Below are positions 1 through 64,000 of a stretch of 64,000 bases of DNA, one piece after another. The DNA is from an uncultured Eubacteriales bacterium (GTDB taxonomy: Bacteria > Bacillota > Clostridia > TANB77 > CAG-508). The position numbers were made by a program, and so were the translations under genes. Below the pieces are notes generated by a model. It was not told where the DNA came from, searched no databases, and saw nothing but the letters and a program-made list of their open reading frames with translations. The stretch is taken from contig CASEIZ010000008.1 in NCBI GenBank assembly GCA_949288185.1, forward strand, positions 1 through 64,000, given 5' to 3'. Position 1 is the first letter of the stretch; each line of letters opens with the position of its first letter.

Positions 1-14
1 AAAGGAAAAGAAGG

Positions 15-1448
15 ATGGAACTATTAAAATTAGAAGATTATCGAAATTTAGATTCAAAAAAAGTAATGGAATATTTTGCTGAAATTAGTAAAATTCCAAG
101 AAGGTCAGGAGAAGAAAAGAAAATCCGAGAATATTTAGAAATTTTTGCAACAGAAAGAAATTTACAGTATGTAAAAGATGAATATGAAAATATGATTATC
201 TATAAACCAGCAACAAAAGGAAGAGAAAATGAAGAGACATTAGCATTTCAGGCACACACAGATATGATATGTGAAAAAGATATAGGAATACAACATGATT
301 TTTCCAAAGATCCAATTGTGTTATATAAAAAAGGAGATGACATAACAGCCAATGGAACAACGCTAGGAGCTGATAATGGAATTGGAGTAGCATATATGCT
401 AGCTATTTTAGATAGTGATATATCTATTCCGAATTTAGAATGTATTTTTACAGTACAAGAAGAAACAACCATGATAGGTGCCATAAAAATTGATGAAAAA
501 AATATTAAAGCAAGAAAAATTATTTCTTTAGATAATGGAAAAGAAGGAAAAATATTAATCAGTTCAGCCAATTGTAATGAATGGATAGGAAGAGTAGAAG
601 ATGATAAAGAAACAATCAATGCCAAAAAAGTTTATAGATTACAATATGCAAACTTCTTAGGAGGACATTCAGGAGGAAATATAGGAGATGAAAAAAGAGG
701 AAATCCAATAAAACTAGCGATGGAAACATTAAAAGAAATTTCGAATATTCAAATCGTAAAATTAATAGGTGGAAGTAGAGTAAATGTCATTCCTAGAGAG
801 TTCGAAGTAGAATTTTGTATAACAGATGACAATCAAGAAATAGCAATCAATCAGATTTTGAAAGTTATGCAAAAACAAAAAGAAATTTTTAAAAAGCAAA
901 CCATAGTATTAGAAACACAATCAAAAGCTAACAATATGCAAGCATATTCTACGAATACAAGTAGAAGGATTATTGATTTTGTCAATGAATATCAAAATGG
1001 AGCTTTAAAAAGAGATGAAAAGGGAAATGTAATGCTATCTAGTAATTTAGCAGTTTTAACAGAATATGAAAAAGGAATACAAATTGAATTTTCAGAAAGA
1101 AGTAATCAAAAAGAATTAGAGGAAAACTATTTAAAAACATTATTAGAATTAATTAAAAAATATAATATAAACATCATCTGGCAACAAGAATTAAAAGGTG
1201 TAGAGAAAAAAGAAAATAATGCACTTTTAGAAAAATGTCAAAATGTATATAAAAAATTGTTTAATACAACAATGGAAGAAGTGATATCACAAGGGGTAGT
1301 AGAAGGCGGATTTTTTCTTGATAAGATGCCAGACTGTGAATATGTATGTATAGGACCGAATAGTTATGATGTGCATTCTCCAAGAGAAAGAGTTTCTATT
1401 AGCTCAATAGAGAGAATTTGGGGATTTTTAAAAGAAGTTGTTAAATAA
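15..1448 (+). CDS. pepD: Aminoacyl-histidine dipeptidase (Xaa-His dipeptidase)
   Basis: Cytosolic metallodipeptidase of the M20 family that hydrolyses Xaa-His and other dipeptides. The 477-residue length fits PepD. Visible metal-site motifs are AHTD (H81, D83), LGADNGIG (D120), VQEE (E149, E150) and a C-terminal YDVHSPRE histidine motif; GGHSGGNIG in the middle matches the lid/dimerisation region. The start lies 1 nt after an AAGAAGG ribosome binding site, so a slightly different start cannot be excluded. It is a single gene closed by a strong hairpin terminator. Nothing in it is damaged. Family assignment is firm; the exact substrate range is inferred. Confidence 0.93.
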   Translation: MELLKLEDYRNLDSKKVMEYFAEISKIPRRSGEEKKIREYLEIFATERNLQYVKDEYENMIIYKPATKGRENEETLAFQAHTDMICEKDIGIQHDFSKDPIVLYKKGDDITANGTTLGADNGIGVAYMLAILDSDISIPNLECIFTVQEETTMIGAIKIDEKNIKARKIISLDNGKEGKILISSANCNEWIGRVEDDKETINAKKVYRLQYANFLGGHSGGNIGDEKRGNPIKLAMETLKEISNIQIVKLIGGSRVNVIPREFEVEFCITDDNQEIAINQILKVMQKQKEIFKKQTIVLETQSKANNMQAYSTNTSRRIIDFVNEYQNGALKRDEKGNVMLSSNLAVLTEYEKGIQIEFSERSNQKELEENYLKTLLELIKKYNINIIWQQELKGVEKKENNALLEKCQNVYKKLFNTTMEEVISQGVVEGGFFLDKMPDCEYVCIGPNSYDVHSPRERVSISSIERIWGFLKEVVK

Positions 1449-1503
1449 AAAGATACAAAAAGAAATAAGGTAATATACCTTTATTCTTTTCGTATCTTTT
1501 TTA
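1447..1503 (+). terminator. Rho-independent terminator after pepD
   Basis: A long stem pairs AAAAGATAC...AATAAGG with CCTTTATT...GTATCTTTT and ends in a T-run just after the pepD stop. The A-run on the left arm makes it usable on the opposite strand too, towards the converging gene at 1572-2000. Confidence 0.85.
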
Positions 1504-1571
1504 TTGCATAAAAAATTGATTTTTATCTTTGATTATATAAGATTTTTCCGTATATAATAAGGTTAGGTTTC

Positions 1572-2000
1572 TTATAAATATTTTTTTAGCCTTTCAACAT
1601 TATTTTCTTGAAATTGAATAAAGTTTGTTAAAATATTTTTTATTTCAGGAGTTGTTTCTGGATTGTTGTTCAATAATTTAACACCTTCAATAATTCCCAT
1701 ATTGGTTCCTTTAATTAGTATTTCAGCAATTTTAGAATCAGAATTGTCTGTTAAAGTACTCATTTGAATATCAAACCATCCCATCATTTTTTGTGCAGGA
1801 TTTAATTCTTTAGGGAATTCCTCATATTTTCCAAGTTCTGCATTTACATCATTTAAAATAGCATTATATTGATTATATTCAGATTGTAAATCATCTTTTA
1901 ATTGGTCATCTGTCACTTTTTCTGCAATAGAAGAGATAGAGTCCATTCCCATTTTTATACCTTTATTGATTTCATTTAAAATATATTCTGGTCTATTCAT
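1572..2000 (-). CDS. Conserved helical protein, ferritin-like fold suspected
   Basis: A 142-residue, mostly alpha-helical acidic protein of unknown function. I start it at the ATG at 2000 because TAGGAGGT sits at ideal distance; a longer reading frame upstream lacks a binding site. The pattern of two helical halves, with 'MGMDSI', an acidic middle and a C-terminal 'ENVERLKKYL', resembles small four-helix proteins common in Clostridia. I see no complete set of metal ligands, so no enzymatic role is claimed. It is divergent from dps, which lies just upstream and also has a four-helix fold. A stress or storage role would be speculation. Confidence 0.6.
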   Translation of the reverse strand: MNRPEYILNEINKGIKMGMDSISSIAEKVTDDQLKDDLQSEYNQYNAILNDVNAELGKYEEFPKELNPAQKMMGWFDIQMSTLTDNSDSKIAEILIKGTNMGIIEGVKLLNNNPETTPEIKNILTNFIQFQENNVERLKKYL

Positions 2001-2183
2001 CTTTTGATACCTCCTAAGTTTTTTTGAAATTTTATAACGATTTATAAAAATTTTATTTATTATCATCTTTCTAATTTTATTATGTACAAATACATAAAAA
2101 ATATGAATATAAAATGATATTTGAATAAAAAATAAAAAAAAGGAAAAAATGTGTATATAAAATCAAAGATAGGAGTGAAAAGA

Positions 2184-2618
2184 ATGGAAGAAATGGTAAA
2201 TAAGCTAAATGAATTTTTAGCAGACTTAAATGTATTTTATAGAAAATTACAAAATTATCATTGGAATGTAAAGGGAAAAAACTTCTTTGTATTACATGAA
2301 AAATTAGAAGAATATTATGATCAAATTAATGAAGAAATTGATGAAATCGCAGAGCATATATTAACCTTGGACAAACAACCATTAGGAACGATGAAAGATT
2401 ATTTAGAAAAAACATGTATAGAAGAAGCACCAAATGCAAAAATAGAGGGAGAAATTGTTTTAGATAAAGTGTTAAAAGATTTTGAAACTTTATTACAAAA
2501 ATCAATGACAATAAAGAAATTAGCTGATGAACATCATATTTATGCAACATCTAGTTTGATAGATGATTATATTTTAGAATATAGTAAAATTATATGGATG
2601 TTAAAACAGCATAAATAA
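2184..2618 (+). CDS. dps: Dps/ferritin-like DNA-protection protein
   Basis: A 144-residue Dps-family protein expected to form a dodecameric cage that oxidises and stores iron and shields DNA under stress. The N-terminal 'LNVFYRKLQNYHWNVKGKNFFVLHEKLEEYYDQ' region (split across residues about 13-47) carries the family YHWNVKG signature and the His/Asp/Glu ferroxidase ligands shared between subunits; IDEIAEHIL follows. The start at 2184 is chosen from the AGGAG at 2171; upstream ATGs are poorly placed. It is monocistronic and divergent from the helical protein at 1572-2000. Family assignment is strong; DNA binding itself is not visible in the sequence. Confidence 0.88.
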   Translation: MEEMVNKLNEFLADLNVFYRKLQNYHWNVKGKNFFVLHEKLEEYYDQINEEIDEIAEHILTLDKQPLGTMKDYLEKTCIEEAPNAKIEGEIVLDKVLKDFETLLQKSMTIKKLADEHHIYATSSLIDDYILEYSKIIWMLKQHK

Positions 2619-2634
2619 TAACAAAACAAAAAAG

Positions 2635-2701
2635 AAAAAATGTTCGCAAAAAGTATTGACAATTTTTAAAATTGTGGATACAATAAAGGCGAACATTTTT
2701 T
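2635..2701. repeat. 13-bp inverted repeat bracketing the recN promoter
   Basis: Arms AAAAAATGTTCGC (2635-2647) and GCGAACATTTTTT (2689-2701) are perfect reverse complements separated by 41 nt that hold a consensus promoter. The half-sites ATGTTCG and CGAACAT are those of the firmicute LexA (DinR) box, but in outward-facing order. This could be an operator for recN, or a hairpin that also ends dps transcription. Confidence 0.7.
2656..2684 (+). promoter_or_regulatory. Sigma-A-type promoter for recN
   Basis: TTGACA (2656-2661) and TACAAT (2679-2684) are separated by exactly 17 nt. recN starts 55 nt downstream of the -10. Confidence 0.75.
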
Positions 2702-2738
2702 TAGTGTAAGAAATAAAAAGAAAGTAGAGGAACAAGTT

Positions 2739-4373
2739 ATGATATCATCTTTACATATTAAAAATATAGGAATTATAGAGGATTTAAGCATAGATTTCAA
2801 CAAAGGTTTAAATGTTTTAACAGGTGAAACAGGAGCAGGAAAAACCTTAATTATTGATTCTCTTCAGATTATATCTGGAGGAAGATTTTCAAAAGAGATG
2901 ATTAGAAAAGGAGAAAACAATTCTTTTGTAGAACTTTGTTTGTATTGTCCAGAAAATGAAAAAGCCATAGAGGGAAATATTATTGTTTCAAGAGAAATTA
3001 ATGCAAATGGCAAAAATATGTGTAAAATTAATGGCAGAATGGTAACAGTCAATGAATTAAAAGACTTTATGAAACAGTTTATTGAAATTCATGGACAAAA
3101 TGATAATCAAAATTTATTAGATAGTAAGCTACATTTAAAATATTTAGATGGATTTATCGGGACAGAAATCTTAGGAAAAGATAAGGAAACATATAGAACA
3201 TTATACAATCGTTATTTAGAAATCAAAGAAGAGTTAAAACAAAACTATGGTGATGATAAAGAAAGACAAAGAAAATTAGATTTATTAAGATATCAAACAG
3301 AAGAAATTGAACAAGCAAAATTAAAAGAAAATGAAGAAGAAGGATTGGAAGAAAAAAGAAAATTATTTTTAAATTCAGAAAAAATTGTAGAAAATTTAGC
3401 TGAAGCAGATAGTGTATTATCTGAAAATACAATAGATAGTCTAAGCATGGCAATTCGAGCATTAGAAAAGATAGAAGGTATTGATAAAAAATATGAAAAA
3501 GTGAGTAATAGTTTAAAAAGTGCCTATTATGAGCTACAAGAATTAGCAAGAGATATTAATGGATATAAAGAAGATGTTTATTTTGATGAACAAGAAAGAA
3601 ATGCTATAGAAGAACGATTAGATACCATTTATTCATTAAAAAGAAAGTATGGAAATAGTATACAAGAAATATTAGAGTATAATAAACAAATACAAGAAGA
3701 AATCGAACATATAGAAAACTTAGAAGAGTATAACAATAAATTAAAGGCAGAACAAAAAAAGATAGAAAAAGAAATGAACATATTAGGGAAAAAGATGAGT
3801 ACGGTGAGAACAGAATATGCAGAAAATTTGAGTAAATCTATTAATCAAGAATTAGTAGACTTAGAAATGAAAAACGCAAAAATCAATGTGAAAGTAGAGT
3901 ATAAAGAAGAAGAATTTTTCAAAACAGGAAAAGATGTTGTTAAATTTTATATCACGACAAACTTAGGAGAAGATGAAAAAGAATTATCAAAAATTGCATC
4001 AGGAGGAGAAATGTCAAGAACTATGTTGGCAATCAAAAAGGTATTAGCAGATACAGACAAGATACCTGTATTGGTGTTTGATGAAATTGACACAGGTATT
4101 AGTGGAAAAGCTGCTAATTCTGTAGCAACAAAATTAAAAGCAATTGCTAAGAAGCATCAAGTGATGTGTATTTCGCATTTACCAAATATTGCAGCAGTGG
4201 CAGATTATAATTATTTTATTAGTAAAAATGTTAAGGAAGAGAGAACAAAAACGCAAATTAGATTGTTAAAAGAAAATGAAGTGATAGAAGAAATTGCTAG
4301 AATCTCTTCTGGAGAAATTAATGAAGTTACTTTACAATATGCATATGAATTAAGAAATAAAAAAGCAAGTTAG
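2739..4373 (+). CDS. recN: DNA repair protein RecN
   Basis: SMC-like ATPase of double-strand break repair. The 544-residue protein has the N-terminal Walker A GETGAGKT (about residues 29-36), a central coiled-coil region rich in Glu/Lys, and a C-terminal ABC half with signature 'ASGGEMSR' and Walker B 'VLVFDEIDTGISG'. HGQNDNQ, the RecN Q-loop-like motif, is present near residue 118. It appears monocistronic, with a consensus promoter bracketed by an inverted repeat of LexA-like half-sites, consistent with SOS control as seen for recN in other bacteria (inference here). In many Clostridia recN lies in an argR-nadK-tlyA-dxs cluster; those partners are not adjacent here. Confidence 0.95.
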   Translation: MISSLHIKNIGIIEDLSIDFNKGLNVLTGETGAGKTLIIDSLQIISGGRFSKEMIRKGENNSFVELCLYCPENEKAIEGNIIVSREINANGKNMCKINGRMVTVNELKDFMKQFIEIHGQNDNQNLLDSKLHLKYLDGFIGTEILGKDKETYRTLYNRYLEIKEELKQNYGDDKERQRKLDLLRYQTEEIEQAKLKENEEEGLEEKRKLFLNSEKIVENLAEADSVLSENTIDSLSMAIRALEKIEGIDKKYEKVSNSLKSAYYELQELARDINGYKEDVYFDEQERNAIEERLDTIYSLKRKYGNSIQEILEYNKQIQEEIEHIENLEEYNNKLKAEQKKIEKEMNILGKKMSTVRTEYAENLSKSINQELVDLEMKNAKINVKVEYKEEEFFKTGKDVVKFYITTNLGEDEKELSKIASGGEMSRTMLAIKKVLADTDKIPVLVFDEIDTGISGKAANSVATKLKAIAKKHQVMCISHLPNIAAVADYNYFISKNVKEERTKTQIRLLKENEVIEEIARISSGEINEVTLQYAYELRNKKAS

Positions 4374-4459
4374 GAAACTATTATAATAAAGCCTCTATTT
4401 TTAATTTTATTTAATTAGTATAAATTTCATGAATTTGTAAAAAATGTATATATATGTAA

Positions 4460-5743
<1,284 letters not shown>

Positions 5744-5751
5744 AAAAGGAC

Positions 5752-5807
5752 AAATCGGGAAATTGGGGACGGACTCATTTTTCCCGATTTATCCGTCCCC
5801 AATTTCC
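5752..5807. repeat. GGGGACG palindromic element, copy 1 (compact)
   Basis: Two mutually exclusive stems are visible: GGAAATTGGGGACGGA (5758-5773) with its exact complement at 5792-5807, and AAATCGGGAAA (5752-5762) with TTTCCCGATTT (5780-5790). It follows eno by 8 nt and may act as its 3' hairpin. Member of a family with eleven loci in the window. Confidence 0.85.
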
Positions 5808-5893
5808 TCACAAGTTCTCTTGATTTTTTAAAGAAAGTAGTTTAAAATTTTTATAAAGAAGTTTAGAATCCAAAAAGAAAATGGGAGAGACAT

Positions 5894-6319
5894 ATGAAAA
5901 ATTTAATTGTGATAGAAGGAGAAAAAGACTATCAATATAATAATATACAAGAATTGGTTAAAGATTTTATACATCTGAATTATAATGAAATGTCCAAAGA
6001 AGAACAAATAAAAGAAATAGAAAAAAGAGCAATAGCTAATACGGTTAAAGATAATGTGGAAATGATAATGATAGATAAAGAACAAATCATATCCACAATA
6101 GACTTGAAAAATAAATTTATTATCAACGATGAATATACATATATATTGTCTATGTTAATATTTAACAAATTCGTTTTATTAGAAGAAATAAATGCTAATA
6201 TATTTGGCAAATATATGAAACAAAAACCTAAAAAAGGAAATTATATAATTCTTAACAAATTTGCAAATGAAATCATGCAAAAATACATAGAGGATAAAAG
6301 GAAGGAAAAAAATGGATGA
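5894..6319 (+). CDS. Hypothetical protein next to amidoligase
   Basis: A 141-residue, Lys/Ile/Glu-rich protein I do not recognise. It has no signal peptide or membrane span; it is predicted cytosolic and mostly helical. The start follows GGGAGAGACAT. Its last codons overlap the start of the amidoligase-family gene by 8 nt, so the two are translationally coupled and probably work together. Function unknown. Confidence 0.7.
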   Translation: MKNLIVIEGEKDYQYNNIQELVKDFIHLNYNEMSKEEQIKEIEKRAIANTVKDNVEMIMIDKEQIISTIDLKNKFIINDEYTYILSMLIFNKFVLLEEINANIFGKYMKQKPKKGNYIILNKFANEIMQKYIEDKRKEKNG

Positions 6320-7967
6320 TGAAAAAATACAAGAGTTAGATTACTTTGAAGGTGACGATTTGGGCACGCAACATAGCAAAAGTAAGATTATTTCTACGAT
6401 AAAAGATGACGACAAAAAAATTGCAACAATGAAGAAGCATATAAAAAATTCCACATTTCGACTAGAAATAATAAAAACGTTTCAATCTAGTCAAAAAAAG
6501 ATAGACAATTTATATTTAATAACAGATGATTTTGATAAAAAAATTTTATTAGAAGATACAGAAATAACAAATGATGAGCAAAGATTAATAATTGTTAAGG
6601 CATTTACAAAAGATTATAATAAAGTTCCATATATTCGAGAAATGAATGAGGATAATAGAGAAAAGTCTTTGCAATTCCTATCTATTGATGGAGCAAAAAA
6701 GGATGTTATTTTGACCTTGTCACTAGAAAGAAGATTAAAACATTTAGAAGATATAAGACCACATTTTTTTCAATATAAGGAAGAAATTATAGATTCTGTT
6801 CAAGATGATGAAATAAAGAAGAATTATCTAAGAGAAGTAAAAGACCAAGAAGTAATTACAAAAATTCTTATGAGTATAAAGGATGATACATATAAATTAG
6901 AAAAGATAGAAGAATTGGTCAAAGAAGAGTCAAACAGAGCTTTAGTCATTGCATCATTAAAAGATGATGAAATAAAATCAGAAAAATTACAAGAACTATT
7001 GGATAAAGATAATCAACTCCTTGTAAAAATTTCTTTTCAAGATCCCAAAAGATTAAAAGAAAATTTTTTCAACTCTAAAAGGACATATAAACAAATTGGA
7101 TTAGATAAAGAAATGTCAATAGGTATAGAAATTGAATCAGAGGGAGAAAGAGCAGAATTATTAAGAAAATTAAAAAGTTTTCTAAACGAAGATGATGAAA
7201 AACAAGAGAGAAAATGGGAAACAAAAGGTGATTTAAGTTTATCTGAACAAGATGGATTAGAGGTTGTTTCTCCTATATTAATAGACTCGAAAAAAGATGT
7301 GGAAGAAATTTATATGACATGTGAGATGCTAAGACAAGCAGGACAAGAGGCAAACGAAAAATGTGGTGCACATGTTCATATAGGAGCAGAATATTTAAAA
7401 AGTAAAGAAGCATATGCAAATTTACTTGAAATATGGGGAAATACAGAAAGAATCATGTATATTATCACGAATGAGCCAGGAAGCATACCAAGAGGAGGGA
7501 CTAGTCAACATGCAGAACCTATATCATATAAAATAGCTCAGGCAATTGAAGAAGGTAGTATAGAATTAAATGATGAACAAGATTTACAAACATTTATCAG
7601 TAGTTTACAAAAGATGCAAAACAATAAAGAAAGAAGTTTGAATTTATTAAATATTAATAATCAAAAAAATACAATTGAATTTAGAGTCGCAAATGGAACA
7701 ATTAATCCAGATGTTTGGATTGAAAATATAAAATTATTTGGAAGACTTGTGCAAAGAGCAGAGGAATTAGCAGAAATTGAACAAAAAAGTAATATCAATG
7801 AAGAAGAAAGACAACAATTAGAATTAAAAGAAAGGTTAAAAGAAGATATTCCTGAAAAAGAAAAATTAGAAATAGTATTAGACATATTATTTGAAGAGGA
7901 AGAAAAAGAGGTATATAGAGAACGATATAAAGAGAATTCTAATATATTAAAACGTTATCGGATATGA
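6312..7967 (+). CDS. Putative amidoligase with degenerate helical repeats
   Basis: The C-terminal half (about residues 262-500) matches the amidoligase_2 family, ATP-grasp-like/COOH-NH2 ligase relatives predicted to form amide or peptide tags. Motifs are GIEIE, 'KGDLSLSEQDGLEVVSP', CGAHVHIG and 'IEFRVANGT'. The first 240 residues hold imperfect units of 25-30 residues around 'DDDKKIATMKKHIKN' and 'SLKDDEIKSEKLQELL', which resemble repeat proteins common in Clostridia. The frame stops at 7967, but a matching continuation lies in another frame (7951-8148), so this copy is probably frameshifted near its 3' end. It is flanked by two unknown genes in the same orientation; the substrate cannot be told from sequence. 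Confidence 0.72.
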   Translation: MDDEKIQELDYFEGDDLGTQHSKSKIISTIKDDDKKIATMKKHIKNSTFRLEIIKTFQSSQKKIDNLYLITDDFDKKILLEDTEITNDEQRLIIVKAFTKDYNKVPYIREMNEDNREKSLQFLSIDGAKKDVILTLSLERRLKHLEDIRPHFFQYKEEIIDSVQDDEIKKNYLREVKDQEVITKILMSIKDDTYKLEKIEELVKEESNRALVIASLKDDEIKSEKLQELLDKDNQLLVKISFQDPKRLKENFFNSKRTYKQIGLDKEMSIGIEIESEGERAELLRKLKSFLNEDDEKQERKWETKGDLSLSEQDGLEVVSPILIDSKKDVEEIYMTCEMLRQAGQEANEKCGAHVHIGAEYLKSKEAYANLLEIWGNTERIMYIITNEPGSIPRGGTSQHAEPISYKIAQAIEEGSIELNDEQDLQTFISSLQKMQNNKERSLNLLNINNQKNTIEFRVANGTINPDVWIENIKLFGRLVQRAEELAEIEQKSNINEEERQQLELKERLKEDIPEKEKLEIVLDILFEEEEKEVYRERYKENSNILKRYRI

Positions 7968-8148
7968 AAATTTTCCTTTTCTTGATAGGGATTTTAAAAC
8001 AGTAGATTTTAGACATAAAAAAGAAGAATTTTATGAAGTAGCGGCACAGGAACGATATGGCAATATAGCTGAAGTAATGAGAGAAACAACAGAAGGATTA
8101 GAAGAATTACATAATCGAAAAGAAGATAGAAGTTGGGAGGAAAAATAA
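7951..8148 (+). pseudogene. Out-of-frame C-terminal extension of the amidoligase gene
   Basis: This frame is open from 7951 (after a TAA at 7948) to the TAA at 8146-8148 and reads GYENFPFLDRDFKTVDFRHK and on to a charged tail ending NRKEDRSWEEK. It has no start codon or binding site near its beginning, and joins the amidoligase frame through a +1 shift between 7951 and 7967. Its stop overlaps the ribosome binding site of the next gene, as expected of a true operon junction. Either a one-base indel (natural or sequencing) or recoding explains it. Confidence 0.6.
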
Positions 8149-8151
8149 AAC

Positions 8152-8592
8152 ATGGTTAGTCAAGAATATAGAGAATCGATTGTAGAGGTATTAGAAATAT
8201 TAAAATATTCTGATAATGAAATGATAGAAAAAATCCCCCAAACATTACTTGCATTTTGGGAAAGAAATCAATCAACTACATATAAACCCAATATAGATCA
8301 CCATAAAAAAATACAAGAGATGGAATTAAGACCAAAAACAAGAGCTATATTAACAATGTTGTATATCAATTATTTATGTGATGAAAAAGAAAAGAAGGAA
8401 ATGATTTTCATATTAAAGAAAAATGAACAAATATATCAAAATGATTTAAAAGAGAGATATAATGTAGAACAACTATTTAAAAAAGAAAAACAAAAAAAGC
8501 AAGAGCAAATAAAAAATGAAATAACAATGATTCCATATAAACCATCTTGGCTTGAAAAAATAAGAAATCATATAAAGGCAATGTTTAAATAA
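8152..8592 (+). CDS. Hypothetical protein, third gene of the amidoligase cluster
   Basis: A 146-residue, charged protein, not recognised. The N-terminal half ('RESIVEVLEILKYSDNEMIEKIPQ', split here from the rest, then 'RPKTRAILTMLYINYLCDEK') looks like a helical bundle; the last 50 residues are Lys-rich and end in an amphipathic segment. The binding site GGGAGG overlaps the end of the preceding reading frame, so it is co-transcribed with the amidoligase. No signal peptide is present. A partner or regulator of the amidoligase is possible but unproven. Confidence 0.68.
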   Translation: MVSQEYRESIVEVLEILKYSDNEMIEKIPQTLLAFWERNQSTTYKPNIDHHKKIQEMELRPKTRAILTMLYINYLCDEKEKKEMIFILKKNEQIYQNDLKERYNVEQLFKKEKQKKQEQIKNEITMIPYKPSWLEKIRNHIKAMFK

Positions 8593-8604
8593 AAAAATGC
8601 ATAA

Positions 8605-8649
8605 AAACAAAAAATCTTAGAGCAAAATACCCTAAGATTTTTTTGTTTT
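8605..8649. terminator. Bidirectional terminator between convergent genes
   Basis: AACAAAAAATCTTAG pairs with CTAAGATTTTTTTGTT across a short loop, giving an A-run on one side and T-run on the other. It serves both the cluster ending at 8592 and the vWA gene ending at 8651. Confidence 0.85.
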
Positions 8650-8650
8650 A

Positions 8651-10003
8651 TTAATGTTTCATATTTCTATTTAAAGTATTAAATCTAACGAATGAATAAA
8701 TGATTATTCCAACAACGACTACAAATAAAGCAATCATAATAGGTGTACCAGCTGCTGGTAATTTAACAGGTGGTTCTGTAAGTCTTAATTTAGGTGTTAC
8801 ATCAGAAGTATCTTCTGCAGTTTTACCATTAAAATCTGTATAAGAAAGATCAACTCTTTCATTTGTATCTAAAATTTTTCCAACAATACTACTGTCAAAA
8901 TCTCGTTTTAAACTTAATGTATATTGAACAGTTGCTGTTTCTCCAGGTTGCAATTCGGAAATTGTCCATGTAATAGAATTCGTTTCAGTATCAACATTTG
9001 CTGAAATGGTTCCAATATTTGGTTGGGCAACATAAGCAAATTCAAAGTTGTCGATAATTTCTTGTGGGAAATAATCGGTAACAACAATATCTGTTATAAC
9101 TTGTTCAATTGGTAATAAATCATTATAAATGTCATTTGTTATCGTTTGTTCAATTTCGCTATCTTGTACATAATAGAATTTTCCAGCAGTTGGAGTTTCT
9201 TCTGTACCAAAGATTTCCTCAATAATATCTCCATATGTTTTGTCATCTTGTCTAGTTGCTGGAACATCATCTGTTTCAGTAATACCTGTAAGCATAGTAA
9301 TAATATCATATCCAGATGTAGCTAAAGATATTAATTGAGAACGTGTTTTAGAGATGACGTCATCAGAATAATACATACCATCATAATCTAAAGCAACATT
9401 TGGAATACCATCTGTTAGAACAATTATATATTTATTATTGTCTTCTTCAGTAAAATACTGACTTGCCAAACTTAGTCCAGCCTCTAAATCTGTTCTAGGT
9501 CCAGTATATTGAATATTAGAAATAGCAGATGTTAATGATTGAGGGTCTGATGATAAATCTGAAACTAAATTAGCATCATCGATAGTTCCTTCTAAAGAAA
9601 CATCAGCATTTGTAGAGAAGCTAACAACACCTACTTGTAAATTGTTATTTCCTTCTAAAATAGTATTGACTAAAGTATTGGCAGACTCAATAACCAAATC
9701 TTCTCTAGTCGTTGTTCCTTCAACAATTTCTTCCATACTCATAGAGTTGTCGATAACCAACATAACTTCACCTGTTGGTTGTAAAGAAGCCTCTTCATTA
9801 GTTACTTGTAATTGAAGTGTAACTTCTTTATCATTTAGATTTTTTTCAATCAATCTTTTTTCAAAACTTGAATTTTCTCCAATTTCTATTGTACAAACAG
9901 GTTCTTCAACAACTGTCATAGTAACCGTATCATAAGATGCCAAAGAAATATTTGCAACTAAAATTAGAATTAAAAATAAGGTAATTAAAACACTTTTTTT
10001 CAT
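8651..10003 (-). CDS. vWA-domain surface protein with C-terminal LPAAG anchor
   Basis: A 450-residue exported protein. Residues 1-23 are a Sec signal peptide. A von Willebrand A domain follows, with MIDAS motif VIDNSMSM and a later 'VLTDGIPN' motif. Residues about 300-405 look like a beta-rich adhesion or isopeptide-type domain ('SITWTISELQPGETATVQY'). The C-terminus carries LPAAGTP, a hydrophobic span and a basic tail, the arrangement of sortase substrates, although LPAAG is not the classical LPXTG. I place the start at 10003 because GGGAGG lies 7 nt upstream; an ATG five codons earlier overlaps that site. No sortase gene is nearby. Likely a wall-anchored adhesin or pilus-tip-like protein. 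Confidence 0.78.
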   Translation of the reverse strand: MKKSVLITLFLILILVANISLASYDTVTMTVVEEPVCTIEIGENSSFEKRLIEKNLNDKEVTLQLQVTNEEASLQPTGEVMLVIDNSMSMEEIVEGTTTREDLVIESANTLVNTILEGNNNLQVGVVSFSTNADVSLEGTIDDANLVSDLSSDPQSLTSAISNIQYTGPRTDLEAGLSLASQYFTEEDNNKYIIVLTDGIPNVALDYDGMYYSDDVISKTRSQLISLATSGYDIITMLTGITETDDVPATRQDDKTYGDIIEEIFGTEETPTAGKFYYVQDSEIEQTITNDIYNDLLPIEQVITDIVVTDYFPQEIIDNFEFAYVAQPNIGTISANVDTETNSITWTISELQPGETATVQYTLSLKRDFDSSIVGKILDTNERVDLSYTDFNGKTAEDTSDVTPKLRLTEPPVKLPAAGTPIMIALFVVVVGIIIYSFVRFNTLNRNMKH

Positions 10004-10134
10004 ACGTAATCCTCCCATAAATTTATTTCAATATATATTTTAACACAAGAAATAAAAAATACAACAAATTTGTAGAAAAAACCAAAAAAATATGATAAAA
10101 TGTAACATGCAAATTAAAATAAAAAGGTGATAAC

Positions 10135-12138
10135 ATGTTAGAAAATATAAACTCTCCAGAAGATTTGAAAAAATTAAGTATCTTAGAAGAACAAAAATTG
10201 GCAGAAGAAATTAGAAAATATATACTAGAAATCGTGTCAAAAAATGGTGGACATTTGGCTTCAAATTTAGGAGTAGTAGAATTAACATTAGCATTACATA
10301 ATGTATTTGATTTTAAAAAAGATAAAATTGTATGGGATGTAGGACATCAAACTTATATACATAAAATTTTAACAGGAAGAAGAGAAGAATTAAAGACATT
10401 AAGAACATTAAATGGTATTGCAGGTTTTCCTAAAACAAATGAATCCCCATATGACTTTTTTAATACTGGACATAGCAGTACCTCTATATCAGCAGCTTTA
10501 GGAATGGCGAGAGCAAGAGATTTAAGAGGAGAAAACTATTCTGTATTAGCTGTGATTGGTGATGGAGCTTTAACAGGTGGTATGGCATTAGAAGCATTAA
10601 ATGATGTGGGATATAGTAAAACCAAAATGACTATTATTTTAAATGATAATGAAATGAGTATCTCACCCAATATTGGTGGACTAAATATGTTACTAAGTAA
10701 GTTAAGAACGAAAAAAATGTATACAAGATCAAATGTCATTATGAAAAAAAGAATTAGCGAAATACCGGTTATAGGAAAACCAATTGTTAAAATGGTACAA
10801 ATTATAAAAAGAAGTATTAAACAATTAATTATACCAAAAATGTTTTTTGAAGATATTGGTTTTACCTATTTAGGACCAGTAGATGGACATAACTTAGAAG
10901 AATTACAAAGTATATTAACTTTAAGTAAGCAAATTGATAATCCTGTACTAATTCATGTATTAACCAAAAAAGGAAAAGGATATGAAATTGCAGAAAAAAA
11001 TCCAGACAAATTTCATGCAACAGGACCTTTTGATATTGAAACAGGAAAAAGCAAAAAAGAAAAGGGAAAAGATTATTCCAAAGTATTTGGAGATAAGTTA
11101 GTAGAGTTAGCAAAGAAGAATGAAAAGATTGTAGCTATTACAGCTTCTATGAAAGATGGAACAGGTCTTACAAGATTTAGTGAAGAATTTCCAGATAGAT
11201 TTTTTGATATCGGAATTGCAGAACAACATGCATTAGGCTTAGCAGCAGGAATGGCAATAGATGGCATGATACCAGTTGTTCCTATTTATTCGTCATTTTA
11301 TCAAAGAGCATACGACCAAGTAATCCATGATATAGCGCTTCAAAATTTACCAGTCATTATGTGTGTGGATAGAGCAGGTATTGTTGGAGCAGACGGAGAA
11401 ACTCATCAAGGAACCTTAGATATGGCATTTTTTAGATTAGTTCCTAATTTAACGATTTTAGCACCAAAAGATTTTCAAGAATTAGAAGATATGTTAGCAT
11501 TTGCAGTCGATTTGAAAAAGCCAGTCGTGATACGATATCCAAGAGGTGGAGAAGATAAAGAACCATTTGAAAAACATGAAAAAATAGAAGAAGGAAAAGC
11601 TGAACTTCTAAAAGAAGGAAAAGATATATCCATATTCACAATTGGAAAAACAGTGGCAAGAGGAATAAAAATTGCCAAAACACTTCAAAATAGGAATATA
11701 GATGCAGAAGTGATAAATGTTAGATTTTTAAAACCTTTAGATGTAGAAACATTAAAAAAATCTATTGAGAAAACGAAAAAGGTGATTACAATAGAAGATG
11801 GTACGATTATCAATGGATTAGGCACAGCTATAAAAGAATTGATAATGGATAATCATATGGAAAATATAGAAGTAAAAGCTTATGCATATCCAGATAAATT
11901 TATTCAACATGGAAGTGTTGATGAATTAGAAAACATATATCATTTAGATGAAGATTCTATTGTAAAAGATATACAAAAACACATAGAATCAGAGTTAGAA
12001 GAAAAAAACGAAGAAGAAAAATTAAATGATAGTGAAGAGAATTATAAAGATACAAAAGCAGAAGAAGTAAAGAAAAATAATAGGCATAAAAATAAGAAGA
12101 ATAAAAAAGTAAAAATGGGAGAGATGAAACATAAATGA
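10135..12138 (+). CDS. dxs: 1-deoxy-D-xylulose-5-phosphate synthase
   Basis: Thiamine-diphosphate enzyme that condenses pyruvate and glyceraldehyde-3-phosphate in the MEP isoprenoid pathway. Motifs include 'WDVGHQTYIHKILTGR', the TPP motif GDGALTGGMALEALNDVG, and the transketolase-domain segment 'GIAEQHALGLAAGMA'. At 667 residues it is longer than usual because of a Lys/Glu-rich C-terminal tail of about 50 residues (ending 'NRHKNKKNKKVKMGEMKHK'). It overlaps ylmH by ATGA, so the two are coupled. In other Clostridia dxs is usually followed by tlyA, another S4-domain gene. Confidence 0.95.
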   Translation: MLENINSPEDLKKLSILEEQKLAEEIRKYILEIVSKNGGHLASNLGVVELTLALHNVFDFKKDKIVWDVGHQTYIHKILTGRREELKTLRTLNGIAGFPKTNESPYDFFNTGHSSTSISAALGMARARDLRGENYSVLAVIGDGALTGGMALEALNDVGYSKTKMTIILNDNEMSISPNIGGLNMLLSKLRTKKMYTRSNVIMKKRISEIPVIGKPIVKMVQIIKRSIKQLIIPKMFFEDIGFTYLGPVDGHNLEELQSILTLSKQIDNPVLIHVLTKKGKGYEIAEKNPDKFHATGPFDIETGKSKKEKGKDYSKVFGDKLVELAKKNEKIVAITASMKDGTGLTRFSEEFPDRFFDIGIAEQHALGLAAGMAIDGMIPVVPIYSSFYQRAYDQVIHDIALQNLPVIMCVDRAGIVGADGETHQGTLDMAFFRLVPNLTILAPKDFQELEDMLAFAVDLKKPVVIRYPRGGEDKEPFEKHEKIEEGKAELLKEGKDISIFTIGKTVARGIKIAKTLQNRNIDAEVINVRFLKPLDVETLKKSIEKTKKVITIEDGTIINGLGTAIKELIMDNHMENIEVKAYAYPDKFIQHGSVDELENIYHLDEDSIVKDIQKHIESELEEKNEEEKLNDSEENYKDTKAEEVKKNNRHKNKKNKKVKMGEMKHK

Positions 12139-12938
12139 ATAAACAAGAACTGTTAAAAGATTATAAAAAGCAAGAAGATAAATTATGTTTGTCACAAGTA
12201 TTAGACAAAATAGAAATATCATCAAAAAGAGAAAAAATTGAATATACAGATTTTTTAGATATGTATCAAGTATCTTTAGTAGAAAACTTTTTAAGAAAAA
12301 TACAATTTCAAAATTTTAAATTATATGGTGGATATGAAGATGCAGAAAGAAAGGTATTAATTACTTTCCCTGAAAAATTTGATGATAACATGTTAGAAAA
12401 AAATTATGATAAGATTTTAAAAGTCGTACGAATTCAATTACCAGAAGAAGAAAAAGGAAAATATTCACATAGAAACTACTTAGGTGGAATTGTGAAATTA
12501 GGATTAAAAAGAGAAAAAGTAGGAGATATTCTTGTGGGAGAAGAAGGGGCAGATATTATAACTGTTAGCGATTTTGCAGATGTTTTAAAAACACAATTAC
12601 CATCTCTTACAAGATTTGAAAATGCAAAAATAGAAATCGAAAATATTAAAAATGTAAGAAAATTAGAAATAAAAGTAGAAGAGGTTAGCATTATTGTTCC
12701 TTCATTAAGATTGGACAATATTGTATCAGACCTAGCAAGAACTTCTAGAAGTAAAGCGTCAGAAATTATTGCACAAGAAAGAGTATTTGTAAACGGACAA
12801 AATGAAACGAAGAATTCAAAACAAGTAAAATGTGGAGATATCATAACCATTAGAGGAAAGGGTAGATTTATTATTAAAGAATTTACTGGAACAACAAGAA
12901 GTGGAAGAACAGTGGTGTTAGTGGAAAAATATGTCTAA
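12135..12938 (+). CDS. ylmH: YlmH-family S4-domain RNA-binding protein
   Basis: A 267-residue protein matching the YlmH family, which in B. subtilis binds stalled 50S/peptidyl-tRNA complexes and is usually in the ylmEFGH-divIVA cluster. The N-terminal half contains the YlmH domain, including 'NYLGGIVKLGLKREKVGDILV'; the C-terminal S4 domain (about 183-245) reads 'LRLDNIVSDLARTSRSKA' followed by 'ERVFVNG' and 'VKCGDIITIRGKGRF'. Translation is coupled to dxs by a 4-nt overlap. No divisome genes are nearby, so its position is atypical. The stop codon lies at the start of a long GGGGACG hairpin element. Confidence 0.88.
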   Translation: MNKQELLKDYKKQEDKLCLSQVLDKIEISSKREKIEYTDFLDMYQVSLVENFLRKIQFQNFKLYGGYEDAERKVLITFPEKFDDNMLEKNYDKILKVVRIQLPEEEKGKYSHRNYLGGIVKLGLKREKVGDILVGEEGADIITVSDFADVLKTQLPSLTRFENAKIEIENIKNVRKLEIKVEEVSIIVPSLRLDNIVSDLARTSRSKASEIIAQERVFVNGQNETKNSKQVKCGDIITIRGKGRFIIKEFTGTTRSGRTVVLVEKYV

Positions 12939-13242
12939 GGGATTTTAGGGACGGACTCATTTTTCCCTTTTTTATATTGTAAGATACTTAAAAAATATAG
13001 AATATAAAGTCATTACACAATTTTGTATAAACTAAATTTTCATAGAAATTCTTTAATAAAAAAGTGAGCCTCTCTCATTGTTGCTGTAAAGCATAAGCAA
13101 AATGAGCAGTCCTCACTTTTTTATTTTAGAATTTCTAAATTCAAATTTAGATACGCAAAATTGTTTCATTTTTTTATATTCTATATTTTTTGCTTTAATC
13201 AATTCGAAAAAGGGAAAAATGAGTCCGTCCCCAAAATCCCTT
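12937..13242. repeat. GGGGACG element, copy 2: 306-bp imperfect palindrome
   Basis: The outer arms at 12937-12972 and 13206-13242 carry AGGGACGGACTC and GAGTCCGTCCCC inside AAGGGATTTT/AAAATCCCTT. Further in, 12990-13007 and 13174-13191 are an 18-bp perfect pair (AAAAAATATAGAATATAA), CAATTTTG/CAAAATTG and CTAAATTT/AAATTTAG pair next, and the centre is a G/C-richer terminator. The whole stretch can fold into one hairpin with arms of about 150 nt. It fills the gap between convergent ylmH and tsaB-rimI. Confidence 0.85.
13055..13126. terminator. Central hairpin of copy 2, bidirectional terminator
   Basis: AATAAAAAAGTGAG pairs with CTCACTTTTTTATT; inside, CTCATT pairs with AATGAG and TGCT with AGCA. 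The A-run and T-run flanks suit termination on both strands for the convergent genes on either side. Confidence 0.7.
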
Positions 13243-13257
13243 AATTGCACAAAAAGT

Positions 13258-14367
13258 TTATTTTTTCATCAGAATTGCATCATATTTATTATCATAATAT
13301 TGTTTCCTTCTGCCACATTCTTCAAAACCGAATTTTTGATATAAAGAAATCGCAGAAAAATTTTCTTCATTGACTTCAAGATGAATTGTTTTAATACCTT
13401 TTTCTTTGCAAATATCCAAAATATGATTTAGTAATAAAGTAGCAATTCCTTGTCTTCTATAATCTTTTTTTACAGCAATATTCATCATATCTGCTTCATC
13501 TAATATGATTTTTATTCCAGCAAATCCAACGATTTTGTTTTCATATTTAGCACAGATAAATTGAGAAGTTTCACTGGTCAATTCATCCTTCAAAATATCG
13601 ATATTCCAAAAATCATCAAATTCAGAAATGTCTAAATTTTCTAAATCAGACATTTTCATATCTTCAATAACTATATTTTTTTCTTCTAATTGTCTTTGTG
13701 CTTGAGGCTTTTTTAAATACAGAGGAAGAAGATTTTTGTCTTCACCTAATTGTGTGTATTTATGGATTCCAGCAATTCCTAAAGCATAGACATCAACAGT
13801 ATTCAAGTTATCATTGTCAGATAAAACAAAATTGGATGAAGTTGTTTTAATTTTGTCTTTATATACTTCACAAGCATCTCCTACAAAGGTAATGGTTGAA
13901 TTTGTATATTTATAATTTAAGAAAGTTAAACAACTTTCAATACTATCTGCTTTAGGACTTTCTAATAAAGTATAATGTCCATTTTCTAATTGATATATAG
14001 CATAATAACAATTATCATTTTTACAATCAATCATACTACAAATGATGCCATCTGTTTTTATAGAATAAGCTAATCCTTCAAGAGAAGAAATACCAACAGA
14101 AGGAATTTGTAAACTATCTGAGAAAGCTTTTACAGTGGCAACTCCAATACGAATACCAGTAAAAGATCCAGGTCCAATATCACAAACCAATAAATCCATT
14201 TGAGATAAAGTTAAATTAGTTTCTTCTAATATTTGTTTTATTAATGGCATTAAACTTTCTGAATGTGTTAATCCATTATTTAATTCTATTTTTTTTACTA
14301 ATTTTTCATCTTCTAATATAGCAACACTACATATTTTGCTAGAAGTTTCCATACTTAATACTTTCAA
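13258..14367 (-). CDS. tsaB: TsaB-RimI fusion protein
   Basis: Residues 1 to about 225 are TsaB (YeaZ), the scaffold of the bacterial machinery making threonylcarbamoyl-adenosine at tRNA position 37; the hallmark 'DIGPGSFTGIRIGVATVKAF' is near residues 63-82. Residues about 228-369 are a GNAT acetyltransferase like RimI, with 'DYRRQGIATLLLNHILDICK' (acetyl-CoA loop) and 'NEENFSAISLYQKFGFEECG'. RimI acetylates ribosomal protein S18 in E. coli. tsaB and rimI are usually adjacent genes; here they form one 369-residue protein. tsaE lies one base upstream in the same operon. tsaD is not in the window. Confidence 0.9.
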   Translation of the reverse strand: MKVLSMETSSKICSVAILEDEKLVKKIELNNGLTHSESLMPLIKQILEETNLTLSQMDLLVCDIGPGSFTGIRIGVATVKAFSDSLQIPSVGISSLEGLAYSIKTDGIICSMIDCKNDNCYYAIYQLENGHYTLLESPKADSIESCLTFLNYKYTNSTITFVGDACEVYKDKIKTTSSNFVLSDNDNLNTVDVYALGIAGIHKYTQLGEDKNLLPLYLKKPQAQRQLEEKNIVIEDMKMSDLENLDISEFDDFWNIDILKDELTSETSQFICAKYENKIVGFAGIKIILDEADMMNIAVKKDYRRQGIATLLLNHILDICKEKGIKTIHLEVNEENFSAISLYQKFGFEECGRRKQYYDNKYDAILMKK

Positions 14368-14368
14368 T

Positions 14369-14836
14369 CTAATCCTCCAACTTATCTAATAATTCATCAT
14401 ATTTTTCACCATAAGAAGTGATATTTAAAATTCTAGTATTTTCATCATTATTATTTCTTTCGAATTGAATATGGATATAGTCTTTAGGAAGGGCGTCTTG
14501 GATGATTTCACCCCATTCAATAATACAAATTCCATTTTCAAAATATTCTTCTCCACCAATGGCATAAAATTCAGAAGAATCTTCCAAACGATACACATCA
14601 AAATGAAAGATTTTTGTATCATCTTTTACATATTCATTAACAATGGTAAATGTAGGACTAGAGATTTCATCTTCTAATCCATAATATGTTAAAAGTCCTT
14701 CCGTTAATTTTGTTTTCCCTGAACCTAATTCTCCTGTTAAAACAACAATATCACCTTTTTGTAAGAAACTAGCTAATGTTTTTCCAAAATCTAATGTTTC
14801 CTTTTCATTATGGGATATTAATTTCAAATGTTTCAT
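14369..14836 (-). CDS. tsaE: tRNA threonylcarbamoyladenosine ATPase TsaE
   Basis: A 155-residue ATPase of the TsaBDE complex needed for t6A37 formation. Walker A GELGSGKT (about 36-43), 'SSPTFTIVNEY' (switch region) and 'HFDVYRLED' are all present, as is 'IIEWGE'. It is transcribed first in the pair, with tsaB-rimI starting just after its stop. Binding site GAGGT precedes the start. A standard member of the family. Confidence 0.93.
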   Translation of the reverse strand: MKHLKLISHNEKETLDFGKTLASFLQKGDIVVLTGELGSGKTKLTEGLLTYYGLEDEISSPTFTIVNEYVKDDTKIFHFDVYRLEDSSEFYAIGGEEYFENGICIIEWGEIIQDALPKDYIHIQFERNNNDENTRILNITSYGEKYDELLDKLED

Positions 14837-14905
14837 AATTTACCTCGCAAATTTATATTTTCAAGCAATATTATACTATATATTGTTTGAAAACACAAAC
14901 CCAAA

Positions 14906-14934
14906 TTGACATAATTATGTAGAGATGATAAAAT
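14906..14934 (+). promoter_or_regulatory. Consensus promoter for the gene at 14982
   Basis: TTGACA (14906-14911), 17-nt spacer, TAAAAT (14929-14934). The transcript would begin about 40 nt before the start codon. Confidence 0.7.
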
Positions 14935-14981
14935 ATAAAAGTATCAAGCAAATGCTTCAGGATTTAGGAGGTAGAAGAAAG

Positions 14982-15395
14982 ATGAGTCAAATGGAGCAAA
15001 TGAATCAAGCTAAGGAAACGGTAATAGAAGCATTAAAAAATTATCAAGAGGTACTCGAGAAAACATTTCAAGAGGAACTTAAAGGAATACGGGATCATTT
15101 ACACCGGCTTCTAAACGAAGGCATAAATGAAGAATATAAATTATGCTTTGCAAAGAATTTTATGGAAGGTTACACAGTAATTTCTCGTGAATCTGTGGAA
15201 GTGTTTCTAAGAGAAACAGATGGGTGGCATGCTAGTAAAGCTGTTGAAAACTATCCTAATAGGGATATAATGAATTGGACTAAGATATTCCGACGCCACA
15301 TAGAAGCAATAACATCACTAGAGAAAATAAGCAAAGAATATCAAAAAAACCAAACAGTTTTAAAGTCATTTGATGAATCTAAAAAGAGGGGATAA
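14982..15395 (+). CDS. Hypothetical protein in its own transcription unit
   Basis: A 137-residue protein, not recognised. It starts at 14982 after AGGAGGT with 9-nt spacing. It is mostly helical, with an N-terminal Gln/Glu-rich region (possible coiled coil) and a conserved-looking 'DGWHASKAVENYPNRDIMNW' segment. No signal peptide or membrane span. It has its own consensus promoter and a GC-rich 3' hairpin, and its bases (for example the stretch encoding GIRDHLHRLLNEG) are noticeably richer in G and C than the neighbours. This points to lateral acquisition as a small stand-alone cargo gene; function unknown. Confidence 0.65.
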   Translation: MSQMEQMNQAKETVIEALKNYQEVLEKTFQEELKGIRDHLHRLLNEGINEEYKLCFAKNFMEGYTVISRESVEVFLRETDGWHASKAVENYPNRDIMNWTKIFRRHIEAITSLEKISKEYQKNQTVLKSFDESKKRG

Positions 15396-15410
15396 AAATT
15401 CATCCCTGAC

Positions 15411-15450
15411 GTAATAAATCCTCCCCGACTTGGTCGAGGGGATTTATTAC
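15411..15450 (+). terminator. Strong 3' hairpin
   Basis: GTAATAAATCC/CCCCGAC pairs with GTCGAGGGGATTTATTAC around a 2-nt to 3-nt loop, with a single bulge. Only a short ATTTCT follows, so termination may be weak, but the stem is very stable. Confidence 0.6.
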
Positions 15451-15539
15451 ATTTCTATGACATTTAAAAAAAATGTTGAAAAAAGTAGTTCCTTCATATA
15501 TAATAAAATTGTATGAGAATTTAACGAAGGAGGAAGCAT

Positions 15540-16340
15540 ATGGATACATTTGCTAATTACATTTTAGACGAACAAGATATAGCTTCTAAAATGGAAATTA
15601 CATACTATTTAGCCAAAAAGACCAGAATATTCTTTGATAAATCTGTTGTATTTAAAACAGAGATTGCAAGAATGTTTGTAGACTATATGAAAGTAGATGT
15701 TGATAAAAACTTAATTATAACCGCTTGTCTATTATGTAATTGTAAAAAAGTAGATAATGCACAAGATATAGAGAAAATTCATTCATATGCTAAAGAAGGA
15801 GCAGATTATTTATTAACCTTAGGATTTGATGAAAGATTTTGTAAAATGTGTGAAGAGGTAAATCGATATAGTAATAGTAATCCAAGAGAAAGAGAAAGTG
15901 ATGTATTGGAATTAGTTGATCAATTTGGAGGAATGTTACTAGATAGACCGGAAAGAATTGGATTTCAACCAGATGAAGCCATGGTATTATTAGAACATAG
16001 AAATTTAAAAGGACAATATAATCGATTTTTACATACATTTGGAGAGTTTGTTCAGATGATGGAAAAAATAGAATTAAGTGATTTAACTTCTATGAAATCT
16101 TTAAGGAGATTAGTAAAAATACATAATGAATCAGAAAATATAAAAACATTTATTAAAAAAGTATGTTACGAATATGAACCCAAAATAGATAAAGCATTAG
16201 AAAATTATAGAAAAGAAGTGAAAGGTGAAATGTTTAAAGATGCTAATAGACCATTATTTAGTGAAGAAACCACAAAAAAAATATTAGCACATATAGCAGA
16301 AGAAAATATGCAAGGTGAAAAATTAAAAAATGAAAATTAA
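15540..16340 (+). CDS. Degenerate HD-GYP-like protein
   Basis: A 266-residue soluble protein. The middle segment 'LVDQFGGMLLDRPERIGF' with following 'QPDEAMVLLEHRNLKG' resembles the end of HD-GYP phosphodiesterase domains, where the family has VxDxFDALtsdRPYR and a 'P.EAl.iL' helix. However the catalytic HD dyad and the GYP loop are absent: 'KIHSYAKEGADYLLTLGFDERF' holds only one plausible histidine. If the relationship is right the protein has lost c-di-GMP hydrolysis and may bind a ligand or partner. It is preceded by AAGGAGGAAGCAT and followed by a GGGGACG element. This call is inference from motif resemblance. Confidence 0.5.
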   Translation: MDTFANYILDEQDIASKMEITYYLAKKTRIFFDKSVVFKTEIARMFVDYMKVDVDKNLIITACLLCNCKKVDNAQDIEKIHSYAKEGADYLLTLGFDERFCKMCEEVNRYSNSNPRERESDVLELVDQFGGMLLDRPERIGFQPDEAMVLLEHRNLKGQYNRFLHTFGEFVQMMEKIELSDLTSMKSLRRLVKIHNESENIKTFIKKVCYEYEPKIDKALENYRKEVKGEMFKDANRPLFSEETTKKILAHIAEENMQGEKLKNEN

Positions 16341-16346
16341 ATAAAA

Positions 16347-16462
16347 TTGCCAAAGTTGCCAAAGGGGACGTGTTAAAATGGCAACTTTGGTTATTTATTT
16401 ATAAGTAACTAAGCTTGTAATTAAAAGTTGCCATTTTAACACGTCCCCTTTGGCAACTTCGG
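16347..16462. repeat. GGGGACG element, copy 3 (TTGCCA subtype)
   Basis: Two head-to-head units. Each has AGTTGCCA and TGGCAACTT around a core of AAGGGGACGTGTTAAAA; the left unit is 16355-16388 and the right 16425-16458. It starts 6 nt after the preceding stop codon and ends before the endoQ binding site. Confidence 0.88.
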
Positions 16463-16487
16463 TAATTTTTAGAAAAGAGGTATTAAA

Positions 16488-17675
16488 ATGTACGAAATAT
16501 TTGCAGATTTACATGTACACATAGGAAGAAGTGAACACGGAAAGCCAATTAAAATAACAGCAGCAAGGTCTTTAAATTTTGCAAACATTGCAAAAGAGTG
16601 TGCAGAAAGAAAAGGAATTAATGTGGTAGGAATTATTGATTGTGCATCACCATATGTGATAGAAGATATAGAGAATTTCTTAAAAACAGGAGATGCTTAT
16701 GAATTAAAAGATGGAGGAATTATCTATAAAGACAAAGTTTGTATCCTTTTAGGAAGTGAAGTAGAAACTTCAGAAGAAGGAAGAAATGGAAAAAAAGGAG
16801 CAGCACATAATATTTGTTTCTTTCCACATTTAGCTGATATTAAAGGATTTTCAAATGAATTAAGTCATCATTTAAAAAATATTACATTAAGTACGCAAAG
16901 GTCAGATTTATCAGGATATGATTTAATTGATATGGTAGAAAGATATCATGGAATATTAATACCTGCCCATATCTTTACACCACACAAAAGCTATTATGGA
17001 AATTGCACAGATAGATTACAAAATATATTTAAGGAAAAATATGATAAAATATTTGCAGTAGAATTAGGATTGAGTTCAGATACCTATTTGGCAGATATGA
17101 TTTCTGAACTAGAGAATAAAACTTTTGTTACCAATTCAGATGCCCATTCTTTACCTAAGATAGCTAGAGAATATAACAAAATGCAAGTAGAAGATATCTC
17201 ATTTAAGGAAATTGTAAAAGCATTAAAAAATGAGGACGGAAGAAAAGTAATTAGCAATTATGGATTAGACCCAAAACTTGGAAAATATCATAGAACTTAT
17301 TGTGATGATTGTGAAAAAGCGATAGAAACAAAAGAACCTGTTGATATTTGCCCATATTGTGGGGGGAAAAATGTAACGTTTGGTGTTTTTGATAGAATTG
17401 AATTAATTCGTGATAAACAAGAATCAAAAAGCCCAGAAAATAGACCACCATATGTATATCAAATTCCTTTAGGATTTATTCCAGGAGTAGGTGGAAAAAC
17501 GATTACTAAATTATTAGATACTTTTGATACAGAGATGAATATTCTTCATAAATTATCAAAAGATGATATAGAAGCAGTTGTAGGAGAAAAAATTGCTGAT
17601 ACGATTGAAAGAGCTAGAAATGGAGAATGTAAAGTGCAATCTGGTGGAGGCGGAAACTACGGAAAAGTAGTTTAA
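16488..17675 (+). CDS. Endonuclease Q-like PHP-domain nuclease
   Basis: A 395-residue protein matching the EndoQ/YqxK family, which nicks DNA 5' of deaminated bases. The PHP domain begins 'FADLHVHIGRS' and includes 'GSEVETSEEG', 'PAHIFTPHKSYYG' and 'VTNSDAHSLPK', the expected metal-binding positions. A zinc ribbon (CDDCEK...CPYCGG, about 269-291) and a C-terminal helix-hairpin-helix 'IPGVGGKTITKLLDTF' complete the family architecture. In B. subtilis yqxK lies beside spoIIM and ripX/xerD; the same order is kept here. The binding site AGAGG precedes the start. Confidence 0.86.
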   Translation: MYEIFADLHVHIGRSEHGKPIKITAARSLNFANIAKECAERKGINVVGIIDCASPYVIEDIENFLKTGDAYELKDGGIIYKDKVCILLGSEVETSEEGRNGKKGAAHNICFFPHLADIKGFSNELSHHLKNITLSTQRSDLSGYDLIDMVERYHGILIPAHIFTPHKSYYGNCTDRLQNIFKEKYDKIFAVELGLSSDTYLADMISELENKTFVTNSDAHSLPKIAREYNKMQVEDISFKEIVKALKNEDGRKVISNYGLDPKLGKYHRTYCDDCEKAIETKEPVDICPYCGGKNVTFGVFDRIELIRDKQESKSPENRPPYVYQIPLGFIPGVGGKTITKLLDTFDTEMNILHKLSKDDIEAVVGEKIADTIERARNGECKVQSGGGGNYGKVV

Positions 17676-17696
17676 TCGTTAACATCACTAGTTTGT

Positions 17697-17740
17697 GTCT
17701 GTCTAAAAATAATGAGAGCCATGTTTATCTTTAGACAGAG
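17697..17740. other. Hairpin between endoQ and spoIIM
   Basis: CTGTCTAAAaATAA pairs with TTATcTTTAGACAG around an 11-nt loop. There is no T-run, so it may be a transcript-end or processing hairpin rather than a standard terminator. Confidence 0.45.
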
Positions 17741-17760
17741 TAGTTATGGATTATTCTATG

Positions 17761-17790
17761 GTTATATTATAAAAAAATAGTTCTATAAAT
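17761..17790 (+). promoter_or_regulatory. Possible sigma-E promoter for spoIIM
   Basis: GTTATATT (17761-17768), 14 nt, CTATAAAT (17783-17790) partly fits the sigma-E pattern (KMATATT N13-15 CATACAAT) expected for a mother-cell gene. The -10 is a weak match. Confidence 0.35.
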
Positions 17791-17835
17791 CTTCTTATCG
17801 AATACACATTATGTATAAGTGATAAGGAGATTTTT

Positions 17836-18474
17836 ATGAGAGAAAAGAAACAACTTAAACTATTAAAAATAATAAAAGAACATGTGATAAACAATAAAAA
17901 AGAATATGTTATCATTTTTTTGATATTTGTCATTGGAATATTTAGTGGTGTCTTTTTTATCAATCATTTACAAGAAACACCTAAGACAGAAATAGCAAAT
18001 TATTTAAACCAGTTTATAGAAAAATTTAAAGGACTAGAAAGCATAAACCGTATAGAATTACTAAAAAATTCAGTGATACAAAATATAGGATTGGCAATTG
18101 TTATTTGGTTTTTTGGAACAACGGTTATTGGGATACCGATTGTTTTTGCGATTATTTTATATCGAGGATTCTGTCTAGGATATACGATTGCATTATGTAT
18201 TACTATTATGGGATTAGGAAAAGGAATTAGTTTTATATTAGTAGCTTTATTGTTACAAAATATTTTATTGATTCCGGCGATTTTAGCATTAGCAGTAAGT
18301 GGAATAAAATTATATAAATCGATTGTAAAAGATAAGACAAAGGAAAATGTAAAATTAGAGATATTAAGACATACCGTATTTTCAATCATTATGTTAATTA
18401 TATTAGTCATTGCATCTGTGATAGAAATATTTATGTCTACTAACATATTAAAACTAGTTATAAAATATTTTTAA
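17836..18474 (+). CDS. spoIIM: Stage II sporulation protein M
   Basis: Integral membrane protein of the SpoIID-SpoIIM-SpoIIP engulfment machine, acting in the mother-cell membrane during sporulation. The 212 residues have a cytosolic basic N-terminus and about five membrane spans (near 24-44, 85-110, 113-130, 135-160 and 177-205). 'RGFCLGYTIALCITIMGLGKG' in the middle (here 20 residues plus one) is the family signature. Its position between endoQ and xerD matches B. subtilis synteny. A possible sigma-E promoter lies upstream. Confidence 0.9.
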   Translation: MREKKQLKLLKIIKEHVINNKKEYVIIFLIFVIGIFSGVFFINHLQETPKTEIANYLNQFIEKFKGLESINRIELLKNSVIQNIGLAIVIWFFGTTVIGIPIVFAIILYRGFCLGYTIALCITIMGLGKGISFILVALLLQNILLIPAILALAVSGIKLYKSIVKDKTKENVKLEILRHTVFSIIMLIILVIASVIEIFMSTNILKLVIKYF

Positions 18475-18574
18475 AAAAATATCAAAAAATGTATTTACTT
18501 TTTTCTAATAGTTTGATATAACATATATAGTTTATGTAAATATAATTCAAAAAATATAGAGGTAGGGGAAAAAA

Positions 18575-19456
18575 ATGGAAAGACAATTAAAATTCTTTTT
18601 TAACTTTTTAGCAAATGATAAGAAATTATCAGACAATACATTACAATCATACAAAAGAGATTTGAAGCAATTTAGAAAATATTTAGAGGAAAACGGACTT
18701 CACTATAATAGAGTAAAAGAAGAAGATATGCAAAATTACATTAAAGGGTTACAAGAACAAGGCAAAAAAGCATCAAGTATTTCTAGATGTATTGCATCAA
18801 TACGTTCTTTCTACCAATTTGTGTTAAAAAATAAAAAGATAAAAGAAGATCCAACAGCAAATATTCAATCACCAAAAATAGAAAAAAGGACACCAAATGT
18901 ATTATCAGCAAAAGAAGTAGAATTATTGTTAAAACAACCAGATACGGTTGATTTAAAAGGTGTAAGAGACAAGGCAATGTTAGAGTTTGCTTATGCTACA
19001 GGAATGAGAGTAACAGAAATTATTTCTTTAAATATAGATGATGTTAATTTAGAAGAGGCTTATGTTATTTGCAAAAGTGGAAATAAACAAAGAATTATTC
19101 CATTAGGCTCAATGTCATTAAAAGCATTAAAAGAATATATTGAAGAAGCAAGAGGAATTTTAATAAAAAATGAAGATGAAAAAGCATTATTTGTTAATGT
19201 CAACGGGGGAAGACTTACAAGACAAGGTTTCTGGAAAATTATTAAATTTTATAAAGAACAAGCTCATATTACAAAGGATATAACGCCACATGTATTAAGA
19301 CATTCATTTGCAACACATTTACTACAAAATGGTGCAGATTTGAGGGCAATACAAACAATGCTTGGACATTCAGATATATCTTCTACACAAGTATATATGC
19401 AATTCCAAGATGAGGGACTAAGAGATATTTATAGAAAAGCACATCCAAGAGCATAA
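18575..19456 (+). CDS. xerD: Tyrosine recombinase XerD
   Basis: Site-specific recombinase that resolves chromosome dimers at dif with XerC or acts alone. The 293-residue length is typical. The N-terminal SAM-like domain covers about 1-90. Catalytic residues are visible: Arg in 'ATGMRVTEI', Lys in 'CKSGNKQR', His-x-x-Arg in 'HVLRHSFATHLL', His in 'MLGHSDIS' and the nucleophile Tyr in 'TQVYMQF'. It is single and ends with a clean terminator. Because it is in the conserved spoIIM-xerD context it is the housekeeping recombinase, not a phage integrase. Confidence 0.93.
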   Translation: MERQLKFFFNFLANDKKLSDNTLQSYKRDLKQFRKYLEENGLHYNRVKEEDMQNYIKGLQEQGKKASSISRCIASIRSFYQFVLKNKKIKEDPTANIQSPKIEKRTPNVLSAKEVELLLKQPDTVDLKGVRDKAMLEFAYATGMRVTEIISLNIDDVNLEEAYVICKSGNKQRIIPLGSMSLKALKEYIEEARGILIKNEDEKALFVNVNGGRLTRQGFWKIIKFYKEQAHITKDITPHVLRHSFATHLLQNGADLRAIQTMLGHSDISSTQVYMQFQDEGLRDIYRKAHPRA

Positions 19457-19468
19457 TAAAAAGATATA

Positions 19469-19497
19469 ACAGCTATACAAAATATAGCTGTTTTTTT
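19469..19497 (+). terminator. Terminator after xerD
   Basis: ACAGCTATA (19469-19477) pairs with TATAGCTGT (19483-19491) and is followed by seven Ts. Confidence 0.93.
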
Positions 19498-19505
19498 GTG
19501 TTATA

Positions 19506-19670
19506 GGAAAAAGTTCTCGTCAAGCGAAAATTATCCGTACCATACAAAAAGACTTGTATATATAATAAAAGATATGGTAAAATATCATTTATAAGAAAAT
19601 TAACCTTGTTGTATCTGGGAAAATCTTACAAAGAATCAAAAAAGGTGATTTTTCCTATACAGTGAAAAAA
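19506..19670. repeat. Composite repeat, first copy (motifs B and C)
   Basis: Motif C (GTTCTCGTCAAGCGAAAATT, in 19506-19545) and motif B (19601-19670; CCTTGTTGTATCTGGGAAAA then GTGATTTTTCCTATACA) both recur at 48391-48945. Motif B is an inverted repeat: TTGTATCTGGGAAAATC against GATTTTTCCTATACAG. They lie upstream of the alpha/beta hydrolase gene. Confidence 0.6.
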
Positions 19671-19695
19671 TTATATAATAAAAAGGTGGAAAAAA

Positions 19696-20592
19696 ATGAA
19701 AAAATCAATAATACTAAGAATCATTATAGGAATGATGGCACTATGTCTTTGCATTTCAGCCTTAACAATAGCATATTTTTTTAATACAGATATTGAAACA
19801 AGACAACCAAGACAAATTATAAAAGAATGTGAAATAAACACATATACATATATGGAAAGAAATGTATTTACCATTACGAAAAAGAATGTGGAAGAACGTG
19901 ATAACAAAAAATATATCGTATATTTCCATGGTGGCTCTTATGTAGCAGAAGCTACACAAAATCATTGGTATTTTTTAGAAAATGTTGTAAAAGATACGGG
20001 ATATACAGTGATTATGCCAGATTATCCATTGACACCAAAATATCATTATCAAGATGTATACAATATGGTAGAGCCATTATATAAAGAAATTATAGAAACA
20101 GTTGGAAGTGAAAATGTCATTTTAATGGGAGATTCAGCAGGTGGAGGATTAGCACTTGGGGTATATGAAAGAATGGCAGAAGAAGCAGTAGCCCTTCCTG
20201 TAAAAACAATTTTAATTTCACCATGGCTAGATGTAAGATTAGAAAATGAAAATATACAAGAAATAGAAAAAAGAGATACGATTTTAAATAAAGAGGCATT
20301 ACGCCTAGCAGGGATTTCTTATGCGGAAAAAGATGGAATCAATAGCTATTTGGTAAATCCAATTGATGGAGATGTGTCTACATTACAAAATATAAAAATA
20401 TTTGTTGGAACAGAGGATATATTAAATCCAGATTGTCATTTATTAAAAGAAAAAGCAGATGCTGTCAATGGTGATGTAGAAATCAAAGAATATGAAAATG
20501 CAAAACATATTTGGATAATCGATCATAATTCTGATGAAGAAGTTACAAACAAAGCATATAATGATGTGATAGAAGAATTAAAAAATCGTTAA
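19696..20592 (+). CDS. Alpha/beta hydrolase, HSL/acetyl-esterase type
   Basis: A 298-residue esterase anchored by one N-terminal membrane span (about residues 7-29) or exported by an uncleaved signal. The HSL-family oxyanion motif HGGSYVA (about 78-84), nucleophile motif GDSAGGG, 'PWLDV', the acid region 'GTEDILNPD' and the catalytic His in 'AKHIW' are all present. It heads a trio with an acyltransferase-like protein and a DUF6320-like membrane protein, a grouping I believe recurs in Clostridia. Together they may modify a lipid or cell-envelope acyl group (inference). A repeated inverted-repeat sequence lies upstream. Confidence 0.82.
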   Translation: MKKSIILRIIIGMMALCLCISALTIAYFFNTDIETRQPRQIIKECEINTYTYMERNVFTITKKNVEERDNKKYIVYFHGGSYVAEATQNHWYFLENVVKDTGYTVIMPDYPLTPKYHYQDVYNMVEPLYKEIIETVGSENVILMGDSAGGGLALGVYERMAEEAVALPVKTILISPWLDVRLENENIQEIEKRDTILNKEALRLAGISYAEKDGINSYLVNPIDGDVSTLQNIKIFVGTEDILNPDCHLLKEKADAVNGDVEIKEYENAKHIWIIDHNSDEEVTNKAYNDVIEELKNR

Positions 20593-20667
20593 GGACAAAA
20601 TTTGAAAAAGAATTACAATTTAATTCTTTTCTAATTAAGAAAGCCTTTGAGAGGAATGGTAGTAAAA

Positions 20668-21945
20668 ATGAGTGATAAAAAAGAAAAATTATATTGGAGA
20701 CGATTAGATAATTCTGCAAAAATATTTCCCATATCTGCTGGAAAAAAATATAGTACAGTTTTTAGATTATCTGCTGTTTTAAAAGAAACCATACAACCAT
20801 ACATATTACAAATAGCAGTAGAGAAAGCATTAGAGGAATATGAATTTTTTAGAGTCAGATTAAAAAACGGATTTTTTTGGAATTATCTAGAATATAATCC
20901 TAAAAAACCAATTGTAGAACAAGAGAAAGAATATCCTTGCAAATATATAGAACCAAAAGAAAATAACCATTACTTATTTAAAGTTACCTATTTTGATAAA
21001 AAAATAAATATTGATATATTTCATTCCTTAACAGATGGAAATAGTGGGGTTATGTTTTTTAGAGAAATTGTCTATAACTATATAGAATTGTCACACAAAG
21101 AAGAATTTCATGAAGAATTAAGAATCAAGAGAAAATTTGATTTATCAACAGAAGATAGTTATATAAAAAATTATAATAAAAAAGCAAAAGGAAATAATGC
21201 ATCTAAAAAAGCATATAAATTAGCAGGAAGAAAAATAAAATTAGGAGCGATTTCAGCCATACATGAAATCATTGATTTACAGGAATTAAAACAAGAAGCC
21301 AAAAGCCATAATGCAACCATTACACAATATCTAACAGCTGTTTTAATATATGCTATCTATGAAGCGAATTATTTAAAAAATAAAGGAAAGAAACCAATAA
21401 AAATATGTATACCAGTCAATTTAAAAAAATATTTTCCTTCTAATACCATTTCTAATTTCTTTTCATATATAACGGTAGAGGCAGAAATGCAAAAGGATAA
21501 ATTAGATACTTTTGATAAGATATTGGAGTTTGTAAAGAAAGATTTTGAAAGAAAATTAGCACTAGAAGAAATACAAAAAACGATGTCTGGAAATGTAAGG
21601 TTAGGAACAAATCTATTTATTAAAATGATACCATTAGTATTAAAAAAGCCGATAGTCAGATTAAGCTATTTGGAAATTCGAAAATATACAACAACAACAT
21701 TTTCAAATATTGGGAGAATTGGTATCATTGGTAAATATCAAAAATATATAGAAGATTTTCTCATGTTAATTGCACCTGAGCCAGTAGAAAAAATTAAATG
21801 TTCAGCATGCTCTTTTGAAAATCATATTGTATTTACATTTACATCAATTTTAGATGATTGCAGTATAGAAAAAGCATTTTACAAATTTTTAACAGAAAAA
21901 AATATTCCTGTAAAAATAGAAAGTAATGAAATTTTAGATATCTAA
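20668..21945 (+). CDS. Condensation/alcohol acetyltransferase-like protein
   Basis: A 425-residue protein resembling chloramphenicol-acetyltransferase-fold acyltransferases. The diagnostic HxxxDG motif is present as HSLTDG (about residue 122), followed by the helix 'MFFREIVYNYIEL'. The second half has the 'PVNLKKYFPSNTISNFFSY' region typical of the family. I start at 20668; an earlier TTG (20647) and ATG (20656) are poorly placed relative to GAGAGG, although spacing to 20668 is a long 13 nt. It follows the alpha/beta hydrolase with a 75-nt gap, so the two probably form an operon. Substrate unknown. Confidence 0.72.
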   Translation: MSDKKEKLYWRRLDNSAKIFPISAGKKYSTVFRLSAVLKETIQPYILQIAVEKALEEYEFFRVRLKNGFFWNYLEYNPKKPIVEQEKEYPCKYIEPKENNHYLFKVTYFDKKINIDIFHSLTDGNSGVMFFREIVYNYIELSHKEEFHEELRIKRKFDLSTEDSYIKNYNKKAKGNNASKKAYKLAGRKIKLGAISAIHEIIDLQELKQEAKSHNATITQYLTAVLIYAIYEANYLKNKGKKPIKICIPVNLKKYFPSNTISNFFSYITVEAEMQKDKLDTFDKILEFVKKDFERKLALEEIQKTMSGNVRLGTNLFIKMIPLVLKKPIVRLSYLEIRKYTTTTFSNIGRIGIIGKYQKYIEDFLMLIAPEPVEKIKCSACSFENHIVFTFTSILDDCSIEKAFYKFLTEKNIPVKIESNEILDI

Positions 21946-21996
21946 AAATGTAAAAAATCATAAGTATAAAAGAGATAAATAAGAAAGGAATTCCCT

Positions 21997-22560
21997 ATGT
22001 TATATCCTAAAAAACTAAGTAGTAAAAAAAGTAATTTATTGATGAAAATATTATTAGGTATTTCATTGATAATTGCCATTATATTAACAATTATCAATAA
22101 ATTTACAATGCCTGAAATTCATTGGGCAGCACTTGCTAATAGTGGAATTATATATTCATGGATAACTGTTATATATTCTATACATAAAAGAACCAATATT
22201 GCAGGTCATGTTATGATACAAGCAATTGCTATTTCACTTCTAACAACATATATAGATTATAATTTAGGATTTAAAGGTTGGTCTCTAGAAATTTCAATTC
22301 CGATTATCATCATGATAGCCAATGTAACGATGTTAGTATTAACCATAGTTAGTCATAGAAAATATGTAAGATATGCGATATATCAATTGGTGATTTGTAT
22401 TTATAGTTTGATACCAATTTATTTTATACAAAAAGAATTAATAGATAATTACATTTTAAGTTATGTTGCCATTGGCATTTCCATTTTAAATTTTATACTA
22501 ACAATAATTCTTTCAGCAAGAGATGTAAAAGAAGCGGTGATAAGGAAATTTCATATGTAG
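21997..22560 (+). CDS. DUF6320-like integral membrane protein
   Basis: A 187-residue protein with about six membrane spans and the sequence features of DUF6320 proteins, which I recall next to alcohol-acetyltransferase genes in Clostridia. Unlike longer relatives it lacks an N-terminal zinc ribbon. The binding site AAAGGAATTCCCT precedes it. It is the last gene of the trio. A membrane partner for the acyltransferase is a reasonable inference; no activity is known to me. Confidence 0.6.
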   Translation: MLYPKKLSSKKSNLLMKILLGISLIIAIILTIINKFTMPEIHWAALANSGIIYSWITVIYSIHKRTNIAGHVMIQAIAISLLTTYIDYNLGFKGWSLEISIPIIIMIANVTMLVLTIVSHRKYVRYAIYQLVICIYSLIPIYFIQKELIDNYILSYVAIGISILNFILTIILSARDVKEAVIRKFHM

Positions 22561-22638
22561 TCCGCATAGGGACAAGATAAAAGCTGATGTTTCCTATATA
22601 ATAAGAAAACTTTGTTGTCTAAGACAATAAAAAAACGT

Positions 22639-22679
22639 CAAAATGTTACTTTTATAAATTTTATAAAAGTAACATTTTG
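22639..22679. repeat. 41-bp near-perfect palindrome
   Basis: CAAAATGTTACTTTTATAAA (22639-22658) and its exact complement (22660-22679) flank a single T. It lies 79 nt downstream of the DUF6320 stop and 72 nt before the marR promoter. It could be a bidirectional terminator (AAAAAA before it, but no T-run after) or a binding site. Confidence 0.85.
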
Positions 22680-22750
22680 GCATTTAAAGGATTATAGATA
22701 TGAATGGTAATCACCTATAAAATAAATATACATTTCTTGAATGATTACTC

Positions 22751-22796
22751 TTGACAAAAGAAAATTATGGTATTAGAATAGTTAGGTCACGAACTA
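22751..22796 (+). promoter_or_regulatory. Promoter and likely MarR operator
   Basis: TTGACA (22751-22756) and TAGAAT (22774-22779) are 17 nt apart. Overlapping the -10 end is TAGTT-AGGTCACG-AACTA (22779-22796), an inverted repeat typical of MarR sites, suggesting autoregulation of the marR-ABC operon. Confidence 0.72.
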
Positions 22797-22810
22797 AAAG
22801 AGGTGTAGAT

Positions 22811-23284
22811 ATGGAAAAACATGAAATTGGAAAATACATTCAAATTGTATCAAGACAATTAAAAAGAAATATGGACGAAACATTAAGCAAATATAATGTC
22901 ACAGGTGTACAATCTATGGTCATAGGATATATTTATAAAAAATCCAAAAAAGGTGAAGTATTTGCTAAAGATATTGAAGAGGAATTTGATATGAGAAAAG
23001 CAACGGTCGCTGGAATTATTCAATTAATGGAAACAAATGGATTAATTGAAAGGAAAGCAAAAGAAGGTGACTGTCGATTGAAAAGTATCGTGTTAACACC
23101 AAAAGCATTAGAAATAAAGGAAGTTGTAAAAAGACAAATAAACATAGAAGAAAAAAATATTGTAAGTGAAATAACCAAAGAAGAACAAAAGCAATTTTTA
23201 GAATTATTAAAAAAAGCATCAAGCAATTTAGAAAATTGTAAAAAAGAAAAATACAATCACAAAGAAAGGAGAGAGAAATGTTAA
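22811..23284 (+). CDS. MarR-family transcriptional regulator
   Basis: A 157-residue winged-helix repressor. I start it at the ATG at 22811 after AGAGGTG; the in-frame TTG at 22751 is part of the promoter -35 and is rejected. Motifs include 'DIEEEFDMRKATVAGIIQLME' (recognition helix, 20 residues plus one) and the wing 'GDCRLKSIVLT'. It overlaps the first ABC gene by 7 nt. An inverted repeat over its promoter suggests autoregulation. By context it controls the exporter in response to a small molecule, as in other MarR-ABC operons. Confidence 0.9.
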   Translation: MEKHEIGKYIQIVSRQLKRNMDETLSKYNVTGVQSMVIGYIYKKSKKGEVFAKDIEEEFDMRKATVAGIIQLMETNGLIERKAKEGDCRLKSIVLTPKALEIKEVVKRQINIEEKNIVSEITKEEQKQFLELLKKASSNLENCKKEKYNHKERREKC

Positions 23285-25017
23285 AAAAATTAGCAAGTTA
23301 TATTAAAGAATATAAAAAAGATGCCATATTAACACCGATTTTTGTTATTTTAGAAGTGGTTATGGAGGTTATTATTCCATTATTGATGGCTAGAATTATA
23401 GATGTAGGAATCCAAAATGGTGATGTCCACTATATTCTAGAAATGGGAGTTTTATTAATTGTTTCAGCCATATTATCTTTAACTTTTGGAATGTTATCTG
23501 GAAGATTTGCAGCAAAAGCCTCAGCAGGGTATGCGAAAAATTTAAGAAAAGCCATGTTTCATAAAGTGCAAGACTATTCTTTTGAAAATATAGATAAATT
23601 TTCAACATCAAGTTTAGTGACACGTATGACAACAGATGTAACCAATGTGCAAATGGCTTTCCAAATGATTATTAGGATTTTGGTGAGAGGACCAATCATG
23701 ATGATATTTGCATTATTAATGGTTATGTCTATCAGTATGAAATTGTCAGCCGTCTTTTTTGTGGCAATACCAGTTTTAGGTGTGATTCTATTCTATATAG
23801 CAATAAAGGCACATCCTAACTTCGAAAGAGTATTTAAAAAATATGATAAATTAAACAGAGTTGTTCAAGAGAACGTATCTGCTATTAGAGTCGTAAAAGC
23901 ATATGTTAGAGAATCTTTTGAAGAAAAGAAATTTAAAGAAGTCAATGATGAAGTATATGAAAACTTCAAAAAAGCAGAAAAAATTGTTGCATTTAATGGA
24001 CCAGTTATGCAATTTACCATTTATACCTGTATTTTATTGATTTCATGGATTGGTACACAACTAATTGTTGGTGGAGAAATGCAAACAGGACAATTATCAA
24101 GTATCATTACATATGCATGGCAAATCCTTGCAAGCTTAATGATGTTATCATTTGTATTTGTTATGATTATTATGGCACAATCATCAGCCGAAAGAATTAT
24201 TGAAGTCATTGATGAAGAGCCAACCATAAAAGATAAAGAAAATCCGCTAACAGAAGTAAAAGATGGATCTATCAAATTTGAAAATGTCAGTTTCCAATAC
24301 AGTGACGAGCAAAAAGATGATAAATTTGCACTGGAAAATATTAATCTAGATATTAAAGCAGGAGAAACGATTGGAATTATTGGAGGAACCGGAAGTTCAA
24401 AATCAACACTTGTGCAATTAATCCCAAGACTATATGATGTTACAAAAGGAAGTGTTAAAGTAGGCGGTGTTGATGTTAAAGACTATGAAATACATGCTTT
24501 AAGAGATGCTGTAGCCATGGTATTACAAAAAAATATCTTATTCTCTGGAACCATTGCAGAAAACTTAAGATGGGGAGATAAAGAAGCAGATCAAGAAGAA
24601 TTGGAAGAAGCATGTAAATTAGCACAAGCAGATGGCTTTATCAAAGAATTCCCAAGTAAATATGAAACTGTATTAGACCAAGGTGGTACAAATGTTTCAG
24701 GAGGACAAAAACAAAGAATCTGTATTGCAAGAGCTATGTTAAAGAAACCAAAAATATTAATTCTAGACGATTCAACAAGTGCGGTCGATACGAAAACAGA
24801 TGCATTAATTCGAAAAGCATTTAGAGAAGAAATACCAAATACAACTAAAATCATTATTGCACAAAGAGTTTCTTCAGTAGAAGATGCAGATAAAATCATT
24901 GTTTTAAATGAAGGAAAGATAGATGGAATTGGAACATCAGAAGAATTATTAAAAACAAATGCAATTTATAGAGAAGTATATGAATCACAGATGAAAGGAG
25001 GAGACGAAGATGCCTAA
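23278..25017 (+). CDS. ABC exporter subunit A (degenerate-site half)
   Basis: A 579-residue half transporter: six membrane spans in the first 300 residues and an ATPase domain. Walker A reads GGTGSSKST, the signature VSGGQKQR, Walker B ILILDDSTS and the H-loop AQRVSS. The catalytic Glu after Walker B is Asp and the switch His is Gln, exactly the changes of the non-catalytic half of heterodimeric multidrug exporters such as TM287/288, LmrCD or BmrCD. It pairs with the next gene, overlapping it by 8 nt, and is controlled by the upstream MarR gene (inference). Confidence 0.93.
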   Translation: MLKKLASYIKEYKKDAILTPIFVILEVVMEVIIPLLMARIIDVGIQNGDVHYILEMGVLLIVSAILSLTFGMLSGRFAAKASAGYAKNLRKAMFHKVQDYSFENIDKFSTSSLVTRMTTDVTNVQMAFQMIIRILVRGPIMMIFALLMVMSISMKLSAVFFVAIPVLGVILFYIAIKAHPNFERVFKKYDKLNRVVQENVSAIRVVKAYVRESFEEKKFKEVNDEVYENFKKAEKIVAFNGPVMQFTIYTCILLISWIGTQLIVGGEMQTGQLSSIITYAWQILASLMMLSFVFVMIIMAQSSAERIIEVIDEEPTIKDKENPLTEVKDGSIKFENVSFQYSDEQKDDKFALENINLDIKAGETIGIIGGTGSSKSTLVQLIPRLYDVTKGSVKVGGVDVKDYEIHALRDAVAMVLQKNILFSGTIAENLRWGDKEADQEELEEACKLAQADGFIKEFPSKYETVLDQGGTNVSGGQKQRICIARAMLKKPKILILDDSTSAVDTKTDALIRKAFREEIPNTTKIIIAQRVSSVEDADKIIVLNEGKIDGIGTSEELLKTNAIYREVYESQMKGGDEDA

Positions 25018-26872
25018 AACCAAAGGAAAGAAAAGAAAGACAATTAAAAGATTATTAAAATATGTAACAGAAGGATACAAATTACAATTAGCAGTTGTGT
25101 TAGTGAGTATCATTATTAGTGCTTTAGTTGGGGTTATTGGTACACAATTTATTAAATACTTAATTGATGATTTTATTACACCACTTTTAGGAAGTCAGTC
25201 TCCAGACTATACAAGATTATTAAATGTGATTATGATAATGGCAGTTATCTATTTAGTAGGTGTGGTTTGTACATTTACATATAACCGATTAATGGTGAAT
25301 ATATCACAAGGTGTTTTAAATAAAATTCGTACACAAATGTTTAATCATATGCAAAAATTACCAATCAAATATTTTGATAGTAGAACACATGGAGACATTA
25401 TGAGTACCTATACAAATGACGTAGATACTTTAAGACAAATGTTAAGTCAAAGTATTCCACAAGTATTTTCAGCTTGTGTTTCGATGGTAGCTGTATTAAT
25501 TGCTATGCTTGCAACCAATATTTATTTAACACTTGTTGTATTAGCAATGGTCATATTGATGGTATTTGTATCAAGATATTTAGGTGGAAACAGTTCAAGA
25601 TTTTTCGTTAAACAACAAGAAGATATCGGAAAAGTCAATGGATATATTGAAGAAATGATGGAAGGACAAAAAGTTGTCAAAGTATTTAATTATGAAGAAG
25701 ATTCAAAAGCAAAATTTGATGACGTAAATGAACAATTATGTGACAGTATGACAAAAGCCAATATGTATGCCAATATTTTGATGCCATGTATCATGAATAT
25801 TGGAAACTTAGGCTATGTATTAGTTGCTGTTATTGGTGGTATTTTATCTGTTAATGGAATCTTAACAATTGGTAGTATTGCAGCCTTTTTACAATATGTA
25901 AAAGCTTTTACAAATCCATTAGGTCAAGTATCACAACAAATGAACTCTATTATTATGGCATTAGCAGGTGCAGAAAGAATCTTTGATTTAATTGACCAAG
26001 AAGAAGAAGTGGATGAAGGATATGTAACATTAGTAAATGCTAAAATGGAAAATGGAAAAATTGTGGAATCTAAAGAAAGAACAGGAATGTGGGCATGGAA
26101 ACATCCTCATAAAGATGGAAGAATTACTTATACAAGACTTCGTGGCCAAGTAGAATTTGAAAATGTACAATTTGGATATGAACCAAAGAAACGAATTTTA
26201 CATGATATTAGCCTTGTTGCTAAAGAAGGGCAAAAAGTATCATTTGTTGGAGCAACAGGAGCAGGAAAAACAACTATCACAAATCTAATTAACAGATTTT
26301 ATGATATCCAAGATGGAAAAATTCGTTATGATAGAATTAATATTCGAAAAATTAAGAAAGACGATTTAAGAAGATCATTAGGAATGGTTCTTCAAGATAC
26401 AAGTTTATTTACAGGAACCATCAGAGACAATATCCGTTATGGAAAACTAAATGCAACAGATGAGGAAGTCGAATCAGCAGCAAAACTATCAAATGCAGAT
26501 AAATTTATTAAACATTTGCCACAGGGATATGATACCATGATAACTGGTAATGGAGAAGGTTTATCACAAGGACAAAGACAATTATTATCTATTGCAAGAG
26601 CAGCATTAAATAATCCGCCAGTATTAATCTTAGATGAAGCAACATCAAGTATTGATACCAGAACAGAAAAAATTGTTCAAGAAGGAATGGATAAATTAAT
26701 GAAAGGAAGAACCGTATTTGTTATTGCACATAGACTTTCAACAATCAAAAACTCTGATTTAATCATGGTATTAGACCATGGAAGAATTATTGAAAGAGGA
26801 AACCATAATGAGTTAATTGCACAAAAAGGAACGTATTATGGATTGTATACTGGTGCGATTGAAATTGATTAA
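25010..26872 (+). CDS. ABC exporter subunit B (catalytic half)
   Basis: A 620-residue half transporter, partner of the preceding gene. Six membrane spans, then an insertion of about 35 residues ('VDEGYVTLVNAKMENGKIVE' onward) between the membrane and ATPase domains. Walker A GATGAGKTT, Walker B LILDEATSS with catalytic Glu, and the switch 'AHRLST' are intact, while its signature reads LSQGQ. The LSQGQ completes the degenerate site with subunit A, so the pair has one active and one inactive ATP site. Drug or lipid export is likely; the substrate is not predictable. Confidence 0.94.
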   Translation: MPKTKGKKRKTIKRLLKYVTEGYKLQLAVVLVSIIISALVGVIGTQFIKYLIDDFITPLLGSQSPDYTRLLNVIMIMAVIYLVGVVCTFTYNRLMVNISQGVLNKIRTQMFNHMQKLPIKYFDSRTHGDIMSTYTNDVDTLRQMLSQSIPQVFSACVSMVAVLIAMLATNIYLTLVVLAMVILMVFVSRYLGGNSSRFFVKQQEDIGKVNGYIEEMMEGQKVVKVFNYEEDSKAKFDDVNEQLCDSMTKANMYANILMPCIMNIGNLGYVLVAVIGGILSVNGILTIGSIAAFLQYVKAFTNPLGQVSQQMNSIIMALAGAERIFDLIDQEEEVDEGYVTLVNAKMENGKIVESKERTGMWAWKHPHKDGRITYTRLRGQVEFENVQFGYEPKKRILHDISLVAKEGQKVSFVGATGAGKTTITNLINRFYDIQDGKIRYDRINIRKIKKDDLRRSLGMVLQDTSLFTGTIRDNIRYGKLNATDEEVESAAKLSNADKFIKHLPQGYDTMITGNGEGLSQGQRQLLSIARAALNNPPVLILDEATSSIDTRTEKIVQEGMDKLMKGRTVFVIAHRLSTIKNSDLIMVLDHGRIIERGNHNELIAQKGTYYGLYTGAIEID

Positions 26873-26873
26873 T

Positions 26874-26965
26874 GTCGCATTGGGATCGTTTTTGTCTCAT
26901 TGAGATCGTTTGTGTATGCGACATTTTAATGTCTCATTGAGATCGTTTGTGCATGCGACATTTTA
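26874..26965. repeat. Tandem TGTCGC/GCGACA repeat after the ABC operon
   Basis: The unit TCTCATTGAGATCGTTTGTG followed by YATGCGACATTTTAATG occurs twice in tandem after a diverged first half-copy (CGCATTGGGATCGTTTTTGT). TGTCGCAT near the stop and ATGCGACA at each unit end are complementary, so alternative hairpins can form. Confidence 0.75.
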
Positions 26966-26973
26966 AAAAATAA

Positions 26974-27004
26974 GAAAAAAGTCACGTATTACACGTGGCT
27001 TTTA
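26974..27004 (+). terminator. Terminator of the marR-ABC operon
   Basis: AAAAGTCACGT pairs with ACGTGGCTTTT around a short loop (one G-T pair), ending in TTTTATAA. Confidence 0.75.
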
Positions 27005-27086
27005 TAAAACTTTTAAATAAAATATATACAAAAAAAATGAATTGTGATAAAATTTGAAAAGAAAAAATAAAGAAGGGGGAAAACAA

Positions 27087-28805
27087 ATGAAAACAAAAGT
27101 CATTGGAAGAATGATCAGTATAGTTATTGTACTAATTTTAATTTTAGGGGGGATTTTTGCCTATATCTATTTTGGAACAGATTTATTAAAATCAAATGGG
27201 CAACTATTTTTCAAATATTTAGGACAAGTACTTGATGTGCAGGATGGATTTATTGATAGTCAACTAACGGAATACTCAAAGAAAAAATATACTGGAAAAT
27301 ATGAGGATAGTGGAACATTTTCAGCAGAAATTGCTATGAATGGCATAGATTATGGAACCTCACAAGCAGTAAATGATTTTAATATTACATATTCTGGAAA
27401 GGTAGATAATACAGAAAGAAAAAATGAACAAAATATTACATTAAATTATTCAGAGGATGTAAATTTTCCATTTAAATACAAATATGCAAACGACACAGTA
27501 GGTTTACAAACAGATTATGTTTCAAGTAAATATATTGGTATAGAAAATAGCAATCTAAAAGAAATTGCAGAAAAATTCGGAGTAGAAGATACATCAGAGT
27601 TTCCAGACACAATTGATTTCTTCAGCGATTTTACAAATCAAGAAACTATGAATTTAACAGAAGATGAAAGGCAACAAATAATTGATACCTATCTACCTAT
27701 ATTTGAAGAAAAATTAGGACAAAAAGAATTTACGAAAACAAAAGAAAATGATGTAACAAGTTATTCTGTATCAGTTACAAATCAAGAAATAAAAGATTTA
27801 ATTCTTACTATATTAGAAACATTAAAAAATGATTCTATTTTGATGCCAAAAATGGAGGAAATGTTTAAAAATGCATTAGATACAATGAATCAAGCATCTG
27901 ATGAAGACATGACTGTACAAAGTTTAATTCAAGCAATGATTGATGATATGAATGATGCAGATATAGAAGAAGGAACAAATACGATAACTGTAACACAAAC
28001 AAATAGAAAATTATCAGCAATAGCATTAACTATAAACGATACATCAACAACAGTAGAATTTACAATAAGCAAAACAAATGACTCAGGAAATCTAACATAT
28101 GGAATAGAAATGAATGCAACAGATAATGAAACACAAGAAAATGCAAGATATTTCTTTACAGCTAGTTATCAAGGATTAGAAGAATTAGCAAGTGTAAATG
28201 AAAATTATCAATTTGGAATTGTTGGAAACATAGATGGCGAAGAACAAAAAATGATATATACCTTAAATTGTACGGATACCTTTAATGATGGACTTACAAT
28301 TGAAGACTTTAAAGAGGATGAAATACAACTATTAAATGACTATAGTGCAGAGGAAATGATAACATTATTAATGAATATAGTAGAAAGAATTGGTGAAGTA
28401 AACTCAGAACAAATGCAAGATATAGGATTTGATGAAGAAGCTGGAAATCCAATTTTGTATGCTTTCCCACTAACATCAATTGGTCTATTGACCTATAATC
28501 AAGCTGCTAGTGTGGTTAAAGAAAATTCAATGAGCGAAGTAGAAATGAATGCATTTAATGCAAAATTTGAACAATATGAGGGAGTACAAAGAGGAACTTC
28601 TGTTACAAGTTTGTTACAAGCTGTTGTTACAAACAATATATCAAAATTGTATGATGATAGAAAAGTAGAAGTTAGTGGAGTTGTAACTATGGCAAAAGAT
28701 GCTACAGAAGCACCAACAGAGGAAATCAATACTGGTTCAACATATAACGTAGAGTTGCAATATACAGAAGGATTAGTTAGTGGAATTATAATTACAGAAC
28801 AATAA
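27087..28805 (+). CDS. Membrane-anchored hypothetical protein (possibly DUF6583)
   Basis: A 572-residue protein with a single N-terminal membrane span (about 10-28) followed by a long, Asp/Glu/Thr-rich extracellular part. The start at 27087 follows AAGGGGG; upstream codons lack a site. The segment 'YFGTDLLKSNGQLFFKYLGQ' just after the span and repeated beta-strand-like stretches recall a family I associate with DUF6583 in Clostridia; this name is from memory and uncertain. There are no cysteines for a lipobox, so it is anchored by the span. It lies between the ABC operon and fprA, with its own transcription likely. Function unknown. Confidence 0.68.
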   Translation: MKTKVIGRMISIVIVLILILGGIFAYIYFGTDLLKSNGQLFFKYLGQVLDVQDGFIDSQLTEYSKKKYTGKYEDSGTFSAEIAMNGIDYGTSQAVNDFNITYSGKVDNTERKNEQNITLNYSEDVNFPFKYKYANDTVGLQTDYVSSKYIGIENSNLKEIAEKFGVEDTSEFPDTIDFFSDFTNQETMNLTEDERQQIIDTYLPIFEEKLGQKEFTKTKENDVTSYSVSVTNQEIKDLILTILETLKNDSILMPKMEEMFKNALDTMNQASDEDMTVQSLIQAMIDDMNDADIEEGTNTITVTQTNRKLSAIALTINDTSTTVEFTISKTNDSGNLTYGIEMNATDNETQENARYFFTASYQGLEELASVNENYQFGIVGNIDGEEQKMIYTLNCTDTFNDGLTIEDFKEDEIQLLNDYSAEEMITLLMNIVERIGEVNSEQMQDIGFDEEAGNPILYAFPLTSIGLLTYNQAASVVKENSMSEVEMNAFNAKFEQYEGVQRGTSVTSLLQAVVTNNISKLYDDRKVEVSGVVTMAKDATEAPTEEINTGSTYNVELQYTEGLVSGIIITEQ

Positions 28806-28867
28806 TAGGATGGGACAGTTATAAAAACATAATAGAATTTAAAGAAATTAAGAAAAGGAGCGGTTTT

Positions 28868-30031
28868 ATGAGTGATATGACAATTTCAAAGGATATTATC
28901 CATATCGGAGCAAGTGATAAAGACATTAAAATATTTGAAAGCCAATATACATTAGAAAATGGAATGAGTTACAATTCTTACCTAATAAAGGATGAAAAAA
29001 ATGTTGTATTAGATACCATCGATGAAAAATTAACAGATACATGGTTCGGAAACTTAGAAAAAGCTTTAAATGGTGAAAAACCAGATTATCTAATCGTTTC
29101 TCATATGGAGCCAGACCATGCATATAACATAGGAAAATTAGCTAAAAAATATCCAGAAATGAAAATCGTTGGAAATCAGCTTACCTTTAACATGCTTGCA
29201 AATTTCTTTAAAGAAATTGATTTTTCTAATAGAAAATTTGTCGTTATGGAAGGTGATGTATTAGATATTGGAAAACATAAATTACAATTTTTTATGGCAC
29301 CAATGGTACATTGGCCAGAAGTGATGGTGACTTATGAACAAACAGAAAAAATCTTATTTTCAGCAGATGGTTTTGGAAAATTTGGAGCATTAGATGTGGA
29401 TGAAGAATGGGATTGTGAAGCAAGAAGATATTATTTTGGAATTGTCGGAAAATATGGAATGCAAGTACAAGCTTTATTAAAAAAAGCTGCCACATTAGAT
29501 ATTCAAATGATTTGTCCTTTACATGGACCCATCTTAAAAGAAAATTTAGGATATTATATAGATAAATATAATACATGGAGTAGTTATCAACCAGAAGAAG
29601 AAGGAATCTATATTGCATGTAGTTCTATCTATGGAAATACCTTAAAATCTGCTCAAAAATTAGCAGAAATCTTAAAAGAAAAAGGAGCCAAAAAAGTTGT
29701 ATTAGCAGATTTGACAAAAGAAGATTGGGCAGAAGCAGTGGAAGATGCCTTTAGGTATTCACATTTAGTTGTGGCATCTTCTAGCTATAATGCAGGATTA
29801 TTTCCACCAATGAAACAATTTTTGGACCATTTAAAAGAAAGAAATTATCAAAACAGAACGGTAGGAATTATAGAAAATGGTTCATGGGCACCTTCAGCGG
29901 GAAAATGTATGAAGGGGACTTTAGAAGAAATGAAAAATATCAATATCATAGAACCTATGATAACCATAAAATCAACAATGAGTGATGAAAATATTGCTCA
30001 AATGGAAGAAATGGCAGATAAAATTTTATAG
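28868..30031 (+). CDS. fprA: Flavodiiron protein (FprA-type)
   Basis: A 387-residue A-type flavoprotein that reduces O2 (or NO) to water, protecting anaerobes. The N-terminal metallo-beta-lactamase-like domain holds the diiron ligands in SHMEPDHA (H-x-E-x-D-H), 'MVHWPEVMVTYE' and 'CPLHGPI'; the C-terminal flavodoxin domain (about 245-387) has FMN loop CSSIYGNT and 'SWAPSAGK'. The start follows AAAAGGAGCGG. It is monocistronic. A GGGGACG element starts one base after its stop. Typical for strict anaerobic Clostridia. Confidence 0.94.
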   Translation: MSDMTISKDIIHIGASDKDIKIFESQYTLENGMSYNSYLIKDEKNVVLDTIDEKLTDTWFGNLEKALNGEKPDYLIVSHMEPDHAYNIGKLAKKYPEMKIVGNQLTFNMLANFFKEIDFSNRKFVVMEGDVLDIGKHKLQFFMAPMVHWPEVMVTYEQTEKILFSADGFGKFGALDVDEEWDCEARRYYFGIVGKYGMQVQALLKKAATLDIQMICPLHGPILKENLGYYIDKYNTWSSYQPEEEGIYIACSSIYGNTLKSAQKLAEILKEKGAKKVVLADLTKEDWAEAVEDAFRYSHLVVASSSYNAGLFPPMKQFLDHLKERNYQNRTVGIIENGSWAPSAGKCMKGTLEEMKNINIIEPMITIKSTMSDENIAQMEEMADKIL

Positions 30032-30032
30032 A

Positions 30033-30095
30033 TGTCCAATTGGGGACGTTTCTGTTTGGGACATTTTTAGAGATTTTGAGTCCGTCCCCAAATTA
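30033..30095. repeat. GGGGACG element, copy 4 (hybrid)
   Basis: The left part carries AATTGGGGACGTTTCTGTTT within TGTCC/GGGACA, the right part GAGTCCGTCCCCAAATT. The two halves come from different subtypes (as in copies 9/10 and copies 2/8), and only AATTGGGGACG/CGTCCCCAAATT pairs between them. Confidence 0.8.
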
Positions 30096-30130
30096 CTAAA
30101 AAGAATGAAAAATAAAGGTTGGTGATATTT

Positions 30131-30316
30131 ATGTCACGTAAAAAAATGGAAACAGGATTAATTGTAATAAAACAAACAAAATTTGACAAAATAAGAAGAG
30201 GTCTGTTGATGTTTTTTTATGGAAAGGATTATAAAATATTTGAGAATTATCATCAACTAATAAAAGTAAATAGACCCCAAAATATTATTATTCCAAAAGA
30301 AATCAAAGACCTTTAA
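30131..30316 (+). CDS. Small hypothetical protein
   Basis: A 61-residue basic protein, starting at 30131 after GGTTGGTGAT. No membrane span or signal. The sequence reads SRKKMETGLIVIKQTKFDKI at the start and ends in INRPQ-like 'NRPQNIIIPKEIKDL'. I do not recognise it. It lies in the same direction just before the choloylglycine-hydrolase-family gene (21-nt gap) and could be co-transcribed with it. Confidence 0.5.
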   Translation: MSRKKMETGLIVIKQTKFDKIRRGLLMFFYGKDYKIFENYHQLIKVNRPQNIIIPKEIKDL

Positions 30317-30337
30317 AATAAATAAAAAGGTGAGAAT

Positions 30338-31312
30338 ATGTGTACTTGTATTACATTTAAAACAAAAGATTATTATTTTGGAAGAAATTTAGATTTAGAA
30401 TCTACTTTTGGAGAAAAAGTAGTAGTAACACCTAGAAATTATGAATTTACTTTAAGAAATCATACAAAAATGAAAACAAAATATGCCATGATAGGAATGG
30501 GAACAGTTGTAGAAGATTATCCCTTATATGCAGATAGCGGAAATGAAAAAGGATTATGTATGGCAGGATTATATTTTCCAGGAAATGCTGTTTATTTTGA
30601 GGAAAAAGAAAATGCTATCAATATAGCTTCATTTGAATTAATTCCATGGTGTTTAGGAAATTTTTCAAGTATAGCAGAATTAAGAGAAGAGTTAAATAAG
30701 ATAAATATAACAAACAAATCATTTCATGAAAATATACCAGCTGTAGGTTTACATTGGATGATTAGTGATAAAAAAGAATGTATTGTATTAGAACAAACAA
30801 AAAATGGATTACAAATTTATGATAATCCCTATGGCGTTTTAACCAATAATCCACCATTTCATTATCATGATATGAATATGAACAATTATATGAATGTATC
30901 AGCTAAATTTCCAACTAATATATTTTCAGAAGAAATTTCTTTACAACCATATGGACAAGGAATGGGAATGATGGGATTACCAGGAGATGTCACACCAACT
31001 TCTAGATTTGTTAGAACAGCATTTTATAAATTTAACTCTATCACAGATGAGGATGAGGAAAGTTCTATTTCTCAATTTTTTCATATCTTAGATTCTGTTT
31101 CTATGATAAAGGGAAGTGTTCTAACAAAAGAAAATCATTATGATATGACCACTTATTCTTCTTGTATGAATGCAAGTAAAGGGATATATTATTTTAAAAC
31201 GTATTATAACAACCAAATCAATGCAGTTTCATTAAATGAAGAAAACAAGAATGGAGATAAGTTGGAAACATATGAATTACCAAGAAAACAGCATATACAA
31301 TATTGGAACTAA
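30338..31312 (+). CDS. Choloylglycine hydrolase family enzyme (bile salt hydrolase / penicillin V acylase)
   Basis: A 324-residue N-terminal-nucleophile hydrolase. After removal of Met1, Cys2 would be the nucleophile. 'YFGRNLDLE' (R16, D19), 'NEKGLCMAGL' (N69), 'LTNNPPF' and 'TSRFVRTAF' carry the conserved active-site Arg, Asp, Asn and Arg. The residue that is Asn in classical bile salt hydrolases (GLNFP) is Tyr79 here (GLYFP), as in several penicillin V acylases, so substrate preference is uncertain. There is no signal peptide; it acts in the cytosol. It is common in gut Firmicutes, which supports an intestinal origin. Confidence 0.88.
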   Translation: MCTCITFKTKDYYFGRNLDLESTFGEKVVVTPRNYEFTLRNHTKMKTKYAMIGMGTVVEDYPLYADSGNEKGLCMAGLYFPGNAVYFEEKENAINIASFELIPWCLGNFSSIAELREELNKINITNKSFHENIPAVGLHWMISDKKECIVLEQTKNGLQIYDNPYGVLTNNPPFHYHDMNMNNYMNVSAKFPTNIFSEEISLQPYGQGMGMMGLPGDVTPTSRFVRTAFYKFNSITDEDEESSISQFFHILDSVSMIKGSVLTKENHYDMTTYSSCMNASKGIYYFKTYYNNQINAVSLNEENKNGDKLETYELPRKQHIQYWN

Positions 31313-31347
31313 ATAAGAAAAGTGTATACGCAAAAATATATATAAAG

Positions 31348-31416
31348 CGAAAGTATTACTAAATGATTTATTAATCACATTCGTAATGAAATCATTTAAT
31401 AATACTTTCGTTTTTT
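31348..31416 (+). terminator. Terminator after the choloylglycine hydrolase gene
   Basis: CGAAAGTATTA-CT-AAATGATTT pairs with AAATCATTTAATAATACTTTCG and is followed by TTTTTT. Confidence 0.93.
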
Positions 31417-31558
31417 ATATGGGATTAAATAGGCAATAAAAAATAAAACTAATACACCTTTTTTCTTTATAATGATGAAAAAAGTAAGAAAACATGCTAT
31501 AATAGAACAGTAATGATTAACTAATATCATGGGGATAAAAAATAAGAGAGGAAAGAAA

Positions 31559-32629
31559 ATGAAAAATATTAAAGACTATAGTTTAGAAGAATTAAAAGAA
31601 GAACTAAAAGAAATCGGAGAAAAGCCATTTCGAGCAGAACAAATATATAAGTGGATTTATGAAGCAAGAGTATCTCATTTTGATGAAATGACAAATTTAT
31701 CATTAGAGTTAAGAGAAAAGTTAAAACAAATCTATGAAATAAAAGAATTTAAGATATTAAAAAAACAAGAAGCATCAGATGGAACAAAAAAATATTTATT
31801 TGATGTCTTAGATGGAAATGCTATTGAAACTGTATTAATGGAATATCATCATGGATTTAGTATTTGTGTATCTTCTCAAATTGGTTGTAAAATGGGATGC
31901 AAATTTTGTGCTTCAACAGGAATTCCATTTGCAAGGAACTTAAGTACAGGAGAAATTATCGAACAAATTATGGCAGTTGAAAGAGATGCCAATGTTAGAA
32001 TTTCGAATATTGTCTTTATGGGAATCGGAGAGCCATTAGATAATTATGATAATGTGGTAAAAGCCATTCGAATTATCAACCATCCTAAGGGATTAAATAT
32101 AGGAGCAAGACATATTAGTATATCTACAAGTGGTTTGGTACCAAAGATATATCAATTAGCAGAAGAAAATATACAATGTACATTATCGATTTCTTTACAT
32201 GCAACAACAGATGAGCAAAGAAGTAAAATGATGCCTGTAAACAATATATACCATATAGAAGAATTATTACAAGCTTGTAAAGACTATATAGAAAAAACAC
32301 ACAGAAGAATTTCTTTTGAATATGCATTAGCAAAAGAAAATAATGACAACCTAGAAGATGCAAAACGATTAGTGAAGTTGTTAAAAGGAATGCTTTGCCA
32401 TGTGAATTTAATTCCAATCAATAAAATTGAAAATGGAGCATATACCAAAAGTTCAAATGAAAATATCATGAAATTTAGAGATTATTTAAATGACCATGGA
32501 ATTGTGGCAACCATTAGAAGAGAATTAGGTTCAGATATCGATGCGGCTTGTGGACAATTAAGAAGAAAAAATTTGAACGTTGGGGACGTGTCAAATCGTT
32601 CAAAAATTGAACAAAAGGGACAGACCTAA
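31559..32629 (+). CDS. rlmN: 23S rRNA A2503 / tRNA A37 C2-methyltransferase RlmN
   Basis: Radical-SAM enzyme methylating C2 of A2503 in 23S rRNA. Motif CKMGCKFC binds the Fe-S cluster; 'FMGIGEPLDNYDNV' and 'HISISTSGLVPKI' are family blocks; the methyl-carrying Cys lies in 'DIDAACGQLR'. The start at 31559 follows AGAGGAAAGAAA. The catalytic body ends at about residue 342; the last 15 or so residues ('KNLNVGDVSNRSKIEQKGQT') are encoded by a GGGGACG repeat that overlaps the 3' end. The enzyme should be functional because the added tail lies after the conserved part. Confidence 0.94.
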   Translation: MKNIKDYSLEELKEELKEIGEKPFRAEQIYKWIYEARVSHFDEMTNLSLELREKLKQIYEIKEFKILKKQEASDGTKKYLFDVLDGNAIETVLMEYHHGFSICVSSQIGCKMGCKFCASTGIPFARNLSTGEIIEQIMAVERDANVRISNIVFMGIGEPLDNYDNVVKAIRIINHPKGLNIGARHISISTSGLVPKIYQLAEENIQCTLSISLHATTDEQRSKMMPVNNIYHIEELLQACKDYIEKTHRRISFEYALAKENNDNLEDAKRLVKLLKGMLCHVNLIPINKIENGAYTKSSNENIMKFRDYLNDHGIVATIRRELGSDIDAACGQLRRKNLNVGDVSNRSKIEQKGQT

Positions 32630-32790
32630 TAAAAATATTTAAATATTTTCTGAAAAACTAAAAAAATTATATACATGTAATTTAATGTATATAATTTTTT
32701 ATTGCATTTTAAAGTTATATGTATATATGATTAAATCTATCCTTTTTGAACCCCAAATGTCCGATTTGACACGTCCCTAATGGTTCAAAA
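32572..32790. repeat. GGGGACG element, copy 5 (TGAAC subtype), spans two gene ends
   Basis: The left arm (32572-32611) carries TTGGGGACGTGTCAAAT within TGAAC/GTTCA; the right arm (32743-32790) carries ATTTGACACGTCCC and GGTTCAAAA. The left arm is inside the rlmN coding end and the right arm includes the stop codon of the opposing STAND gene. Mismatches between the arms show it is old. Confidence 0.82.
32661..32700. terminator. Bidirectional terminator inside copy 5
   Basis: AAAAAATTATATACAT (32661-32676) and ATGTATATAATTTTTT (32685-32700) are perfect complements with A- and T-runs at the ends. It serves convergent rlmN and the STAND gene. Confidence 0.85.
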
Positions 32791-35068
32791 TTTCAAGCAA
32801 ACTCTCAATATCTTTTTTACAATTCATCATTTCATAATCTTTGACAGCTTTTTGACAAAATTCTTCAGCCTTTTCAAAATCATTCGTATAAACAGAATAT
32901 ATGGTTTGCAATCGATAATATAAAGCTTCATTTCGAATATCATCTAAATCATTGTCTTTTAGGAAATTTTCGCAAGCTTTTAATTCTGAATTAGCTTTTT
33001 CCAAAAGATTAGCATTTTTAGTAGTTGCATAATTTTCTAATAGCAAAGAAATTAATAAAAGGTGATAATCAGCTTGACCACGAGTAAAGTTGGCAAGTTT
33101 CGCTTCTTCTAATCGCTGAATTAACATATCGTATTTTAAATCAAAAGCATTTTCGATTTTTAAATAACATCTTGTAATCCATAAATCTGTTACCAATTTT
33201 CTGTATTCGTTAATATAAGGAAAATAGCTTTCTTTGATATTCATCCATATATCATAGCTTTCTTTATAATCCTTTAAACAGTTACAAGTATACAAGGCCT
33301 TTACATGATAGAACAAGCAAACAATACGTTTTTCTAAAGAATCTTTTTCTTTGTCAACAATTTTTGAAGCAATATCTAAATATTTCTTTGCTTCTTCTTG
33401 GTTTTGAGATTTAGACATGATATTAATATAATCACACAAAGCTTCTAATTCTTCGTTTTTATCTTGAATCATATTTGCCATTTTCGCTCTTTTTAAATGG
33501 GGAGAATCTTCACCTTTTTCCCACATACCTCTAACATAAATATAGTATTTTAAATTTCTAATTATCGTAATATATTCTTTATATAATTTGTTTTCTTCTA
33601 ACATATTTAACACTTGTTTTGTAATGTTCCATTCATCTAATTCATCAAATAATTTTAATTTAGAAATATCATTATAACATTCACCCACATATGCAGATTT
33701 ATCTATATAAAATGTTGCCAATTGTTTCAAAAATGTTTCTTTATCAAAATCTTCATCAGAAGCATTTACTAAGACAAGTGTTTTGATTAAATTGTGCATA
33801 TCTAATCTAGGATTGTTTTGAATAATCGGGATTAATAAATCATTTGTATAACATTCTGTAATGGCTTCTTGCCACTCATTTGATAATATATCTAAATGTA
33901 ATATGTGGGAAACAAGTTCAATTGAGATGGTATATTTAAAATTTGCACAAATAATGACTATTTTTTTAGCGATTGGACTTAATTCTTCCCATATATCATG
34001 AATGATTTTTTGTGACATGAGTTTATAATCTTCATTTGTTTTTGTATATTTGGAAATGGCATTTTCTAAGGAAACACCTAGTTTATTGGCATTCACAATT
34101 TTTTTCATTAAATAGATAGAGGCAAATGGAATGCCACCAGTAATAGAATATAGAGTATCCACTAATGAAGGTTGCATATCCATAATTTTTCTAAAATCTT
34201 CTGTTGTATGAAGCATAGCTTTTAGCTCTTCTTTAGAAATGAAGTCATTAATACAAAAACTAGAGCAGTAAGTATCTAATGCATTTTCATATTGATGATA
34301 AGGAATAGAAGTAATCATTACCATTTTTGAAAATTTAGAAAAATTCTTTATACAGGTAATGGTTTCATCTTGTATCATATCATCATCAAAATCGAATATA
34401 AGAATAGATTTGGTATTTTTTATAAATTCAAAACAAGCATCCTGTTTTTCTTCAGGTTTGATTTCTGCTTTATTTTCTAAATTGAAAAGCAAAATGGTAT
34501 CTAAAATCGTAGATAATTGATTTTCCTTTTTTAGATTGATCCAAATCATATTTTCAAATTTATTTTTTAAGCTCAAATCATACATATATGCCATAACAGA
34601 TTTTGATTTTCCACCTAATTTATATCCATAAATATAAGCAATATTAATAGGATTATCTATAAAATCATCTAAAAAGGAAGTGAGTTTTTGAGAACGAATA
34701 ATTTTGCTTAAGTCTTGAGGAATTAGGTTATTTTTTGTTTGGATAGTTGTATCTTGAAAAACAACTGTATTGGTAGCAGATAAATAATTTTTAGCAAAAG
34801 CATCAATCTTAGAATCATCTACTTGTACTAATTTTGCATATTCTAGGATTCCTTGAAGAAAACTAGGAATGTCTTTTGGAATACTACCAGTTAAAAATTT
34901 TCGGATACTCACTTCTGCATAATGGGTATAATCTGCAATTCTTGTATAGATATATGTTTTACTAGGTAATTCTCCTTTTATATTATGCTTTTTTATAGAT
35001 AGTTTCATTTCATTAATAAAATCAGATAATAGTTTTGCTCTATTGGTTTTTAAGATATCTTGTTCCAT
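32777..35068 (-). CDS. STAND NTPase regulator with N-terminal HTH-like and C-terminal TPR-like region
   Basis: A 763-residue signal-transduction ATPase. Residues 1-110 look like a helix-turn-helix region ('YTRIADYTHYAEVSIRKFLT'). Walker A GYKLGGKS (about 151-158) and Walker B SILIFDFDDD mark an NB-ARC/NACHT-like NTPase, with 'MVMITSIPYH' as sensor and 'SITGGIPFASIYLMKK' as the GxP-type motif. From about 480 on, helical repeats of TPR type are likely ('AKKYLDIASKIVDKEKDSLEK'). The start at 35068 uses GGAGG at ideal distance. It could be a transcription activator or an NLR-like defence protein; no effector is fused. Its stop codon lies in a GGGGACG element. Confidence 0.72.
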   Translation of the reverse strand: MEQDILKTNRAKLLSDFINEMKLSIKKHNIKGELPSKTYIYTRIADYTHYAEVSIRKFLTGSIPKDIPSFLQGILEYAKLVQVDDSKIDAFAKNYLSATNTVVFQDTTIQTKNNLIPQDLSKIIRSQKLTSFLDDFIDNPINIAYIYGYKLGGKSKSVMAYMYDLSLKNKFENMIWINLKKENQLSTILDTILLFNLENKAEIKPEEKQDACFEFIKNTKSILIFDFDDDMIQDETITCIKNFSKFSKMVMITSIPYHQYENALDTYCSSFCINDFISKEELKAMLHTTEDFRKIMDMQPSLVDTLYSITGGIPFASIYLMKKIVNANKLGVSLENAISKYTKTNEDYKLMSQKIIHDIWEELSPIAKKIVIICANFKYTISIELVSHILHLDILSNEWQEAITECYTNDLLIPIIQNNPRLDMHNLIKTLVLVNASDEDFDKETFLKQLATFYIDKSAYVGECYNDISKLKLFDELDEWNITKQVLNMLEENKLYKEYITIIRNLKYYIYVRGMWEKGEDSPHLKRAKMANMIQDKNEELEALCDYINIMSKSQNQEEAKKYLDIASKIVDKEKDSLEKRIVCLFYHVKALYTCNCLKDYKESYDIWMNIKESYFPYINEYRKLVTDLWITRCYLKIENAFDLKYDMLIQRLEEAKLANFTRGQADYHLLLISLLLENYATTKNANLLEKANSELKACENFLKDNDLDDIRNEALYYRLQTIYSVYTNDFEKAEEFCQKAVKDYEMMNCKKDIESLLEILNH

Positions 35069-35119
35069 ATGTTCCTCCATAATAACAAAATTTATCTTTA
35101 TTATACCATTATGTTACAT

Positions 35120-35335
35120 AAAAGTACAAGGATAGAAGGGAATATCTCCATAAAGAAAATGAAAATTGATAATTTTTTTATCAATTTTAAAAAATTGTAT
35201 TTTGAAAAGTTTGGTAATCAAGATTAACATAAAATAAAATAGGCATAGATTAAGCATAATACTAAATGCTTGAGAATGCTAAACTTGAATTCTTTAGTAA
35301 AGAATTTGTAACCAAAAACATTTAATGTAAAAAAA
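35120..35335. other. Intergenic region before the accessory gene set
   Basis: AAAATTGATAA-TTTT-TTATCAATTTT (near 35160-35190) is a hairpin with flanking A/T runs. Two similar sequences follow, AAGATTAACATAAAATAAAA and TAGATTAAGCATAATACTAA, and AATTCTTT-AGT-AAAGAATT lies near 35288. No clear promoter; the binding site AAGGAGGAG precedes the gene at 35348. Confidence 0.4.
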
Positions 35336-35347
35336 GGAGGAGACAAT

Positions 35348-36431
35348 ATGATTTACAATTTAACATTAAGTGACAGAACACAGAAGACAGTGCTTCGGAA
35401 CTTAGAAACAACAAGAAAGTTGATTTCAAAAGTTGCAACAAAACTTTCATCAACACAGAAAACTTGTGATATTTATGCAATGTCTGATTTAGGGATTGCA
35501 CATAATGTTACAAGAATGCGGGGAGGTTTCTTTACAGGAGCTGCATATGTCTGGGAACAACCAGATACTCCATTCATTCCTGTAGATACTACAATCAATG
35601 TATGTGGTACAGCTTTGTATAAAATAAATTCTGATGGGAGTATGAATATAACAAAATTTAGAGAGATGTGAGAAAGCTCTCAAAGACCTAATAGTGTATG
35701 ACCAGAATTTTACCAATGGTAACCATTTTATTTCTTTATGTTATCCAGAAAATGGCATGGGAATGGAGAAAAGTTACTATATGCTTGTCCATGCATCAGC
35801 AAGCGAATATAAGGATCAGTTGTATCCTGTTATAGGAAACTGGTACCATAAAGATATTTGTATTGAGAGAATTAATGATTATCGATATATAAGATATGTT
35901 AAAGGAGATACAGCAGAGAAGTTATATGAACATGCAAAACGTATGGAATCTTATAACAGAGAGCGACACTATAATTTCTGTTCCAGTGTTTTATCAAGAT
36001 TTATGGGAGATGAAATCTTAAATGTAGCACATTATGGAATGCCAAGTATACATGAAGTATTGATTGGTGTTCAAAAGACTAGAGGACTTGCAACATTGCT
36101 CACAAGTCCGGGAAAAAATGTGTATATAGTGAAGAAAATAGAAAACGCTAAGAACAACTATATACCACATGGTTTCGGACTGGAATTACCTGAAAATAGT
36201 GATTTCACCTATCATAAAAATGGTATACAAATAGGAGAAAAGAAATTTTATTCTGGAAGTATTACCATTGGAGAAGATGCGATTAGTCGGCATAGCTTTT
36301 CTGAAACCGATGAAAATTTAAGAAAGTATGTCAGAAAAATAGCAGAGATTAATGAATTAGAAATTTGTGCAGAACTAAAACAGATTTGTTCATTTTCTGC
36401 GAATGGATTTCAAGTATGGAGAGGTAATTGA
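35348..36431 (+). pseudogene. Unknown gene broken by a frameshift
   Basis: Two consecutive reading frames, 35348-35671 and the one open through 36431, join into a single protein of about 360 residues if one base is skipped near 35666. The rejoined sequence reads 'NITKFRE-CEKALKDLIVYDQ' across the junction. The second part has no proper start (only a GTG at 35694 without a binding site). Later text includes 'HGFGLELPENSDFTYHKNGI' and a Cys near the end. I do not recognise the family. It overlaps into the first of two histidine phosphatases (stop 36431, start 36433), so all three form an operon. Indel by sequencing error cannot be excluded. Confidence 0.6.
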
Positions 36432-36432
36432 T

Positions 36433-36960
36433 ATGGTATATGTAACAAGACATGGAGAAACAGACTGGAACTTGTATGGAAAAGTACAAGGAAAAGCAGA
36501 TATTTTGCTTAATAGTAAGGGAATAGAACAGGCAAAGGAAACAATGGTAAAGCTAAAAGAAGAAAACATTGATTTTATAATCTGTTCGCCCTTAAATAGA
36601 GCAAGACAGACAGCTGAAATCATTAACTCAGAGAAAAACATTCCCATTATCTTTGATGAAAGAATTTCTGAAAGAGATTTTGGAGAAATGGAAGGAATGT
36701 CTAAAGATGACTTTGATTTTCAGGCATTTTGGAATTACGAGAAAAATGTAACCTATGAAAAAGCTGAAAATATCAGAGTTTTCTTTAATAGAATATTTTT
36801 ATTTTTAGATGAGATAAAAAAGAAGTATAAAGATAAGAATATTTTATTAGTAACTCATGGAGGCGTTAGTATAGCCATTAACTGCTATTTCAATGGAGTA
36901 CCTGAAAGTGGAGCATGTTTACCTTTATGTATCAAAAACTGTGAAGTAAAAAGTTTTTAG
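36433..36960 (+). CDS. Histidine phosphatase superfamily protein 1
   Basis: A 175-residue phosphoglycerate-mutase-like phosphatase. The catalytic RHGE motif (RHGETDWN, near residue 6) and C-terminal 'VTHGGVSIAINCYF' with the second His are intact, and 'SPLNRARQTAEI' follows the family pattern. The start at 36433 follows GAGAGG and lies one base after the stop of the upstream gene. It is paired with a similar gene 28 nt downstream. Small members hydrolyse phosphorylated metabolites (for example alpha-ribazole phosphate); the substrate here is unknown. Confidence 0.85.
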   Translation: MVYVTRHGETDWNLYGKVQGKADILLNSKGIEQAKETMVKLKEENIDFIICSPLNRARQTAEIINSEKNIPIIFDERISERDFGEMEGMSKDDFDFQAFWNYEKNVTYEKAENIRVFFNRIFLFLDEIKKKYKDKNILLVTHGGVSIAINCYFNGVPESGACLPLCIKNCEVKSF

Positions 36961-36988
36961 TTTTAAATAACATATTAGGAGAGTGCAT

Positions 36989-37519
36989 ATGAAACAAATT
37001 ATCTTTTTACGACATGCAGAGACAAAAATGAATAAAGAAGGTCGGTTTTGTGGGAGAAGAGATGTAGAAATTTCAGAAGAGGGAAGAAAACAGGCAGAAA
37101 AAATGAGAGAAACATTTAAAGAATATCATTTTGATGCAATGTATTGTTCACCTCTTAAAAGAACGAAACAGACCTTAGAGGCTATCTTTCCAAGTCAGAA
37201 ATTCATTGAAGAGGATGGATTTACAGAAATCAGTCTTGGAGATTGGGAAGGAAAAAATAAAGAAACGGTAGACCAATCTTTAAGAAAAGATTTTCAGAAA
37301 GGAATTTATACACCACCTTATGGTGAAAGACATGAAGAAGTAGAAGCAAGAGTGAGAGAAACAATTGAAAGGATTTTTGCAACTTATCCAGATAATTCTC
37401 TAATTTTAGTTTGTACAAGTAATGGTATTATGAGAACAATAAAGAGAATGTATAATATTAAAACAGAGAATATCATGTTGAAAAATTTAGAGTATTTTAC
37501 GTTAGAAATACCTAAATAA
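36989..37519 (+). CDS. Histidine phosphatase superfamily protein 2
   Basis: A 176-residue relative of the preceding gene. RHAETKMN near the N-terminus provides the nucleophilic His; 'SPLKRTKQTLEAIF' and 'DGFTEISLGDWEGK' match the family; the second catalytic His position near 'LVCTSNGIMRTI' reads Ser-Asn instead of His-Gly, so the C-terminal catalytic His is missing and activity may be altered or lost. The start is after AGGAGA. It ends with a strong terminator. The two phosphatases differ enough not to be a recent duplication. Confidence 0.78.
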   Translation: MKQIIFLRHAETKMNKEGRFCGRRDVEISEEGRKQAEKMRETFKEYHFDAMYCSPLKRTKQTLEAIFPSQKFIEEDGFTEISLGDWEGKNKETVDQSLRKDFQKGIYTPPYGERHEEVEARVRETIERIFATYPDNSLILVCTSNGIMRTIKRMYNIKTENIMLKNLEYFTLEIPK

Positions 37520-37538
37520 AAGAAGCATAAAAAGAAAG

Positions 37539-37574
37539 CCAGGACTTAGAAAGTTATTTCTAAGTCCTGGTTTT
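37539..37574 (+). terminator. Strong terminator after the phosphatase pair
   Basis: CCAGGACTTAGAAA pairs perfectly with TTTCTAAGTCCTGG around GTTA, followed by TTTTG. Confidence 0.9.
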
Positions 37575-37575
37575 G

Positions 37576-37619
37576 TAGTACAGCCCTTTAAAGAGAAGAT
37601 CTTTTAGGAGGACTGTACA
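37576..37619. other. Imperfect hairpin at the end of the orphan gene
   Basis: GTACAGCCCTTTAAAGA pairs imperfectly with TCTTTTAGGAGGACTGTAC. It sits at the 3' end of the minus-strand gene at 37626, but there is no T-run on that strand. Confidence 0.4.
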
Positions 37620-37625
37620 TGATTT

Positions 37626-37979
37626 TCATTCTTTACTTTGTTGTTCATACTCAGCCTGGATAAACTTGTGTATGATTTCCTTCTTGGCAGCATCGTTATC
37701 CAAAAGTGACTGAAAGCTTTTTATAGCACTTTCAAGTGCCTTATCCAAATCCTCAGATGTGTTAGCCAGAATTATTTCATATGCGGCTCTGACGTCTGAG
37801 GGAATGCGTCGGCAGAGTTTTGGGTCTTTAATCATAAAAAGTAATCCTTCAATACCCTGGTCATCCCTGCTTAGAAATTCCCGAAGACTTTCAGGAAGTG
37901 TAAAGTCTTTCTTGACATTACAAAGTAAACTATAAGCATCAACTTCTAATATTTTGTTATCTATACAAATCCTCCTCAT
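37626..37979 (-). CDS. Hypothetical protein, GC-richer orphan
   Basis: A 117-residue soluble protein, mostly helical, unrecognised. I start it at 37979, preceded by GGAG at good distance; a GTG four codons upstream is an alternative. Readable segments are 'RRICIDNKILEVDAYSLLCN', 'ESLREFLSRDDQGIEGLLFM' and a tail ending 'FIQAEYEQQSKE'. The bases are visibly richer in G and C than neighbouring genes (codons such as CGG, GGC), suggesting lateral transfer. It stands alone between a terminator and the spoIVA 3' end. Could be a phage- or plasmid-derived regulator; not determinable here. Confidence 0.5.
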   Translation of the reverse strand: MRRICIDNKILEVDAYSLLCNVKKDFTLPESLREFLSRDDQGIEGLLFMIKDPKLCRRIPSDVRAAYEIILANTSEDLDKALESAIKSFQSLLDNDAAKKEIIHKFIQAEYEQQSKE

Positions 37980-38081
37980 ACGGATCTCCACAAATGTGGG
38001 CGAAGGCTATAAAAACTAGCCTAAAACAACAAGTTACATCATAAATAGTATAGCACAATTCACATAAAAAAGCAACTGTGT

Positions 38082-38145
38082 GAAACGATAGGGACGTGCC
38101 AAATCGTTCAATTTTTGAACATTTTGACACGTCCCCAACGTTCAA
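38082..38145. repeat. GGGGACG element, copy 6 (TGAAC subtype, compact)
   Basis: GGGACGTGCCAAAT and ATTTTGACACGTCCCC pair around CGTTCAATTTTTGAAC, forming one compact hairpin. It ends three bases before the spoIVA stop codon on the minus strand and may act as its terminator. Same subtype as copy 5. Confidence 0.83.
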
Positions 38146-38147
38146 CT

Positions 38148-39626
38148 TTATAAAATAATACAAATTAATCCGCCACTACCTTCATTAACAATTCTTTCTA
38201 ATGTCTCTTGTAATTTGATTTGTGCTTCTTCAGGCATTTTAGCAAGTTTGGTTTGTAAGCCTTCATTTACCAATTCATGTAAGCTTTTTCCAAAGATATT
38301 TGATTCCCAGATTTTTTGAGGTTCACTTTCAAATCCAGAAAGTAAGTAATTGACTAATTCTTCAGATTGTTTTTCAGAACCAACGATTGGGCAAACTTCA
38401 GTTGCAACATTTGTCTTTATAAGGTGAATAGAAGGCGCCATGGCTTTTAGTTTTACACCAAATTTAGAACCTTGTTTTACCATTTCTGGTTCTTCTAAGA
38501 TTAATTCATCCATTGAAGGGGTGACAATTCCATAACCTTTTCTATTAACTTCATCTAGTGCATAAGCGATTTTATCATATTTCTTTTTGACATCAGCCAA
38601 TTCAGAGATAATGCTAAATAAATCACCTTCATTAGAAACAGGAACACCAGTGATTTCTGTCAATACTTGGTAGAATAATTCTTCTTTTAACGTAATTTCT
38701 ACGTTAACTCTTCCTGTACCTAATTGAATATCTGTTATAGAAGTTTTTGAAATGATTTCTGTTTGTTTAATGGTATCTGCACAGCCTGAGATTTCTTTTA
38801 GGACATTTACATTAGAAAAAGCATCTTTAATTTCTTTAAATAATTCTGTTTTTAAAGGGTGTGACATATCTAATCCATCAATCCATCTAGGGAATTTGAT
38901 GCAAATTTGGTCAACAGGAAATTCATATAATACTTTAGAAAACATGGTATTGATATTTTCAATCGTCAAATATTCACAATTAAGAGGCATAACAGATGTA
39001 TTGTATTTTTCGCTTAGTTCTTCTGCAAGCTCTTTGGTATAATCTGAATCAGGGTCATTTGAATTTAATAAAATGATAAATGGTTTATTCAAGGATTTTA
39101 ATTCATTAACAACTCTTTCTTCGGCTTTAATATAATCTTCTCTAGGAATGTCTGTAATAGTTCCATCAGTTGTTACTAAAACACCAATGGTAGAATGTTC
39201 TTCAATTACTTTTTTTGTCCCAATTTCAGCAGCAGTTTCAAAAGGAATTTCTTCCTCAGACCAAGGGGTCTTTACCATTCTAGGCATGTCATCTTCTAAA
39301 TAACCAATCGCATTATCTACTAAATAGCCAACACAATCTACTAATCTTGCCTTAAATTTTAAATTATCATTTAAGGTAATTTCAATAGCTTCATTAGGAA
39401 CAAATTTTGGCTCTGTTGTCATGATAGTTCTGCCACCAGCACTTTGTGGTAGTTCATCTCTGGCCCTTTCTTTTTTGTATTCATTATCAATGTTGGGAAT
39501 GACTAATAAATCCATAAATCTTTTGATAAAAGTAGATTTACCAGTTCGTACAGGACCAACAACCCCTACATAAATATCTCCATCAGTCCTTTTTGCGATG
39601 TCTTGATACAATCTTGTATTTTCCAT
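38148..39626 (-). CDS. spoIVA: Stage IV sporulation protein A
   Basis: Spore coat morphogenetic ATPase that forms the basement layer of the coat on the forespore surface. The 492-residue length is typical. Walker A GPVRTGKS (residues 24-31), the TRAFAC-like 'RLVDCVGYLVDNAIGYLEDD' segment and 'LNSNDPDSDYT' are present, and the end 'NEGSGGLICIIL' matches the family's hydrophobic C-terminus needed for membrane targeting with SpoVM. The start is preceded by AAGGAGGT. It is expected to be sigma-E-controlled; I could not find a convincing sigma-E promoter in the structured upstream region. Confidence 0.96.
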   Translation of the reverse strand: MENTRLYQDIAKRTDGDIYVGVVGPVRTGKSTFIKRFMDLLVIPNIDNEYKKERARDELPQSAGGRTIMTTEPKFVPNEAIEITLNDNLKFKARLVDCVGYLVDNAIGYLEDDMPRMVKTPWSEEEIPFETAAEIGTKKVIEEHSTIGVLVTTDGTITDIPREDYIKAEERVVNELKSLNKPFIILLNSNDPDSDYTKELAEELSEKYNTSVMPLNCEYLTIENINTMFSKVLYEFPVDQICIKFPRWIDGLDMSHPLKTELFKEIKDAFSNVNVLKEISGCADTIKQTEIISKTSITDIQLGTGRVNVEITLKEELFYQVLTEITGVPVSNEGDLFSIISELADVKKKYDKIAYALDEVNRKGYGIVTPSMDELILEEPEMVKQGSKFGVKLKAMAPSIHLIKTNVATEVCPIVGSEKQSEELVNYLLSGFESEPQKIWESNIFGKSLHELVNEGLQTKLAKMPEEAQIKLQETLERIVNEGSGGLICIIL

Positions 39627-39664
39627 CTATATACCTCCTTTTAATCACTTTCAAAATGTTTGCA

Positions 39665-39800
39665 TACTTTTAGAAAATGTGATTTTCTAAAAGTAAAATC
39701 GTTGCACACAATTTTACTTACATAAAATTGGCGCACGAACAAAGACGCGACATGTAATTTAACTAAAAGGACAAAGTTTCTAATCATGTCGCTTTTGTTC
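39665..39800. repeat. Three hairpins in the spoIVA/UDPGP divergent intergenic region
   Basis: The 324-nt gap between divergent genes holds TACTTTTAGAAAAT/ATTTTCTAAAAGTA (39665-39695, loop GTG), AAGTAAAAT/ATTTTACTT (39691-39719) and GAACAAA-GAC-GCGACATG/CATGTCGC-T-TTTGTTC (39737-39754 with 39785-39800). The first two share the AAAGTA segment and so are alternative folds. The third resembles the TGTCGC/GCGACA repeats at 26.9 kb. Confidence 0.7.
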
Positions 39801-39863
39801 TAAATTACTTTACTTAATGTATATTGGAATTTTTCTAGGTTTATGACAAGTTTTCCAAAAAAC

Positions 39864-39892
39864 TTGATAAAAATTAAGAATTGTGCTAAAAT
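39864..39892 (+). promoter_or_regulatory. Promoter for the UDPGP-family gene
   Basis: TTGATA (39864-39869), 17-nt spacer, TAAAAT (39887-39892); the gene starts 58 nt downstream. Confidence 0.65.
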
Positions 39893-39950
39893 GTCAATAT
39901 TAAAAAAAAAACATATACTATATTATACTAGCTAAAAGGAGCGAAACAAA

Positions 39951-41192
39951 ATGGATAAGGTACAGGATACAATAGACTTATTAAAAATCTACAACCAAGA
40001 ACATATTATAAAATTGTTAGAAAAATTGGATGAAAACCAAAAACAAGTATTAGTAGAGCAAATTAGCAAAATTGATTTTCATCAACTAAAAGAGTTATAT
40101 GATAATACAAAAAAAGAAATAGAAATAAAAGAAAATAAAATAGAGCCATTGCCATACTTAGATAAGAAGAAATTATCAGAAGAGCAAAAAGAAGAATTTC
40201 AAAGATTAGGAGAAGCCGTTTTAGAAAAAGGTGAATATGCTGTCGTAACCATGGCAGGAGGGCAAGGAACAAGATTAGGACATTCAGGACCAAAAGGAAC
40301 TTTTAAATTAGACGTTTATGGAAAAGGAAAATATTTATTTGAAATTCTAGCAGAGAATTTAAAAGAAGCAAATCAAAAATATGGAAAAATCATACCATGG
40401 TATATCATGACGAGTAAAGAAAACAATGATGAAACAATTGAATTCATGGAAAAACATAACTATTTTGGATATGATAAAGATTCAGTAAGATTTTTTGCTC
40501 AAAGCGAATTACCTCTAGTAGATGTAAATGGAAAATTATTAGTAGGAAAAGATATGAAAATAAAGGAAGCATCTGATGGAAATGGTGGTACATATTCTTC
40601 TCTAAGGGCAAGTGGTTGTTTAGCAGAAATGAAAGAAAAAGGAATCAAATGGGTATTTATTGGAGGAGTTGATAATGCTTTACTAAAAATGGCAGATACC
40701 ATTTTATTAGGAATGGCAATTGATAAAAAAGTACAAATCGCATCAAAATCAATTGTTAAAGCAAATCCACATGAACGTGTTGGGGTATTTGCTAAAATGA
40801 ATGGACATCCAAAAGTTATTGAATACTCAGAAATGCCAGAAAAAATGGCAGAAGAAGTGGATAGTGATGGAGAACTAAAATATGGAGAAGCTCACATTAT
40901 GTGTAATCTATATACCATAGAAGCCATTGAAAAAATTAGTAAAGAAACATTAATTTATCACAGTGCGTTTAAGAAAAATGCATATATAGATGAAGAAGGA
41001 AAAGAAGTGATTCCAACAGAGCCTAATTCATTTAAATTTGAATCTTTTATATTTGATGCATTTGAATTATTTGATGATATTGCCATATTAAGAGGGAAAA
41101 GAGAAGATGATTTTGCACCTGTAAAAAATAGAGAAGGAGTCGATAGTCCAAAAACAGCAAAGGAACTATACGAAAAATTCTGGAACAGATAA
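39951..41192 (+). CDS. UDPGP-family nucleotidyltransferase (UDP-N-acetylhexosamine/UDP-sugar pyrophosphorylase)
   Basis: A 413-residue enzyme of the eukaryotic-like UDPGP family (UAP1 type), making UDP-sugars from UTP and sugar-1-phosphate. The nucleotide-binding motif 'MAGGQGTRLGHSGPKG' (about 100-115), 'LPWYIMTS'-like 'IPWYIMTSKEN', 'GNGGTYSSL' and 'FIGGVDNALLKMAD' fit UAP1. The start follows AAAGGAGCG. The next gene is a left-handed beta-helix acyltransferase like the C-terminal half of GlmU, so the pair could together replace bifunctional GlmU (inference). The stop codon lies at the edge of a compact GGGGACG hairpin. Confidence 0.85.
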   Translation: MDKVQDTIDLLKIYNQEHIIKLLEKLDENQKQVLVEQISKIDFHQLKELYDNTKKEIEIKENKIEPLPYLDKKKLSEEQKEEFQRLGEAVLEKGEYAVVTMAGGQGTRLGHSGPKGTFKLDVYGKGKYLFEILAENLKEANQKYGKIIPWYIMTSKENNDETIEFMEKHNYFGYDKDSVRFFAQSELPLVDVNGKLLVGKDMKIKEASDGNGGTYSSLRASGCLAEMKEKGIKWVFIGGVDNALLKMADTILLGMAIDKKVQIASKSIVKANPHERVGVFAKMNGHPKVIEYSEMPEKMAEEVDSDGELKYGEAHIMCNLYTIEAIEKISKETLIYHSAFKKNAYIDEEGKEVIPTEPNSFKFESFIFDAFELFDDIAILRGKREDDFAPVKNREGVDSPKTAKELYEKFWNR

Positions 41193-41226
41193 GGGATTTT
41201 GGGGACGGACTCAAAAATCCCTTTTT
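41190..41226. repeat. GGGGACG element, copy 7 (compact)
   Basis: AAGGGATTTTGGGGACGGAC then TCAAAAATCCCTTTTT: a hairpin with AAGGGATTTT pairing AAAAATCCCTT and the core in the loop, ending in a T-run. It overlaps the upstream stop codon and looks like a working terminator. Confidence 0.83.
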
Positions 41227-41292
41227 AAGAAGATTGTATGTATTTTACAAAGAAAATATAAGATATCTTGTAAATTGAAAGGAATGTAAAAA

Positions 41293-41964
41293 ATGGAAGA
41301 ATGTAAAATTAAAAACTTATATAATTTAGAAGAAACCATTGCAAAAAAATTATTAGAAAAAAGTACATATCCATGGGAAGTATTACCTGATATAGGAGAA
41401 TATATTTTAGAATTAGGAGAAACATTAGATAAAGACGAATATGAAAAAGTAGGAGAAAATGTCTGGATTGCAAAAAGTGCAAAAGTCGCACCAACGGCAT
41501 ATATTAACGGTCCTGCAATTATTGGAAAAGAAGCAGAAGTAAGACATTGTGCATTTATCAGAGGAAATGCGATTGTAGGAGAAGGTGCAGTTGTTGGAAA
41601 TTCTACAGAATTAAAAAATGTTATCTTATTTAATAAGGTGCAAGTTCCACATTATAATTATGTAGGAGATTCTATTCTAGGATATAAAGCACATATGGGA
41701 GCAGGTTCTATTACATCTAATGTGAAATCTGATAAACAATTAGTTGTCATCAAAAATGGAAAAGAAACCATAGAAACGAAAAGAAAAAAAGTAGGCGCTA
41801 TGCTTGGAGATCATGTAGAAGTAGGTTGTGGTTCAGTATTAAATCCAGGAACTGTTATCGGAAGAAATTCAAATATTTATCCATTATCTTCTGTAAGAGG
41901 TGTTGTTCCAGAAAATAGTATTTATAAGAATAAGAATGAAGTAGTAGAAAAACAAGATAGATAA
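41293..41964 (+). CDS. Left-handed beta-helix acyltransferase (GlmU C-terminal-like)
   Basis: A 223-residue protein. After an alpha-helical N-terminus (about 1-60) come hexapeptide repeats such as 'VWIAKSAKVAPTAYINGPAI' (20 residues) and 'IRGNAIVGEGAVVGNSTELK'; the trimer active-site His equivalents may lie in 'QVPHYNYVGDS'. It resembles the acetyltransferase half of GlmU or related UDP-sugar acyltransferases. It follows the UDPGP-family enzyme and is expected to act on the same amino-sugar pathway. GlmU itself is not seen in this window. Substrate is inferred only. Confidence 0.78.
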   Translation: MEECKIKNLYNLEETIAKKLLEKSTYPWEVLPDIGEYILELGETLDKDEYEKVGENVWIAKSAKVAPTAYINGPAIIGKEAEVRHCAFIRGNAIVGEGAVVGNSTELKNVILFNKVQVPHYNYVGDSILGYKAHMGAGSITSNVKSDKQLVVIKNGKETIETKRKKVGAMLGDHVEVGCGSVLNPGTVIGRNSNIYPLSSVRGVVPENSIYKNKNEVVEKQDR

Positions 41965-42007
41965 TATCATTTTTTGTTACGACTCGTCCCTAATGATTCA
42001 TGAATTT

Positions 42008-42042
42008 AAATAAGGAATTTACAAAAATTCCTTTATTTTTTT
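42008..42042 (+). terminator. Terminator after the acyltransferase gene
   Basis: AAATAAGGAATTT pairs with AAATTCCTTTATTT around ACAA, with a following T-run. Upstream, GACTCGTCCCTAATGATTCA (41981-42000) looks like a decayed GGGGACG repeat arm. Confidence 0.85.
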
Positions 42043-42078
42043 ACCTAAATTGTATATAATAGGAAAGAAAAAATTACA

Positions 42079-44247
<2,169 letters not shown>

Positions 44248-44402
44248 TTGTCCAATTGGGGACGTTTCTGTTTGGGACATTTTTATGTAAAACAAATATT
44301 TCTATGTCCTTAAATAGCAAAATATTGTAATTTATGTAGGATTATAGCACATGAAACTTTACATAAAAATGTCCCAAACAGAAACGTCCCCAATTGGACA
44401 AA
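44248..44402. repeat. GGGGACG element, copy 9 (44-bp perfect arms)
   Basis: The left arm 44248-44291 and right arm 44359-44402 are exact complements, each carrying AATTGGGGACGTTTCTGTTT and GGGACATTTTTATGTAAA. It begins at the base after the ligA stop, so ligA transcripts end in a 44-bp stem. The arm sequences nearly match copy 10, indicating recent spread or conversion. Confidence 0.92.
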
Positions 44403-44413
44403 AGGAGGAAAAG

Positions 44414-44668
44414 ATGGATAAAAATTATACATTTGAAATGATGTGGGAGGATTTAGATGACGGTTATCAAATTTATTATACGTATGTAAGAAATCGCTAT
44501 TTATTATTTAAAACAGCATCCAATTGCTATACCCAAAAATTGTTATCTAAAAATCCTAAAAATCCACAACCGAAAATGACAATGCTTACTTTGAAAAGGG
44601 TCAAAGAAATGTTTCCACATATGGAAGATATTGAATATCATATAGGGATAACGGATGAAGAAAAATAA
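44414..44668 (+). CDS. Small hypothetical protein
   Basis: An 84-residue soluble protein, unrecognised, starting at 44414 after AAAGGAGGAA; an upstream ATG at 44351 lies inside the repeat and is rejected. Visible: DKNYTFEMMWEDLDDGYQIY at the start, a Lys/Pro-rich middle and 'RVKEMFPHMEDIEYHI'. It precedes the HAD hydrolase gene by 41 nt in the same direction, so they are probably co-transcribed. Function unknown. Confidence 0.58.
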   Translation: MDKNYTFEMMWEDLDDGYQIYYTYVRNRYLLFKTASNCYTQKLLSKNPKNPQPKMTMLTLKRVKEMFPHMEDIEYHIGITDEEK

Positions 44669-44709
44669 GAATATTATCAAAAATATATAAAAGAAGGGAA
44701 AAGTAAAAT

Positions 44710-45372
44710 ATGATAAGAAATATAATATTTGATTTAGGAAATGTTATTATAAAAGGTTCTAACGTAGAAACATTAATGCATTTTACAAATGATGAAAAGA
44801 TAGCAGAAGATTTAATACAATATATTTTTAAAACAGAAGAATGGAAATTGTTAGATTTAGGAAATATCAGTAAAGAAGAAGCTATTAAGCAAATGCAAAA
44901 GAAAGCGCCAAAACAATATGAATTTTTGATTGAAGAAGTTATGAATAAAAGATGTGAGTATTTAGTGCTAAATAAGGATACGATAGAAATTGCCAAAAAA
45001 TTGAGAAAGAAAGGATATCATATTTATGTTTTATCAAATATGGCAGCACATACTTATGAGTATTTTCAAGAAATAGATTTTTTTAAATTATGTGATGGCA
45101 TTATCATTTCGGCTTATGAACACCTAGTAAAGCCGGATGAAAAATTATTTAAAACATTATTAAATAGATATCATTTAAAACCAGAAGAATGTTTATTTAT
45201 TGATGATGATGATACAGGAAAAAGTTTAGAAACTGCAAATAGATTAGGCATTTTAGGGAGAAGAGTAAAACCGAATGACAGTCAAGATGTTTTGGCATTA
45301 TTAGAAGAATATAAAATTGAAATAAAAAAAGATATTTTATATCAAAAATGGAAACAGCAAAAGAAAAAATAA
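44710..45372 (+). CDS. HAD-superfamily hydrolase
   Basis: A 220-residue HAD-like phosphatase. Motif I reads FDLGNV (residues 7-12) with the second acidic residue replaced by Asn, as in several HAD-IA members of the YihX group; motif II is LSNMA, motif III carries the Lys in KPDEKLF, and motif IV is IDDDDTGKSLETA. A helical cap lies between residues 15 and 85. The binding site AAGAAGGG precedes it. Substrate not predictable; probably a sugar or nucleotide phosphate. Confidence 0.85.
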   Translation: MIRNIIFDLGNVIIKGSNVETLMHFTNDEKIAEDLIQYIFKTEEWKLLDLGNISKEEAIKQMQKKAPKQYEFLIEEVMNKRCEYLVLNKDTIEIAKKLRKKGYHIYVLSNMAAHTYEYFQEIDFFKLCDGIIISAYEHLVKPDEKLFKTLLNRYHLKPEECLFIDDDDTGKSLETANRLGILGRRVKPNDSQDVLALLEEYKIEIKKDILYQKWKQQKKK

Positions 45373-45467
45373 AAAGGTGATGAATTCACATACAATTCAC
45401 ATTTTTTGCAAGAATCATACATATACAGATAGTATATTAATAATCATAAACATCCCCTTTTTTTCAT

Positions 45468-45510
45468 AGCTATTCTGTTAAAAAATATAAAAAAACAGGA
45501 TAGCTTTTTA
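45468..45510 (+). terminator. Terminator after the HAD hydrolase gene
   Basis: AGCTATTCTGTT pairs with AACAGGATAGCT (one G-T) and is followed by TTTTT. Confidence 0.8.
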
Positions 45511-45565
45511 TACATTTATATTGCAAAAAAATAATGAGTAGTATATAATCAAGTGAGAAAAAGAG

Positions 45566-45605
45566 AAAGGAGATATAGAGTCAGGTACTCTATAGAATAG
45601 AAAAA
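45566..45605 (+). promoter_or_regulatory. folD ribosome binding site bridged by a hairpin
   Basis: AAAGGAGA (45566-45573) is 32 nt from the ATG at 45606. Between them TATAGAGT (45574-45581) pairs with ACTCTATA (45587-45594) around CAGGT. Folding would leave only 11 nt between the Shine-Dalgarno sequence and the start codon. There is no other start or binding site in the right frame. Confidence 0.7.
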
Positions 45606-46457
45606 ATGGCAGTAATTATTGATGGAAAAGAATTAGCAAGAAAAGTAAGAAGTGATTTGAAAATAGAATGTGAAAATTTGAAAGCGAAAGGTATCAATCC
45701 TAAATTTGCAGTCATTATGGTAGGAGACGACCCAGCTTCAAAGGTATATGTTAGAACAAAGAGTAAAGCATGTGATGAGATTGGAGTAGAATATGAAGAA
45801 CATATATTAGATGCGAGTATAACACAAAAAGAATTAATAGATTTAATTCATAAATTAAACGAAGATAAAAGTGTAAATGGAATATTATTGCAAAGTCCAA
45901 TTCCAAAACATTTAGATATAGATGAGGCATTTAGAGAAATATCATATGAAAAAGATGTGGATGGTTTTAATCCAATCAATGTAGGAAAACTATTATTGAA
46001 TCAAGATACCTTTATATCTTGTACACCTTTTGGAATTATGAAAATGTTTGAAGAATATCATATAGATTTAGAAGGTAAAAACTTAGTCATCATTGGAAGA
46101 AGCAATATTGTAGGAAAACCGCTTATGGCATGTTGTTTGAATAAACATGCAACTGTTACGATTTGTCATTCAAGAACAAAAGAATTAAAAGAAAAAACGA
46201 GAAATGCAGATATATTAGTAGCTGCTATTGGAAAACCAAATTATGTAACAGCTGATATGGTAAAAGAAGGAGCAGTTATTATTGATGTAGGAATCAATAG
46301 AGGTAAGGATAAAAAAATAACAGGAGATGTTGATTTTGAAAATGTAAAAGAAAAAGCAAGCTACATCACACCAGTTCCAGGGGGAGTGGGACCAATGACA
46401 GTAGCCATGCTTATGAATAATGTTATCAAAGCAACAAAAAGTCAAAATAATATATAG
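45606..46457 (+). CDS. folD: Methylenetetrahydrofolate dehydrogenase/cyclohydrolase
   Basis: Bifunctional enzyme of one-carbon metabolism converting 5,10-methylene-THF to 10-formyl-THF. The 283 residues include YVRTKSKAC with the catalytic Lys, 'GILLQSPIPKHLD', 'KDVDGFNP', the dinucleotide-binding GRSNIVGKP and 'ITPVPGGVGPMTVAML'. It is monocistronic, ended by a hairpin terminator. Its start codon is separated from a good Shine-Dalgarno site by a small hairpin (see 45566-45605), which may tune translation. Enzyme identity is certain by motif. Confidence 0.96.
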   Translation: MAVIIDGKELARKVRSDLKIECENLKAKGINPKFAVIMVGDDPASKVYVRTKSKACDEIGVEYEEHILDASITQKELIDLIHKLNEDKSVNGILLQSPIPKHLDIDEAFREISYEKDVDGFNPINVGKLLLNQDTFISCTPFGIMKMFEEYHIDLEGKNLVIIGRSNIVGKPLMACCLNKHATVTICHSRTKELKEKTRNADILVAAIGKPNYVTADMVKEGAVIIDVGINRGKDKKITGDVDFENVKEKASYITPVPGGVGPMTVAMLMNNVIKATKSQNNI

Positions 46458-46481
46458 ATTTAAAAATATAAAAAGCAAGGG

Positions 46482-46507
46482 GCACTTATTTTTGAAGTGC
46501 TTTTTTT
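46482..46507 (+). terminator. Terminator after folD
   Basis: GCACTT pairs with AAGTGC around an ATTTTTG loop, followed by TTTTTTT. Confidence 0.82.
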
Positions 46508-46638
46508 GTTGAATAGGAAAAATCGAATCTTTTTAGAATATAAGAAGTAATGTAAAGATATTAGTTTTAGAAAATTAACCATGTTATGAATTTTATATAA
46601 AATAAGAGAATGAATAAATAAAAAGAGGAGGTATAAAA

Positions 46639-47508
46639 ATAGAAGAATTGGAAAAGAAAAAATATTGGATATGGTTGTCAAACATACAAGGACTAGGAAG
46701 TATTAGAAAACAAATATTATTACAAAGGTATAAAACACCAGAAAAGATATATACTTTAAAGAAAGAAGAAATTTTGCAAATCAAAGGATTTAATGAAACA
46801 TTAGCAGAAAATATAATCTGTAAAGAAAATAGAGAAAACTTAGAAAAACAATTAGAATGCTTACAAAAACAAAATATAAAAATTCTTACAATAGAAGATA
46901 AAGAATATCCTAAAAATTTAAAAACAATCTATGATTATCCAATTAGTATATATGTAAAAGGAAATGAAAAGATATTAAATATGCCATCAATTGGAATTGT
47001 AGGATGCAGAGAATCTAGTCCTTATGGAGAAAAAGTGGCACAATATTTTGCATATCATTTATCAAAAAGAAATATCAATATTATTAGTGGTCTTGCAAAA
47101 GGAATTGATAGTCAGTCTCATATTGGTGCTATAAAAGCAAAAGGAAATACTATAGGGGTTGTTGGAAATGGATTAGACATTGTGTATCCTAAAGAAAATC
47201 AATATTTGTATGATAAAATGATAGAAGAAAATGGTGCCATTATATCAGAATACCCTTTAGGAACGAAACCTGAAAAAATGAATTTTCCAGCAAGGAATAG
47301 GATAATTAGTGGAATGAGCCAAGGAATTTTAGTTGTTGAAGCCAAAAAGAAAAGTGGAACGTTAATCACTGTAGATTTTGCATTAGAACAAGGGAGAAAT
47401 GTATATGTGGTACCAGGAAACATTGATGAAATAAATTCTGTGGGAACAAATGATTTAATTAAGCAGGGTGCACAAATGGTAACAAGCTATAGAGATATTG
47501 AAATATAA
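46639..47508 (+). CDS. dprA: DNA-processing protein DprA
   Basis: Loads RecA on incoming single-stranded DNA during transformation. The 289-residue protein has the N-terminal helical domain ('LSNIQGLGSIRKQILLQRY') and the Rossmann-fold core 'IGIVGCRESSPYGEKVAQYF', 'SGLAKGIDSQSH', 'GVVGNGLDIVYP', 'FPARNRIISGMSQGILVVEA'. I start it at the ATA at 46639: GAGGAGGT lies 7 nt upstream and no ATG/GTG/TTG is in range; the nearest normal start is the TTG at 46648, 16 nt from the site. AUA starts are very rare, so this deserves checking. No topA or other usual neighbours follow. Confidence 0.9.
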   Translation: MEELEKKKYWIWLSNIQGLGSIRKQILLQRYKTPEKIYTLKKEEILQIKGFNETLAENIICKENRENLEKQLECLQKQNIKILTIEDKEYPKNLKTIYDYPISIYVKGNEKILNMPSIGIVGCRESSPYGEKVAQYFAYHLSKRNINIISGLAKGIDSQSHIGAIKAKGNTIGVVGNGLDIVYPKENQYLYDKMIEENGAIISEYPLGTKPEKMNFPARNRIISGMSQGILVVEAKKKSGTLITVDFALEQGRNVYVVPGNIDEINSVGTNDLIKQGAQMVTSYRDIEI

Positions 47509-47704
47509 ATAGCATACATTTTGGAGATCATTTTTAGATAACAAAAATAGATGATAATTAATTCAACCAAAATTCACAATTTATTTATTTACTTATCATA
47601 TTGGAAATGATATAATATCAAAAACAAAAAGTAAAGACATAAAGAATTATAAATTTTTGCTAAAATAAAAGATAGTGATTATCCTTTAGGAAGGAATGTA
47701 ATAT

Positions 47705-48379
47705 ATGACAAGAGTAAAATTAAAAGATAGAATATTACCCAAATATACAAAAGGAGAAGAAATATTTAATATGACATCACATATTGTAGGGGCTGTCTTA
47801 GGAATTGTGGCAACTGTCTTGTGTGTTGTATTTGCAGCGATTCATGGGAATGGATATGGTGTTGTGAGCGGTTCTATCTATGGTGTGACCATGATTATAT
47901 TATATACGATGTCTAGTATTTATCATGGATTAAGTCCCAAAAGATATTCCAAAAGGGTTTTCCAAGTATTAGACCATTGTTCTATATTTTTATTAATTGC
48001 AGGTTCTTATACACCATTTGCATTATGTACATTAAGGGAATATAGTACGGCGACTGGTTGGACAATATTTGGTATTATATGGGCTATGGCAATATTAGGA
48101 ATTGTATTAAATTCAATCGATATAAAGAAATTTAAGAAGTTTTCAATGATATGTTATCTAGTTATGGGGTGGTGTATTGTTGTAAAAATCAATCTGTTAC
48201 CACAATTATTAGGAATAGCAGGATTTAGCTTGTTATTGGCAGGTGGAATTGCCTATTCTATAGGGGCCATTTTGTATGGTGTTGGAAAAAAACACAAATG
48301 GATGCATTCTGTTTTCCATCTATTTATTTTATTAGGTAGTATTTTACAATTTTTCTGCATATTATTATATGTCATGTAA
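47705..48379 (+). CDS. Hemolysin III family (PAQR-like) membrane protein
   Basis: A 224-residue integral membrane protein with seven predicted spans. The family metal-site motifs are present: SHIVGA near residue 26, 'MSSIYHGLS' (about 72) and 'HSVFHLFILLGSILQFF' near the C-terminus; 'LDHCSIFLLIAGSYTPFALC' is the second block. Despite the name its role in bacteria is probably membrane lipid or stress homeostasis rather than toxicity. The start follows GGAAGGAATG. It is monocistronic. Confidence 0.9.
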   Translation: MTRVKLKDRILPKYTKGEEIFNMTSHIVGAVLGIVATVLCVVFAAIHGNGYGVVSGSIYGVTMIILYTMSSIYHGLSPKRYSKRVFQVLDHCSIFLLIAGSYTPFALCTLREYSTATGWTIFGIIWAMAILGIVLNSIDIKKFKKFSMICYLVMGWCIVVKINLLPQLLGIAGFSLLLAGGIAYSIGAILYGVGKKHKWMHSVFHLFILLGSILQFFCILLYVM

Positions 48380-48390
48380 AATAAGCAAAC

Positions 48391-48460
48391 TTACCTTGTT
48401 GTATATGGGAAAATCTATATAAGGTTAAGATAAAAGTGATTTTTTCTATACAATAAAAAA
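48391..48460. repeat. Repeat motif B, second copy
   Basis: Same 70-nt pattern as at 19601-19670: ACCTTGTTGTATATGGGAAA, then GATAAAAGTGATTTTTTCTA. It is an inverted repeat (TTGTATATGGGAAAATC against GATTTTTTCTATACAA). A weaker third copy may lie at 22573-22606. A short GAAGGTT/AACCTTC hairpin follows at 48461-48479. Confidence 0.6.
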
Positions 48461-48677
48461 AGAAGGTTAAAAAACCTTCAGACACTCATAAATATACATT
48501 CATTTTATCATAAAAAGAGTAAAAAATCAAGTGAAGGAAACTTAAAGAAAAAGAGAATATAAACGAAAAAACGAGATAAAATCATATAAAGAAAGAAAAG
48601 GTGTATTTTAAAAAGGAAAAGACATTTGTAAAACAATTTTAAATATGTTAATATATAAATAATCTAATAAGGATTGC

Positions 48678-48873
48678 AAAAATCCCTGCGTAGTACGTAA
48701 GAGCATAATTTTTAGAACCAACAAATTATAAGAGGGGCTGATCTCTCGAATATGGCGTGCATGCTCACAGTATATAGTGAGAAGCCCATGAGTATTTAGG
48801 TAGGCACCCACCTGTTTTTAGGAGCAGGTCCTTAAAAATTAAAAAGCTGACGGCTAAGGCGGGGCTTTTTTTT
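48678..48873 (+). ncRNA. ssrS: 6S RNA
   Basis: A 196-nt non-coding RNA that binds sigma-A RNA polymerase by mimicking an open promoter. The ends pair (AAAAATCCCTGC with GCGGGGCTTTTT), and 'CCCTGCGTAGTACGTAAG' is like the start of 6S RNAs. The central TGCTCACAG...GTGAGAAGCCC and, further on, 'ACCTGTTTTTAGGAGCAGGT' with CCTTAAAAATT match the long bulged stem; the E. coli equivalent has GCTCGG...CCGAGAAGCC. The T-run at 48866-48873 ends transcription. No open reading frame of note covers it. Confidence 0.85.
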
Positions 48874-48898
48874 ATTGTATAAGAAACTTAGAAAAGTA

Positions 48899-48945
48899 GA
48901 GAAAAGTTCTCACGAAGCGAGATTTGTTCTTGTATAGTAAGAATT
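48899..48945. repeat. Repeat motif C, second copy
   Basis: AAAAGTTCTCACGAAGCGAG then ATTTGTTCTTGTATAGTAAG resembles the stretch at 19506-19550 (AAAAGTTCTCGTCAAGCGAA). Two copies only, both near a copy of motif B. Confidence 0.5.
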
Positions 48946-49032
48946 TTTCTTGCTATTTTTATGTAGATATTATAAAATAAATAAAAAAGGAAAGTTTATT
49001 TCTAAAGTTCAAAAAGAAAGAAGGTGTGCCAT

Positions 49033-49878
49033 ATGACGATTAAACAAGCATTGATAAAAGGTGTTACTGTATTAAAATTAGAAAAGATTTCTACACCAAA
49101 ATTAAAAGCAAGGTTATTATTACAATATGTGCTAAAAAAACCAAGGCAATATTTAATTGTATATGATAATCAAAAATTAACAGATAAAGAAGAACAAGAA
49201 TACCTAAAATATATAGAATTATTAACACAAGGAGAACCAATAGAACATATTACACACCAAAAAGAATTTATGAAATTAAATTTCTATGTGGATGAAAATG
49301 TGCTAATACCAAGACAAGATACAGAGGTATTGGTAGAAGAGGTTATGAAAATAGCAAAAAAAATAGGGGCAAAAAAAATACTAGATTTGTGTACAGGAAG
49401 TGGAGCAATTGCGGTATCTTTAGCAAAATATTTAGAAAATATACAAGTAACCGCTTTAGATATTAGTGGAAAGGCATTAGATATTGCGATAGCAAATGCA
49501 AAAAATAATCATGTACAAGATAAAATTACATTTGTGGAATCAAATTTATTTCAAAATTTAGGACAAGAAAAATATGATATGATTGTTTCTAATCCACCAT
49601 ATATCAGAAGAAAGGAAATAGAAACTTTAGATAAAGAAGTCAGAAAAGAACCAAAGATAGCATTAGATGGAGGAGAAGATGGGCTAGATTTTTATAGAGA
49701 AATTATAGATAGAGGATATGAATACTTAAAATATGGTGGATATATTTGTTTAGAAATTGGATATGATCAAAAAGAAGAAGTAATGCAAATCATAAAAGAT
49801 AAAAAACAATATACAGAAACATATTGTAAAAAAGATTTATATGATAATGATAGAGTGGTTGTAACAAGATTAAGATAA
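49033..49878 (+). CDS. prmC: Release-factor glutamine methyltransferase PrmC
   Basis: Methylates the GGQ glutamine of release factors RF1/RF2. The 281-residue enzyme has an N-terminal helical domain and a SAM-binding fold starting 'ILDLCTGSGAIAVSLAKYL' (about 117-135); the catalytic NPPY motif reads IVSNPPYIRRKE. The start at 49033 follows AAGGTG at 6-nt spacing. prfA, normally directly upstream, is not here. A long GGGGACG element starts four bases after the stop. Confidence 0.94.
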   Translation: MTIKQALIKGVTVLKLEKISTPKLKARLLLQYVLKKPRQYLIVYDNQKLTDKEEQEYLKYIELLTQGEPIEHITHQKEFMKLNFYVDENVLIPRQDTEVLVEEVMKIAKKIGAKKILDLCTGSGAIAVSLAKYLENIQVTALDISGKALDIAIANAKNNHVQDKITFVESNLFQNLGQEKYDMIVSNPPYIRRKEIETLDKEVRKEPKIALDGGEDGLDFYREIIDRGYEYLKYGGYICLEIGYDQKEEVMQIIKDKKQYTETYCKKDLYDNDRVVVTRLR

Positions 49879-49882
49879 GTTA

Positions 49883-50056
49883 GTTTTGTCCATTTGGGGA
49901 CGTTTCTGTTTGGGACATTTTTATGTAAATTTCTGAAATTATATAACTTTATAAAATAAAAATTAATAATCATATTTATGTGAAGGCTATTCAATAAGAA
50001 AAATTGTAAATTTACATAAAAATGTCCCAAACAGAAACGTCCCCAAATGGACAAAA
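49883..50056. repeat. GGGGACG element, copy 10 (49-bp perfect arms)
   Basis: Left arm 49883-49931 and right arm 50008-50056 are exact complements including CATTTGGGGACGTTTCTGTT and GGGACATTTTTATGTAAATT. Arm sequences nearly match copy 9, differing mainly by ATTTGG for AATTGG. The central 76 nt are unrelated to copy 9. Confidence 0.92.
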
Positions 50057-50070
50057 AAGGAGGAAAAAAT

Positions 50071-50958
50071 ATGTCTTTTTCATCAGATATAAAACAGGAA
50101 TTAAATAAAACAAATAGTCTAGCAAATAAAGAAAATGTAAAATTTGAACTAATGGGATATTGTATTTCTGGAAATACAGATGTCATAAAAGGGAAAAATA
50201 TTCGATTTTCAACAGAGAGTGACTATAATATTAATCGTTTTTCAAAATTATTATCTAATTTGGAAATTAATCATGATATAGATGTTAATGGGAAAACATT
50301 TAACATTATGACAAAAGCATTTGATATTCACAAACTAGAATATTTAGAAGTAAAAGAAAATGAGATGTATGTGAAAGAGGAATTAAGAGAGATAAAAGGT
50401 GATGAAAAGAAAAAAGCATTTATTAGAGGAAGCTTTTTAGGTGCAGGTTCTATAAATAACCCGGAAAATTCTTATCATTTAGAGATTGTATTATCAAATG
50501 AAAATAATTTAAAAGTATTACAAGAAATATTAACTGATTTTGATATCCATACAAAAGAATTAGTAACTAAGAATAGATATTCTGTTTATATAAAAGAAGG
50601 AGAAGAAATTTCAAAGTTATTGGCCTTAATTGGTGCTAACAAAGCAGTTATGCAATTTGAAGAGATTAGAATCCAAAAAGAAATGCGTGGAAAGGTAAAT
50701 CGAATCGTCAATTGTGAAACAGCAAATTTAAACAAAACAATTAATGCATCGATTGAACAAATTGCATCTATAAAAAAATTACAAGCAGATGGGAGATTTA
50801 ATAAATTAGATGATAATCTAAAAGAAATTGCCATCTTAAGATTGGAAAATCCAGATATTTCATTAATGGAATTGGGAAAATTGCTAAAAGAACCAGTTGG
50901 AAAATCTGGTGTGAATTACAGATTAAAGAAAATAATGGAGATTGCAAATGGAAAATAA
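50071..50958 (+). CDS. whiA: DNA-binding protein WhiA
   Basis: Conserved Gram-positive regulator with a LAGLIDADG-like N-terminal domain and C-terminal helix-turn-helix. The 295 residues include 'SFSSDIKQELNK', 'AFIRGSFLGAGSINNPENSY', 'NRIVNCETANLNKTINAS' and the HTH 'DISLMELGKLLKEPVGKSGV'. WhiA affects cell division and chromosome segregation in B. subtilis. The start at 50071 follows AAGGAGG; an ATG at 50047 lies inside the repeat. The usual yvcJ-yvcK partners are absent. hemW overlaps its end by 11 nt. Confidence 0.93.
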   Translation: MSFSSDIKQELNKTNSLANKENVKFELMGYCISGNTDVIKGKNIRFSTESDYNINRFSKLLSNLEINHDIDVNGKTFNIMTKAFDIHKLEYLEVKENEMYVKEELREIKGDEKKKAFIRGSFLGAGSINNPENSYHLEIVLSNENNLKVLQEILTDFDIHTKELVTKNRYSVYIKEGEEISKLLALIGANKAVMQFEEIRIQKEMRGKVNRIVNCETANLNKTINASIEQIASIKKLQADGRFNKLDDNLKEIAILRLENPDISLMELGKLLKEPVGKSGVNYRLKKIMEIANGK

Positions 50959-52189
50959 GGAATTAGGAATTTATATACATATACCGTTTTGTCAGCATAA
51001 ATGTGATTATTGCGATTTTGTTTCATTTTCAAATAAACAAGAATTTATAGAAAATTATATAGAAACTGTAAAAAAGGAAATAAACAATTATTTTAGAGAT
51101 AAAACATTGTTAGAAACATATACAGTAACCACGATATATATTGGTGGAGGAACACCATCTTATATAAATAGCAAATATATTTGTGGAATCATGCATGTTT
51201 TAGAAGAAAACTTAAAAGAGAATATGGTTAAAATGGAAGATATGGAAATTACCATAGAAGTAAATCCAGGAACAGTCAATAAAGAAAAATTAGAGCAATA
51301 TAGAAAAGCAAAAATCAATCGATTAAGTATTGGACTACAAAGTACGAATAATGAAATGCTAAAACAAATTGGAAGAATACATACTTATGAACAATTTTTA
51401 GAAACTTATCAAATGGCAAAAGAGGTTGGTTTTGATAATGTGAATGTAGATTTGATGATAGGATTGCCAAATCAAACGATAGAAGATATAAAAAGAAGCC
51501 TAGAAGAGGTTATACAATTACATCCAGCACATATTAGTGTGTATTCTTTAATTGTAGAAGAAGGGACAGTAATGGCACAAAAAATAGAAAATCATCAGTT
51601 AGAAGAAATGGATGAAGAGCTTGAACGAAATATGTATTGGTATGTTAAAAATACATTAGAATTAAATGGATATACCCATTATGAGATTTCTAACTTTGCA
51701 AAAGAAGGAAAAGAATCAAAACATAATATGAATTGCTGGAGGCAAAAAGAATATATTGGAATTGGGTTAAATGCACATTCTTATTTGAATTATGTAAGAT
51801 ATACAAACACTTCTGAAATGGAACAATATATAACTCGAATGAATGGATTAAATGGACAAATAGTAGAGGATATTTTGGAATTATCTAATAATAAGGAAAA
51901 AACAAGTCTAGAAGAGAATGAAAAGAATATAGAAACAGCATATGAGATAGAAGAAGTACAAGATTTAGAAGACAGAAAAAAAGAATATATGCTTTTGGGA
52001 TTAAGAACAATAGAAGGCGTATCTATATCAAAATTTAAGGAAAAATATATTGATAATCCTATATTTTTATTTAGGAAAGAATTAGAAAAATTGGTGGAAG
52101 AAAAATTAGTTATGATAGATGGAGATTATATAAAACTTACCAATAAAGGCTTAGATTTAGCAAATTTGGTATGGGAAGAGTTTGTGTAA
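50948..52189 (+). CDS. hemW: Radical-SAM heme chaperone / coproporphyrinogen III oxidase-like HemW
   Basis: A 413-residue radical-SAM protein. The Fe-S motif CQHKCDYC near the N-terminus, GGGTPSY, 'RLSIGLQSTNNEMLKQIGR' and 'YEISNFAKEGKESKHNMNCW' match HemW. The protein transfers heme in other bacteria; earlier annotations called it an oxygen-independent coproporphyrinogen oxidase. The middle (about 300-340) has an unusual acidic insertion ('NNKEKTSLEENEKNIETAYE'). Start at 50948, translationally coupled to whiA. In Firmicutes hemW often precedes hrcA-grpE-dnaK; those genes are not here. Confidence 0.9.
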   Translation: MENKELGIYIHIPFCQHKCDYCDFVSFSNKQEFIENYIETVKKEINNYFRDKTLLETYTVTTIYIGGGTPSYINSKYICGIMHVLEENLKENMVKMEDMEITIEVNPGTVNKEKLEQYRKAKINRLSIGLQSTNNEMLKQIGRIHTYEQFLETYQMAKEVGFDNVNVDLMIGLPNQTIEDIKRSLEEVIQLHPAHISVYSLIVEEGTVMAQKIENHQLEEMDEELERNMYWYVKNTLELNGYTHYEISNFAKEGKESKHNMNCWRQKEYIGIGLNAHSYLNYVRYTNTSEMEQYITRMNGLNGQIVEDILELSNNKEKTSLEENEKNIETAYEIEEVQDLEDRKKEYMLLGLRTIEGVSISKFKEKYIDNPIFLFRKELEKLVEEKLVMIDGDYIKLTNKGLDLANLVWEEFV

Positions 52190-52210
52190 GTATGGTAATA
52201 TAGTAGTACA

Positions 52211-52290
52211 GTAGTACAGTTAATCTTGCAGTAGTACAGTTAATCTTGCAGTAGTACAGTTAATCTTGCAGTAGTACAGTTAATCTTGCA
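52211..52290. repeat. Four perfect 20-bp tandem repeats
   Basis: GTAGTACAGTTAATCTTGCA is repeated four times without change (52211-52290), after a partial first unit at 52201-52210. A consensus promoter begins six bases after the last copy. Confidence 0.97.
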
Positions 52291-52295
52291 GTTGT

Positions 52296-52325
52296 TTGAC
52301 ATAATATATGAAATTGTAGTAAAAT
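52296..52325 (+). promoter_or_regulatory. Promoter next to the tandem repeats
   Basis: TTGACA (52296-52301), 18 nt, TAAAAT (52320-52325). It reads into the small cassette at 52359-52685. Confidence 0.65.
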
Positions 52326-52358
52326 ATACGTATAGAGGTAACTCCTTTAACATAAATT

Positions 52359-52685
52359 TCTGGTTAGATTACACTGTGACCCATTAACGGTTAACTAACA
52401 AAAAAGAGAGGGATGATAGTATGAAGTATTTTTTGTTTGTTTTTGTATTCAGCATCTTAATGCTCGTCTTCGATTTTATCAAATGGACTGAGGCGAAGCT
52501 TAGCCGGAGCGCTTGCGTAGTATGTGTTTTAATAACAGTCGCGGCTGGCGCTTTAGGATATGGCCGGGGATGGGATCCTCTGGTCATAATCACCACAATG
52601 TTAGCTGCATTGGCGGTGATGTTAATAATAGCCTTGTTCTTTTGGGCAAAGATAGAATAGAGGTAGAGAGTGTAACCTAACCAGA
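52359..52685. mobile_element. Possible mini-cassette bounded by 19-bp inverted repeats
   Basis: TCTGGTTAGATTACACTGT (52359-52377) and AGAGTGTAACCTAACCAGA (52667-52685) match as inverted repeats at 17 of 19 positions. They enclose one small membrane-protein gene with much higher GC than the rest of the window. No transposase lies inside, and I could not confirm a target-site duplication. It may be a non-autonomous insertion, or the repeats may form an mRNA stem. Confidence 0.55.
52421..52660 (+). CDS. Small two- to three-span membrane protein, GC-rich
   Basis: A 79-residue membrane protein with spans near 2-20, 30-48 and 55-75, and a basic loop 'KWTEAKLSRSAC'. The binding site GAGAGGGATGAT precedes it. 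The coding sequence uses GC-rich codons (GCGAAGCTTAGCCGGAGC is an example) unlike the surrounding genes, suggesting lateral acquisition. It has its own promoter, upstream tandem repeats, and terminator. I do not recognise the family. A holin-like or toxin-type protein is conceivable but unsupported. Confidence 0.65.
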   Translation: MKYFLFVFVFSILMLVFDFIKWTEAKLSRSACVVCVLITVAAGALGYGRGWDPLVIITTMLAALAVMLIIALFFWAKIE

Positions 52686-52722
52686 GCAAAATCTTACCCA
52701 CATGTATGGTGGGATTTTTTGC
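52686..52722 (+). terminator. Terminator after the cassette gene
   Basis: AAAAT-CTTA-CCCAC pairs with GTGGG-ATTTT around ATGTATG, ending in a T-run. Confidence 0.75.
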
Positions 52723-52804
52723 TTTATATACCACTATAAAATCTATTTATACAGTTTGCAGTAGCAAAATTACTTCAAAATGTTAAAAAAATTTGCTGAA
52801 TACA

Positions 52805-52833
52805 TTGACAATTAGCAACAAATATGATATCAT
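52805..52833 (+). promoter_or_regulatory. Promoter of infC-rpmI-rplT
   Basis: TTGACA (52805-52810), 17 nt, TATCAT (52828-52833). The transcript starts about 140 nt before infC. Confidence 0.72.
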
Positions 52834-52840
52834 ATTTAAC

Positions 52841-52968
52841 GTTACAAGAAGAAGTCAAACTTCTCACCTTATCCAAATGAGGAAAAAGGTTAGAAATTTA
52901 ATAAATTTAGCATTGTATGATGCTAGTTTTATTTTGGATTTGACTTGTAACAAAAGTCAAATTTTTTT
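52841..52968 (+). promoter_or_regulatory. infC leader with attenuator (L20-leader type)
   Basis: A terminator hairpin (ATTTGACTT at 52938-52946 with AAGTCAAAT at 52954-52962, then T-run) precedes infC. Upstream GTTACAAG (52841-52848) and AAGTCAAA (52852-52859) are complementary to TTTGACTT-GTAAC inside the terminator, so a long-range antiterminator can form. This is the layout of the firmicute L20 leader that lets ribosomal protein L20 regulate the operon (known in B. subtilis; inferred here). Confidence 0.7.
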
Positions 52969-52989
52969 ATGTTATTGGAGGTGTTTTGT

Positions 52990-53505
52990 ATAAAACAAGA
53001 ATTACCAATTAATGGTCAAATAAGAGCAAAAGAAGTTCAATTAATAGGAGACAATGGAGAAAAAATAGGTGTTATTTCTTTAAATGAAGCTTTGGAAAAA
53101 GCAGAAGAAAAAAACTTGGATTTAGTTTTAGTTGCTCCAAATGCAAATCCACCAGTTTGTAAAATTATGAACTATGGAAAATATAAATTTGAGCAAGCTA
53201 AAAAAGAAAAAGAAGCTAAGAAAAAACAAAAAAGTTTTGAAATTAAAGAAATAAGAGTAACTCCTAATATTGAAGAACATGATTTTAGTTTCAAATCTAA
53301 AAATGCTAAAAAATTTATACAAGATGGAAACAAAGTAAAAATAACAGTTAGATTTAGAGGAAGAGAAGTAAACAATTCAAAAGCAGGTGAATTGGTGTTA
53401 AACAAATTCATAGAAGACATGAGTGATATTGCAGTGGTAGAAAAAGCACCAAAACTTGAAGGAAGAAATATGTTTACCATTCTTGCTAAAAAAACTGAAA
53501 AATAA
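52990..53505 (+). CDS. infC: Translation initiation factor IF-3
   Basis: Binds the 30S subunit and enforces correct start-codon use. The 172 residues show N-terminal 'INGQIRAKEVQLIGDNGEKIG', the linker rich in Lys, and C-terminal 'IEEHDFSFKSKNAKKFIQDG'. I start it at the ATA at 52990, 8 nt after GGAGG; the GTG at 52981 overlaps the binding site. infC in other bacteria starts with AUU or similar so that IF-3 represses its own translation; AUA would serve the same purpose. The upstream leader has an attenuator, and rpmI and rplT follow. Confidence 0.93.
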   Translation: MKQELPINGQIRAKEVQLIGDNGEKIGVISLNEALEKAEEKNLDLVLVAPNANPPVCKIMNYGKYKFEQAKKEKEAKKKQKSFEIKEIRVTPNIEEHDFSFKSKNAKKFIQDGNKVKITVRFRGREVNNSKAGELVLNKFIEDMSDIAVVEKAPKLEGRNMFTILAKKTEK

Positions 53506-53527
53506 AAAATAGGAAGGAGAATGACTT

Positions 53528-53731
53528 ATGCCAAAATTAAAAACAAATAAAGCTGCAAAGAAAAGATATTCTTTAACAGCAACAGGAAAAGTAAAAAGAA
53601 CAAAATCAAACAGAAGACACTTATTAGCAAACAAAACAAAAAGACAAAAAAAATCAGGAAAAATTCAAAATGCTTATGCAGACAAAACATGTATGAATAC
53701 AATCAAAAAATTATTACCTTATGGTAATTAA
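53528..53731 (+). CDS. rpmI: 50S ribosomal protein L35
   Basis: A 67-residue basic ribosomal protein with the family opening 'PKLKTNKAAKKRYSLTATGK' and 'RRHLLANKTKRQKK'. It lies 22 nt after infC and before rplT, the conserved operon order. The binding site AGGAAGGAGA precedes it. No peculiarity. Confidence 0.97.
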   Translation: MPKLKTNKAAKKRYSLTATGKVKRTKSNRRHLLANKTKRQKKSGKIQNAYADKTCMNTIKKLLPYGN

Positions 53732-53736
53732 AATGA

Positions 53737-53793
53737 AGGTAAATATATATTCACAAGGGGAGGGGATATTTTTTATCCCTAGAGAATTTACCA
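53737..53793 (+). other. Structured rpmI-rplT intergenic RNA
   Basis: GGTAAAT pairs with ATTTACC and encloses GGGGATA-TTTTT-TATCCC. It lies between rpmI and rplT where L20-binding elements occur in other bacteria. It has no T-run and is probably not a terminator. Confidence 0.5.
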
Positions 53794-53841
53794 TAAAGAA
53801 AAAAGTGTCCCCTGTCAAATAGAAAAAGGAAGGTGATAGAT

Positions 53842-54192
53842 ATGGCAAGAGTAAAAACAGCAAGAACAACAAGAGCAAGACATAAAAAAATATTAAAACA
53901 AGCCAAAGGATATTATGGAGCAAAACATTATAGATTTAGAAATGCAAATCAAGCAGTTATGAAATCTTTAGCATATGCATATGTAGGAAGAAAAGATAAA
54001 AAGAGTAATTTTAGAAAATTATGGATAGCAAGAATTAATGCAGCAGCAAGAATGAATGGAACAACATATAGTAGATTAATTGCAGGATTAAAAAAAGCAA
54101 ATGTAACAATCAATAGAAAAATGTTAGCAGACATTGCGATAACAGATCCAAAAGCTTTTACAGAAATTGCTGAAATTGCAAAAAAAGCATAA
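53842..54192 (+). CDS. rplT: 50S ribosomal protein L20
   Basis: A 116-residue basic RNA-binding protein required for early 50S assembly and a translational or transcriptional autoregulator of this operon. '[20 protein letters not shown]' and '[19 protein letters not shown]' are family blocks. The start at 53842 follows AAGGTGATAGAT; an ATG three codons upstream is less well placed. It ends the infC-rpmI-rplT operon. Confidence 0.97.
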
Positions 54193-54324
54193 TATGTGGA
54201 AATAAAGAATAAAGTTATTTTATAGAAATGAAATAGCTTTATTTTTTTTGATAAAATTAAAAAAATCAGAATGAAAGAAATAAGTATATTTATAAGTAAA
54301 AATAAAAAATGGATAAAATAGAAA

Positions 54325-54352
54325 CAGAAAAGGGCGAGAATTTGTCTCGCCT
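54325..54352 (-). terminator. Terminator at the end of the spoVA operon
   Basis: On the minus strand GGCGAGA pairs with TCTCGCC and is followed by CTTTTCTGTTTC. It comes right after the reading frame that spoVAE would use if not frameshifted. Confidence 0.7.
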
Positions 54353-54356
54353 AATT

Positions 54357-54753
54357 TTATTGTTTTTTCATTTTTGGTTTTGAAATTAAAGCGGCCAAAT
54401 AACCAAAGAAGATAGCAGCGGCGATTCCGTCCGGCAGCTGCTTTGACACCACCTGTAAAAGCACCAATAAATCCTATGTTTTTAACTTCTTCAATAGCAC
54501 CTTTTGCTAAATTATAACCAAATCCTGTTAAAGGAACAGTAGCACCAGCGCCTGCAAAATCTACCAAATATTGATAAATTCCTAATCCACCTAAAATGGC
54601 GCCTAGAGTTACAAAAATAACTAAAATTCTTGCAGGTGTTAATTTGGTTTTATCAATTAAAATTTGACCGATGACACAAATTAAGCCACCAACAACAAAG
54701 CATTTTAGAAGTGAGGACCATTCAAAAACAGTACTCCAATCAACTTCATTCAT
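54357..54753 (-). pseudogene. spoVAE: spoVAE with a single-base frameshift
   Basis: Membrane component of the SpoVA channel that moves dipicolinic acid into the forespore and out during germination. The first 108 residues read normally ('VGGLICVIGQILIDKTKLTP', 'FAGAGATVPLTGFGYNLAKG', 'GFIGAFTGGVKAAAG'). At about 54428-54434 the minus strand reads GCCGGACGGAATC; removing one C restores 'GGIAAAIFFGYLAALISKPK' and a normal stop at 54357. In the present frame the C-terminus is nonsense of about 65 residues. An indel error in the sequence is possible; taken as read, the gene is broken. Confidence 0.82.
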
Positions 54754-54874
54754 AAAATTTCAATCCTTTCAAATTTAAAGTATTTTAAATAATATAAATA
54801 TATTTATGACTGAACTATGAAACATTTCAATCTATATTGTTTTATACAAATAGGAAATAGAAACAAAATAAAAA

Positions 54875-55880
54875 CTACAAATTTTCAATACTAATTGCAT
54901 GAGCAATACCAGGAATGGATTCTCCTTGTTGTGAACTAGTAGAATTCATTAAGGCACCAGTAGCAATTAGTAAGATTCTTTTCATTTTTCTTTCCTTTAA
55001 TTGCTTGAAAAAATATCCTGAAAATACAGTTCCACAGCAGGCACAACCACTACCACCACTATGCGTGTCTTGAGTTTCTTTATCAAAAATTAAAACACCA
55101 CAATCATTATAATTATTTTTTATGTTATATCCATTTGCTTTTAATAGATCAATGGCAATTTCTTTACCAACATATCCTAAATCTCCACTAATAATGGCAT
55201 CATAATAATTTGGACTTCTTCCAGTATCTTGAAAATGAGTGGTTACTGTACCTGCAAAACTTGGTGCCATAGCAGCACCCATATTATTTCCATCTTTTAT
55301 TCCCATATCAATAATTTTTCCCGGTGTAATATGTGTAATATATGGTCCAGAGCCATTTTTAGAAACAATGGCACTTCCAGAACCTGTAACAGTCCATTGA
55401 CTTGTTTGCGGTCTTTGATTTCCCAATTCTAAAGGAAATCGAAATTGTTTTTCTGCACTGCAGAAGTGGCTAGAAGTCGCACATAAAACATAATTTGCAA
55501 AGCTTTCTGCACAAATAGCACCTAAAGTTAAAGATTCGACAAAAGTAGAACAAGCACCAAAAACACCGAAAAAAGGAATATTTAAATCTCTCAATCCAAA
55601 ACTTGAAGAGATACATTGGTTAAGTAAATCTCCTGCAAACATACAATCGATATCACTTGATGAAATACCGTGCTTTTCGAATAACCATATTGACAGTTTC
55701 TTTTATAATTTTACTTTCTGCTTTTTCCCATGTTTTTTCACCCCAAAATTCGTCATCTAATGTTTGATCAAAATATTTAGCTAAAGGACCTTCAGCTTCT
55801 TTAGGTCCAACAATAGAAGCACATTCTAAAATCGTAGGAGGAGTGGTAAACTTAATCGTTTGCTTTCCTAATCTTTCCAA
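54875..55880 (-). pseudogene. spoVAD: spoVAD with a single-base frameshift
   Basis: SpoVAD is a thiolase-fold soluble protein that binds dipicolinic acid. The first part starts at the TTG at 55880 (GGGAG 9 nt upstream): ERLGKQTIKFTTPPTILECA and 'GPKEAEGPLAKYFD'. The frame ends at 55653, but the next frame continues EKHGISSSDIDCMFAGDLLN, with 'AGDLLNQCISSSFGLRDL' and Cys motif 'FGACSTFVESL' intact. One extra A in GTTATTCGAAAAG, near 55679, explains it; total length after repair is about 334 residues, normal for SpoVAD. It lies in the operon spoVAC-VAD-VAE and matches the second broken gene spoVAE. Confidence 0.85.
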
Positions 55881-55900
55881 AATATTCAGCTCCCTTCGAA

Positions 55901-56013
55901 AGGTTGCCAAAGGGGACGGGCTATTTTGGCAACTTATTAATGAGTTTTGATTTATCTCATATATAATTATCGTGTTAAAAGTTGCCAAAATAGCCCGTCC
56001 CCTTTGGCAACTT
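55901..56013. repeat. GGGGACG element, copy 11 (TTGCCA subtype), inside the spoVA operon
   Basis: Left unit 55903-55935 (GTTGCCAAAGGGGACGGGCT...TGGCAACTT) and right unit 55979-56013 are complementary. It fills the gap between spoVAC (which ends at 56014) and spoVAD (starts 55880), so operon transcripts must read through its hairpin. Confidence 0.9.
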
Positions 56014-56481
56014 TTAAACTAAAGTAATGTGTTGTGTATTAAAAATTAAGTAGATAATACCGACTAATATAGAGGTAGATATACCAAATACTAAAACAGG
56101 TCCAGCAACGGTAAACATCTTTCCACCAACACCCATAACATAACCTTCTGATTTATATTCCATGGCTGGAGAAACAATAGAATTTGCAAATCCTGTAATA
56201 GGAATTAAGGAACCTGCACCTGCAAATTTTCCGATTTTATTAAAAATATTTAACCCAGTAAGAAAAGCAGACAAGCCAATCAATAAAATGGAAACAATTG
56301 TCCCAGAAATTTGTGTATCAAATCCTCTATCTTTACAAATATTAAGAATAATCTGTCCAATTGTACAAATAAGACCTCCTACCCAAAAAGCATTAAAACA
56401 ATTTTTTAAAATTGGTGAGTTGGGAGATTTTTTATCTACATAATCTTGATATGTTTTTTTTGTCTCTGTTGGATTTTCCAT
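56014..56481 (-). CDS. spoVAC: Stage V sporulation protein AC
   Basis: A 155-residue membrane protein of the dipicolinic-acid channel; B. subtilis SpoVAC acts as a mechanosensitive channel in germination. 'PILKNCFNAFWVGGLICTIG', 'KFAGAGSLIPITGFANSIVS' and 'EGYVMGVGGKMFTVAGPVLV' are family blocks. It is intact, unlike spoVAD and spoVAE downstream. There is no ribosome binding site next to the ATG; a good AAAGGAG lies 42 nt upstream, bridged by a 15-bp hairpin (see 56482-56529). Confidence 0.92.
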   Translation of the reverse strand: MENPTETKKTYQDYVDKKSPNSPILKNCFNAFWVGGLICTIGQIILNICKDRGFDTQISGTIVSILLIGLSAFLTGLNIFNKIGKFAGAGSLIPITGFANSIVSPAMEYKSEGYVMGVGGKMFTVAGPVLVFGISTSILVGIIYLIFNTQHITLV

Positions 56482-56529
56482 AGTTACTTATATGATATTT
56501 TTTACAAAAAAATATGCATATACTCCTTT
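56482..56529 (-). promoter_or_regulatory. spoVAC ribosome binding site bridged by a hairpin
   Basis: On the minus strand AAAGGAG (56529-56523) is directly followed by a 15-bp stem: TATATG and CATATA at the base, ATATTTTTT and AAAAAATAT above, one bulged base and a 3-nt loop (56522-56489). Seven bases remain before the ATG at 56481, so folding gives textbook spacing. Same design as at folD. Confidence 0.65.
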
Positions 56530-56557
56530 CTTTAAATTTTTGTTATCATAAACCGAT

Positions 56558-56785
56558 TTATGCATCTTTGTTATCTTTTCTATTTAAATCAATAGAAAAT
56601 GAGATATCTAAATCAACAAAATATTCAGAAATCTTATCTCCACTAATGCTTGCTCTTTGTTCTAAAACCCTGATGTCAGAAAGATAATCAATTGTTTTAG
56701 AAGCTTCTGCAACAGCTTTTACAATAGCATCTTTCCATGATACAGTTGAATTACCTGTAATCATTAAATGTTTTTTAATTTCCAT
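56558..56785 (-). CDS. Dodecin-family flavin-binding protein
   Basis: A 75-residue protein matching dodecins, small dodecameric flavin-storage proteins. 'STVSWKDAIVKAVAEASKTI' and 'VLEQRASI' with 'ISEYFVDLDISFSIDLN' are family signatures. The start at 56785 follows GGAGGTTATATGT; the longer frame upstream has no binding site. It precedes spoVAC on the same strand by 76 nt, so it may share the operon, though this is not typical. Confidence 0.85.
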   Translation of the reverse strand: MEIKKHLMITGNSTVSWKDAIVKAVAEASKTIDYLSDIRVLEQRASISGDKISEYFVDLDISFSIDLNRKDNKDA

Positions 56786-56973
56786 ACATATAACCTCCAA
56801 ATCTTTTAAAAATATGTTTTCCAAAAAAATAAAAAATATACAAAACTGGTAGAAAAAATGTAAATTACAGTATATAATTTAGAAAAGTAAGTGATTAGCA
56901 AAAAAATCAATTGTTTAAAAGATAACAAAGTAAAGAATAAAACATAAAAAATAAGAAGGAGAAAATAGGTGTT

Positions 56974-58302
56974 ATGGATATTGTAAGAGAAGTAGCATTA
57001 AAAACTTTATATAAAATCGATAAAGAAGATGCATATTCTAATATTGCTTTAGATGAAACAATCAAGGAAAATAGAAATACGTTAGATGATAGAGATACAG
57101 GATTTATTTCAGAAATTGTATATGGTGTTACTTCGTGGAAATTAACCATAGATGAAATTATAAAAAAATATTCAAAACTTAAACTAAAAAAAATTTCACC
57201 ATGGATTTTAAATATATTGAGAATGGGAATTTATCAAATTGTTTTTTTAGATAAAGTTCCTAAATCGGCAGCAGTTAATGAAAGTGTTAATTTGGCAAAA
57301 CGATATGGACACAAAGGAAGTAGCAATTTTGTGAATGCCGTTTTAAGAAAAGTAGTGAAAAAAGATTATGAAGCATTTTTTGAAATTGAAAATCCAATTG
57401 AAAGAATTTCCAAAACAACTTCTATGCCAGTTTGGATAATAGAAGAATTATTAAAAGAAAATGACATAGAAAAAGTAGAAGAAATTTGTAAAGCTTCTAA
57501 TATAAAGCCAAAAGTAGCAATTAGAATGAATCATTTAAAAACGAATAAACAAGAATTGGAAAACTTATTAAAAGAAAGAAATATACCATTTCACGATGGA
57601 AAGTTTGAAGATTTTTTGATATTAGAAAAAGCAAAAAATATAGAACATTTAGACCTATTTAAAAAAGGATATTTCACAATTCAAGACGAAGGAGCAGGAT
57701 TGATTGCAAAAATTGTTAATCCACAACCAAATGAAGTGATATTAGATGCTTGTAGTAGTCCAGGAGGAAAGACTACCTATATGGCAGAATTAATGGAGGA
57801 TAAAGGAAAAATTCTTGCATGGGATTTACATCCACATAGAGTAAAATTAGTAGAAGAAAATGCAAAACGATTAGGTATTCATATTATTAAAACAGAATGT
57901 CAAGATGCAATGATTTTTAAGGAAGAATATAAAGAAAAATTTGACAAAATTTTGTTAGACGTACCATGTTTAGGAATTGGTGTATTAAAACGAAAACCAG
58001 ATATTAAATGGAAAAGAAAGCCAGAAGATATTGAAGAAATTACGCAAATTCAACAAAATATTTTAGAAACATGTTCAAAATATTTAAAACAAGAGGGAGA
58101 AATGGTTTATTCAACTTGTAGTATTTTCAGAGAAGAAAATGATAAAATAATAGAAAAATTTTTAGAAAATAATCAAAATTTTGCATATCTAGAAATAAAA
58201 ATGTCCAAAATAGAAAATAAAATAGAAAATATGCATAAAATCAAATTATATCAAAATAATGAAACAGATGGTTTTTTTATATGTAAATTACAAAAAAAGT
58301 AA
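56974..58302 (+). CDS. rsmB: 16S rRNA m5C967 methyltransferase RsmB
   Basis: Methylates C967 of 16S rRNA. The 442 residues hold an N-terminal NusB-like domain ('REVALKTLYKIDKEDAYSNI') and a C-terminal Rossmann methyltransferase: 'LDACSSPGGKTTYMAELM', the catalytic 'DVPCLGIGVLKRKPDIKW' and 'YSTCSIFREEND' cysteines. The start follows AAGGAGAAAATAGGTGTT. In Firmicutes it often lies in a def-fmt-rsmB-rlmN cluster; here it precedes the pilus operon with a 200-nt gap that holds only AT-rich sequence and a weak AAAAAT/ATTTTT hairpin. Confidence 0.94.
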   Translation: MDIVREVALKTLYKIDKEDAYSNIALDETIKENRNTLDDRDTGFISEIVYGVTSWKLTIDEIIKKYSKLKLKKISPWILNILRMGIYQIVFLDKVPKSAAVNESVNLAKRYGHKGSSNFVNAVLRKVVKKDYEAFFEIENPIERISKTTSMPVWIIEELLKENDIEKVEEICKASNIKPKVAIRMNHLKTNKQELENLLKERNIPFHDGKFEDFLILEKAKNIEHLDLFKKGYFTIQDEGAGLIAKIVNPQPNEVILDACSSPGGKTTYMAELMEDKGKILAWDLHPHRVKLVEENAKRLGIHIIKTECQDAMIFKEEYKEKFDKILLDVPCLGIGVLKRKPDIKWKRKPEDIEEITQIQQNILETCSKYLKQEGEMVYSTCSIFREENDKIIEKFLENNQNFAYLEIKMSKIENKIENMHKIKLYQNNETDGFFICKLQKK

Positions 58303-58504
58303 ATATTACAATTTGAATACACTAAAATTACAATTGCATTAAAATCAGATAAAAATATTGATTTTTGTCTATAGGATGATAAAATAAAATAGTATTAATA
58401 TACATGCTTGCCAAATAAATAGAAACTTGTTAATTTATTCAAGTATCAAATTTTATGAAGTGTAAAAAATAACAATAAAGATAAAAATAAAAAAGGAGCA
58501 AAAG

Positions 58505-60124
58505 ATGGCAAGCTGTTTAGGAGTATATGTAGAAAGCAATATAATTAAATATGCAAAAGCTTCAAAAGAACATGAAAAGATGAAAGTAGAATCTTTTGGC
58601 GTAAAGTTTTATGATAATCTAGAAAAAGCAATTGACCAAATTGTAGAAGAAACATATAGTTATAAAACACCGATTAGTATTAACTTGTCTGAGGAAATCT
58701 ATAACTATTTTAATATGTTTGCAATGTTAAACAATAAAGATTTGTCAAAAGCAATCAAAACAGAATTTGAAATGTATTGCAATGATCAAGGATATAATCC
58801 AAATGTTTTTGAAACCAGATATGTAGTTTCAAAAAATCCAGAAGATAAAGACAAATTAAAAGTCATTCATATTGCTGCAAATAAAATAGAATTAACAAAT
58901 AAAATGCAAATTTTACAAAAATATAAATTAGCAGATATTGTTCCTATCTCAATGGCAATTACAAACTTAATAGAAACAAAACCAAAAGAAAATTGCTTAA
59001 TTGTGAATATAGAAGATCATACAACAGTAACGACAATTCTTGATGAAAATGTATATGATATTCAAGTATTTGAAGAAGGAAGTCAAGAGTTTTTAAGAAA
59101 GATTAATATAAAAGAAAACTCTTTAGCGAAAGCATATGAAATATGTAAAAATACAACTATATATACTTTAGAAGGAAAAGATTTACAAGAAACAGAAATT
59201 GGATATCTAGAAGACATTATGCCAACTTTATATACAATTGTTGGAAATGTAAGAAAAATTATCAATGAAAGTGAAGAAAGAATTAGTAAAGTATATTTAA
59301 CAGGAACAGCATCCTTAATTAATAATTTAGATTTATATTTTCAAGAATATTTAAGTGAGGTAGAATGTGAAATATTAAAACCATATTTTATTAATCCGAC
59401 CACAGATATTAGTATGCAAGATTATGTAGAAGTGAATTCTGCAATATCTTTAGCTTTATCAGGTGTAGGACAAGGTATACAAGGAATTAACTTTAAAAAA
59501 CAATCCTTAAAGGAAAAAATTCCAGATTGGTTAAAAATAGAAATAAATCACGATAAGGAAAAGAAAGGAAAGTTAGCAACTTCAGGGTGGTTTACCAATG
59601 ATTTAGGAGAAAGATTAGACAAAACAGAAATTAATCTATTAAGAATAGCAGTAGGGTTAATCTTATTATTTATTATTTATAGTTGTTTTGTAATATTATT
59701 GCAAAATCAAATGAAAGAAAAAGAAGCGCAAGTAAAAGAATCTATTAATCATACCAGTACACAAATCCAGTTAGCAGAAAGCGATAAAACCAAAATAGAT
59801 TCTAGGACAAATGATTATACAGAAATGATTCAAAATTTACAAGACTTAAATGACAGACTGATAGAGGCAACAAAAACAAGAAATGCCATACCAAACTTAT
59901 TAAATAGAATCATGTTTATCATACCAGATAATGTTCAAGTAATTTCTATAAAAAATACAACAGAAACACATGTTGCAATTGAAGCACAGTCAAATAAATA
60001 TGAACAATTAGGCATGTTTAAAGCAAAATTAGATACAGAAATGTATTTAACAAATGTAATTTCTACTTCAGGACAACAAGAAAACAATGTCATTAAAGTA
60101 ACGATTGAAGGAGATTTACCATGA
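58505..60124 (+). CDS. pilM: PilM-PilN fusion, type IV pilus assembly
   Basis: Inner-membrane platform protein of the type IV pilus. Residues 1 to about 340 form a PilM-like actin-fold domain ('ASCLGVYVESNIIKYAKASK', 'CLIVNIEDHTTVTTI', 'KVYLTGTASLINNLDLYFQE'); a transmembrane segment at about 377-399 ('RIAVGLILLFIIYSCFVILL') is followed by a periplasmic-type coiled coil and ferredoxin-like end like PilN. In most bacteria these are separate proteins that bind each other. pilO overlaps its end by ATGA, so the chain is co-translated. First gene of the operon. Confidence 0.85.
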   Translation: MASCLGVYVESNIIKYAKASKEHEKMKVESFGVKFYDNLEKAIDQIVEETYSYKTPISINLSEEIYNYFNMFAMLNNKDLSKAIKTEFEMYCNDQGYNPNVFETRYVVSKNPEDKDKLKVIHIAANKIELTNKMQILQKYKLADIVPISMAITNLIETKPKENCLIVNIEDHTTVTTILDENVYDIQVFEEGSQEFLRKINIKENSLAKAYEICKNTTIYTLEGKDLQETEIGYLEDIMPTLYTIVGNVRKIINESEERISKVYLTGTASLINNLDLYFQEYLSEVECEILKPYFINPTTDISMQDYVEVNSAISLALSGVGQGIQGINFKKQSLKEKIPDWLKIEINHDKEKKGKLATSGWFTNDLGERLDKTEINLLRIAVGLILLFIIYSCFVILLQNQMKEKEAQVKESINHTSTQIQLAESDKTKIDSRTNDYTEMIQNLQDLNDRLIEATKTRNAIPNLLNRIMFIIPDNVQVISIKNTTETHVAIEAQSNKYEQLGMFKAKLDTEMYLTNVISTSGQQENNVIKVTIEGDLP

Positions 60125-60774
60125 AAAAATTATTAATATTCACATTAATTGCACTTGTGTTAGCACTAATGATTTTTACCATTATTAATGGATTGGAAAT
60201 AGGAGGTTTGCGTATTTGGGGAATACGAACCATACAAGAGAAAAATTTAGCATTAGACGAAACGCTTACAGAAGCTACTAAACTAGCAAAATCTACTTTT
60301 CCAGGAAAAGTTAGTGAAGTAAATACAAGTATGAAAGAATTAGAAGAACAAAAAAGCACATATGAAGATATGGTAGCAGTAAGTAATACAGATGATGTTC
60401 AAACTGCAAGTCAATTAACAAATTATACATTAGACTTTTTATGGACAGAAATTGGTACACATGCAACAAGTGAAGGTGTTAGTATAGATATATCTTTAAC
60501 AGCTGGAACAGGTGGACAAAATGTTTATGATTTGAATTTTACAGTTGTTGGGAGTTATGTGGGAATAAGTGAATTTATTAGAGATATAGAAAATGATTCA
60601 GATTTAGCATTTAAAATAGAACAATTCTCAATGACATCAGGAGAATCTACATCTTCATTAAGAGCCACATTTGTATGTAAAAACATACCAATTGAAGGGA
60701 TATCTTCAATAGATACTAGAGAAGATACTTCAACCAATAATAGTACAAATACAACAAATATGTCTAATCAGTAA
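60121..60774 (+). CDS. pilO: PilO-like type IV pilus assembly protein
   Basis: A 217-residue protein with one N-terminal membrane span (about 5-23), a coiled coil ('EVNTSMKELEEQKSTYEDMV') and a ferredoxin-like domain ('VYDLNFTVVGSYVGISEFIR') as in PilO. The C-terminus is Ser/Thr/Asn-rich. It overlaps the pilMN gene by 4 nt and is followed by a small membrane-anchored gene; together they form the inner-membrane alignment complex. Confidence 0.82.
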   Translation: MKKLLIFTLIALVLALMIFTIINGLEIGGLRIWGIRTIQEKNLALDETLTEATKLAKSTFPGKVSEVNTSMKELEEQKSTYEDMVAVSNTDDVQTASQLTNYTLDFLWTEIGTHATSEGVSIDISLTAGTGGQNVYDLNFTVVGSYVGISEFIRDIENDSDLAFKIEQFSMTSGESTSSLRATFVCKNIPIEGISSIDTREDTSTNNSTNTTNMSNQ

Positions 60775-60785
60775 AGGAGTGTATG

Positions 60786-61220
60786 ATGGCTAAAAAAATT
60801 ATAAAGGAAATAATTATTATGCTATTGCTAATCTTAGCAATCATATTGATACTTGGTGTATTATTATATGAATATGTGCCAAATAATAAGATGATACCTG
60901 ATAAAGTGTCTTATACAACACCAGAAGAAGTGCAAGAGGAACTAAGCAAAAGTAAAGGTGTTGAAAATGATGAAATTATCTTAACCTATAGTGTTGATTC
61001 AACAGACTTGGATAATTATGAAAGAATCAATACCTATGTACCAGGAAAAGTAAATCCATTTTCACCATATAATGAAACAACAAGTTCAGAGGAAAACACA
61101 ACACAAACTGGCAATTCAACAATAACAGGTGAGAACACAAATTCAGAAAGTTTAACAGAAACCAATCATACAACCAGTTCAGGAAATTCTGTATATTATC
61201 CTGATACAGGAACAAAATAG
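60786..61220 (+). CDS. PilP-like or accessory pilus assembly protein
   Basis: A 144-residue protein with an N-terminal membrane span (about 7-27), a short linker and a Ser/Thr/Asn-rich tail. The segment 'YVPGKVNPFSPY' recalls the 'NPF.P' motif of PilP-like proteins, but the beta domain of PilP is absent. I start at 60786 (GGAG six bases upstream) rather than the ATG three bases earlier. Its place between pilO and pilin suggests an alignment-complex partner; the low-complexity tail may be extracellular. Function uncertain. Confidence 0.6.
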   Translation: MAKKIIKEIIIMLLLILAIILILGVLLYEYVPNNKMIPDKVSYTTPEEVQEELSKSKGVENDEIILTYSVDSTDLDNYERINTYVPGKVNPFSPYNETTSSEENTTQTGNSTITGENTNSESLTETNHTTSSGNSVYYPDTGTK

Positions 61221-61298
61221 TTATTAATGTTATGTTTATTTTAAACATAAATTATATATAGATAAATTTAGTTCAAAAGAAAAGGAGGAAAAACGAAA

Positions 61299-61760
61299 AT
61301 GAGAAACCAAAAAGGTATTACTCTAATCGCTTTAGTAATTACAATTATTGTTTTATTAATTTTGGCAGGAGTTTCAATTGCTATGCTTGCAGGAGATAAT
61401 GGAATTCTTACAAGATCAAGAGAAGCTCAAACTACAACAATAGAAAAAAGTAATGAAGAAATTGTTAAAATGGCAATACAAGATTTATTAACAGAATATC
61501 ATGCAGGAGGTGCCATAGCAACCAATATTACTAATACAAATAACACACCAAGCACATTAGAAATAAATAGTGAAGAATTAAAAAATGCAATTTATAGAAC
61601 AACTTCAGATGCCAATATAAGTGATGTTACGGATGCAACCTTAAATATTGCAGAAGATGATGGAGAAGAAGAAGTTTCAGTCTTAAAAGTAGATTTTACA
61701 AATGGACAAGACATTTATGTTTTACCTACAACAGGGCAAATTGTAACAGCACAAGCATAA
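61299..61760 (+). CDS. Type IV prepilin (probable major pilin)
   Basis: A 153-residue prepilin. The leader MRNQKG is cut after Gly6, giving a mature N-terminus ITLIALVITIIVLLILAGVS, a hydrophobic helix, then an Ala/Thr-rich globular part. Position 5 of the mature protein is Ala, not the Glu that is nearly universal in major pilins. The binding site AAAAGGAGG is strong. Directly downstream lies a perfect-looking hairpin without T-run, which could stabilise the pilin mRNA while letting transcription pass to pilD. Confidence 0.88.
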   Translation: MRNQKGITLIALVITIIVLLILAGVSIAMLAGDNGILTRSREAQTTTIEKSNEEIVKMAIQDLLTEYHAGGAIATNITNTNNTPSTLEINSEELKNAIYRTTSDANISDVTDATLNIAEDDGEEEVSVLKVDFTNGQDIYVLPTTGQIVTAQA

Positions 61761-61769
61761 GATAATGTA

Positions 61770-61803
61770 TAAACCATACGCACACTTAAGTGTGTATGGT
61801 TTA
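61770..61803 (+). other. Stable hairpin between pilin and peptidase genes
   Basis: TAAACCATAC-GC-ACACTT pairs with AAGTGTGTATGGTTTA with only a 2-nt bulge and no real loop. There is no T-run, so it is more likely a 3' stabiliser or processing site for pilin mRNA than a full terminator. Confidence 0.5.
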
Positions 61804-61860
61804 AATACAAGAAAAACAACAGAATAGATAAAAAAAACAGGAGAAGAAAAAGGAGAAGAA

Positions 61861-62676
61861 ATGGATATACTACTATATATATTAATATTTATCATAGGGA
61901 CTGTATTTGGTAGCTTTTTTACACTGGCAATATATAGAATACCAAAAAATCAAGATATTACCCATAAACCTTCATATTGCCCTAATTGTCACCATAAACT
62001 AGGCTTTTTAGATTTAGTACCTATATTTAGTTATATCTTTTTATTAGGAAAATGTAGATATTGTAAAGAAAAAATTAGACCTAGATATATTATAATAGAA
62101 ATTTTATCAGGTTTGACTTTTGTCACAATAGCATATTTAATGAATATCAGTGTAGATAATTTAAATCTAATGTTACTGGCAGAAGGTGCATTTATGGCAC
62201 TTTATTTGTGTTTTATTTTTATCATGGCAGGAATTGATATTGAAAATCGTAAAATTGAAAAATCAATATCTGTGTATGGAATCTTATTATCTATTGCATA
62301 TATAATATATCTATGTGTAATAGGAAAAGATAGTATGTATAGATATGTGATATATCTAACATGTTATATCATTATTTTAATTTTAGATACAGTTACACTA
62401 AAAAAATATGCAAAAAACAGTTATGTTAATGGGGTAATATTAGCTGTTTTAACCATGGTTATTTTTACAGGTGAATATATTGTTATAAATACCATTATTA
62501 TGGCAGCACTTGTAGTAGCCATCAAATTATTGTTACACAAGATAGAAAATATACGAAAAAGGGTCAGAATAGAAAATAAAGATTATGGTAAAAATATAAA
62601 TTATGGATTTATTTTAGGTGTATCTAATATTCTAAATCTCATATTTGTGTTAGCTTGGCATAAATTTTTGGTTTGA
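61861..62676 (+). CDS. pilD: Prepilin peptidase, PilD type
   Basis: A 271-residue membrane aspartic peptidase that cleaves prepilin leaders. The N-terminal domain has the family 'GSFFTLAIYRIP' and two CxxC pairs (YCPNCHHK and CRYCKE) for N-methylation. The first catalytic Asp lies in 'AGIDIENRKI'. The usual second motif GxGD is not present; the nearest is FTGEY, with Glu in place of Asp, near residue 203. Activity is therefore plausible but unproven. It lies directly after pilin and a hairpin. Confidence 0.83.
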   Translation: MDILLYILIFIIGTVFGSFFTLAIYRIPKNQDITHKPSYCPNCHHKLGFLDLVPIFSYIFLLGKCRYCKEKIRPRYIIIEILSGLTFVTIAYLMNISVDNLNLMLLAEGAFMALYLCFIFIMAGIDIENRKIEKSISVYGILLSIAYIIYLCVIGKDSMYRYVIYLTCYIIILILDTVTLKKYAKNSYVNGVILAVLTMVIFTGEYIVINTIIMAALVVAIKLLLHKIENIRKRVRIENKDYGKNINYGFILGVSNILNLIFVLAWHKFLV

Positions 62677-62695
62677 GATAAGAAAGGAATATTCA

Positions 62696-63154
62696 ATGAA
62701 TTTTAAAAATGAAAAAGGAATTACCGGCATTGATTTAACAGTTTCCATTATATTAATCACAGTATTTATTGCATTAATTGCTACTATTATGTATACAATT
62801 AATGCAAATTTTAACTCTACGGGAAGAAGAGCAGAAGCGATAAATTATGCAATTAATGAAATTGAAAATTTGAAAGCACAGAATTTTGAGGATTTACAAG
62901 ATACACCAACAGATGAAATAAATGATTTTGAAAATATTATAATAAAAGAAGGAGAAGGTGATACTGCAATTGAAAAACCAACAGGATTTTCAAAGAAAAT
63001 AACAATCATAGATTATTCCAATTTACCAGAAAATCAAGGAGATAATACGATATTATCAGGACTAGTAAAAAAAGTGACTGTGGAAATAGCATATAAGGAT
63101 GAGGATGTGATTGAAACAGTCGGGTTGTCAACCGTGATAGCAAAAAATAATTAG
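62696..63154 (+). CDS. Prepilin-like minor pilin
   Basis: A 152-residue protein. The leader MNFKNEKG ends in Gly8, followed by ITGIDLTVSIILITVFIALI, a hydrophobic helix as in minor pilins; residue 5 after cleavage is Asp (conservatively replacing Glu). The rest is a globular domain with acidic patches. It starts 20 nt after pilD with AAGAAAGGAATATTCA. Probably helps initiate pilus assembly, as minor pilins do elsewhere. Confidence 0.75.
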   Translation: MNFKNEKGITGIDLTVSIILITVFIALIATIMYTINANFNSTGRRAEAINYAINEIENLKAQNFEDLQDTPTDEINDFENIIIKEGEGDTAIEKPTGFSKKITIIDYSNLPENQGDNTILSGLVKKVTVEIAYKDEDVIETVGLSTVIAKNN

Positions 63155-63178
63155 GAAGTAATAGCAAGGAGAAAATAC

Positions 63179-63655
63179 ATGCAAACAGAAAAAGGGATTA
63201 CTTTGATATCGATAACAATATATATTATTGTTATGCTTATTATGGTATCAATTATTACAGTTTTAACTTCATATTTTTATAAAAATGTAGATATTCGTTC
63301 TATCAATGAAGATTTAAATCAGCAATATACAAAATTTAATTCGTATTTCATTAAGGAAGTAAATAAAAAAGGAAATAAAATAGTAGATATTCATTCTTTA
63401 TCAAAATCGAAAAGTGAAAAAGAGTCGTTAGAAAATACTTCCAATCAACAAAATTATATCGTTTTTTCAAGTGGAAACCAATATACATATATACCAGAAA
63501 ATGAAGGGATATATATGAATAAAGTAAAAATTGCACAAAATATAACAGGTTGTACATTTACTGCCAATAAAGAGGCAAATGGGAAAACAACTGTAACGGT
63601 TATTATACAAGGAAACAATTTTGAAAAAGAGACAACCTATACATTGGTAGAGTAA
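63179..63655 (+). CDS. Prepilin-like minor pilin
   Basis: A 158-residue protein. Leader MQTEKG, then ITLISITIYIIVMLIMVSII; position 5 is Ser. The C-terminal part is beta-rich ('NYIVFSSGNQYTYIPENEGI'). It follows the first minor pilin by 24 nt and precedes the extension ATPase, in keeping with a pilus operon. No catalytic features. Confidence 0.74.
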   Translation: MQTEKGITLISITIYIIVMLIMVSIITVLTSYFYKNVDIRSINEDLNQQYTKFNSYFIKEVNKKGNKIVDIHSLSKSKSEKESLENTSNQQNYIVFSSGNQYTYIPENEGIYMNKVKIAQNITGCTFTANKEANGKTTVTVIIQGNNFEKETTYTLVE

Positions 63656-63678
63656 AAACATAAAAGAGGTGTTTAAAT

Positions 63679-64000
63679 ATGGATTTGAAAAAAAGACAAC
63701 CGATTGGTGTGGAATTGGTAAAAAGAGGAATTGTTGACCAAGAAGATATTGAAAGAGCATTAGATTATCAAAGACAACACCCTAATGTAAAAATTGGTGA
63801 TTGTTTATATGAATTAGAGGTATGTGATCCTTATACATTAATTACGGCAATTGGAGAAATATTAGGAGAAAAGGGAATTTTGCTAAGTAAAAATTCTATA
63901 AAAATTGATATAGAAGAATATATTTCTTTAGATATAGCTAAAAAAAATAAAACAGTTCCTTTTGAAATTGAAAATGGAAAAATTAAGGTGTGTTTTGCCA
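63679..64000 (+). CDS. pilB: PilB/GspE-type pilus ATPase, N-terminal part (cut by window end)
   Basis: The first 107 residues of an assembly ATPase: 'GVELVKRGIVDQEDIERALD' is the T2SSE-N domain that also appears as the MshEN c-di-GMP-binding fold. The Walker motifs lie beyond the window. It follows the two minor pilins with 23 nt and a GAGGTG site, so the operon continues with pilB and probably pilT/pilC. Truncated here by the sequence end, not biologically. Confidence 0.85.
   Translation, partial: MDLKKRQPIGVELVKRGIVDQEDIERALDYQRQHPNVKIGDCLYELEVCDPYTLITAIGEILGEKGILLSKNSIKIDIEEYISLDIAKKNKTVPFEIENGKIKVCFA

Follow-up and report, generated by a model that had tools for sequence, protein, structure and literature searches.

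The window (the whole stretch of 64,000 nucleotides analysed here) carries a conserved three-gene cassette that encodes an enzyme of the Amidoligase_2 family fused to helical repeats (P2) and two small partners, P1 and P3. The reading that we favour, with roughly even confidence, is that P3 is a cognate membrane adaptor on which its partner would dock, probably by the C-terminal tail, and that P1 is a private helper of the enzyme. The cassette would then consist of an ATP-dependent amide-bond-forming enzyme of the glutamine-synthetase-like class and two order-specific partners. The partner's C-terminal tail would be held by the helical domain of P3, whose flexible, basic amphipathic C-terminal helix would tether the complex to the inner membrane face or to a membrane-bound machine, so that the enzyme would act on a membrane-proximal substrate. 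P3 itself would be a device in general use in this bacterial order, with dozens of unrelated proteins as partners.

The three co-directional ORFs (Table 1), the first two of which overlap by 8 nt, are flanked by an enolase gene on one side and a von Willebrand-domain gene on the other. In the neighbourhoods of relatives we found the orders P1-P2-P3, P2-P1-P3 and P2-P3-P1, or only P2-P3. As these genes are found together again elsewhere, in more than one genome and in several gene orders, the arrangement is not due to chance, and the co-directional set proposed by the first-pass annotation is a real, conserved cassette. Three loci (L020, L021, and L129) have the enolase and/or the von Willebrand-domain neighbour in common with the window. 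All three genes are under purifying selection (dN/dS 0.28 for P1, 0.21 for the body of P2, and 0.36 for P3, with enolase, at 0.05, as comparison gene). A literature search, which mostly did not extend to subscription papers, returned no description of the cassette, and we do not claim its absence in print. Two other elements were observed in the window: a palindrome with AATTGGGGACGGA-like arms that is repeated (5761-5804, 30081-30093, and 42106-42198; five matches with at most one mismatch vs. 0.02 expected), one copy sitting between enolase and P1, and a 6S RNA gene at 48680-48869 (Rfam RF00013, E 7e-16).

Table 1. Features of the amidoligase cassette (positions in the window).
Feature	Position	Strand	Description
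P1	5894..6319	+	ORF, 141 aa; alpha/beta protein, putative companion dedicated to repeat-bearing amidoligases
P2	6312..7967	+	ORF, 551 aa; helical repeats and Amidoligase_2 domain
P2 helical-repeat region, N-terminal (approximate)	6369..7076	+	Lag analysis, repeat profile, and alignment
P2 amidoligase domain	7101..7925	+	Conserved residues, which are (near-)invariant in 25 phage Amidoligase_2 proteins as well
Displaced +1 frame	7963..8148	+	61 codons and stop; encodes the C-terminal tail that homologues carry in frame
P3	8152..8592	+	ORF, 146 aa; order-restricted, paralogous, adaptor-like family
P3 C-terminal basic amphipathic helix	8536..8589	+	Residues 129-146, YKPSWLEKIRNHIKAMFK
Terminator-like palindrome 3' of the operon	8609..8643		Detected by consensus match alone, with the hit given on the - strand

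Homologues of P2 were present in 14 of the 55 relatives searched, and a scan of GTDB genomes gave 154 confirmed matches, 80 of which were resolved into 77 loci from uncultured or metagenome-assembled bacteria, mostly Clostridia. Among these listed matches, 61 of the 66 Clostridia-type loci held P1 or P3 somewhere in the fetched locus (33 held P1 and 52 held P3), whereas none of the 11 Bacilli-type loci (those labelled Bacilli, Tenericutes, Mycoplasma, Mycoplasmatota, Erysipelotrichaceae or only 'bacterium') had either. Thus, the linkage of a repeat-fused amidoligase to two uncharacterised partners, which the first-pass annotation had expected of the homologues, is borne out for the Clostridia type and fails for the Bacilli type; all nine intact short forms of the enzyme keep P3 and lack P1. 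Neither partner lies within 3 kb of the amidoligase at 12 of the 62 loci having enough flank (one of these, L179, has both farther off), and most of these 12 retain a single long frame. Tandem or split amidoligase copies are common, as at L173, L179, L183, L199, L202, L216, L220, L223, L231, and L233, which suggests fast turnover or assembly errors.

Both partners are restricted to the order of the window. Across 191 genomes of this order the P2 profile matched in 41 (repeat-only proteins included), P1 in 12, and P3 in 154; an amidoligase was also present in 11 of the 12 P1-bearing genomes, the exception (G185) being a copy with a stop, and some of the P1-bearing amidoligases occur without P3. 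A further 248 genomes from elsewhere in the phylum contained neither P1 nor P3, and 16 of them had amidoligases, which were mostly short and distant. In a class-wide sample of 148, the P3 matches were likewise confined to members of the order. Repeat-bearing amidoligases, repeat-only proteins or P3 pairs also occupy, in different species, a recurrent hotspot (L022, L030, L032, L130, L133, L135, L137, and L156) that adjoins an 800-residue gene starting MAKKRRYKK, which we take to be FtsK/SpoIIIE-like.

The amidoligase assignment made for the second gene stands, as residues 271-476 of P2 match Pfam Amidoligase_2 (PF12224; E 2.1e-17, 64.3 bits vs. a cut-off of 22) and the protein matches PHROG 2443, 'amidoligase enzyme' (E 2.5e-22). 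The ligase part, residues 264-538, carries the motifs G271xE273xE275, W302, E317, S320-P321, C351-G-x-H354-x-H356, R394, N444, E456-F-R458, and R538. When ten proteins of the P2 group were compared with 25 phage Amidoligase_2 proteins, 21 near-invariant columns were common to both (G271, E273, E275, W302, E317, S320, P321, C351, G352, H354, H356, E379, R394, N444, T454-R458, G462, and R538), and the acidic, His, and Arg residues of the family (ExE, CGxHxH, and EFR) are all present in P2. Judged by its sequence, P2 is an Amidoligase_2 enzyme with an intact catalytic core; a search by sequence found no solved relative. A viral origin of the cassette was rejected, since P2 had no match among phage or plasmid records and only distant phage amidoligases in IMG/VR (best E 2e-11). 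Anti-phage defence was also rejected, as PADLOC gave no match for the three window proteins and five other P3 partners.

In front of the ligase, residues ~20-255 of P2 form degenerate helical repeats with units of ~26 residues. The unit is clear in the homologue L022 (identity 0.33 at a lag of 26 residues) and degenerate in the window copy, so the lag analysis confirms that the repeats noticed at the first reading are real. The N-terminus of the window copy is shorter than that of the 92%-identical relative L169 (551 vs. 639 aa). P1 tracks the repeat-bearing form, because it is missing from the short amidoligases (0 of 9 intact ones) and present with 24 of the 45 long ones (p 0.003, a guide only because the loci are related); the nine short loci were picked by hand, and in one of them the flank on one side is limited to 1,279 nt. 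The AF2 model of P1 is an alpha/beta protein (pLDDT 89.4, pTM 0.86). No curated family was matched above its cut-off, either with the single sequence or with the whole alignment, Foldseek returned nothing at E<=0.001 in PDB or viral models, and the best VIA-align Z was 2.7. We propose that P1 is a small folded helper that goes only with the repeat-bearing form of the enzyme and probably binds or assists its helical-repeat half.

P3 also lacks a match to any curated family above its cut-off, with the single sequence or the whole alignment. One P3 alignment was built without 8 of the 54 homologues: five were short, two nearly duplicated others, and one had an odd C-terminus. In the AF2 model of P3 (pLDDT 83), residues 1-102 form a helical domain predicted with confidence, which is followed by a linker of low confidence and a helix at the end of the chain; Foldseek gave nothing at E<=0.001 in PDB and the best VIA-align Z was 4.9. 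The missing structural matches for P1 and P3 neither show nor exclude new folds. The Lys-rich tail pointed out by the first-pass annotation (mean K 21% over the last 50 residues of the amidoligase-linked P3s, 16% overall) is a C-terminal helix with the basic, amphipathic character typical of membrane targeting. For the window protein muH is 0.52 and D 1.81, the AF2 model places the helix at residues 133-144, and the family mean of muH is 0.58 vs. 0.36 in controls. Furthermore, 79% of 135 P3 tails pass the thresholds muH>0.5 and D>1.34, which we take as a lipid-binding criterion; the rates are 3% among 1376 other C-termini and 5% among 133 shuffled sequences. Such a helix could instead bind nucleic acid or another protein. 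It was found in none of 1686 non-P3 ORFs at E<0.1; one amidoligase without P1 or P3 nearby (L222, 7602-9065) ends in EKWYATFLNYIRSFFKKN, a P3-like helix with a domain score of 12.4 bits, below significance in that full scan.

The P3 family is strongly paralogous, with 13 matches in the genome of the window (one with an internal stop), nearly every one of which adjoins a different gene. Outside the amidoligase survey, 49 of 74 sampled P3 genes have a co-directional partner upstream at <=60 nt, 14 have one only downstream, and 11 have none. Grouping of the resulting 63 partners (phmmer links at E<1e-6) gave 44 unrelated families, few of which could be named by Pfam: a peptide deformylase with a HAD hydrolase, a CoaE-like kinase, and a metallophosphatase, together with weak matches to HopA1 (E 5e-4) and PARP (E 0.013). 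Five P3 neighbours (L156, L157, L161, L162, and L166) have helical repeats and no amidoligase. Two of the partners lie in the same genome as the window: L123:2758-4575, in which the deformylase domain is fused to the HAD hydrolase, and L126:1971-2687, which starts with a HGTNSNALYSILNNGI stretch and gives the weak PARP match, being possibly ADP-ribosyltransferase-like on this basis. The P3-amidoligase pairs are cognate, with some reassortment, as the amidoligase-linked P3s cluster on the tree (11 changes vs. 32-45 in 100 shuffles) and the nearest neighbour of 44 of 51 of them is also amidoligase-linked, against a base rate of 0.40; shared ancestry of the loci contributes to this clustering. 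A broader proposal, which we put forward tentatively as a little less probable than not, is that P3 is an order-wide docking system, with about a dozen paralogous membrane adaptors in the genome of the window, each of which would tether one unrelated enzyme by its C-terminal tail. The candidate clients would be the amidoligase, the deformylase-like, the kinase-like, and the possible ADP-ribosyltransferase-like proteins, and others.

The promiscuity of P3 can be accommodated in other ways. P3 might be a secretion or loading chaperone that passes effector-like partners, the amidoligase among them, to an order-specific export or injection machine; one small protein beside many unrelated ones, the common C-terminal tails of the partners (see below), the order restriction, and the effector-like domains of some partners would fit this, but no secretion apparatus was identified, other partners look like housekeeping enzymes (the deformylase with HAD, the CoaE-like kinase, and the metallophosphatase), and the short amidoligases have no dispensable delivery domain except the tail, and we regard this explanation as unlikely. 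The HopA1 and PARP hints and the 44 partner families could also belong to toxin-antitoxin-like pairs, in which the partners, including the amidoligase, would be toxins, P3 a promiscuous antitoxin of the PanA kind, and P1 an extra regulator, and overlapping gene pairs and lineage-specific turnover are consistent with this. However, amidoligases lacking both P3 and P1 within 3 kb are common and mostly keep one long frame, which a lethal toxin would forbid; neither DUF4065 nor any other antitoxin model matches P3, which usually comes after the enzyme gene in a gene order that varies, and the conserved amphipathic tail would be left unexplained. Toxin-antitoxin pairs are therefore quite unlikely in our opinion. 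Finally, the first-pass annotation had speculated that the Lys-rich partner is the acceptor of the amide bonds, that is, that lysines of P3 (or else P1) receive amino acids or peptides from the amidoligase. P3 is in fact Lys-rich and cognate to its amidoligase, but its tail is a conserved amphipathic helix and no lysine is invariant among the amidoligase-linked P3s (even the column richest in lysine has 76% K, with A, L, M, Q, and R at the same position in other members). Their K content is close to that of the other P3s (0.162 vs. 0.151; in the last 50 residues 0.214 vs. 0.187), P3 stands beside many proteins other than amidoligases (44 unrelated families in the sample taken outside the amidoligase loci), and amidoligases exist without it, all of which makes an acceptor role very improbable.

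For the membrane-adaptor reading, the C-terminal tail of the partner is the candidate docking element. The number of residues past the last catalytic motif has a median of 66 in 34 P3-linked amidoligases and of 31 in 8 P3-less ones of the Bacilli type (p 1.6e-4; counting ORFs longer than 250 aa that have the end motif), although tail length and P3 presence both depend on the clade. The same measure is 46.5 at P1-only loci (n=6) and 43 at the remaining loci (n=7), and the short-tailed exceptions among the P3-linked enzymes are L169 and L170 (12 residues each), which belong to the frameshifted clade of the window. Unrelated P3 partners have C-terminal tails in common: 19 pairs matched in the tail only, and 12 control draws yielded 1-5 such pairs. 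This signal came from the pairwise tail test only: a Gibbs motif search of 53 partner tails gave no separation from control tails (9.92 vs. 9.75 per sequence), the amidoligase tails did not rise above noise with a tail profile made from eight partners (L023 scored 1.4 bits), and a profile-profile comparison, whose column-shuffle control gave no values, found no match between the amidoligase tails and the tail motif of the other partners.

In the window itself, P2 terminates at residue 551 through a frameshift caused by a one-base insertion that is common to the window, L169, and L170. The +1 frame continues the homologous tail (YENFPFLDRDFKTVDF...) up to a stop 3 nt before P3 and is open in all three; L171 (68% identical) is in frame at the insertion point and broken elsewhere. 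The displaced tail evolves faster than the body of P2, with a dN/dS of 0.49 (6.5 synonymous and 15.5 non-synonymous differences), above that of every body window (0.08-0.39), and as there is also no recognisable slippery site, a programmed frameshift is unlikely. Because the shared insertion displaces its tail, the window P2 may be partly uncoupled from P3. This could go further, the cassette being in decay here, with the docking tail removed and the enzyme heading for loss, as the displaced and faster-evolving tail and the split or fragmentary amidoligase copies at many other loci would suggest; against this, the body of P2, P1, and P3 remain under purifying selection, no catalytic residue has been lost, and all three copies still have an open tail frame, so we consider decay a possibility to be taken seriously but not the probable outcome. 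As the clade of the window retains P1 and P3 despite the out-of-frame tail, either docking by another surface or a decaying link is possible within the membrane-adaptor reading.

If the broader proposal of an order-wide docking system is true, P3 would represent a modular membrane-recruitment or effector-deployment system of uncultured gut Clostridia, of which the amidoligase with its private helper P1 would be one enzyme. Amidoligase_2 is a widespread family without a solved relative or assigned substrates as far as our searches show, and the cassette supplies an enzyme of this family with a partner of its own and suggests where it may act. Moreover, the P3 family is found in the majority of the genomes of a single order of gut bacteria, beside dozens of unrelated neighbours, with nothing matching it in the databases searched, and an adaptor function would offer a way to approach what dozens of uncharacterised proteins do in these uncultured bacteria.

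Several known systems resemble parts of the cassette. P2 has the catalytic-type residues and the Pfam family in common with the Amidoligase_2 enzymes of phages and prophages (PF12224/PHROG 2443), which often stand beside a gamma-glutamyl cyclotransferase, but the cassette of the window is chromosomal, helical repeats stand in front of the ligase, and P1 and P3 replace the cyclotransferase. Neither P1 nor P3 matches gamma-glutamyl cyclotransferase/AIG2 by Pfam, and an ORF with YG[ST]N[LM] occurs within 2.5 kb in 15 of 66 phage neighbourhoods and anywhere in the locus in 3 of 77 related loci (among the matches listed). At L029:5695-7229, an ordinary amidoligase lies in a prophage-like context beside a gene with a YGSN motif, presumably gamma-glutamyl-cyclotransferase-like. 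Prophage amidoligases, some with this cyclotransferase, are listed as possible host-surface modifiers in a published study (PMC11318856). The hyperpromiscuous antitoxin PanA (DUF4065; PMC8832971) is like P3 a small protein family whose genes form two-gene units together with those of dozens of unrelated proteins; P3 differs in lacking DUF4065, in being limited to one order and usually downstream of its partner, and in ending in an amphipathic helix. In fact, a DUF4065 (Panacea) domain was matched in none of 47 P3 proteins. FtsA and MinD carry a short basic amphipathic membrane-targeting helix at the C-terminal end after a flexible linker, and the helix of P3 is likewise short, amphipathic, cationic, and at the very C-terminus behind a flexible linker. 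In FtsA and MinD, however, the helix is part of the acting protein, whereas in the cassette it is proposed to reside on a separate adaptor.
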